From: an uncultured Aurantimicrobium sp.
GTDB lineage: Bacteria; Actinomycetota; Actinomycetes; Actinomycetales; Microbacteriaceae
Length of the DNA: 33,143 bases
Assembly (NCBI RefSeq): GCF_936931525.1
Contig: NZ_CAKZII010000133.1
Coordinates: 1 to 33,143 of the forward strand
Reading direction: 5' to 3'
In this document: positions 1-33,143 of the stretch, piece after piece
How positions within the stretch are numbered: position 1 is the first letter of the stretch
Layout: each line of letters begins with the position of its first letter
Position numbers and translations under genes: made by a program
Notes under the pieces: generated by a model
Told to the model about the DNA's origin: nothing
What the model saw: only the letters and a program-made list of their open reading frames with translations
Databases searched by the model: none

Positions 1-978
1 ATCGACCGCCTCAAGCAGGCACTCGCCGACACCGGCATCATCATCCCGATGATTACCACCAACTTGTTCAGCCACCCCGTCTTCAAAGACGGCGGCTTCA
101 CCAGCAACGACCGCGGCGTACGTCGCTTCGCGCTGCGCAAGGCACTGCGCAACTTGGACCTCGCTGCTGAGATGGGTGCAAAGACCTTCGTCATGTGGGG
201 TGGACGTGAAGGTGCTGAGTACGACAGCGCCAAGGACATCCAGGGTGCACTTCAGCGCTACCGCGAAGGCGTCAACCTGATGACTGCCTACGTCAAGGAC
301 AAGGGCTACGACATTCGCTTCGCGATTGAGCCCAAGCCCAACGAGCCTCGCGGAGACATTCTTCTTCCCACCGTGGGTCACGCGATGGCCTTCATCAACA
401 CTCTTGAGCACCCTGACCTCGTGGGCCTGAACCCCGAGGTTGGCCACGAGCAGATGGCTGGCTTGAACTTCACCGCCGGTATTGCGCAGGCTATCGAGCA
501 CGGCAAGCTGTACCACATCGACCTCAACGGCCAGAAGGGCGTCAAGTTCGACCAGGACCTCGTCTTCGGTCACGGAGACATTCTCAACGCCTTCTCCTTG
601 GTTGATCTGCTCGAGTTCGGCGGCCCCAACGGTGGTCGTTCGTACAACGGTCCTCGCCACTTCGACTACAAGCCCAGCCGCACCGAAGACTTCACCGGTG
701 TCTGGGACTCGGCAGCTGCCAACATGCGCATGTACTTGCTGCTCAAGGAACGTGCTGCAGCATTCCGTGCAGACCCCGAGGTCAAGGCAGCACTGGAAGC
801 TTCTCGTGTTGCTGAGATTCACACCACCACCTTGGCTCCTGGTGAGACCTACAACGATCTCCTCGCAGATAACGCGTCTTATGAGAACTTCGATGCTGAC
901 TCTTACTTCGATGGCCGCGGCTTTGGTTTCGTCAAGCTCAACCAGCTCGCCATCGAACACCTCATGGGTGCCCGCTAA
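1..978 (+). CDS. xylA: Xylose isomerase (5' partial)
   Basis: Interconverts D-xylose and D-xylulose in the cytoplasm, the first step of the isomerase pathway for xylose. The frame is open from base 1, so the gene starts outside the window; the ATG at 49 is internal. The visible 325 residues cover most of the TIM barrel of a class I (actinobacterial, about 390-residue) enzyme. Visible family motifs are [20 protein letters not shown] (metal-ligand Glu and catalytic Lys), NPEVGHEQM (Glu and His ligands) and the DLNGQ...KFDQDL metal-binding stretch. The N-terminal catalytic His/Asp segment must lie in the missing part. xylB follows 3 bases after the stop, so the two are almost certainly co-transcribed and translationally coupled. 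Confidence 0.97.
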
Positions 979-981
979 ACC

Positions 982-2394
982 ATGGCCCTGGTGGCTGGAG
1001 TTGATTCGTCAACTCAAAGTTGCAAAGTAGTTATTCGAGACGCCGAGACGGGTGCACTGGTTCGCGAAGGGCGAGCTAGTCACCCCGACGGCACCGAGGT
1101 CAACCCTTCTCACTGGTGGACAGCTCTAGGTGAAGCACTCACCCAGGCCGGTGGGCTCGACGACGTCGAGGCCATCTCTATCGGTGGTCAACAGCACGGC
1201 ATGGTTGTCCTTGATCAAGAAGGACGCGTCATTCGTGACGCCCTGCTCTGGAATGACACCCGCAGTGCTGATGCAGCCACCGAACTCACCGAACACTTTG
1301 GGGCAGAACATCTTGCCCAGCTGACCGGCTCTGTTCCTGTTGCGTCCTTCACCTCAACCAAACTGTTGTGGCTGAAAAACACAGAACCAGAGAATGCAGC
1401 ACGCGTTGCTGCAGTAGCTCTCCCCCACGACTGGCTCACCTGGCGCCTTGCCGGATATGGTCCCGCCGGTGAGAGCGAGAAGGGTCCTGTGCTGGAAGCA
1501 CTGGCAACCGATCGCTCTGACGCCAGTGGCACGGGGTATTTCAACTCCGCCACCAATACATACTGCGACGACATCCTTAGCTATGCACTGGGACACATTC
1601 CTGTTCTGCCTCGCGTTGTGTTGCCAGGTGAAGAAGTAGGCACGACGCCAGGTGGTGTGAAGGTTGCGTGCGGTGCAGGCGACAATGCCGCTGCCGCATT
1701 TGGTCTCGGTGCTGCCGAGGGAGATGTCGTGGTCTCATTGGGCACAAGTGGAACAGTCTTCGCTGTTTCCAGCTCGTCTACTCATGACACCAGCGGAACC
1801 ATTGCTGGTTTTGCCAGTGCATCAAACTCGTCACTTCCTCTGGTCTGCACCCTCAACGCCGCCCGAGTCATGGACTCCTTTGCCAAGCTCTTGAATGTTT
1901 CGCATGATGAGCTGGGGCAACTAGCCCTGAAAGCAGAGCCAGGTGCTGGTGGTGTTGTCTTAGTTCCTTACTTCGAAGGTGAGCGCACCCCTAACCTTCC
2001 GCACGCAACTGCTGAGCTGGTCGGATTGACCTTGGCGAACAACACCCGCGAGAACATTGCTCGTGCTGCGATTGAGGGAATGCTGTGTGGACTGAACGCG
2101 GGACTGGAAGCACTCGCTGATGCGGGTGTTGCCTGCTCACGTATCTTCTTGGTCGGTGGCGCGGGTGCAAACCCTGCGGTTCAGGTCATTGCCGGTGAGA
2201 TCTTTGGTGTTCCCGTTGTCATTGCGGAGCCTGGTGAATATGTTGCCAATGGCGCTGCCCGTCAAGCAGCACAGCTTGTCTTAGGCAATGCACCTGCGTG
2301 GAGTATCGCCACGATCGGCACGGTTTCCTCTCCTCAGGCCACACAAGTGATCGAAAACTACCGAAAAGCGGCAGCTTTCGCGGCGTCACGTTAA
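982..2394 (+). CDS. xylB: Xylulokinase
   Basis: FGGY-family sugar kinase, 470 residues, phosphorylating D-xylulose to xylulose 5-phosphate for the pentose phosphate pathway. The N-terminal ATPase-fold domain opens with GVDSSTQSCK and carries ISIGGQQHGMVVLD and LLWNDTRSA, typical of xylulokinases. The C-terminal half has GAGDNAAAAFGLG, VSLGTSGTVF, the PYFEGERTPN segment and the nucleotide-binding FLVGGAGANP. Length and motif order are normal for the family. The ATG at 982 lies 3 bases after the xylA stop and has no strong ribosome site of its own, which fits coupling to xylA. Neighbouring sugar-import genes support a xylose role; another ketopentose substrate is possible but less likely. Confidence 0.95.
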   Translation: MALVAGVDSSTQSCKVVIRDAETGALVREGRASHPDGTEVNPSHWWTALGEALTQAGGLDDVEAISIGGQQHGMVVLDQEGRVIRDALLWNDTRSADAATELTEHFGAEHLAQLTGSVPVASFTSTKLLWLKNTEPENAARVAAVALPHDWLTWRLAGYGPAGESEKGPVLEALATDRSDASGTGYFNSATNTYCDDILSYALGHIPVLPRVVLPGEEVGTTPGGVKVACGAGDNAAAAFGLGAAEGDVVVSLGTSGTVFAVSSSSTHDTSGTIAGFASASNSSLPLVCTLNAARVMDSFAKLLNVSHDELGQLALKAEPGAGGVVLVPYFEGERTPNLPHATAELVGLTLANNTRENIARAAIEGMLCGLNAGLEALADAGVACSRIFLVGGAGANPAVQVIAGEIFGVPVVIAEPGEYVANGAARQAAQLVLGNAPAWSIATIGTVSSPQATQVIENYRKAAAFAASR

Positions 2395-2417
2395 AGCTCA
2401 TATTTAGAGTTTGAAAC

Positions 2418-2484
2418 AACAAATAACGCTTTTCCCGCTATTTGTTACCACTTTGTGACCAAAATAAGTTGTTTCTTATTTGTT
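2418..2484. promoter_or_regulatory. Candidate operators of the sugar-importer promoter
   Basis: The 178-base gap between xylB and the binding-protein gene is AT-rich. It holds a near-perfect inverted repeat: AACAAATAACG (2418-2428), a 7-base spacer, and CGCTATTTGTT (2436-2446), 10 of 11 pairs matching. A second, perfect repeat follows: AAATAAG (2462-2468), 6 bases, CTTATTT (2475-2481). The octamer TATTTGTT occurs at 2439-2446 and 2477-2484, and reversed at 2418-2425. Such A/T-rich half-sites resemble operators of ROK/XylR-type sugar repressors, but the regulator is not in this window. The assignment is an inference; a clear -35/-10 pair was not found. Confidence 0.5.
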
Positions 2485-2572
2485 GGATACGGCAACATAT
2501 AGGGACAGGGCTCACCGTCGAGCCCGACTCGGAGTTAATCCGAGAAACCAAGAGAAAATTGAAGGGAGAGAA

Positions 2573-3619
2573 ATGAAGAAGTCTTCATTGATCTCAATCG
2601 CAGCTCTAGCAGCTGTGTCCGCACTTGCCCTCTCGGGTTGTGCCGGTGCATCTAACGATGCAGCTGCAAGCACCCGTGCTTGTGTAATCCTCCCCGACAC
2701 CGAGTCTTCGCCTCGTTGGGAAGCTGGCGACAAGCCTGCTCTCGAAAAGGCACTTGGCGACGCTGGCTACGAAGTAGACATCCAGAACGCTCAGGGTGAC
2801 ACCGCTAAGTACGCAACCATTGCTGACCAGATGCTCTCAAAGGGCTGTGGCGTAATGATCCTCACCGACCACCAGGGTGCTGCTATCCAGGTTGCCGAGA
2901 AGGCTAAGGCTGCTGGCGTTCCAGTTATCGCTTACGACCGTCCAGTTGAGGGTGCTGACTACTACGTCTCCTTCGACAACGAGGGTGTTGGCGCAATCGA
3001 AGGTGAGTGCATCGTTGATGGTCTTACCGCTGCTGGCAAGGACCCCGCAACCGCATCTGTTGTTTACGTAGGTGGAGACCCCGCTGACGGTAACGCAAAG
3101 ATGTTCTACGACGGTGCTGTATCCGTCATGTCAGCTGCTGGCATCAAGCCTGCTGCTGAGACTCCTGGTACCTGGGATGGAACCAAGGCTGGAACCGCAT
3201 TCGAGCAGGCTTACACCTCTCTCGGCGGTAACGTTGACGCTGTTTGGGTAGCAAACGACACCAACGCAGCTGCAGTTATCACCATCCTTGACAAGAACGG
3301 CAAGACCGTTCCTGTTTCGGGTCAGGACGCATCTGTTGCTGGTCTCCAGAACGTTCTTCTCGGCAAGCAGACCTGCACGGTCTACAAGCCATTCTCTGTA
3401 GAAGCTGCTGCTGCTTCGGACCTGGCTATCCAGATCCTCGGTGGTAAGGCTCCTTCTGTAGCGAAGAAGCTCGCTGACGGAACCCCCTTCGTCGCAGTTA
3501 CCCCCATCAAGGTCGGTCCTGAACAGGTCATCGACGTTGTTGCTGGTGGCGACGCAACTGCCAAGGACCTCTGCACCGCAGAGCTCGCTGAGGCATGTGC
3601 AAAGTACGGCGTAAAGTAA
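2573..3619 (+). CDS. Sugar ABC transporter substrate-binding lipoprotein (xylose-type)
   Basis: Extracytoplasmic sugar-binding lipoprotein, 348 residues, of the XylF/RbsB-like periplasmic-binding family. The start is ATG 2573 because a clear ribosome site (GAAGGGAGAG) precedes it and it gives a complete lipoprotein signal: MKK, a hydrophobic run, then LSGC with the lipidated Cys at residue 23. An upstream TTG in the same frame would add 31 residues with no signal character. The mature part has the usual two-lobe order, with ILPDTESSPRW near the N-terminus and GVPVIAYDRPV and VYVGGDPADGNA further on, all typical of xylose-type binders. It is followed by a strong hairpin and then the ATPase and permease genes. 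The position next to xylAB suggests xylose, but the ligand is inferred. Confidence 0.9.
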   Translation: MKKSSLISIAALAAVSALALSGCAGASNDAAASTRACVILPDTESSPRWEAGDKPALEKALGDAGYEVDIQNAQGDTAKYATIADQMLSKGCGVMILTDHQGAAIQVAEKAKAAGVPVIAYDRPVEGADYYVSFDNEGVGAIEGECIVDGLTAAGKDPATASVVYVGGDPADGNAKMFYDGAVSVMSAAGIKPAAETPGTWDGTKAGTAFEQAYTSLGGNVDAVWVANDTNAAAVITILDKNGKTVPVSGQDASVAGLQNVLLGKQTCTVYKPFSVEAAAASDLAIQILGGKAPSVAKKLADGTPFVAVTPIKVGPEQVIDVVAGGDATAKDLCTAELAEACAKYGVK

Positions 3620-3633
3620 CAAACCAATAGTTG

Positions 3634-3670
3634 AGACTTTGCGCCGGTCGATCCGGCCGGCGCAAAGTCT
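3634..3670 (+). terminator. Hairpin after the binding-protein gene
   Basis: A perfect 14-base-pair stem (AGACTTTGCGCCGG at 3634-3647 against 3657-3670) with a 9-base loop, followed by the T/C-rich CTCTTGTTTC. It lies between the binding-protein and ATPase genes. Such intercistronic structures usually act as a partial terminator or a 3'-end stabiliser, making the binding protein in excess over the membrane components. Confidence 0.8.
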
Positions 3671-3757
3671 CTCTTGTTTCACCCCCACAATTTTTCTGTC
3701 ATTGAATTGACACCCACCCCGACACATAGGTCGGATGAAACATCAAAGGAGATGGGC

Positions 3758-4507
3758 ATGGATGTGCCACTGATCGAACTCTCTGGAGTTAAGAAAAGCT
3801 TCGGTCCCGTAGATGTCCTCAAGGGCATTGATTTCAAGGCATACGCAGGTAAGGTCACCGCACTCGTTGGTGACAACGGTGCAGGTAAGTCCACTCTGAT
3901 CAAGGGCCTCTCCGGCGTTCAGCCTTATGACGAGGGAATCGTCAAGTTCGAGGGTGAAGAAGTTCACCTCCACTCCCCTCGCCAGAGCGGCGCTCTCGGC
4001 ATTGAGGTTGTGTACCAGGACCTCGCACTCTGCGACAACCTCGACATCGTTCAGAACATGTTCCTCGGCCGCGAAGAACTGAGCCAGGGCACCCTCGACG
4101 AAGGTTCGATGGAGTTCCAGGCCACCAAGGCACTGCAGAGCCTCTCGGTTCGTACCGTGAAGTCTGTTCGTCAGAAGGTGTCCTCACTTTCCGGTGGTCA
4201 GCGTCAGACAGTTGCCATTGCACGTTCCGTTCTTCGTAACGCCAAGCTCGTCATCCTCGATGAGCCCACCGCTGCCTTGGGTGTGGCACAGACCGAGCAG
4301 GTTCTGAACCTGGTTCGTCGCCTCGCAGACAACGGCATCGGCGTCATCATCATTAGCCACAACTTGGCAGACGTCTTCCAGGTCTGCGACTCCATCAACG
4401 TTCTCTACTTAGGACGCATGGTCGCATCACTGAAGACCTCAGAAACTACACAATCCGATGTTGTTGGTTACATCACCGGCACCAAGACCATGGAAGAGGT
4501 GGCGTAA
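3758..4507 (+). CDS. Sugar ABC transporter ATP-binding protein (single cassette)
   Basis: Cytoplasmic ATPase energising the sugar importer, 249 residues with one ABC domain. Visible motifs are Walker A GDNGAGKST, a Q-loop in VVYQDLAL, signature LSGGQRQTVAIAR, Walker B VILDEPTAAL and the switch His in IIISHN. The ATG at 3758 was chosen because AAAGGAG (3745-3751) sits 6 bases upstream; the in-frame ATG at 3752 would overlap that ribosome site. Enteric XylG/RbsA ATPases are duplicated (about 500 residues), so this half-length form presumably works as a homodimer, as in FrcA-like actinobacterial systems. The stop overlaps the permease start (TAATG), implying coupling. Confidence 0.93.
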   Translation: MDVPLIELSGVKKSFGPVDVLKGIDFKAYAGKVTALVGDNGAGKSTLIKGLSGVQPYDEGIVKFEGEEVHLHSPRQSGALGIEVVYQDLALCDNLDIVQNMFLGREELSQGTLDEGSMEFQATKALQSLSVRTVKSVRQKVSSLSGGQRQTVAIARSVLRNAKLVILDEPTAALGVAQTEQVLNLVRRLADNGIGVIIISHNLADVFQVCDSINVLYLGRMVASLKTSETTQSDVVGYITGTKTMEEVA

Positions 4508-5748
4508 TGAGTTCGCTAACCCCCACTGAAATCGGTAGCGGCCACGAAGGCACTATCCGCGACCAGATCACCGCATACGGTCAGCGTCTCAAGAACGGCG
4601 AAATGGGCGCACTGCCTGCTGTTATTGCACTGCTGGCCCTGGTTGTTCTGTTCGCTTCACTGAGCCCCTACTTCCTCACCACACTGAACTTTGCCAACCT
4701 GTTCGTTCAGGCAGCACAGCTCACCGTTCTCGCCTCGGCACTGGTCTTCGTTCTGCTTCTTGCAGAAATCGACCTTTCTGCAGGTGTGACCGCCGGTGTT
4801 GGTATGGCACTGTTCGTAGTTCTGAACCAGATGATGGGTATCAACTGGATCGTTGCGATCATTGCTGCTCTGGCATTGGGTTCACTCGTTGGTTGGGTCA
4901 TCGGTATCTTCGTAGCGAAGATCGGTGTTCCTTCCTTCGTGGTCACGCTGGGTCTGTTCCTGGGTTTCCAGGGCCTCATGCTCGTCATGCTCGGCGACGG
5001 TGGTCTGTTCCGCCTCGACATTCCTGAGCTCAAGGCCATCATGAACTCCAACATGCCTGTTGCAGGTGGTTGGATCATGCTTGCCGTGATGGTGGGAGTT
5101 TCTCTCGCACTGGGCTTCTATGACCGTGCACGTCGTGCAAAGTCAGGTGTGGCTAACCGCCCCATCGCACTGATGCTGTCTCGCGTGGCATTGATTGCCA
5201 TCCTGGGTGGAATCGCCGTCGGCGCGATGAGCGTCAACCGCAGCGTTTCTGTTGTTCCCATCGAAGGTGTCCCCATCGTTATTCCGATCGTGATCGGAAT
5301 CCTCTTCGTGGGAACCTTCGTACTGGACCGCACCACCTTTGGTCGTCACCTCTACGCAGTGGGTGGAAACCCTGAAGCTGCACGTCGTGCAGGTATCAAG
5401 GTGGCAAAGATCCGCATCACCGCCTTCATCATCTGTTCCACACTTGCTGTGGTCTCCGGTGTTCTTGCTGCTAGCCGTATTGGTGCAATCGAGTCGACCG
5501 CAGGTCGTTCGATCGTGCTCTCCGGTGTTGCCGCAGCTGTGGTTGGTGGCGTGAGCCTCTTCGGTGGTCGTGGTCGTTTGATCCACGCAGCTATCGGTGC
5601 TCTTGTTATCGCAATCATCGACAACGGTCTGGGCCTCATCGGTCTCCCCGCTGGTGTGAACTTCCTCGTTACCGGTGCAGTTCTTATTGCAGCTGCAACC
5701 ATCGACGCCCTGTCGCGCAAGCGCTCCGGCGGCGGAGTGAGGGTCTAA
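4507..5748 (+). CDS. Sugar ABC transporter permease
   Basis: Inner-membrane permease of the RbsC/XylH (BPD_transp_2) family, 413 residues, long hydrophobic segments throughout. A soluble N-terminal stretch of about 35 residues precedes the first helix. The conserved LLLAEIDLSAGVTAGVG segment of sugar permeases, the FGRHLYAVGGNPEAARRAGI coupling region and a Gly-rich FGGRGR loop are visible. The start shares one base with the ATPase stop. A 15-bp hairpin follows, closing the importer unit. Together with the lipoprotein and ATPase this makes a complete importer; two copies of each half would form the channel. Confidence 0.93.
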   Translation: MSSLTPTEIGSGHEGTIRDQITAYGQRLKNGEMGALPAVIALLALVVLFASLSPYFLTTLNFANLFVQAAQLTVLASALVFVLLLAEIDLSAGVTAGVGMALFVVLNQMMGINWIVAIIAALALGSLVGWVIGIFVAKIGVPSFVVTLGLFLGFQGLMLVMLGDGGLFRLDIPELKAIMNSNMPVAGGWIMLAVMVGVSLALGFYDRARRAKSGVANRPIALMLSRVALIAILGGIAVGAMSVNRSVSVVPIEGVPIVIPIVIGILFVGTFVLDRTTFGRHLYAVGGNPEAARRAGIKVAKIRITAFIICSTLAVVSGVLAASRIGAIESTAGRSIVLSGVAAAVVGGVSLFGGRGRLIHAAIGALVIAIIDNGLGLIGLPAGVNFLVTGAVLIAAATIDALSRKRSGGGVRV

Positions 5749-5761
5749 CCTTCAGGTCACC

Positions 5762-5795
5762 AATGCCCCCAACGCAGCTATGCGTTGGGGGCATT
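5762..5795 (+). terminator. Hairpin after the permease gene
   Basis: A perfect 15-base-pair stem (5762-5776 against 5781-5795) with loop GCTA, 13 bases after the permease stop. No clear T-run follows, so termination may be partial and allow some read-through into the epimerase gene. Confidence 0.75.
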
Positions 5796-5818
5796 CCTGA
5801 CTCAGCGAGAATAAGTTG

Positions 5819-6796
5819 ATGAGCATCCAGCGAGAACCCTCCGGCTTCACCCGACTGACAACTGGCAGTGGGGTGTCCATGGTTGTCTCCACCTTTGGTG
5901 CACGAATCGTGGAACTCTGGGTTCCCGATAGAAATGGTGAGTTGGGAAACGTCGTGCTGGGACTTCCCACACCGCAGCACTATGCCGACCGCGCCAACCT
6001 CTACCTTGGTTGCACCGTGGGTCGTGTTGCAGGCCGGATCCCCGGAGCACACTTCACCGGTGGTGGTCTCTCGTTCTCACTTGAACCTAATGAAGGCCCC
6101 AACCAGCTCCACGGTGGTGGAACGAACAGTTTTGACCGCCTCGAATGGGAGTTAGTCACCTTCGAGAACGAAGACTCAGTCACGGCAGAGTTCCACTACG
6201 TCAGCCCTGCAGGCGAAGAAGAGTATCCCGGTGAGCTCACCGTGGTTTCTCGCTATGAGCTCACCTCAGATGGTGTCTTCACCAGCACCCTCAGTGCAGA
6301 GACGACCTCTGCCTGCCCCGTGAATCTCACCACACATAGCTACTGGAATCTCTCGGGTGTGGCGGGCAGCACGATTCATGACCACCAGTTGAACGCAGAC
6401 GTGGCCTGGCATGTGGAGACCGGGGAAGGTCAACTCCCCACGGGTGAGCTCACCCCTGCAGTAACCGAGTTGTCCTTGGCAGCCCCAGGTTGGGATGACA
6501 CCTTCATCTTGGCTGAGAAGGATCACACCTCTACTGCGGCCGCGACCCTGAGCCACCCAGCTTCGGGAAGAAAGCTTGAGATCTTCACAACCGAGCCCGC
6601 CCTGCAGGTTTACACCGCGGGATATCTCCCTGAAGAGGCTTTCGATGAGGCGCATGTGCTCACCGCCTTCGGCGGGGTCTGCTTAGAACCTCAGCGCATC
6701 AATGACAACCCATTGCTGCCACAGTTCCCCAGCATTGTGCTGCAGCCAGGGAACACCTACTCACACGTGACTAAGCACGTGTTCACAAGCGTTTAG
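5819..6796 (+). CDS. Aldose 1-epimerase (GalM-like)
   Basis: Mutarotase, 325 residues, interconverting alpha and beta anomers of aldoses; here probably xylose or glucose entering the cell. Family landmarks are GRVAGRI, NQLHGG (substrate His), NLTTHSYWNLSG (catalytic acid His), WDDTFIL (Asp) and GVCLEPQRIND (catalytic base Glu). ATG 5819 is preferred over an in-frame TTG three bases earlier. It follows the importer genes in the same direction, separated by a hairpin, consistent with a sugar-use role. Its stop codon overlaps the stop of the converging dehydrogenase gene (bases 6793-6796). Confidence 0.9.
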   Translation: MSIQREPSGFTRLTTGSGVSMVVSTFGARIVELWVPDRNGELGNVVLGLPTPQHYADRANLYLGCTVGRVAGRIPGAHFTGGGLSFSLEPNEGPNQLHGGGTNSFDRLEWELVTFENEDSVTAEFHYVSPAGEEEYPGELTVVSRYELTSDGVFTSTLSAETTSACPVNLTTHSYWNLSGVAGSTIHDHQLNADVAWHVETGEGQLPTGELTPAVTELSLAAPGWDDTFILAEKDHTSTAAATLSHPASGRKLEIFTTEPALQVYTAGYLPEEAFDEAHVLTAFGGVCLEPQRINDNPLLPQFPSIVLQPGNTYSHVTKHVFTSV

Positions 6797-8064
6797 CGCT
6801 CTTCGAGACCCCAGGCCTGTCCATAGCCGCCGTCAGCTTCTGACTTAGCCATCAGCTCAAGGAAGGGCACCGCGTCGAAGGCCTCGGGGCCGAGAACACC
6901 AGCACCACTCCAGGTTCCGTTGGCCAGGAGTTCAAGGGCAATCACCGGGTTGAGTGCGGTCTGCCAGACCACGCACTGGCTGTCGTATTCCGCCATCGTC
7001 CACTCGTTATCACTGACGTGATAGAGGTAGACCTCACGAGGATTACCGTCCTTACCCAGACCCGTGACCCATACTCCTGCACAGGTCTTGCCTGTCATGC
7101 GTGGACCGATCGTGGCGGGGTCTGGCAGTGCAGCTGCCACCACGTCACGGGGTGCAACCATGGCTGGACCCTGTGCGGTGCGAACCTTGAGCGGCTCAAT
7201 TGAGTCCAGACCCAGCTGGTGCAGAGTCTTGAGAATTCCGATGAACTCATCGCCCAGGCCGTATTTGAACGTCACGCGCTTGGCATCAAGCCAGCGAGGC
7301 ATCATGAGAACTTCTTCGTGCTCCACGTTCACACACTCCACGGGACCAATGCCCTCGGGGAAAGTGAAGACTTCGGGCTCACTAAAGGGTGGGGTGGTGA
7401 ACCAGCCTTTGTCCTTCTCCCAGATCACGGGAGGGTTGAGGCATTCCTCAATCGTGGTCCAGATGCTGAACGAGGGAGCAAAGATTTCGTTGCCTTCGTC
7501 GTCCCGCACAACCAGGTTCGCACCGTCACGTGTGCCCAATTCATCGATGGAGCTAAACAGGTGGTCCTGCGCATAGCGGGCAAAGACGTTCGACATTCCT
7601 GGCTCCACACCAATACCCACGAGGGCTAGGCGGTTGGCCTTCTCCCAGTCCCCTGCGGCAGCGAACTGCTCGTCACCGAGCTTCACGCCGGTTTCGGAAT
7701 AGGGGTTGGTGGGGTGGGGAAAGGACAGCGTCATTGCCATGTCGAGGTAGTCCGCATCGGCAGCGAGCGCGCCGGCAAAGATGGTCTGCACGAACTTGGG
7801 CTCCACGGCGTTCATCACGTGGGTGGCGCCATGGCGCTTGGCGACCTCGGTCACACTCTCCGGCTTGGAGGCATCAATCTGGTCAGCGATGAAGCGACCT
7901 TCGATCGCGGCAGCACCGTGCTTGGCCTTGAGCCACTCGATGGTGCGCTCGGCACGGGTGATGTCGTAGTCGGTCACCACCATGAGCTCAAAGAAGGACC
8001 GACGTGCGGAAATCTTGGCAATGGCGTCTCCGACGCCACCAGCGCCAACAAGCAGAATTCTCAT
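6793..8064 (-). CDS. Saccharopine dehydrogenase-family oxidoreductase
   Basis: 423-residue protein with an N-terminal Rossmann dinucleotide-binding motif (MRILLVGAGGVGDAIA) and the architecture of the saccharopine/carboxynorspermidine dehydrogenase family. VTDYDITRAER follows, then a THVMNAVEPKFVQTI segment and LALVGIGVEPGMSNVFARYA, which is characteristic of the family. The C-terminal part contains GKTCAGVWVTGLGKDG and QTALNPVIALELLANG. The substrate is unknown; bacterial relatives act on amino-acid or polyamine adducts, but most are unassigned. It is a single gene on its strand. A -10-like TAACGT ending 7 bases before ATG, with no well-spaced ribosome site, suggests a leaderless message. 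Confidence 0.88.
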   Translation of the reverse strand: MRILLVGAGGVGDAIAKISARRSFFELMVVTDYDITRAERTIEWLKAKHGAAAIEGRFIADQIDASKPESVTEVAKRHGATHVMNAVEPKFVQTIFAGALAADADYLDMAMTLSFPHPTNPYSETGVKLGDEQFAAAGDWEKANRLALVGIGVEPGMSNVFARYAQDHLFSSIDELGTRDGANLVVRDDEGNEIFAPSFSIWTTIEECLNPPVIWEKDKGWFTTPPFSEPEVFTFPEGIGPVECVNVEHEEVLMMPRWLDAKRVTFKYGLGDEFIGILKTLHQLGLDSIEPLKVRTAQGPAMVAPRDVVAAALPDPATIGPRMTGKTCAGVWVTGLGKDGNPREVYLYHVSDNEWTMAEYDSQCVVWQTALNPVIALELLANGTWSGAGVLGPEAFDAVPFLELMAKSEADGGYGQAWGLEER

Positions 8065-8065
8065 A

Positions 8066-8121
8066 CCTCAGACGTTACTCCTGAGGAATCTACTTATGTC
8101 TGACTCTGTGCTGACAAGTAG
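8066..8121. promoter_or_regulatory. Inverted repeats between divergent genes
   Basis: The 106 bases between the dehydrogenase start and the Nramp gene contain CCTCAG (8066-8071) and CTGAGG (8081-8086), a perfect 6-bp inverted repeat. Next comes an imperfect pair, CTACTTATGTC (8090-8100) and GACAAGTAG (8113-8121). They may be operators for the metal transporter or the dehydrogenase. No match to the usual DtxR/MntR box was seen here, so this is only a candidate. Confidence 0.25.
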
Positions 8122-8170
8122 TCTGGTGGGGAAGACGCACCCGCGTCCATCCCAGCGAAATTGAGTAGCG

Positions 8171-9421
8171 ATGACAACCCCTTCCCCTGCACCCTCGACG
8201 TCTCGTCGAGCGCGAGCACTGCGGGTTGTTCCTCTACTTGGCCCGGCACTGGTGGCCGGTGTTGCCTATCTCGATCCCGGCAACGTCGCCAGCAATATGA
8301 CCGCAGGTGCCCAGTTTGGTTACCTGCTGGTCTGGGTTGTGGTCGTGGGCAACTTGGTTGCCTGGCTGGTGCAATACCTGTCCGCGAAGCTCGGTTTAGC
8401 CACCGGTAAATCACTCACCCAGATTCTCGGTGAGCGGATACGAAATAAGTGGCTTCGTCGTGGCTTCTGGGTGCAGGCGGAGATTGTCGCCATGGCGACA
8501 GACCTCGCCGAGGTCGTCGGTGGCGCCATCGCCTTCAACCTTCTCTTTGGCTTCCCCCTTCTTGCTGGTGGCATGGTGATGGGGTTGCTCTCCTTGCTGC
8601 TGTTGTCTTTGCGTGATCGCTCGGGAGCAAAGGCTTTTGAGCGCATCATCATTGCCCTCTTGCTCATCATTGCTGTGGGCTTTGGCATGGGGCTTGTGGT
8701 GGCACCGCCTGACCCTGGCTCACTGCTGGGTGGCCTGATGCCCCGCTTCGATGGTGCCGGGTCTGTGCTGTTGGCGGCATCCATCTTGGGTGCGACAATC
8801 ATGCCGCACGCTATCTATGCGCACTCTGCCCTGACTCGTGACCGCTTTGGTCTGGTTTTGGCTGGTGTGGAACGCGGCAAGATCCTCAAGGCCACAAGGG
8901 TAGATGTCACCGTGGCGTTGATCATTGCCGGTGGGGTGAACTTAGCTATTTTGCTCACCGCTGCAGTGAGCTTGCAGCGCGTTCCTGGCACGGACACCCT
9001 TGAGGGTGTCTATGCAGCCCTGAGTGCCAACCTGGGGCCCGCTATTGCCGTCTTGTTTGCCGTGGGCCTGCTTGCTTCTGGTTTGGCCTCCACCTCTGTG
9101 GGTGCGTATGCCGGGGCAGAGATCATGAGTGGTCTGACAGATATTCAGATTCCCCTGCTGTGGCGCAGAGTAATTACCTTGATCCCTGCCTTCATCATCT
9201 TGAGCATTGGTGCCGATCCCACCTGGGCACTGATCATTAGCCAGGTTGTGCTCTCCTTCGGCATCCCCTTTGCCCTCATTCCCCTGGTGATCTTCACCAG
9301 AGACAAGTCCATCTTGGGTGTGGACATCAACTCAGCCCTCACCACCACCCTTGCCGTGGTGGCATCCGTGTTCATCATTGGATTGAACGCGGTGCTGCTC
9401 TGGATTACCTTCGCGGGCTAA
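8171..9421 (+). CDS. mntH: Nramp-family divalent metal transporter (MntH-like)
   Basis: Proton-coupled Mn2+/Fe2+ importer of the Nramp family, 416 residues, about eleven membrane helices. The two metal-binding signatures are intact: DPGN at residues 35-38 in helix 1 and MPH at 211-213 in helix 6. The N-terminal 20 residues are basic and Ser/Pro-rich, cytoplasmic. The length is usual for bacterial MntH. ATG 8171 has only a weak GAG ribosome site. It is a single gene, divergent from the dehydrogenase and convergent with rplJL, sharing a bidirectional terminator at 9441-9470. Metal specificity cannot be read from the sequence alone. Confidence 0.92.
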   Translation: MTTPSPAPSTSRRARALRVVPLLGPALVAGVAYLDPGNVASNMTAGAQFGYLLVWVVVVGNLVAWLVQYLSAKLGLATGKSLTQILGERIRNKWLRRGFWVQAEIVAMATDLAEVVGGAIAFNLLFGFPLLAGGMVMGLLSLLLLSLRDRSGAKAFERIIIALLLIIAVGFGMGLVVAPPDPGSLLGGLMPRFDGAGSVLLAASILGATIMPHAIYAHSALTRDRFGLVLAGVERGKILKATRVDVTVALIIAGGVNLAILLTAAVSLQRVPGTDTLEGVYAALSANLGPAIAVLFAVGLLASGLASTSVGAYAGAEIMSGLTDIQIPLLWRRVITLIPAFIILSIGADPTWALIISQVVLSFGIPFALIPLVIFTRDKSILGVDINSALTTTLAVVASVFIIGLNAVLLWITFAG

Positions 9422-9440
9422 CCCCAGAAGTTAAAGCGAA

Positions 9441-9470
9441 AGGGCGCCAACTCCGAAGAGTTGACGCCCT
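9441..9470 (-). terminator. Terminator of rplJL (possibly bidirectional)
   Basis: A 13-bp stem with one mismatch. Read on the minus strand it has the stable C(UUCG)G tetraloop followed by TTCGCTTT. It lies between the rplL stop and the mntH stop and can serve both. Confidence 0.8.
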
Positions 9471-9490
9471 GAAGCGTGTAGTTGTTGAGA

Positions 9491-9877
9491 CTACTTGAGG
9501 ACGACGGTTGCGCCAGCCTCGGTAAGTGCAGCCTTTGCCTTCTCAGCAGCGTCCTTGTTGGCGCCTTCGAGAACGGTTGCAGGTGCTCCATCAACGAGTG
9601 CCTTAGCCTCACCCAGACCGAGGTTGGTGATGGTACGCACCTCCTTGATGACAGCAATCTTGTTTGCGCCAGCAGCCTCGAGAACGACGTCAAAAGAGTC
9701 CTTCTCTTCAGCAGCTTCAGCAGCTGCAGGTGCAGCGCCGCCAGCGGCAGCAACAGCTACGGGAGCTGCAGCGGTGACCTCGAAGGTCTCCTCGAATGCC
9801 TTAACGAACTCGCTGAGCTCGATGAGCGAGAGCTCCTTGAAAGCCTCGATGAGCTGCTCAGTTGAGAGCTTTGCCAT
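9491..9877 (-). CDS. rplL: Ribosomal protein L7/L12
   Basis: Stalk protein of the 50S subunit that recruits translation GTPases; 128 residues. The N-terminal dimerisation domain ([29 protein letters not shown]), the Ala/Gly-rich hinge ([23 protein letters not shown]) and the C-terminal factor-binding domain ([27 protein letters not shown]) are all present. Ribosome site AAGGAG stands 6 bases before ATG. It lies 47 bases downstream of rplJ in the same operon, the usual order. Confidence 0.98.
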
Positions 9878-9924
9878 GATTTTCTCCTTGTTGTTATTTC
9901 GTCTAAACCGGAACTAGTAAGTGA

Positions 9925-10440
9925 CTAGTTGCCGGACTCTTGCTTTGCACGCAGTGCGTCGACTGTACGAACAGCCTTCGACAGAGGTGCGGTGAACAGG
10001 TATGCGGCACCGAAGAGAGAGGCCTTTGCAGCTCCGGCAAACTTTGCCAGGAGTACTTCGCGGGACTCGAGATCGGCGAGCTTTCCAACCTCAGCAGCGT
10101 CGAGAGGCTTACCGTCAAAGTAGCCGCCCTTCAAAATGAGCTGAGGGTTTGCCTTGGCAAAGGTACGCAGGGCCTTCGCAACAGCGACAGCGTCGCCGTG
10201 CACGAATGCGATAGCCGATGGGCCAGCAAGCTGGTCATCGAGACCGGTGATGCCAGCCTTAGCGGCGGCAATCTTGGTCAGCGTGTTCTTTACCACGGCG
10301 TAAGTCGCGTGCTCACTGATGGACTTGCGCAGCTCCTTGAGCTGAGCAACAGTGAGGCCGCGGTACTCGGTGAGCAGAACTGCATTCGAACCAGAGAAAT
10401 TCTTCTCGAGTTCGGAGAGCATTGCTTCCTTGTTCGCCAT
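9925..10440 (-). CDS. rplJ: Ribosomal protein L10
   Basis: 171-residue L10 that anchors L7/L12 dimers on 23S rRNA. The N-terminal part ([38 protein letters not shown]) and the [11 protein letters not shown] segment are characteristic. A well-spaced AAGGAG precedes the ATG. The gene is preceded by a roughly 210-base leader with a terminator (see those entries), the usual seat of L10 autoregulation. The neighbouring gene upstream is a divergent kinase, not rplKA, and downstream is mntH, not rpoB, so the usual ribosomal/RNA polymerase cluster is split here. Confidence 0.98.
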
Positions 10441-10650
10441 GGCGCTCCTTGTGGTTTCTCACACCCCACTTGTGTGGAGTGATTAGCCTCGGGCCGCTAA
10501 AACTAAAAAAGCTCCAGCGCAGGGCTGGAGCGAAAGAAAACACGCGAACGTATTTATCACTTACAGGTTCCTGCGCGGGTCTTCGTCGAAACGAAACTTC
10601 GATTGGATGCTTACTTTCGAGAGCATGCCAATAACCAGCGGTCTTTGGTT
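10441..10650 (-). ncRNA. L10 leader (rplJ 5' regulatory RNA)
   Basis: Minus-strand leader between the predicted start of transcription (about 10650) and rplJ. Its first bases read AACCAAAGACCGCTGGTT, then a bulged stem in which ATTGG/ATGCT pairs with AGCAT/CCAAT across a loop. This resembles the L10-binding element of known L10 leaders. A Rho-independent terminator (10505-10531) follows before the gene. The likely mechanism is that excess L10 or L10-L12 complex bound to the leader favours termination or blocks translation. Recognition is by eye; a covariance-model search would settle it. Confidence 0.7.
10505..10531 (-). terminator. Attenuator terminator in the rplJ leader
   Basis: On the minus strand, stem GCTCCAGC/GCTGGAGC (8 bp, loop CCTGC, 10511-10531) is followed directly by six T residues (10510-10505). 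It sits inside the leader, 65 bases before the rplJ start, so it must be conditional rather than end an upstream gene. Confidence 0.85.
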
Positions 10651-10656
10651 GTTTCT

Positions 10657-10686
10657 AGAGTACGTGAGAGGAAGTACCTCTGGCAA
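10657..10686 (-). promoter_or_regulatory. rplJL promoter
   Basis: On the minus strand, -35 TTGCCA (10686-10681), an 18-base spacer and -10 TACTCT (10662-10657) make a good primary sigma-factor promoter. Transcription would start near 10650, exactly ahead of the predicted L10-leader structure. Confidence 0.6.
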
Positions 10687-10797
10687 ATCGGTAGACTAGA
10701 GACTTCCCTCCCCTGTTAGCGCTGATGCTCACATCGGATGCCAGTGAGACCGGCATCACAAAGTGAGTTTTGGCTTGTCACGAAGATTTGAGGCCTC

Positions 10798-11814
10798 GTG
10801 AACGCTGTAGTTACATTGACCCCCGCTCCCGTGCTGGACCGCACCTACCTTGCCGAGGATTTGACCGTCGGCAAAGTGAACCGTGCCTATGAAGTCCACG
10901 AATACATGAGCGGTAAGGGCCTGAACGTAGCCCGCACCCTGCACCTGTCCAAGCACCCCGTCTCGGCCGTGCTTCCCATTGGTATGCAGGACCAGTACCT
11001 TCTCTTCTCCACCCCGTTCCCCCAGATCTTGCGCATCATGCCCGTTCAGGGTCGTGTTCGTGTGAACACCACTGTGGTCGAGCGTGGCGGTCGCACCACC
11101 AACATCAACCAGCAGGCCATCCCCTTCACTACTGAAGACTGGCGCAATGTTGTCGAGACCACGCTCGAGCAGGTCTCCGACATGAACGCAGACTGGCTTG
11201 TTGTTTCCGGCATGCACCCCAAGATGATCGACACCGGTCTTCCTATTGACCTCAGCGAACTGTTCTCTCGTGCCCGCGACTTGGGTGCTCGTGTTGGTCT
11301 GGACACCTCTGGCCCTGAACTCAAGCACTGGGGTCGCAGCGGCGAGGTCAACTTGATCAAGCCCAACGCAGACGAACTGGCTTCTCTCGTGGGCCACGAA
11401 CTCAACACTCTCGGCGACGTTATCGAAGCTGGTCGTGAGCTCATCTCGACTGGTCTCGAGATCGCCCTGGTCAGCCTCGGCCCCGATGGCGCTATCGCCA
11501 TCACCGCTGATGACGTTGTCTGGGCTTCTGCTGTTGCTCCTGAGGTCATCAACACCACCGGTGCCGGCGACGCATTCTTGGCAGGATTCCTCAGCCAGGT
11601 CGTCAGCCCTGAAGCTTCTGCTGCAGGCCGCGAAGCAGGCACTCTTCCTGTTCTCAGCCCCGAAGCTGCTCTGACCACTGGCTGTTCATGGGGTGCACTG
11701 GCAGTGTCCCTGCCCACTACCTTGATCAGCTCCTTCGGAGATGCTCCCGTAGCTCAGCTGCGTGAGGTTGACCCCGAGTATGCACTGATGGAAAAGGCAA
11801 CCGTTCGCTACTAA
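10798..11814 (+). CDS. PfkB-family sugar-phosphate kinase (1-phosphofructokinase-like)
   Basis: 338-residue ribokinase-fold kinase. The N-terminal TLTPAPVLDRTY, the glycine motif MSGKGLNVARTL (residues 37-48) and the C-terminal TTGAGDAFLAGF, with catalytic Asp at 258, place it in the FruK/LacC/PfkB branch acting on fructose 1-phosphate or a related sugar phosphate. The GTG start at 10798 has GAGG 4 bases upstream. No fructose PTS gene is adjacent, so the exact substrate (fructose 1-phosphate, tagatose 6-phosphate or fructose 6-phosphate) is open. The preceding region holds a small repeat GATGCC (10737-10742)/GGCATC (10752-10757) that could be an operator. Confidence 0.82.
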   Translation: MNAVVTLTPAPVLDRTYLAEDLTVGKVNRAYEVHEYMSGKGLNVARTLHLSKHPVSAVLPIGMQDQYLLFSTPFPQILRIMPVQGRVRVNTTVVERGGRTTNINQQAIPFTTEDWRNVVETTLEQVSDMNADWLVVSGMHPKMIDTGLPIDLSELFSRARDLGARVGLDTSGPELKHWGRSGEVNLIKPNADELASLVGHELNTLGDVIEAGRELISTGLEIALVSLGPDGAIAITADDVVWASAVAPEVINTTGAGDAFLAGFLSQVVSPEASAAGREAGTLPVLSPEAALTTGCSWGALAVSLPTTLISSFGDAPVAQLREVDPEYALMEKATVRY

Positions 11815-11845
11815 AGCGAAGGTCCTCCCAAAAGACACAAAGCTC

Positions 11846-11881
11846 AAAAGGAAAGCCCCGCATCTGCGGGGCTTTCCTTTT
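11846..11881. terminator. Bidirectional terminator
   Basis: A perfect 17-base complementarity (11846-11862 with 11865-11881), stem core AAAGCCCCGC/GCGGGGCTTT. A-runs on one side and T-runs on the other make it work on both strands. It lies between the convergent kinase (+) and sensor kinase (-) genes. Confidence 0.9.
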
Positions 11882-11888
11882 TGTGAAA

Positions 11889-13367
11889 CTAGTGTGCTGC
11901 CGGCAGACTCACGGTGAACATGGTCTTGCCTGGGTCACTGGTGACCGTGACCGACCCGTGGTGGGCCTGAACAACTGCGTTGACAATGGCGAGACCCAAA
12001 CCGGTGCTTCCGGTCGCACGGGTTCGCGAGGCATCCCCACGAGTGAAGCGTTCAAACAGCTCCGGCATCTGCTCCTGCGGAATACCCGGACCGTTATCAA
12101 TCACGCGCAGCAGCACCTTGTCATCCTGCTTCTCCAGCACCACCTGAACGGTGGAGCCTGCGGGGGTGTGAACCCTGGCATTCGCCAACAGGTTCACCAC
12201 GACCTGGTGCAGACGAGGCTGGTCACCAATGACTTCGAGAGGTTCCTCTGGCAATTCCATGTCCCAGGTGTGATCAGGACCGGCCGCGTGAGCATCGCTC
12301 ACCGCGTCCACAATGATGCGAGAAAGATCTACCGGCTTCTGCTGAAGCTCACGACCTTCATCCAGTCGTGCCAACAGCAGCAGGTCCTCAACAAGGCCTG
12401 TCATGCGGGTGGCTTCAGATTCGATCCGGCTGAGTGAATGACGAACATCCTCAGGGAGTTCGGCACCACCGCGACGAGTGAGCTCGGCATAGCCGCGGAT
12501 AGAAGCTAGGGGTGTGCGCAGCTCGTGGCTGGCGTCCGCCACGAAGCGGCGTACTTTTTCTTCACTGGCCTGACGGGCAGCGAAAGCACGAGAGATGTGA
12601 CCGAGCATGTGGTTGAACGCAGCGCCCACACGGCCCACTTCAGTGCGAGGGTCAGTGTCGTCTTCGCTGACACGTTCGGCCAGTTCCACATCACCCTTAT
12701 CCAGGGGAAGCTCGGAAACACGGGTTGCCGAGTCAGCGACCCGATCCAGCGGGCGCAGTTCGTAACGAATCAAGAGACGGCCAGCAACAATGACAGCTCC
12801 CACACCAAATGCGGTCACCAGCAAGATGACGGTGATGAGCTGCGCACTCGCTGCGTTGACTTCGGTCATCGGCAGAGCGATGACGAGCTTGGCATCGCCG
12901 GTGGTGTTGACCGCAATAGCGCGGTAGTCCTGTGAACCGTTGACATGAATGGTGCTGGGCTCGCGGCTGATCTCCACGGTGGTGAAGTTGGTGATGTCTC
13001 CGACATCCACCAAACGCACTTCACCGCGTTCGTTGAGAATGCCTGCCGTGGTGGAACCATCAGCAGCAATGACTGCTACCAAGGTTCCCGCAGCCTGACC
13101 AGGAGCCAACAACGCATTGTTGGGGCGATCATCGTGGTCGTTATCGCCATCGTTGTGACCGGGACGAACGGGGATGCCGTCGGTGACGGCTTCCGTGGTT
13201 CGAATCACGGCACTGTTGAGCTGGGTGTCCAGTCGATCAACCAGGAAGGAGCGCAGCGAGAGAACGCTGACGACACCAATAAGGGCCGCAGCAACCACCA
13301 AGAGAGCTGCCATCGTCACCGTGAGGCGACGACGCAGCGTCCAGGGAGCGCGGGTGGCGTTCGACAT
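11889..13367 (-). CDS. Two-component sensor histidine kinase
   Basis: 492-residue membrane sensor kinase. Helix 1 is at about residues 16-38 and helix 2 at about 177-199, enclosing a roughly 140-residue extracytoplasmic sensor region. HAMP follows, then the H-box SHELRTPLASIRGYAEL with phospho-acceptor His281. Next come the N-box NLLANARVHTP, G1 DNGPGIP, F-box FERFTRGD and G2 GSTGLGLAIV. The sensor region has a striking His/Asp-rich run, GHNDGDNDHDD (about 70-80), which could bind divalent metal. The start ATG overlaps the regulator stop by one base (TAATG). The signal is unknown; the overall type is EnvZ/PhoR/TcrY-like. Confidence 0.95.
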   Translation of the reverse strand: MSNATRAPWTLRRRLTVTMAALLVVAAALIGVVSVLSLRSFLVDRLDTQLNSAVIRTTEAVTDGIPVRPGHNDGDNDHDDRPNNALLAPGQAAGTLVAVIAADGSTTAGILNERGEVRLVDVGDITNFTTVEISREPSTIHVNGSQDYRAIAVNTTGDAKLVIALPMTEVNAASAQLITVILLVTAFGVGAVIVAGRLLIRYELRPLDRVADSATRVSELPLDKGDVELAERVSEDDTDPRTEVGRVGAAFNHMLGHISRAFAARQASEEKVRRFVADASHELRTPLASIRGYAELTRRGGAELPEDVRHSLSRIESEATRMTGLVEDLLLLARLDEGRELQQKPVDLSRIIVDAVSDAHAAGPDHTWDMELPEEPLEVIGDQPRLHQVVVNLLANARVHTPAGSTVQVVLEKQDDKVLLRVIDNGPGIPQEQMPELFERFTRGDASRTRATGSTGLGLAIVNAVVQAHHGSVTVTSDPGKTMFTVSLPAAH

Positions 13368-14107
13368 TATTCAGCCGGCTTGATCATGTATCCCGCACCG
13401 CGCACGGTGTGCAGCATGGGAGCACCTTCGGCATCAATCTTCTTGCGCAGGTAGGAAATGTAGATCTCGACTACGGAGCTCTTGCCACCAAAGTCGTAGT
13501 CCCAGACGCGGTCCAGGATCTGGCTCTTGCTCACCACGCGGCGAGGGTTACGCATGAGGTAGCGCAGCAGTTCAAACTCGGTGGCGGTCAGCTCAATCAA
13601 GCGACCAGCACGGCGCACTTCGTGGCTGTCTTCATCCAGCTCGAGGTCTCCCACAACCAGCACAGGGCTTTCATTGGCGTCTGCGGTCAACGTCGAGCGA
13701 CGAATGAGGCCACGCAGACGTGCCACAACTTCTTCCAAGCTGAAGGGCTTGGTGACGTAGTCATCGCCACCGGCAGTCAGACCAGCAATACGGTCATCCA
13801 GAGAGTCTTTGGCGGTGAGGAACAACACGGGAACATCGTTACCGTCTGCACGCATGCGCTGCAGCACCTGCAGGCCGTCAATGTCCGGAAGCATGATGTC
13901 GAGCACAACCGCGTCGGGGCGGAAATCACGCGCAGTGGCGATGGCGGATGAGCCATCGGCTGCGGTCTTGATTTCCCAGCCTTCATAACGCAGGGCCATT
14001 TGAAGCAGGTCAGTCAGCGATGCTTCGTCGTCGACGACGAGCACGCGGATGGGAGAACCATCGGCACGGGTCAGGCGGACGGGGGCTTGGGCAGTTGTTT
14101 CGTTCAC
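13367..14107 (-). CDS. OmpR-family response regulator
   Basis: 246 residues: a receiver domain at about 21-137 with acidic VVDDE, phospho-acceptor Asp70 in VVLDIMLPDIDG, Thr in LFLTAKD and Lys in VTKPFS; then a winged-helix DNA-binding domain ending GAGYMIKPAE. It is a DNA-binding transcription factor partnered with the sensor kinase that follows. The GTG start has no nearby ribosome site, but CATACT ends 6 bases before it, suggesting a leaderless transcript. Direct repeats just upstream suggest autoregulation. Confidence 0.95.
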   Translation of the reverse strand: MNETTAQAPVRLTRADGSPIRVLVVDDEASLTDLLQMALRYEGWEIKTAADGSSAIATARDFRPDAVVLDIMLPDIDGLQVLQRMRADGNDVPVLFLTAKDSLDDRIAGLTAGGDDYVTKPFSLEEVVARLRGLIRRSTLTADANESPVLVVGDLELDEDSHEVRRAGRLIELTATEFELLRYLMRNPRRVVSKSQILDRVWDYDFGGKSSVVEIYISYLRKKIDAEGAPMLHTVRGAGYMIKPAE

Positions 14108-14127
14108 ATGATGAGTATGACGAACTT

Positions 14128-14166
14128 TCCTATGAGAATCCTATGAACTGCCTAAGAAAGCTATGA
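14128..14166. promoter_or_regulatory. Phased direct repeats upstream of the response regulator
   Basis: TCCTATGA at 14128-14135 and 14139-14146, then GCCTAAGA at 14150-14157, form three copies in an exact 11-base period. A fourth CTATGA follows at 14161-14166, two bases out of phase. OmpR/PhoB-family regulators bind tandem half-sites spaced by one helical turn. The position, 21-59 bases upstream of the regulator start and also near the YqaJ gene start, fits an autoregulatory site. Confidence 0.6.
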
Positions 14167-14236
14167 ATGCCCTGAGAGTGCCCGTCTGCGGCGAGCGCAC
14201 TGGGCGTTGTCAGCAGGACAAGACAGAATAGAGCTC

Positions 14237-14872
14237 GTGAGTTCAGCAGCGAATGTGGCACAAATGCCCGAGACGAAGCCCCAGGCTGAACAACCCCATA
14301 TTGCGTATCTTTCCCGCATGGTCACCGACGGCTCAGATGAAGCTGCCTGGCTTCGTGCGCGCTCTCGTGGCATTACGGCCACGGATGTGGCCAAGCTCAA
14401 TAGCGTGAACGCCATCCCCACGGCAGCGCTCGAGAAACTGCGTGGATCGAGCTTCACTGGCAACGTTTACACCGAGCACGGCAAGACCCGGGAACCGGTA
14501 ATTGCTGCCTGGGTGAAAGAGAACTTCTCTATTGAACCCAGCTCTGCGCTGTTCCACTCTGAAGCTGAGTCTCGCCACCTGGCCACGCCTGACGGCATTG
14601 GCGTCGTGGAGGAAACACTGATCCTGGCGGAGATCAAAACCAGCCAGAAGCCCTTTGAAGGCGTCCCTGCGGGATATCTGCGCCAGGTTTACTGGCAGCA
14701 GTATGTTCTGGGCGCCGAGCGCACCTTGTTTGTGTGGGAACAGCACGAAAACTTCGTTCCTGTCTCCGATACGCCTAAGCACTTATGGATTGAGCGCGAT
14801 GAGCGCGCTATCCGTGACCTCGTCTTCTTGGCAAATGGGCTCATTGGTGAGCTCCACCGCCTCACCAACTAA
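14237..14872 (+). CDS. YqaJ-like exonuclease/recombinase domain protein
   Basis: 211-residue protein resembling the YqaJ (lambda-exonuclease-like) recombinase family of PD-(D/E)XK nucleases. The N-terminal WLRARSRGITATDVAKL matches the family's opening GI.(G/A)(S/T)D pattern. HGKTREPVIAAW supplies the glutamate helix, TPDGIG...LAEIKTS supplies the D...ExK catalytic core, and YLRQVYWQQYVLGAERT the conserved Gln-Tyr helix. GTG 14237 is chosen over a TTG 30 bases earlier because a -10-like CAGAAT ends 7 bases upstream (leaderless start). It is followed 9 bases later by a GNAT gene. No phage genes adjoin, so it is a chromosomal orphan. Confidence 0.8.
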   Translation: MSSAANVAQMPETKPQAEQPHIAYLSRMVTDGSDEAAWLRARSRGITATDVAKLNSVNAIPTAALEKLRGSSFTGNVYTEHGKTREPVIAAWVKENFSIEPSSALFHSEAESRHLATPDGIGVVEETLILAEIKTSQKPFEGVPAGYLRQVYWQQYVLGAERTLFVWEQHENFVPVSDTPKHLWIERDERAIRDLVFLANGLIGELHRLTN

Positions 14873-14881
14873 GGAACGAAC

Positions 14882-15490
14882 ATGGCACTCCCTGAGATTC
14901 CCATTCTTGAAGGCGACTACGTCCGCTTAGAACCTCTCAGCCACGAGCGTGCTGAAGAACTCTCTGCTGCGTGCGAAGACGGCAAGGTCCACGAGCTCTG
15001 GTACACCGTGGTTCCCAACCGCGAAGGCATGAACGCCGAGATTGATCGCCGTCTGGGCCTCTATGGCCAGGGAACCATGATGCCCTTTGCCACCATTGAC
15101 GTCGCCACGAATAAGGCCATTGGTATGACCACCTTCATGAACATGAAGCTGGAGAACCTCAAGGTGGAGATTGGCTCCACCTGGATGGCCAGCAGCTCTC
15201 AGGGCACCGCGATCAACCCTGAAGCCAAGCTCCTCATGCTCAGCTACGCCTTTGATGTCTTGGGTTGCAACGCAGTAGAGCTGCGCACCCACGAGAAGAA
15301 CGAGCAATCCCGTGCAGCGATTGAGAAGCTGGGTGCAAAGCTCGACGGCATGCTCCGCAACGACATGGTGATGGCTAATGGCACCCTCAGAAACACAGCC
15401 GTCTACTCCATCACGAAGGACGAGTGGCCTGCAGTCCACGACGGACTTGTTGCCCGTCTCGATGACCTCGAGCAGGCAGAAGAAGCCTAA
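14882..15490 (+). CDS. GNAT-family acetyltransferase (RimJ/RimL-like)
   Basis: 202 residues with the GNAT fold as seen in RimJ/RimL N-acetyltransferases. LEGDYVRLEPLSHERAEEL is the usual opening, VEIGSTWMASSSQGTAINPEAKLLMLSYAFDVLG covers the acetyl-CoA region, and VELRTHEKNEQSRAAIEKLGAKLDG is the characteristic C-terminal helix-strand. The AAGGA ribosome site overlaps the stop of the YqaJ-like gene, so the pair is one transcription unit. The substrate cannot be deduced. It converges on the aminotransferase with only 3 bases between the stop codons. Confidence 0.88.
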   Translation: MALPEIPILEGDYVRLEPLSHERAEELSAACEDGKVHELWYTVVPNREGMNAEIDRRLGLYGQGTMMPFATIDVATNKAIGMTTFMNMKLENLKVEIGSTWMASSSQGTAINPEAKLLMLSYAFDVLGCNAVELRTHEKNEQSRAAIEKLGAKLDGMLRNDMVMANGTLRNTAVYSITKDEWPAVHDGLVARLDDLEQAEEA

Positions 15491-15493
15491 GAG

Positions 15494-16561
15494 CTAGCTG
15501 CGGTTGTAAGAACCGAGCGCATCCACCAAAGCGTCATTAGCTTCGGGGGAACCCACTGAAATACGAATGCCCGTGCCGGTGAAAGCACGACCAATGATGC
15601 CCCGGCTCATCAGATGAGCCTGCAGGGCATCAGTTTCTTCACCGGCAGCAAGCCAGACAAAGTTGGCCTGTGAGGCAGGTGCATCCCAAGCTGTGGTTGC
15701 CAGATATGCCTCGAGCTTGTTGCGCTCTTCGAGCAAAACATCAATACGCGCCTGGAGTTCAGGCTCTGCTGCCAAAGAAGCAACGCCGGCTGCTTGAGCA
15801 ATATCGGTCACGCCAAAGGGCAAAGCGACTTTGGCGAGACCTTCCATAACCTCAGGCTTCGCCACGGTGTATCCCAGACGCAGAGCAGCAAGACCATAGG
15901 CCTTGGAGAAAGTGTGCAGCACAGCCACGTTCGGGAACTCGCGGTAGAGCTCGAGACCACGAGCTGCTTCTGGATCGTTCTGGAAGTGAACGTAGGCTTC
16001 ATCAATGACCACGAGGACGTGCCTGGGTACCTGAGCCAAGAATGTACGCAGTTCCTCATGTCCCACGGCAGTGCCGGTGGGGTTATTGGGCGTGCAAATG
16101 AAGATGACCTTGGTGGCAGGAGTAATGGCAGCCAGCATGGCAGGTAGATCATGGCGGTGATCAGCAGTGAGCGGAACCTCAACTGGAGTTGCTCCAGCAC
16201 CACGAACCAAGATGGGATACGCCTCAAAGGAACGCCAGGCATAGATCACTTCGTCGCCGTGACCGGCAAAAGCACGGATCAACTGACCCGCAACCTCAAC
16301 AGATCCAGTCCCAAAGGCGAGCTCTGACTCCTCCACACCCAGACGCTTCGCCAGAGCAGCAGTGAGCTCAGGGGCAGCCATGTCAGGGTAACGGTGCATG
16401 GTGGAGGCAGCATCCGTGATGGCTTGAATCACGGAGGGAAGGGGTGGGTAAGGGTTCTCGTTGGAGGAGAGCTTGTGAACCGGACCATCCCAGCCGTCCA
16501 CAGAGGACTTCCCTGGCTTATAGGCCGGGATGTTCTCAATGTGGGCAGGCTGCTTAATCAC
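15494..16561 (-). CDS. pat: Aromatic/histidinol-phosphate aminotransferase (Pat/HisC2 type)
   Basis: 355-residue fold-type I PLP enzyme. The PLP lysine is Lys220 in TFSKAYGLAALRLGY; NNPTG, IDEAY and the C-terminal GIRISVGSPEAND Arg are present. The openings IPAYKPGK and KLSSNENPYPPLPSV and the YAWRSFEAYP motif match the actinobacterial HisC2/Pat group rather than a his-operon HisC. The likely role is the last step of phenylalanine/tyrosine synthesis, although histidinol phosphate may also be used. The start is GTG; TATCGT ends 6 bases before it, consistent with a leaderless start. No his genes adjoin. Confidence 0.85.
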   Translation of the reverse strand: MIKQPAHIENIPAYKPGKSSVDGWDGPVHKLSSNENPYPPLPSVIQAITDAASTMHRYPDMAAPELTAALAKRLGVEESELAFGTGSVEVAGQLIRAFAGHGDEVIYAWRSFEAYPILVRGAGATPVEVPLTADHRHDLPAMLAAITPATKVIFICTPNNPTGTAVGHEELRTFLAQVPRHVLVVIDEAYVHFQNDPEAARGLELYREFPNVAVLHTFSKAYGLAALRLGYTVAKPEVMEGLAKVALPFGVTDIAQAAGVASLAAEPELQARIDVLLEERNKLEAYLATTAWDAPASQANFVWLAAGEETDALQAHLMSRGIIGRAFTGTGIRISVGSPEANDALVDALGSYNRS

Positions 16562-16599
16562 CCTTCAACGATACCGGTGCACGCCCCAGCTAGAAACAG

Positions 16600-16629
16600 A
16601 ACAGGGACCCAGTCACCTGGGTCCCTGTT
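16600..16629 (-). terminator. Terminator after the dimethylargininase-like gene
   Basis: A perfect 13-bp stem (16600-16612 with 16617-16629), 4-base loop. On the minus strand it is followed by a T-rich CTGTTTCTA. It ends the purN-purH-dimethylargininase unit and separates it from the aminotransferase promoter. Confidence 0.85.
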
Positions 16630-16644
16630 CGAATAATGCAGTAC

Positions 16645-17844
16645 TTAGCGCAGACGCACCGAGAGGCAGGTCACGCATCCTTCGAGCTTCTCGAATTCGG
16701 TGATGTCCACGGTGATGACGCGGTAACCAAGTTCACGGAACAGCTCTGCAGACTTCGGAGCTGATGCAGACATCAGCACGGTGTCAGGAGCGAGTACGAC
16801 AACAGCGGTGCCGTGTGCCTCGGGCACAGGCAGGAAGCGGTCAAAGACTGCTGGGTCATCCACCAGGGGTGGGTAACCAATAACGGTGCCATCTGGCAGT
16901 GCGGTCACGGCAGTCTTGAGGTGCAGTGCCTTGGTGACAGGAACAGCAACCACGGTGTAACCCTGCTTGGCAGCAATGGCACGCAGCTGGCGAATACCTT
17001 CACCGTTGGTGCGACCACCGCGGCCAACATAAACGGTCTTGCCCACCTTGAGCACGTCACCACCATCGAGAGCACCGGGGCTCACGATGCGGTCACACTC
17101 AACACCGAGGTCGCGCAGCGTCGCCTCGGTGGCTTCGATTTCAGGCTTGCGGCTGTCAGCGCCGGGGTTGGAGATCACAGCGAGCTTGCCCAGCATGACA
17201 ACGGTGTCTTCGATGAAGACGCTGTCGGCAAGGTCATCGCGAGGTTCAACCTCAACGGTGAGCCAGCCTGCTGCGTTCAGTGCGGCAACGTAGCCATCCC
17301 ACTGCTGGTCAGCGAGCTCAAGGTCAACCTTCTTGCGCTTGATGTGGGTTACAAGACCGTCAGCAAGGGTAGAGGCAGGTGCACGCACGAGAGCAACCTT
17401 GGTGGGAGCGGTTGCAGCACCGCGGGCAATCACTGCGCGCCAGATAGCTGTTCCCGCGGTCACGGCTGCGATGGTGCCAGCAACAACGAAGATGAGATTC
17501 ACACCGAGCAAGGACTGGAAGACACCAGCAAGCACATCAGGAGTGAAGGTCGCACCCTGTGACGCTGCCTGGATGAACATTCCAATAATGGCGGAGATGG
17601 ACGACGCAACCAGACCCACGACCCAGGCATAACGACGCTTGGCCAGGAAGCCCAGAACGCCAGCTAGCAGGAGCAGGAAGAAGAGAATGGTGCTCGCACC
17701 AATGAAGAACGAAGCTGCCTGCCACAGAATGGCTTCTTCAAAGTTGTTGCCAATGAAGAAGGCTAGGCCTGTGACGTTCTGAGTAATCGCTGCAACTGCG
17801 AGTGCAGCTAGTGCAGCAGCGATAAGACGACGTGGTGTGAACAT
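16645..17844 (-). CDS. Membrane-anchored dimethylargininase-like amidinotransferase-fold enzyme
   Basis: 399 residues in two parts. Residues 1-145 hold four hydrophobic helices (about 7-32, 41-67, 73-94, 104-138). From about 148 a complete DDAH/arginine-deiminase-like catalytic domain follows: VALVRAPAS, VDLELADQQWDGYVAAL, FIEDTVV (Glu212), ALDGGDVLKVG, HLKTAVTALPDG (His308) and the C-terminal GCVTCLSVR with Cys393 aligning with the catalytic Cys of DDAH. It probably hydrolyses dimethylarginine or a related guanidine to citrulline or an equivalent at the inner face of the membrane. Typical bacterial DDAH is about 255 residues, so the membrane domain is an addition. AAAGGA ribosome site; 11 bases after purH in the same direction. 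Confidence 0.88.
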   Translation of the reverse strand: MFTPRRLIAAALAALAVAAITQNVTGLAFFIGNNFEEAILWQAASFFIGASTILFFLLLLAGVLGFLAKRRYAWVVGLVASSISAIIGMFIQAASQGATFTPDVLAGVFQSLLGVNLIFVVAGTIAAVTAGTAIWRAVIARGAATAPTKVALVRAPASTLADGLVTHIKRKKVDLELADQQWDGYVAALNAAGWLTVEVEPRDDLADSVFIEDTVVMLGKLAVISNPGADSRKPEIEATEATLRDLGVECDRIVSPGALDGGDVLKVGKTVYVGRGGRTNGEGIRQLRAIAAKQGYTVVAVPVTKALHLKTAVTALPDGTVIGYPPLVDDPAVFDRFLPVPEAHGTAVVVLAPDTVLMSASAPKSAELFRELGYRVITVDITEFEKLEGCVTCLSVRLR

Positions 17845-17855
17845 TTATTTATCCT

Positions 17856-19454
17856 TTAGTGGAAGAAGTGGCGTTCGCCGGTGAAATACATGGTGACTCC
17901 AGCCTTCTGAGCAGCTGCGATGACTTCTTCATCACGCACTGACCCACCGGGCTGAACGACTGCTTTGATTCCTGCAGCGAGGAGAACTTCGAGACCGTCT
18001 GCGAAGGGGAAGAACGCATCGGAGGCAGCAACGGAGCCCGCAGCGCGGTCTCCCGCACGGTTGACCGCGAGGTGGCACGAGTCAACACGGTTGACCTGTC
18101 CCATTCCTACGCCCACTGATGCACCGTTGTGGGCAAGCAGGATGGCGTTGGACTTCACCGAACGGCAGGCCTTCCAGGCGAACTCAAGATCAACGAGGGT
18201 TTCTTCGTCTGCGGCATCGCCGGAAACGAGCTGCCATTCGCTGATGAGTGCTCCTACGCGGGAACCACTATCGAAGAGGTCGGCATCTTGAACCAGGAAG
18301 CCGCCTGAGATCTGGCGGATTTCCTGAGGCTCACGGCCGAAGTCCTCAGGCAGTTGGAGCAGACGCAGGTTCTTCTTGGTCTTGAGAAGAGTCAATGCAT
18401 CGGGCTCAAAGCCCGGAGCAACGAGCACCTCGGTGAAGACTTCACTGACCTGCTCAGCCATCTTGAGGGTGACGGTGCGGTTAGCCGCAATCACACCACC
18501 AAAGGCAGAGACGGGGTCGCACTCGTGTGCGAGACGGTGTGCAGAGGCAATCTGATCCACTGCCTTGTCGCGGCCCACAGCAATACCGCAGGGGTTGGCG
18601 TGCTTGATGATCGCAACCGCAGGGTTGATGAAGTCATAAGCAGCACGAACGGCAGCATCTGCATCAACGAAGTTGTTGTAAGACATTTCCTTGCCACCCA
18701 AGAGTGTGGACTGGGCAATGCCGTGACCACCCTGCTCCAAATACAGTGCAGCTTCTTGGTGCGAGTTCTCGCCGTAACGAAGAATTGATCCACGCTGTGC
18801 CGAAACTGCATAGGTGTCAGGGAACTTCTCATCACGCACAAACCAAGCTGACACTGCGGCGTCATATGCAGCAGTGTGGGCAAAGGCTTCAGCAGCCAGT
18901 GAGCGGCGCTGTTCTAGCGAAGTTCCACCCTTGGCTACGGCTTCCATGATCTCGCCATAGCGAGCAGGAGAGACCACAATGGCCACGTTGGGGTGGTTCT
19001 TTGCCGAAGCACGAACCATGGCGGGACCACCGATGTCGATCTGCTCGATGACATCAGCATCAGCAGCGCCTGAAGCAACGGTTTCGCGGAAGGGGTAGAG
19101 GTTCACCACGACGAGGTCAAACGCCTGGATGCCCAGCTCGTCGAGCTGGTCTGCGTGTGCCTGGAGACGAAGGTCAGCCAAGATACCGGCGTGGACGGAA
19201 GGGTGCAGGGTCTTCACACGGCCGTCGAGAGATTCGGGGAAGCCCGTGACTTCGCTGACGTCCTTGACGGCGTGACCTGCGTCACGAATGGTCTGCGCGG
19301 TGGAACCGGTGGAAACCAGCTCAACACCTGCCGCGCTCAGTGCACCAGCCAGGTCAAGCAGACCGGTCTTGTCACTGACCGAGATCAGGGCGCGACGAAC
19401 GGGAACAACGTCGCGGTGGTTGTAAAGGCTGGGGTCGTGTGAAGGGCCGCTCAT
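17856..19454 (-). CDS. purH: Bifunctional AICAR transformylase/IMP cyclohydrolase
   Basis: 532 residues, last two steps of IMP synthesis. The N-terminal IMP cyclohydrolase (MGS-like) domain has [33 protein letters not shown]-like [15 protein letters not shown] and [16 protein letters not shown]. The C-terminal transformylase shows the catalytic Lys-His pair in IIKHANPCG and ends with [24 protein letters not shown] and TGERHFFH, all standard. The ATG overlaps the purN stop by one base (TGATG). The dimethylargininase-like gene follows after 11 bases. Confidence 0.98.
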
Positions 19455-20044
19455 CAGCGTGCTAACTCCTGAAGGTTGACGTGGGCGTGGGCGATATTGC
19501 GAACGGTGTGAACAATGAGTTCACGCTCGACAATCTTGATGCGCTCGTGCAGAGAAGATTCGGTGTCATCAGCATTGATGGCCACCTCCACTTGCTCAAT
19601 CACGGGGCCAGTGTCGACGCCCTCGTCGACAATGTGAACCGTTGCACCAGTAACTGTTGCCCCGTCTGCCAAGGCGTCACGCACCGCGTGAGCGCCGGGG
19701 TAGAGAGGCAACAATGCGGGGTGCATGTTGATGAGGTTGGGCGAGAACGCGGCAACCACGTTGGCCGGCAGAATGCGCATGAATCCAGCACACACAACCA
19801 GGTCAGGAGAGTAGTCAGCGATCTCAGCAATGAGTGCTTCGCCCCAGCTCACACGGTTCGCGTAGTCAGCAGGTGAGACCACGAAGGTGGGAACACCAAA
19901 CTCGCGAGCGTGAGCCAAACCGGAAGCCTCGTTATCGGCACCGACAGCCACAATCTGTGCAGGGAAAGAGTCGTCGTTCGTGGCCTCGAGCAAGGCACGA
20001 AGATTAGAGCCCGATCCAGAGATCAGGACGACGAGTTTCAGCAC
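19454..20044 (-). CDS. purN: Phosphoribosylglycinamide formyltransferase
   Basis: 196 residues; transfers formyl from 10-formyl-THF to GAR in purine synthesis. [10 protein letters not shown] is the phosphate-binding loop. The catalytic triad occurs at the textbook positions: Asn106 and His108 in [11 protein letters not shown] and Asp144 in [13 protein letters not shown] start with GAGGG just upstream. It lies 9 bases after the DUF6350 gene and overlaps purH by one base, so they form one operon. Confidence 0.97.
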
Positions 20045-20053
20045 CCCTCAAGC

Positions 20054-21328
20054 CTACCGGCTAGAGCTGGGGCTATTTTCGGGAGTTTTGGCCTGTGTGG
20101 GTGCAGAAGAACGCCCCGTGGAACGTGATCCGGCATACATTCCCAGTGCAGCGGCAATAAGGAACTCCACCGCAGCAAATCCGCCGGTGCGCAGGGCGTT
20201 CGGTCCCACGTCGACGAGGCGGCCAGGGCCGGCGGCTCCGCCGCTTGCCCAGGCCATAAATCCGATAAGAATTCCGCCCACGAGGGCAATGCCCAGAACG
20301 GTGAACAGTAACCAGCGGAAGGACAGCTGAGCACCGAGAGAACGAACGAGGCCAGGACGAATAAAGAACGCGGCAACAAATCCAGCTGCGACCGGCACCA
20401 AGATCCCTAAGAAACCAAAAGCTAAGTCAGCGGTCGGCATTGCGCCCAAGATAGGCAAGGCAGGGACCAGGCCTAAGTCAGTGCCCACGGGAGAAACAGA
20501 AGAACCCGTACCGAGAGCAAAGCCCGTGCCGACAAACCACGACGCCACCCACATGACGAAGTTGGGCATGAACATCAGCTGTGCTGCGGTGAGGATCAAG
20601 CTACCCCCGCCACCGCCCTGCAGGCCTTCATACAAACCCAAGATGGCAGAGAAGTTGGCAATGACCAGAACAGAGAGAACTACGGCAGAGATGCCCACCA
20701 CGATGGCCGCAGCAGCGAGCCCGCCACGTAGCGAGGAAGCCAACACAGCTTGAACTTGGGTGGGCAAACCAAAGGCCCACGCAGACAACCGCTTCTGCAC
20801 ACGTTCAGCACGTCCACCAGAGTGACCAATCTCACCACGGGCACCGATGAGCAAGCCCACGCCAAAGATGGCGGTGGGGAAGGACAACGCCATCCACATC
20901 GTGGGCATGGCGTTGGCGTTGATCGAAGAAAGGGCAATGAGCACCGTCAGACCACCGAAGGTGCTGATGGCGGCAACGGGACCAATAAAGCGAGCACCTG
21001 ATTCCAGTGACTTCCGGCCCAGGCGAACACCCAACAAGATGGTCAAAAGCGAGAAGAACAGCGGTGCAATGGAGATCAAGAAGGGCTTCTCCGCACCGGG
21101 AAGATTAACAGCAGCCGCCAAAGCTGGATCGAGGGTGATGGTGAGGTCAACACCGTGGCCTACCAACCAAATGTCAGCAGAAGCGCGGTAAAACACGTCC
21201 CAGCCCACGCCCGTATCGAGCTGGAATGCCCACATCAAACTCAAGGGAACCAACGAGATTCCAATGCCAATACCCACTGCCAGGAGAGACTCCAGGGCAG
21301 CAAGCAGTGCAATGAGGGTGCGGTTCAC
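20054..21328 (-). CDS. DUF6350 (PerM-like) membrane protein
   Basis: 424-residue polytopic protein, about eight to ten helices, of the actinobacterial DUF6350 family. Its place directly upstream of purN-purH is the same as that of the cell-division protein PerM in mycobacteria, which supports the family call. Gly-rich helices, a LQGGGGGSLILTAAQLMFMPNFVMWVASWFVGTGFALG stretch with the conserved PN/W residues, and an unstructured Ser/Pro-rich C-terminal tail are visible. A role in division or envelope maintenance is inferred from the mycobacterial relative only. It starts 9 bases after the upstream membrane-protein gene. Confidence 0.75.
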   Translation of the reverse strand: MNRTLIALLAALESLLAVGIGIGISLVPLSLMWAFQLDTGVGWDVFYRASADIWLVGHGVDLTITLDPALAAAVNLPGAEKPFLISIAPLFFSLLTILLGVRLGRKSLESGARFIGPVAAISTFGGLTVLIALSSINANAMPTMWMALSFPTAIFGVGLLIGARGEIGHSGGRAERVQKRLSAWAFGLPTQVQAVLASSLRGGLAAAAIVVGISAVVLSVLVIANFSAILGLYEGLQGGGGGSLILTAAQLMFMPNFVMWVASWFVGTGFALGTGSSVSPVGTDLGLVPALPILGAMPTADLAFGFLGILVPVAAGFVAAFFIRPGLVRSLGAQLSFRWLLFTVLGIALVGGILIGFMAWASGGAAGPGRLVDVGPNALRTGGFAAVEFLIAAALGMYAGSRSTGRSSAPTQAKTPENSPSSSR

Positions 21329-21337
21329 CCCTTGATG

Positions 21338-22756
21338 CTATGACTTTTTGGTAGCTGGCTTCTTCGCGACAGGCTTAGTTGAGCCAGTTGCGCTCTTCTT
21401 TGCCGCGGGCTTCTTCGCTGCAGGAGCAGCAGGAGCCTTCTTCACGGGGGCCTTCTTGGCAGGTGCCTTCTTGACCGGTGCCTTGGCAACGGTCTTGGTG
21501 GCAGGTGCAGCAGCTGCAGGAGCTGCTGCAGCCTTCACTGCAACAGGAGCAACTGGACGCTGAAGAACTTCATAAGCGAAGAGCAGAACCAGACCAGCAA
21601 TGGTCCAGCCAAAGACATCGCCGATGGTCAGTGGAATAGTTGCGCTGAGAATCAGCGCAATGCCACCAATAATGACCACTCGGGCAACGACGCGGTACTG
21701 GTGCATTACCTTGCTGGATTCAGCGAAGTACTTGTTCTCGGGGTCCACGCTCTTACGCAGAGCGTTGATCTGCTTGTTAGAGAAGCCGCGGAACTTCGCT
21801 GCGCTTTCACTGGTGCCCAAAGCCCAACCCGTCACGATGGCAATGACGGAAGCCAGGGCCAAAGCAATGACAACGTCAAGGACGAACGCAACGAGGGCGT
21901 CATAGACAGCACCCACGATGGGTGAGTAGTTGGGATCAATCACCGTGGTCGCGACAACACGACCGCTGGTGAAGACAAAGGCAAGCAGAGCCATGACAGC
22001 CAGCATGACGCTACCGGTGGCAGCAAGTGCACGGGGGCGACGGCGAGCGGCAGCAATGCCCACTACGAACAGAGCTGCAACTACCCAGGGAAGCCATGTT
22101 CCCACGCCCACACCGATCTGGTAGATCAGGCGAGCAGCGGCGAGCTCAGGAACCTTACCCAAGGTGATGTCCGTGTTCACTTCTGGAATAGCAGAGGCGA
22201 AGCCCACGCCCTGGCTGATCAGTTCTTTCTTGATCTCCACGATGATGGGCTTGAGGGGAAGAGTGAGGGTGCCATCGTTGGCAAGTTTGATCACAGAGTC
22301 AGGGTTACCTGAAAGCAGTGCAACTGTCTGTTCCTGGGTCAGGGTGAGGGTCTTGTCCCATGCCTTGGCAAAGGCGTCAGACTTCACCACGTCGCTGACG
22401 AGGGTCTGAACCATGGATTCAATACCGCTGGCTGCAGGGGCAGCAAGCATGCCCAAAGCCTTCTTGGCTGCATCTGGGAGATCCAGTGCATTACCCAAAC
22501 CTTCAAAGAGTGAGGTGGTCACCTCTTTGATGTCCACCTGCTTATCAATGATGGTGGTGACCTCAGTGATGATGGTCTCTTGAACAGCAGGGTTCTCTGC
22601 CAGTGGGGACAGCGTGGAAACAAAGCGCTGAGTGTTGGTGACTTCACTCGTTGCCCAGTGCGTAATGATCGCAGCGGGTGTGAGAGCAACGGCAAGAATC
22701 AACGCAATCGCGGACAACCAGGAGCGGCCAGCGCTCTTCTTCACAGCAGTAGACAT
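21338..22756 (-). CDS. Membrane protein with Lys/Ala/Pro-rich tail
   Basis: 472 residues, unknown function. One N-terminal helix (about 12-33) is followed by a roughly 190-residue probably extracytoplasmic helical region (NTQRFVSTLSPLAENPAVQETI...), then five helices between about 210 and 400. The C-terminal about 70 residues are almost only Ala, Pro and Lys with repeats of the KKAPAKKAPVKKAP type, resembling histone H1-like or nucleoid-binding tails; this should be cytoplasmic and strongly basic. ATG 22756 is preferred over an in-frame TTG 12 bases earlier. It lies between sucCD and DUF6350-purNH, the slot occupied in mycobacteria by another membrane gene; common ancestry is unproven. Confidence 0.75.
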   Translation of the reverse strand: MSTAVKKSAGRSWLSAIALILAVALTPAAIITHWATSEVTNTQRFVSTLSPLAENPAVQETIITEVTTIIDKQVDIKEVTTSLFEGLGNALDLPDAAKKALGMLAAPAASGIESMVQTLVSDVVKSDAFAKAWDKTLTLTQEQTVALLSGNPDSVIKLANDGTLTLPLKPIIVEIKKELISQGVGFASAIPEVNTDITLGKVPELAAARLIYQIGVGVGTWLPWVVAALFVVGIAAARRRPRALAATGSVMLAVMALLAFVFTSGRVVATTVIDPNYSPIVGAVYDALVAFVLDVVIALALASVIAIVTGWALGTSESAAKFRGFSNKQINALRKSVDPENKYFAESSKVMHQYRVVARVVIIGGIALILSATIPLTIGDVFGWTIAGLVLLFAYEVLQRPVAPVAVKAAAAPAAAAPATKTVAKAPVKKAPAKKAPVKKAPAAPAAKKPAAKKSATGSTKPVAKKPATKKS

Positions 22757-22867
22757 GTTTGTTTTCAATCCCCAGAGGTTAGACAGTTCTCCTAGTCTGC
22801 CAGCTCGACCATGATTTTGGACCAGATGTGAACGGATGTGCCCGGATGTTCAGGTGCAGTTAAACGA

Positions 22868-22900
22868 ACTCGGCGCTCCCCTTCACGGGAAGCGCCGAGT
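22868..22900 (-). terminator. Terminator of sucCD
   Basis: A stem of 10 perfect pairs (ACTCGGCGCT/AGCGCCGAGT) extended by inner CCC/GGG pairs, 15 bases after the sucD stop on the minus strand, followed by TTCGTTTAA. It separates sucCD from the membrane-protein/pur unit. Confidence 0.85.
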
Positions 22901-22914
22901 GAAAGCAGCCTGGA

Positions 22915-23802
22915 TTAGAGGCTTGCCATGATTTCGCGCATCAGGCGAGCAGCCTCGGAAGGAGTCTTTCCAACCTTGACGCCGGCAGCCTCGAGGGCTT
23001 CCTTCTTTGCCTGAGCAGTTCCAGCGGAACCAGAAACGATTGCACCAGCGTGACCCATGGTCTTACCCTCGGGAGCGGTGAAGCCCGCAACATAGCCAAC
23101 AACTGGCTTGGTTACGTTCGCCTTGATGAAGTCTGCAGCGCGCTCTTCAGCGTCACCACCGATTTCACCGATCATGACGATGGCCTTGGTCTCGGGGTCA
23201 GCCTCGAATGCAGCAAGTGCATCGATGTGAGTGGTGCCGATGATGGGGTCTCCACCAATACCGATAGCGGTCGAGAAGCCGAGGTCGCGCAGCTCGAACA
23301 TCATCTGGTAGGTCAGGGTTCCAGACTTGGAAACCAGACCGATGGGGCCCTTGCCGGTGATGTTCGCAGGGGTAATACCTACGAGTGCCTCACCAGGGGT
23401 GATGATGCCGGGGCAGTTAGGACCAATGATGCGAGTCTTCGCACCCTTCTCCTTGGCGTATGCCCAGAACTCAGCAGAGTCCTGAACAGGAACACCCTCG
23501 GTGATGATGACGAGCAGAGGAATCTCTGCGTCGATTGCTTCGACAACGGCATCCTTGGTGAATGCAGGAGGAACGAATGCGATCGAGACATCAGCGCCGG
23601 TTGCTGCCATTGCTTCTGCAACGGTGGCGAAAACGGGAAGCTCAACGTCACCGTGAGTCACAGTGGTGCCTGCCTTGCGAGCGTTCACACCACCGACGAT
23701 CTGGGTGCCAGCTGCGAGCATACGAGCGGTGTGCTTGGAGCCCTCACCACCGGTGATGCCCTGCACGATGACCTTGGAGTCTTTGTTCAGAAAGATTGAC
23801 AT
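22915..23802 (-). CDS. sucD: Succinyl-CoA synthetase alpha subunit
   Basis: 295 residues. Forms the succinate-CoA ligase with SucC in the TCA cycle. The CoA-binding N-terminal domain has [13 protein letters not shown] and [31 protein letters not shown] and [10 protein letters not shown] follow. The phosphorylated active-site His is His251 in [11 protein letters not shown]. Normal length. It lies 27 bases downstream of sucC. Confidence 0.98.
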
Positions 23803-23829
23803 TTCTTATCCTTGAATATTCGTGAGGGC

Positions 23830-24993
23830 TTAGCGGGCAGCGAGTTCAGCGGCCTTGTCGGCGCCGTCATCCATGCTGTCTGCGATGGTTACGAGTGGGT
23901 GGTTAGCCTCGGCGAGGATACGACGACCCTCGTCGACGTTGTTGCCGTCAAGGCGAACAACGAGAGGCTTGTTAGCAGCGGAACCGAGGGTTGCCAGTGC
24001 CTGGACGATACCGTTCGCCACAGCGTCACAAGCGGTGATACCACCGAAGACGTTGACGAAGACGCTCTTGACCTGGGCGTCACCGAGGATGACGTCGAGA
24101 CCAGCAGCCATGACCTCAGCAGAAGCTCCACCACCGATGTCGAGGAAGTTAGCGGGCTTGACCCCACCGTGCTTCTCACCAGCGTAAGCAACAACGTCGA
24201 GGGTGCTCATGACGAGACCTGCACCGTTACCGATGATGCCAACCTCACCGTCAAGCTTGACGTAGTTGAGGTCTGCAGCCTTAGCCTTGGCCTCGAGAGG
24301 GTCAGCAGCTGCCTTGTCTTCGAGTGCTGCGTGGTTCTCGTGACGGAACTCAGCGTTCTCATCGAGCGAGACCTTGCCGTCGAGGGCGATAACGTCGCCT
24401 TCTTCGGTGAGAACCAGTGGGTTGACCTCAACGAGAGTGGCGTCTTCGCCGGTGTAAACCTCGTAGAGCTTGACGAAGACAGGAGCAACCTTGTCTACGA
24501 GCTCTGCAGGGAACTTCGCTTCAACAGCAATGCGCTTGGCTTCAGCCAGGTCGATGCCCTTGATGGGGTTGACCTCGATGCGAGCAAGAGCTTCGGGACG
24601 CTCAACTGCGAGCTGCTCGATCTCCATGCCACCTTCGTAGGAAGTCAGCGAGAGGTAGGAGCGGTTTGCACGGTCGAGAAGTACGGAGAAGTAGAACTCT
24701 TCAGCAATGCGAGCACCAGCGGCAACCATGACGCGCTTGACGACGTGGCCCTTGATGTCGAGACCAAGAATGGCCTGTGCTGCTTCTTCAGCTTCCTCAG
24801 GGGTCTTAGCGACCTTGACGCCGCCGGCCTTACCGCGGCCGCCAACCTTGACCTGAGCCTTGACGACGACAACGCCGCCCAGCTTTTCTGCTGCAGCACG
24901 AGCTTCAGCAGGGGTGTCTGCGATGATGCCAGCGAGCACGGGAACACCGTAGCTCTCGAATAGGTCCCTGGCTTGGTATTCGTAAAGATCCAC
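23830..24993 (-). CDS. sucC: Succinyl-CoA synthetase beta subunit
   Basis: 387 residues with an ATP-grasp domain ([37 protein letters not shown]) and a C-terminal ligase domain ([41 protein letters not shown]). It supplies nucleotide and succinate binding. GTG start with AGGA about 6 bases upstream. First gene of sucCD; the 186-base space to the divergent transporter contains its promoter. Confidence 0.98.
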
Positions 24994-25060
24994 GTGATTT
25001 CCTAATCCGCGTTGAGCGATAAAGAGGGGAAGGTAAATAAATCTGATGAGTTAAAAGTAA

Positions 25061-25072
25061 CTTGATATCAAG
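25061..25072. promoter_or_regulatory. 12-bp perfect palindrome upstream of sucC
   Basis: CTTGATATCAAG lies in the AT-rich divergent space, 68 bases upstream of the sucC start and 108 bases upstream of the transporter start. It is a plausible operator for sucCD; no regulator can be named. Confidence 0.3.
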
Positions 25073-25124
25073 ATAAATTGACTGGTTCGACTTTACCGGT
25101 TTTTTTCGCGGATTACACCTCCTA

Positions 25125-25143
25125 TTAGGCATGGCTAACCAAA
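25125..25143 (+). promoter_or_regulatory. DtxR/IdeR-like metal-repressor box
   Basis: TTAGGCATGGCTAACCAAA matches 15 of 19 positions of the actinobacterial IdeR/DtxR consensus (TTAGGTTAGGCTAACCTAA), including both conserved arms TTAGG and GGCTAACC. It ends 36 bases before the ATG of a VIT/CCC1-family metal transporter, so iron- or manganese-responsive control is likely. Found by eye; binding is inferred. Confidence 0.65.
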
Positions 25144-25179
25144 GTGGCGTGGACACCACTTAACTGCGAAAGTAGAGCT

Positions 25180-25902
25180 ATGCCTGAAACAGTCCACGCA
25201 CAAGGTTTTGAACCCCACGACGCCGCTTCCAACAGCAAGTTGAACTGGCTCCGTGCCGGTGTTCTCGGCGCCAACGACGGCATTGTCTCCATCGCCGCCC
25301 TGATGGTCGGTGTTGCCGCAGCAACACAAGACCCAGCAGCCCTGCTGCTGACCGGCGTCGCCGGTCTGTCCGCAGGTGCCATCTCGATGGCTCTGGGTGA
25401 ATATGTCTCCGTTTCCAGCCAGCGCGACTCCGAGAAGGCGTGGATCAACAAGGAACGTCGCGAACTCGAAGAATTCCCTGAAGAAGAACTCGAAGAACTC
25501 GTTGCGCTCTATGAAGCACAGGGCCTCAAGCCGGCAACAGCACGCCAGGTTGCGGTTGAAATGACCGAGGTGGACGCCCTCAAGACCCACCTCGACATTG
25601 AGCTTGGTATCAACCAGGAAGAACTCACCAACCCGATGGCAGCTGCCATCTCGTCGGCGATCTCCTTCTTTGCTGGTGCCATCCTGCCTTTGCTCGCAGT
25701 TCTGCTGGTTCCCGGCGCTGCAAAGATTCCAGCAACTGTTGCTGCTTCACTGATTGCTTTAGCCCTCACCGGCGGCGTGGGCGCATTCATTGGTGGGGCA
25801 CCAGTCCCCCGCGCAATCCTGCGCGTGACCATTGGTGGCGCAGCTGCTCTCGCTGTGACCTACTTCATTGGTTCGCTGCTGGGTGGCAACGCAGGTATCT
25901 AG
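25180..25902 (+). CDS. VIT1/CCC1-family Fe/Mn transporter
   Basis: 240-residue membrane protein of the vacuolar-iron-transporter family, moving Fe2+/Mn2+ out of the cytosol. The first helices contain LRAGVLGANDGIVSIAALMVGVAAA, the family signature with the metal-binding Asp, followed by GAISMALGEYVSVSSQRD. A cytoplasmic acidic helical insert (RRELEEFPEEELEELVALYEAQG) with many Glu is the expected metal-binding cap. Three further helices close the protein. ATG 25180 was chosen; a GTG 36 bases earlier lies on the metal-repressor box. Its TAG stop overlaps that of pcrA on the other strand. Detoxification of metal is the likely role. Confidence 0.9.
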   Translation: MPETVHAQGFEPHDAASNSKLNWLRAGVLGANDGIVSIAALMVGVAAATQDPAALLLTGVAGLSAGAISMALGEYVSVSSQRDSEKAWINKERRELEEFPEEELEELVALYEAQGLKPATARQVAVEMTEVDALKTHLDIELGINQEELTNPMAAAISSAISFFAGAILPLLAVLLVPGAAKIPATVAASLIALALTGGVGAFIGGAPVPRAILRVTIGGAAALAVTYFIGSLLGGNAGI

Positions 25903-28226
25903 AGCTTCTCAATCGGAGCGATCTTGATCAGGAGCTTCTTAGCTCCTGCAGAATCAAACTTCACGTGGGCAACGCGCTTCGCGCCTTCACCAGTGACTTG
26001 GTTCACGGTTCCCTCACCAAAGTCGGCGTGAGAAATACGGTCGCCGGCAACCAGCTCTAAGTCACCGTTGTCACGAATCTTGTTCGTGACGCGGTTAGCC
26101 CATTCGGTCTTCGGCTTGGGAGATGCCTCGAGAGAGTTCCAACCACCCTCGGTTGAACCCCAGCCACCAAGTTCACTTGAGCCAAAGCCACCGTCATAGC
26201 GAGAACCACGCGCATTCAATGCGCGTGACTGATAACCGTCACGGCCATTGACGGAGCCAGGTGACTGGCGCCATTCAATGAGTTCAGAGGGAATCTCTTG
26301 CAGATAGCGAGAAGGCATTGCCACGTTGGTCTGACCAAACTGGGCACGGCTCATCGCTAAAGAAAGGAACAAGCGCTTGCGAGCACGGGTAATACCCACA
26401 TAGAACAGACGGCGCTCTTCGGCAGGTCCACCAGGTTCACCAGCGGACATTCGGTGAGGGAGAAGTTCTTCCTCCACGCCGGTAATAAACACTGCGTTGT
26501 ATTCCAAGCCCTTGGCGGTGTGGAGGGTCATCAGGGAGACCGTTCCACTGGCGTCATCGAGTTCGTCGGCAGCAGCGACCAGAGAAACCTCAGTGAGGAA
26601 GTCAATGAGTGTGCCACCAGGGTTGTTCTTGTCGAATTCCTTGGTCACCGCCAAGAGTTCTTCCACGTTCTCGGCACGAGCTTCATCTTGAGGGTCTCGT
26701 GTTGCACGCAGCAGATCCACATACCCGGTCTCTTCCAAGATGCGAGTCAGCACATCACCGACTGGACCAGACTCCGCCAATGCTGTGGCCTCATCAATGA
26801 GGCCTGACAGCTTGGCGATCGCACCAGAAACTTTGGGGCCTAATCCAAGAGAGTCCGCAGAGCGCAGTGCTTCGCGCAGCGTGATCTGGTTGGTGTCGGC
26901 ATAGTTCTGCAGACCTGTTTCGGTTGCAGGGCCAATACCGCGCTTGGGAACGTTCAAGATTCTGCGCACAGCGAGAGAATCAGCAGGGTTGGCAATGGTG
27001 ACCAGGTAACCCAGGATGTCCTTGATTTCCGCACGCTCATAGAACTTGGTGCCGCCCAAGATTCGGTAGGGCACCGCAGAGCGGATAAAGATTTCTTCCA
27101 ACGCACGGGTCTGAGAGTTGGTGCGATAGAACACCGCCATCTCGTTGTAACCCATACCGTTGCCGTGAAGAGTACTGATCTCATCCACGACGAACTGGGC
27201 TTCATCGTGTGCGGAGTAACCGGTGAAGCCCACAATGAGCTCACCGTCTCCCACATCACTCCAGAGCTTCTTGTCCTTGCGGTCAAAGTTGTTCGAGATC
27301 ACCGAGTTAGCGGCAGAAAGAATGGTCTGGGTGGAGCGGTAGTTCTGCTCCAGCATCACCACGTGAGCACCCTTGAAGTCACGCTCGAACTCCGCAATGT
27401 TGCGCATGTCTGCGCCGCGGAAGGCATAGATGGACTGGTCGGAGTCACCGACCACGGTCAGTGATCCGCCAGGCATGCCATCGGCGGTCTCTCTGGTCAG
27501 CTCGTGGATGAGCGCATACTGAGCGTGGTTCGTGTCCTGGTACTCATCGACCAGGACGTGACGGAACTGCTTGCGGTAGTGGTCTGCCACGTGCGGGAAC
27601 GCACGGAACAAGAACACGGTCTGCGCAATCAAGTCATCGAAGTCGAAAGCGTTCGCTGCCTGCAACGCACGGGTATACCCGCGGAAGACCTCAAGGAACT
27701 TCACCTCGGTGGGGTCATTGAGGTTGGCATTGCGAGAATAGCTGTCCACGTCAGAGAGCTCGTTCTTCAAACGAGAAATCTTGCCCGCAACACCCGAGAC
27801 AGAGAGCCCATAGGTGTCTGCTTCGTATTCCTTGATCAATCGCTTGATCAAGGTGCGAGAGTCGTGAGAGTCATAGATGGTGAACGCTTTGGTGAAACCA
27901 AAGTTCTCTGCCTCTCGGCGGAGAATGCGCACGCAAGAAGAGTGGAATGTGGAGATCCACATTCCCTCGGTGGCGATGCCCAGCATCTTCTCTGCGCGTT
28001 CGCGCATTTCAGCTGCTGCCTTATTCGTAAAGGTGATGGCCAAGATCTGGCTGGGCCATGCTTCGCGGTTACGAATCAGAGAAGCAATACGGCGGGTGAG
28101 CACGCTCGTTTTACCCGAGCCAGCACCAGCCACAATGAGCAATGCAGGGCCCCGGTATTGCACAGCTTCTAGCTGTTGGGGGTTCAGGCCATCCAGTAAT
28201 GGATCGGCAGAAGAAAGCTCACTCAT
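25899..28226 (-). CDS. pcrA: UvrD/PcrA-family ATP-dependent DNA helicase
   Basis: 775-residue SF1A helicase acting in repair and replication. Motifs in order: Q motif LNPQQLEAV, I GAGSGKTSVL (34 onward), Ia ITFTNKAAAEM, II VDEYQDTN, III GDSDQSIYAFRGAD, IV QNYRST, V TLHTAKGLEYNAVFI, VI RRLFYVGITRARKRLFLS. A Gly/Ser-rich linker leads to the C-terminal Tudor-like RNA-polymerase-contact domain (DRISHADFGEGTVNQVTGEG). Length is usual for PcrA. It follows the phosphodiesterase gene by 12 bases and is last in a four-gene minus-strand run. Confidence 0.96.
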   Translation of the reverse strand: MSELSSADPLLDGLNPQQLEAVQYRGPALLIVAGAGSGKTSVLTRRIASLIRNREAWPSQILAITFTNKAAAEMRERAEKMLGIATEGMWISTFHSSCVRILRREAENFGFTKAFTIYDSHDSRTLIKRLIKEYEADTYGLSVSGVAGKISRLKNELSDVDSYSRNANLNDPTEVKFLEVFRGYTRALQAANAFDFDDLIAQTVFLFRAFPHVADHYRKQFRHVLVDEYQDTNHAQYALIHELTRETADGMPGGSLTVVGDSDQSIYAFRGADMRNIAEFERDFKGAHVVMLEQNYRSTQTILSAANSVISNNFDRKDKKLWSDVGDGELIVGFTGYSAHDEAQFVVDEISTLHGNGMGYNEMAVFYRTNSQTRALEEIFIRSAVPYRILGGTKFYERAEIKDILGYLVTIANPADSLAVRRILNVPKRGIGPATETGLQNYADTNQITLREALRSADSLGLGPKVSGAIAKLSGLIDEATALAESGPVGDVLTRILEETGYVDLLRATRDPQDEARAENVEELLAVTKEFDKNNPGGTLIDFLTEVSLVAAADELDDASGTVSLMTLHTAKGLEYNAVFITGVEEELLPHRMSAGEPGGPAEERRLFYVGITRARKRLFLSLAMSRAQFGQTNVAMPSRYLQEIPSELIEWRQSPGSVNGRDGYQSRALNARGSRYDGGFGSSELGGWGSTEGGWNSLEASPKPKTEWANRVTNKIRDNGDLELVAGDRISHADFGEGTVNQVTGEGAKRVAHVKFDSAGAKKLLIKIAPIEKL

Positions 28227-28238
28227 AGCCCGTCAAGT

Positions 28239-29237
28239 CTACGGGCGAGTACGGACAGCCAAGTCGGGGTGGTCGGCGAAGGCGCCGTCCACACCCAGCT
28301 TCCAGATCATCTCGTAGAAGTCCTGCCAGTTCCCTCGGGAACCAGGACCTTCTGCCGTTCTAAACATGGGTGGCAAGAACTCATTCTCGGGGCGCAGAGT
28401 CCACGTGAAGATCTTCAACCCCAACTCATGAGCCTTCTGAACAATGGCTTGGCCATTCTTCAGTTCTTCTTCGGTGCCATCAAAGAGCAGCGAAGAAGCA
28501 AGGGCCAAGCCATCAAGGCGGCCAGCGAATGCTTCCAAGCCCGCATCAGAGAGTTCATCGTTATTGCTAATAGAAGGCACACCTTCAGAACGTGCCCAGA
28601 CCAGCTCATCAAAAGCCGTGTGGAGATTGTCCATGATGTAGAAGTGCTGCGAACCTATGCCCAGTTCACGCAAGCGCACCATGATGCTCTTCTCAAAGCT
28701 CTCAATGATCAGGCGAGGATCATCCGTGCGCCAACCAGCTAAGAACAGATCCTGGGTCAGTAATGCTTCAAAGCTGTAACCCAGCCCGGCAAAGTACGTG
28801 GGGTGTTTCAACTCCACCACCAGGCTTAAACCACCTGGAGCTTCATCTGCGATCTCGAGCAAATCAATGAAGCGCAAGATGCCGTGCTTGTCGTCGTGTT
28901 CACGATTTGCCGGACGCAGTTCCGGCAATCGTTCACGACACATCAGTGTCGAGAGCTCTGCCCAGGTGAAGTCTTCTGTGAACCACCCGGTGAGCTCTTC
29001 CCCGTCCACCACTTTGGTGGTCATGCGGTCCGCAAACTCTGGCTTTTCTGCCACGTTCGTGGTGCCAGAGATTTCGTTCTCGTGGCGAATAATCAAGACA
29101 CCATCTTTGGAGACAACGAGGTCCGGCTCAATAGCGTCAGAACCCAGCTGAATAGCCAATTCATAGGCGCCGAGGGTGTGCTCGGGGTGATAGCCACTGG
29201 CGCCTCGGTGGGCGATGACGAGAGGGCGAGCGGTCAT
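28239..29237 (-). CDS. Glycerophosphodiester phosphodiesterase
   Basis: 332 residues of the GDPD TIM-barrel family, hydrolysing glycerophosphodiesters to glycerol 3-phosphate and alcohol. Catalytic motifs are visible: HRGASGYHPEHT, EPDLVVSKDGVLIIRHEN (Glu, Asp and His) and VVELKHPTYF, with a C-terminal VDGAFADHPDLA. No signal peptide, so it is cytosolic. It lies between the antitoxin (4-base gap) and pcrA (12-base gap). There is no clear ribosome site before its ATG; translation may depend on coupling to the antitoxin gene or on a leaderless start. Confidence 0.92.
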   Translation of the reverse strand: MTARPLVIAHRGASGYHPEHTLGAYELAIQLGSDAIEPDLVVSKDGVLIIRHENEISGTTNVAEKPEFADRMTTKVVDGEELTGWFTEDFTWAELSTLMCRERLPELRPANREHDDKHGILRFIDLLEIADEAPGGLSLVVELKHPTYFAGLGYSFEALLTQDLFLAGWRTDDPRLIIESFEKSIMVRLRELGIGSQHFYIMDNLHTAFDELVWARSEGVPSISNNDELSDAGLEAFAGRLDGLALASSLLFDGTEEELKNGQAIVQKAHELGLKIFTWTLRPENEFLPPMFRTAEGPGSRGNWQDFYEMIWKLGVDGAFADHPDLAVRTRP

Positions 29238-29241
29238 GTTT

Positions 29242-29574
29242 CTATGATGCCAGTGGTGAGTGCGTAACTGTCATCTGACCGATGTGAATTTCTAGGGGGC
29301 TATTCAAGGCCTCTGCAATTCTCATCAAAGTAGTGATTTGAGGAATCTGGGCTCCGTTTTCCAGTGAAGAGATTACGGACTGACGTGTTCCAGCGAGTTC
29401 TGCGAGTTTTGTCTGGCTCAAGCCAGCACGAACACGTCCTTCGTAAACCATCTCAGCAATGCTCGTCCGGAGTTCCGCTTCTTTATATGCACGCTGGTAT
29501 CGCGCCTGTTCAACAGGATCCATTTCTGCAAAGAGTTCATTCTTGACCTCTTCATAGTCAAATGTCTCGACCAT
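29242..29574 (-). CDS. HigA-like antitoxin (XRE-type HTH)
   Basis: 110 residues. The N-terminal part is charged and helical; residues about 45-100 form a helix-turn-helix of the Cro/C1 type (RAGLSQTKLAELAGTRQSVISSLENGAQIPQITTLMRIAEALN). It is encoded 4 bases after the toxin gene, toxin first, the arrangement of higBA modules. It is expected to neutralise the toxin and repress the operon through the repeats upstream. A phosphodiesterase gene follows 4 bases after its stop. Confidence 0.88.
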   Translation of the reverse strand: MVETFDYEEVKNELFAEMDPVEQARYQRAYKEAELRTSIAEMVYEGRVRAGLSQTKLAELAGTRQSVISSLENGAQIPQITTLMRIAEALNSPLEIHIGQMTVTHSPLAS

Positions 29575-29578
29575 GTTC

Positions 29579-29911
29579 CTACTCCCCTTCCTGTTCCAGG
29601 CGATAGAGCTTCTGTGCTCTTCTTGCCCGGATGACTTCTTTTTGCTCGTTGTTCTTTTGCTTCACAAAATGAGTCAGCGTGATGATCTGCTTCTCAACGT
29701 CATAGATATAAGTGACTCGGGTTGCCTTATTTTCACAACTGAATCGAAGTTCAAATAAGCCCCCAGACAATGGCCTGGAGTGCGGCATTCTGAGCGTATT
29801 TCCTTGTGCTCTCAACCGATCAAAAGCGATGATGGCCTCTGCTTGTCCCTCTTTGGATAAACCTTGAACCCAGTTTTTGAGTTCTGACGAAAGCCGCAGT
29901 TTCCATATCAC
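29579..29911 (-). CDS. HigB-like toxin (phage-derived Gp49-like)
   Basis: 110-residue basic protein of the HigB/Gp49 RelE-like group, probably a ribosome-dependent mRNA interferase. LFELRFSCENKATRVTYIYDVEKQIITLTHFVKQKNNEQKEVIRARRAQ is the typical core, with the conserved strand ELRF, the HxF.KK-like region and Arg/Lys active-site residues. GTG start; TATTCT ends 6 bases upstream, consistent with a leaderless message. The DNA is visibly more AT-rich than its neighbours, suggesting acquired origin. Confidence 0.88.
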   Translation of the reverse strand: MIWKLRLSSELKNWVQGLSKEGQAEAIIAFDRLRAQGNTLRMPHSRPLSGGLFELRFSCENKATRVTYIYDVEKQIITLTHFVKQKNNEQKEVIRARRAQKLYRLEQEGE

Positions 29912-29914
29912 TTC

Positions 29915-29957
29915 GACAGAATATCACATTGACAGAATATCTTGTAGAGAGAATTCT
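29915..29957. promoter_or_regulatory. Operator/promoter repeats of the toxin-antitoxin operon
   Basis: GACAGAATATC occurs twice (29915-29925, 29931-29941) at a 16-base period, followed by the palindrome AGAATTCT at 29950-29957; GAATTCT recurs at 29991-29997. On the minus strand the repeat contains TATTCT, a -10-like hexamer ending 6 bases before the GTG. These are likely binding sites for the HigA-like repressor, overlapping the promoter. Confidence 0.55.
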
Positions 29958-30080
29958 GATAGATATGAGCTGCTTGCGATAAAACACAGCGAATTCTCAA
30001 GAAACACAGGGGTAGCACTCGGTATCGTTGTTGTTGCGCCCAGAAAGCGCACAACTTCCTGAAAGGAACTGACAACCATC

Positions 30081-30875
30081 ATGGCTGTTAACAACCCCGC
30101 CTTCACCGGCAACAAGGCCTTCTCGCCTAACGCGACTGCTGCAGAGCTCCAGGCTCTCTATGACGCACCGTCGGCCAACCGCGCTCCCGAGCGCGCCATG
30201 ACCTACGAAGACACCATTGCGAAGTCCTTCATCTCCTTCTTGGTCCTCATCGTCGGCGCTGTCGCCGGATGGGTCATCACCAGCATGAACCCCGCCCTCG
30301 GCATGGGAATGATCACCGTTGCCGGTATTGGTGCATTCGTTCTGGCCATGGTCAACATCTTCAAGAAGGAGCCAGTGCCCGCACTGATCCTTGCCTATGC
30401 AGCACTTGAGGGTGTTCTCCTCGGTGGTATCTCCCTCGTCTTCGACGCTCAGTGGAGCGGCATTGTTGCTCAGGCTGTCATTGCCACCATCGTGGTCGTC
30501 GGTGTCACCCTCGCCCTCTTTGCCAACGGCAAGATCCGCGCTTCGGCTCGTGCCACCAAGATCTTCTTCATCGCGATCATTGCGTACCTGGTCTTCTCCG
30601 TCGTCAGCATGCTGATGCAGGCCTTCGGTGCCACCAGTGGCACCTTCGGCCTCAACAGCGTTGAGATCTTCGGTATCCCCCTGGGTCTGATCATTGGCCC
30701 TCTGGTTATCCTCTTGGCTGCCTACTCACTCGTCCTGGACTTCGACATGGTTCAGCGCGGTGTGCAGAACAAGGCTCCCGCGAAGTTCGCATGGACCGGT
30801 GCCTTCAGCATCATGGTCACCGTGGTCTGGCTCTACATGCAGATCCTGCAGTTCCTCGCGATTGCCCGCGACTAA
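30081..30875 (+). CDS. Bax inhibitor-1/YccA-family membrane protein
   Basis: 264 residues, seven predicted helices after a 45-residue soluble N-terminus (TYEDTIAKSFISFLVLIVGAVAGWVIT begins the membrane part). The ALILAYAALEGVLLGGISLVFD segment and the C-terminal YSLVLDFDMVQRGVQNKAPAKFAWTGAFSIMVTVVWLYMQILQFLAI with conserved Asp pair are typical of the actinobacterial BI-1 branch. A proton- or calcium-dependent channel role is known for some relatives; in bacteria the role is mostly unknown. AAAGGA lies 14 bases before ATG and within a small TTCCT/AGGAA hairpin (30056-30068). A terminator follows. Confidence 0.9.
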   Translation: MAVNNPAFTGNKAFSPNATAAELQALYDAPSANRAPERAMTYEDTIAKSFISFLVLIVGAVAGWVITSMNPALGMGMITVAGIGAFVLAMVNIFKKEPVPALILAYAALEGVLLGGISLVFDAQWSGIVAQAVIATIVVVGVTLALFANGKIRASARATKIFFIAIIAYLVFSVVSMLMQAFGATSGTFGLNSVEIFGIPLGLIIGPLVILLAAYSLVLDFDMVQRGVQNKAPAKFAWTGAFSIMVTVVWLYMQILQFLAIARD

Positions 30876-30892
30876 CAGCCACAACAAACACA

Positions 30893-30924
30893 AGAACACC
30901 CTCACCTATTGGTGAGGGTGTTCT
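30893..30924 (+). terminator. Terminator of the Bax inhibitor-1 gene
   Basis: A perfect 14-bp stem (30893-30906 with 30911-30924), TATT loop, followed by GCTTTC. Its right arm holds TTGGTG, which could double as the -35 of the next gene. Confidence 0.9.
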
Positions 30925-30936
30925 GCTTTCTAAACT
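30909..30936 (+). promoter_or_regulatory. Candidate promoter of the 129-residue membrane protein
   Basis: TTGGTG (30909-30914), 16 bases, TAAACT (30931-30936), then AAGAAC and the ATG. No ribosome site is present, so a leaderless transcript starting at or near the ATG is likely. The -35 would overlap the preceding terminator stem. Confidence 0.4.
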
Positions 30937-30942
30937 AAGAAC

Positions 30943-31332
30943 ATGAACCTAGTTACCGTTGCGTCACTGATCGTGGTTGTTATCTCTCTAGGAGTGTTCG
31001 CATTCCAGATAGCACTCGTTGCTGGAGCACCCTGGGGTGAATACACAATGGGTGGCCAGAAGAAGGGCGCCCTCCCCACGCAGCTTCGAGTGGGTGCAGC
31101 AGTATCTGCCGTCATCATGCTTGCCCAAGCAGGTCACTACCTTGCTCAGGCCGGGGTGCTTCCCACATTGTTGGACCCCAGCTGGAACACCGTGGTCAAC
31201 TGGATTTGGTTTGGCTTCACCGTGGCAGGGCTCATCATGAACTCCATCTCACGCAGCAAGAAGGAAAGGAACACCTGGGTTCCTGTCTTGCTGATCAGCA
31301 CCATCTGCACATTGCTGGTGGCACTGAACTAA
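30943..31332 (+). CDS. Small four-helix membrane protein, unknown function
   Basis: 129 residues with four hydrophobic segments (about 4-27, 47-72, 83-101, 112-128), short Gly/Lys loop GEYTMGGQKKG after the first and a basic SRSKKERN loop before the last. No recognised family. It is transcribed on its own from what looks like a leaderless start and ends just before the convergent immunity-like gene. Confidence 0.75.
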   Translation: MNLVTVASLIVVVISLGVFAFQIALVAGAPWGEYTMGGQKKGALPTQLRVGAAVSAVIMLAQAGHYLAQAGVLPTLLDPSWNTVVNWIWFGFTVAGLIMNSISRSKKERNTWVPVLLISTICTLLVALN

Positions 31333-31336
31333 AGGG

Positions 31337-31621
31337 TTATGAAGCCTGCTGCCAAAAGGCTGGCAAGGCATCAAAGTCTTCGAGAAGCATGACGTCCCAA
31401 TTCAGGGGCAACTTTCCCAGTTCGACAATCTTTTCGCGAAAAATCGGTGGAAGTGCAATTCCAAAGTGCTGAGCAATGCTGATTCCAGTGAAGATTCCTG
31501 CATCCGGTTCACCTGCATTGATATCACTATCAATGTGCGTGACCTCTGCTTCGCCCACCAATGGGCGCAGGTAATCTCTAAGCGCCCGGGCCACGAATTC
31601 ACTATTGTCCATAAATCTCAT
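31337..31621 (-). CDS. Putative immunity protein of the EndoU-type toxin
   Basis: 94-residue small acidic soluble protein. No family recognised. Its ATG stands one base after the stop of the EndoU-like gene (TAG-T-ATG), so translation must be coupled. Polymorphic-toxin immunity genes typically follow the toxin gene in exactly this way, and the size and acidity suit binding to a basic nuclease. The assignment rests on context only. Confidence 0.55.
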   Translation of the reverse strand: MRFMDNSEFVARALRDYLRPLVGEAEVTHIDSDINAGEPDAGIFTGISIAQHFGIALPPIFREKIVELGKLPLNWDVMLLEDFDALPAFWQQAS

Positions 31622-31622
31622 A

Positions 31623-32009
31623 CTAAAACTCCAAAACAGATAAATCGAGTGGACAAGGAATTGCCTTCCCTTTCTGGTTGATAATCACACCGTGTCCTGA
31701 AACCGGATACGCAGTAAAGATGAACAGCCCCGCCGAATTACTGCGAAGAATCACTTTCATCAGAACTTCTCCAACTTGACGGAAACAGATGAGCTCCGGC
31801 CCTCTGACCCGGATGCTCTCCGGAAGACTCAGGACTGCACGAATAGAGGCATCCACCATCGCGAGATCCCAATCTGCAGGAAATTCGGTCTTTCCTTCGC
31901 GTCTAAGCCCGTGACGATGGCCGCCCTTGATGGAGTCTTTCTCTCCTTCCCACACGTGCCGAAGGAGTTCCTCAGTAACCGGAACATGCGCAAAGGATTC
32001 GAAGGCCAT
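31623..32009 (-). CDS. EndoU-type nuclease, stand-alone
   Basis: 128 residues resembling the bacterial EndoU ribonuclease domain found at the C-termini of CDI and other polymorphic toxins. The expected residues occur in order: His18 in LLRHVWEGEKD, GGHRHG at 29-34, KTEFPADW at 40-47 and TAYP at 99-102. There is no signal peptide, secretion or repeat domain: the protein is only the catalytic part plus about 15 residues. Upstream in frame a stop occurs 14 codons before the ATG, so no larger protein is hidden by the start choice. TACTCT ends 7 bases before ATG (leaderless start). It probably cleaves RNA, with the next gene giving protection. Confidence 0.75.
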   Translation of the reverse strand: MAFESFAHVPVTEELLRHVWEGEKDSIKGGHRHGLRREGKTEFPADWDLAMVDASIRAVLSLPESIRVRGPELICFRQVGEVLMKVILRSNSAGLFIFTAYPVSGHGVIINQKGKAIPCPLDLSVLEF

Positions 32010-32077
32010 GCGCCACAGAGTAGAAAAGCTCAGCGAGCAAAAACCCGGCTAACTCATTACTGTGCGCACGGACCTCG

Positions 32078-32100
32078 CAGCTCCTCCTGTGGAGGAGCTG
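32078..32100. repeat. Hairpin upstream of the EndoU-like gene
   Basis: A perfect 10-bp stem CAGCTCCTCC (32078-32087)/GGAGGAGCTG (32091-32100), loop TGT, without a T-run. It lies in the 159-base space between the 91-residue gene and the EndoU-like gene, next to the palindrome GTGCGCAC (32062-32069). It may be a protein- or RNA-level regulator of the toxin gene; function unknown. Otherwise this space holds only the terminator at 32129-32156. Confidence 0.5.
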
Positions 32101-32128
32101 GCGCAGCCAACATCACGGGTTAAGTAGA

Positions 32129-32156
32129 TGTGGGTGGAGCGTCAGCTCCACCCACA
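32129..32156 (-). terminator. Terminator of the 91-residue gene
   Basis: A perfect 12-bp stem (TGTGGGTGGAGC/GCTCCACCCACA), GTCA loop, 12 bases after the stop of the minus-strand gene. Confidence 0.8.
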
Positions 32157-32168
32157 AATTAGATTCAC

Positions 32169-32444
32169 TTATGCCGCTTGGAGCGGGATGTGTTCGAGTA
32201 GGTCCATGACATCTTTGAGTTCTGCTTCTGGCCAAGCGAATTCATGAATGATGAGTTGGCGAATGTTCTCTGCAATGGGGGCCTCTGCCTGGCGTGCTGC
32301 TGCAACACCGTAATAAACCGCGCTCCGAGGATAGCCATAATCGAGTGATTCATGAGCAAGAGTCAAGTCTTCCCCGTCAACTGTTTGGCTGATGAGAGTA
32401 AGAATTCCTCGTGCAGCAAGCATGGGGTCGATCATGTCATTCAT
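32169..32444 (-). CDS. Small acidic hypothetical protein
   Basis: 91 residues, no recognised family; starts MNDMIDPMLAARG and ends LLEHIPLQAA. The ATG at 32444 follows the ribosome site GGAAG about 5 bases upstream. A longer reading from TTG 32519 would run over the divergent promoter. Acidic and helical. Its position next to the EndoU-like pair makes a further immunity or regulatory protein possible, but this is speculation. It is divergent from the small membrane protein gene at 32519. Confidence 0.65.
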   Translation of the reverse strand: MNDMIDPMLAARGILTLISQTVDGEDLTLAHESLDYGYPRSAVYYGVAAARQAEAPIAENIRQLIIHEFAWPEAELKDVMDLLEHIPLQAA

Positions 32445-32518
32445 TTTATCTTCCGTTCCTGAGATTGTGGAAGGAATGTCCGTACCCCCTCTTACAGTCA
32501 CAACTGGAGGGAACAACA

Positions 32519-32806
32519 ATGGATATTTTCTTTGGACTACTGCTATTCGGGGGAATAGTGCTGATCATCTGGGGCTTCTTTGCCTTCATCTTTGCCATAG
32601 GTAAAGCTCTCTCAGGATCAACGCCACCAGTCACACGAAGCACAAGCACCACCTCTGCCAATAACTCAGATGAGATCGATGGCATGAATAACGGGGACTA
32701 CTACAACGGCCCCCATGGCTACTCCCCTATGACGGGTTATCCCGAGACCCAATACGGGTCAGGGTTTGATCCAGATGCTGAGTGGAACCACGAAGAAGAG
32801 TACTAA
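32519..32806 (+). CDS. Small single-helix membrane protein
   Basis: 95 residues: one helix (about 3-30, DIFFGLLLFGGIVLIIWGFFAFIFAIGKAL), then a disordered Ser/Thr/Asn-rich and Tyr/Gly/Pro-rich tail ending in acidic EEEY. No known family. ATG 32519 follows the strong ribosome site GGAGGG 6 bases upstream; the frame is open earlier but without a start that has a site. Co-directional with the next truncated gene, 33 bases away. Confidence 0.75.
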   Translation: MDIFFGLLLFGGIVLIIWGFFAFIFAIGKALSGSTPPVTRSTSTTSANNSDEIDGMNNGDYYNGPHGYSPMTGYPETQYGSGFDPDAEWNHEEEY

Positions 32807-32839
32807 CTTCACACATTCATTGAGGGGAAAGAAAACACC

Positions 32840-32975
32840 ATGAATACATCAGTCAAGAAAACACAACGAACCACAGCACGCTTCCGTTCAGTAACTGGAG
32901 GGCGCGCATCGCGCGCCGAGGTATACGGCCTCTTTATCGCAGCCGTCGTGCTCGTTGGCGGCGGCGTCACCGGTG
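32840..32975 (+). CDS. Truncated membrane protein (3' end lost at junction)
   Basis: Starts at ATG 32840, GAGGGG 12 bases upstream. The first about 45 residues are MNTSVKKTQRTTARFRSV..., a basic leader, then a hydrophobic helix YGLFIAAVVLVGGG. In this frame no stop occurs before the window end, but from about 32955-32990 the sequence becomes extremely GC-rich and unlike the rest. The real gene therefore continues elsewhere; the end coordinate is an estimate of the join. Probably an anchored envelope or small secretory protein. Confidence 0.5.
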
Positions 32976-32985
32976 GCGCCGCCGG

Positions 32986-33143
32986 CGGGTGGCGGCCGCG
33001 CGCGCGCGGCGGGCCTGCGAGCAGTTCCTGGAGGACCACCGGGTGCTGGTGGAGCCGGCGTGTGGGGCGGCGCTGGCGGTGGTTTACGACGTGCCGCCGC
33101 CGCCGGACTGGCCGCACGGCCAGGTCGCGGCCATCGCGCTGCC
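32986..33143 (+). other. Foreign GC-rich fragment: serine dehydratase-like
   Basis: Frame 1 of this segment reads ...RRACEQFLEDHRVLVEPACGAALAVVYD..., recognisable as the VEPACGAALA region of the eukaryote-type L-serine dehydratase/threonine deaminase family (PLP enzymes). GC is far above the rest of the window and nearly every third base is G or C. Both sequence and composition change in the middle of a native gene. The most likely explanation is a chimeric contig end or contaminant DNA, not a gene of this organism. Confidence 0.7.

Follow-up and report, generated by a model that had tools for sequence, protein, structure and literature searches.

What kind of protein is encoded directly downstream of purH in this Aurantimicrobium contig, and what would an enzyme of arginine metabolism gain from a membrane domain? 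Soluble bacterial dimethylargininase (DDAH) is a single soluble domain of about 255 amino acids; the protein studied here departs from that architecture in carrying four N-terminal membrane helices. In the window, as we call the whole stretch of 33,143 nucleotides analysed, the gene and its flanking signals are as follows.

16645..17844, minus strand: membrane-anchored dimethylargininase gene, 399 codons plus stop
17852..17857, minus strand: AAAGGA Shine-Dalgarno-like sequence, overlapping the purH stop codon
16599..16630, minus strand: intrinsic-terminator-like hairpin directly 3' of the gene, with a 14-bp stem and a T-rich tail

The open reading frame at 16645-17844 starts with ATG and encodes 399 amino acids without an internal stop. 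It is one intact gene, specifying four membrane helices followed by a complete Streptomyces-type dimethylargininase domain. The fusion of a DDAH-like enzyme to a four-helix membrane domain that a sequence-only reading had proposed is thus borne out by a match to the curated model NF045660 and by the helices of an AlphaFold2 model, as is the position directly after purH, with the start codon 11 nt past the purH stop. We take purH to be 17856..19454 and purN to be 19454..20044, both on the minus strand, with purH upstream of the dimethylargininase gene in the same orientation; the window's purH and purN sequences served as queries in our locus searches. The hairpin folds at -31.5 kcal/mol (z -5.96), and beyond it a family search places a class I/II aminotransferase gene, presumably hisC. 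A promoter scan of 16400-18000 returned no sigma-70 site. Elsewhere in the window, at 14207-14872 on the plus strand, a gene with a YqaJ-like nuclease domain adjoins a GNAT gene, a pair also present in a genus-mate (L143).

The identity of the C-terminal part was established by profile and structure comparison. Residues 151-398 score 400.9 bits against NCBIfam NF045660 (cut-off 340), a dimethylargininase model of Streptomyces type going by its name, and the 23 best PDB rows in a Foldseek search with the AlphaFold2 model are all DDAH, with 3rhy at E 2e-21. Alignment to 3rhy, the Pseudomonas aeruginosa enzyme, gave the following assignments.

16648..17400, minus strand: dimethylargininase catalytic domain, residues 149-399 (NF045660, 3rhy)
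17065..17067, minus strand: Asp260, acid of the catalytic triad, aligned with Glu114 of P. aeruginosa DDAH (3rhy)
16921..16923, minus strand: catalytic His308, aligned with His162 of P. aeruginosa DDAH
16666..16668, minus strand: nucleophile Cys393, aligned with Cys249 of P. aeruginosa DDAH
17209..17211, minus strand: Glu212, a substrate-site residue and not the triad acid, aligned with Glu65 of P. aeruginosa DDAH

We take the substrate contacts of the P. aeruginosa enzyme to be Asp60, Glu65, Asp66, Arg85 and Arg132, and its triad to be Cys249, His162 and Glu114. The corresponding contacts in the window protein are Asp207, Glu212, Asp213, Arg232 and Arg278, and the Cys-His-acid triad is present as Cys393, His308 and Asp260. 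The earlier description of a complete catalytic domain with His308 and Cys393 therefore stands, but Glu212 gives up its place in the triad to Asp260. The window protein shares with P. aeruginosa DDAH (3rhy, 1h70) the fold (TM-score 0.91 by target), the triad and the substrate residues, but is only 34% identical to it (Foldseek), has Asp where the other has Glu as the acid, and adds a membrane domain that the P. aeruginosa protein lacks. Similarly, it covers the whole Streptomyces-type model above its cut-off with the key residues in place, whereas that model is 249 residues long and the window protein has about 148 further N-terminal residues with four membrane helices.

We then surveyed the architecture across Microbacteriaceae and beyond. 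Searched with the whole protein, 235 of 299 family genomes gave a match at E <= 0.001, 177 of them at E <= 1e-60 (counted by hand; some are soluble), the weaker remainder being divergent copies or arginine-deiminase-like matches. The catalytic domain was read at 178 loci, of which 130 were fused, meaning three or more membrane segments just upstream and in frame, and 48 were non-fused. The fused loci comprise the window, 51 from the GTDB sample and 78 from a contig scan, collections that overlap and hold 117 distinct catalytic sequences. Their GTDB part covers 41 family genus codes by hand count, and two further codes (g54 and g73) carry the fusion with catalytic residues in place; named carriers among the matches listed include Leifsonia, Salinibacterium, Agreia, Subtercola, Herbiconiux, Agromyces, Plantibacter, Labedella, Rathayibacter and Clavibacter. 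The non-fused loci come from other families (39) and from Microbacteriaceae (9), one of the 48 (L073) lying at a contig edge and being set apart in the count for the first tree below. Membrane segments preceded the enzyme in none of the 39 homologues read outside the family, so that the survey finds the fusion at 130 loci, all in Microbacteriaceae. Loci were chosen by best match and by catalytic-motif patterns (best 80 of 584), a choice that favours intact copies and therefore undercounts dead ones. Left out of the residue table were L145 and L087, which hold no DDAH, and L282/L313, in which the frame is broken. At L313 (G236:C1:856045-857239) two overlapping frames, matching query residues 5-280 and 254-399, meet within the enzyme part, reflecting either a broken gene or a sequencing error.

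The N-terminal part has the properties of a compact membrane domain.

17401..17844, minus strand: N-terminal four-helix membrane domain, residues 1-148 (AlphaFold2, alignment, positive-inside count)

The membrane helices span approximately residues 4-32 (TM1), 37-63 (TM2), 70-95 (TM3) and 117-140 (TM4); the AlphaFold2 model has helices ahead of the enzyme at 4-32, 37-63, 70-95, 102-113 and 117-140, and modelled alone this part reaches a pLDDT of 94.2 and a pTM of 0.88. Over 130 sequences the mean net charge is +1.68 at the N-terminus, +1.36 in loop 2 and +2.04 in the linker, compared to -0.32 in loop 1 and -0.70 in loop 3. By the positive-inside rule this pattern places the enzyme on the cytoplasmic side, making an N-in/C-in topology probable, with the N-terminus, the second loop and the enzyme domain inside. 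The membrane part also fits an anchor better than a transporter, an impression drawn from its sequence and short of proof: Asn116 is kept in 92% of the 130 sequences, and in the helix cores charge is found in about half of them at positions 132, 133 and 136, near the end of the last helix, and in 39% at position 22, which is often His.

No known family claimed the domain convincingly in Pfam, Foldseek or VIA searches, which is not proof of a new fold. Residues 1-148 of the window protein had no Pfam match, and across the membrane domains of 29 members the commonest was DUF7937 (3 of 29, best E 0.0079). Foldseek returned no PDB fold for these residues under E 0.001 (best 1.9), and the best VIA Z against the PDB, 6.4, may for helical bundles mean only a common arrangement. 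A profile built from the domain matched all 18 family genomes with the fusion and none of the 33 without it, so that a stand-alone copy was absent from those 33 genomes; one fused genome (G063) had an additional weak match (E 2.6e-4) that contains a stop. In a sample of the order, nine of 297 genomes matched, strongly in the window's genome and seven others of the family, the remaining match (G373, E 7.7e-4) belonging to another family and having no DDAH around it (L087). In a sample of the phylum, five of 296 matched, three of them strongly and from the family, while G984 (E 5.4e-5) and G1032 (E 2.6e-5) gave partial stretches with a stop. We took the weak matches in G373, G984 and G1032 as chance. 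In the samples searched, the membrane domain occurs strongly only in Microbacteriaceae, fused to dimethylargininase.

We also weighed an artefact, in which two genes were joined by error or a soluble enzyme is made from an internal start. The window does have in-frame GTG codons at positions 138 and 153, the latter with a weak AAGG 8 nt upstream, but a start at GTG153 would remove the enzyme's first strand (150-153 in the AlphaFold2 model). An in-frame ATG, GTG or TTG lies near residue 149 in 114 of the 130 fused loci and is preceded by an SD-like motif in only 15 of the 130. The upstream start, by comparison, has recognizable signals. Taking as start whichever ATG lay closest to 152 codons ahead of the enzyme domain, picked blind to any motif, we found that 96 of the 130 fused loci (for example L141) have a TANNNT -10-like box whose end lies 6-9 nt ahead of the ATG, against none of 109 purH starts; an SD-like motif accompanied 96 of the 109 purH starts, and an SD-like 5-mer the upstream start of the fused gene in nine of 130. 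A TANNNT box just before the start is the pattern of leaderless transcripts in actinobacteria, and these counts therefore suggest that most relatives probably transcribe the fused gene from a leaderless promoter of its own. The five members of the window's genus that were listed, the window among them, have 8-14 nt between purH and the gene, with an SD in place of the -10-like box. The placement in a purine operon thus fits the window's genus, where the SD overlaps the purH stop, a terminator follows and the gene looks like the tail of that operon, but not as a general statement, given the leaderless-type promoter at 96 of 130 loci. Either signal supports the long, membrane-bearing start.

The N-terminal part has also been conserved as protein. 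In ten pairs drawn from five sequences of the window's genus, dN/dS was 0.044-0.258 for the membrane part and up to 0.063 for the enzyme part, some dS values being saturated; dN in the membrane part was 3.6- to 35-fold above that in the enzyme part in nine of the ten pairs, and in the tenth the enzyme part had no amino-acid change. These estimates indicate that the N-terminal part is under purifying selection within the genus. With this, and with the frame running unbroken at 130 loci of many assemblies, no frameshift join was seen and the fusion stands; we regard an artefact of either kind as exceedingly improbable.

How the fusion arose was approached with trees of the quick type, in which many branches are weak. 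On a tree built from 113 catalytic domains, five changes account for the label 'fused', compared to a mean of 36 in shuffles, and the starred branches force at least three; fused rows of Clavibacter type and Rathayibacter type stand outside the main fused group, though weakly supported there. One early gain in the family followed by losses would fit, and is favoured by the shared place and the shared domain rather than by the tree. In Cryobacterium-type genomes (L072, L220, L071/L228) and in G084 (L309) a soluble enzyme precedes ABC exporter genes and, where upstream sequence is available, sits at the purH place; L071 and L228 represent one and the same Cryobacterium stretch, at a contig edge with 185 bases upstream. 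In genus g15 the soluble enzyme lies at another place. Searching 14 loci in six frames beside soluble genes (13 distinct genes, since L264 and L308 are the same one) revealed no membrane-domain remnant, with scores at chance level, and the positive control L143 was found.

The conserved surroundings of the gene bear on whether it works with a transporter. Of the 130 fused loci, 120 have a purH gene upstream in the same orientation (49 of 52 and 71 of 78); five of the ten loci without it have under 1.8 kb of upstream sequence and the others 5.8-7.4 kb. In some genera, such as Leifsonia and Agromyces, purH and the enzyme gene are separated by a Glu/Leu/Phe/Val-dehydrogenase-like gene (for example L082:7250-8326). 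Downstream, a heterodimeric ABC exporter (ABC1) follows on the same strand in 104 of the 130 (38 of 52 and 66 of 78), four of the 26 loci without it having under 3.5 kb of downstream sequence. Such frequent pairing would be expected if enzyme and exporter formed a functional unit, the enzyme supplying or clearing the exporter's substrate. However, among 40 control genomes of the family taken as lacking membrane-DDAH (31 without the membrane domain by profile, the other nine with no whole-protein match or, in G030, only a weak one), ABC1 was found in 28, and in 21 of these 28 directly after purH, that is, within 4 kb on the same strand. Conversely, the window's genus has the enzyme but no exporter at the purH place. 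Enzyme and exporter dissociate both ways, and shared gene order therefore explains their pairing. Transport coupling through the ABC exporter was accordingly set aside, a functional unit of the two being very improbable, and the earlier suggestion that membrane anchoring couples the enzyme to import or release was not supported.

Three soluble relatives from other families (L089, L090 and L093) adjoin a permease gene of the basic amino acid/polyamine antiporter type. Coupling to this permease was rejected, since it neighbours three of 48 non-fused and none of 130 fused loci.

The substrate was considered through the residues of the site. Equivalents of Cys393, His308, Asp207, Phe210 (which aligns with P. 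aeruginosa Phe63), Asp213, Arg232 and Arg278 are kept in all 129 other fused loci and that of Glu212 in 128; the triad acid is Asp in 112 of these and Glu in 17. Across the 48 non-fused loci the sole departure at the same positions is one Arg132 to Thr, and the catalytic domain is 42-67% identical to soluble relatives outside the family (39 loci). The substrate-site residues examined being conserved as in the soluble enzymes, the sequences do not point to the distinct substrate that had been proposed. The protein belongs to the same fold superfamily as the arginine dihydrolase ArgZ/AgrE and the arginine deiminase ArcA, and passes the broad Pfam family PF02274 (35.9 bits, cut-off 22.8), but it falls far below the models specific to these enzymes, with 26.3 of 489.1 bits for arginine deiminase (TIGR01078) and 32.6 of 450 bits for arginine dihydrolase (NF052232). 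The same chemistry on another substrate, as a membrane-proximal arginine deiminase or a hydrolase of another guanidino compound, would sit well with the membrane location and with the permease beside three of the 48 non-fused relatives, and draws on a precedent: according to the excerpted text of PMC4569260, Rv2323c of Mycobacterium tuberculosis (gene of 909 bp), annotated as DDAH, is needed for growth on arginine. The DDAH name may therefore not tell the physiological substrate, and the authors of that text state there that they are aware of no functional study of a prokaryotic DDAH. Rv2323c resembles the window protein as an actinobacterial DDAH-annotated protein tied to arginine use, but by model name it probably belongs to the NF045659 subgroup, against which the window protein scores 60.6 of 300 bits. 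Set against the match of the site to DDAH and the low model scores, another substrate seems rather doubtful.

A different view of the protein comes from relatives with a dead active site, which surfaced in a last search of 30 chosen genomes, all with a match. Genus g21 carries fused copies in six of six family-sample genomes (L283-L288 in G020, G293, G100, G255, G161 and G211), 27-34% identical and downstream of purH. All six have Arg in place of the catalytic Cys, Gly or Ala in place of Glu212 and Ser or Ala in place of Lys310; in five, His308 has given way to Arg or Pro. In G008 (L274, genus g9), also with the fusion downstream of purH, His308 is replaced by Gln and Cys393 by Ala, whereas its genus-mate G091 (L110) keeps both Cys and His; a further copy, in G017 (L293), is more degenerate. 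The profile recognized the membrane domain in all eight dead or degenerate copies (best-domain E 3e-7 to 5e-38; 17 ORFs searched). The frames of the dead copies are open, and the former catalytic part in g21 is still constrained (dN/dS 0.135-0.40, four pairs). A second quick tree places g21 beside the intact genus g73 and has two changes between intact and dead, so that at least two losses of catalysis are probable; the branch of L293 is very long there and pairs with L274. Because the anchored protein was kept after catalytic loss in at least two genera, hydrolysis is not the whole reason for its upkeep in them, and we argue that, in the dead-site lineages at least, it also has a value apart from catalysis.

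These copies are the main ground for seeing the protein as a membrane-bound sensor or regulator, in which the DDAH fold at the membrane would sense an arginine-type ligand or retain a partner there, catalysis being secondary. The retention of the fusion after purH in g21 (six of six) and G008 despite replacement of Cys and changes at other site residues, the open frames and the continued constraint in g21 all agree with it, as does the rarity of such loss elsewhere: Cys and His are kept in 60 of 60 non-fused rows checked (48 plus 12, near-duplicates and one contig-edge row included). However, both residues are also intact in all 139 other fused sequences checked (the window, 129 and 9), although searches by similarity and catalytic motif favour intact copies. 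The faster membrane domain (3.6- to 35-fold at amino-acid sites in nine of ten genus pairs) and the helix cores, in which only the end of the last helix has residues that most sequences keep charged, also speak against a sensor, and the dead copies, having lost substrate residues as well, may have taken another role. On balance a sensor or regulator seems unlikely. The dead copies recall RESC5 of Trypanosoma (8dpk), for which the excerpt of PMC12936278 describes a DDAH fold kept without catalysis, a precedent relevant to the g21 and G008 relatives; RESC5 is a subunit of an RNA-editing complex according to the same excerpt, whereas the site of the window protein is intact.

Together, our results make it reasonably likely that the window encodes a membrane-tethered, cytoplasm-facing dimethylargininase of Streptomyces type that makes citrulline, with the membrane part as anchor or platform. 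The N-terminal four-helix bundle would hold the DDAH domain against the inside of the cytoplasmic membrane, where Cys393, with His308 and Asp260, would attack the guanidino carbon of free N-omega-methylated arginine, releasing methylamine or dimethylamine and forming citrulline, which could return to arginine through ArgG. The membrane part would most likely serve as an anchor or assembly platform rather than as a transporter. Substrate, reaction in the cell and anchor role are the parts of this account that we infer. ArgG and ornithine carbamoyltransferase both have matches over cut-off in the window's genome, so that citrulline should be usable by the cell. As the window's copy is intact and its residues conserved, we take it to be a working dimethylargininase.

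What is new here is the architecture; the enzyme is a known one, and the system is not of a new kind. No paper in the open-licence PMC text combined 'dimethylargininase' or 'dimethylarginine' with 'Microbacteriaceae', and among the matches listed from that literature none was, by title and abstract, about a membrane-bound bacterial DDAH. The only mention in the excerpt of PMC2922099 is of a citrulline-generating dimethylargininase in peptide-synthesis neighbourhoods. The curated model covers only the enzyme half, and a membrane architecture spread through a family has therefore gone unnamed in the libraries searched.

More speculatively, the protein could link the binding of an arginine derivative to a partner in the membrane, for which it would serve as a platform; hydrolysis would then be one of its outputs, and a dispensable one. 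If so, the dead-site copies (g21, G008 and possibly G017) would show the non-catalytic role alone, and the protein would amount to a membrane-bound equivalent, in bacteria, of DDAH pseudoenzymes. The finding raises the questions of why a dimethylargininase should be held at the membrane and why the anchored protein is kept once its active site is dead. The natural set of fused active, fused dead and, in Cryobacterium and G084, soluble enzymes at the same locus makes the role of the anchor directly testable.
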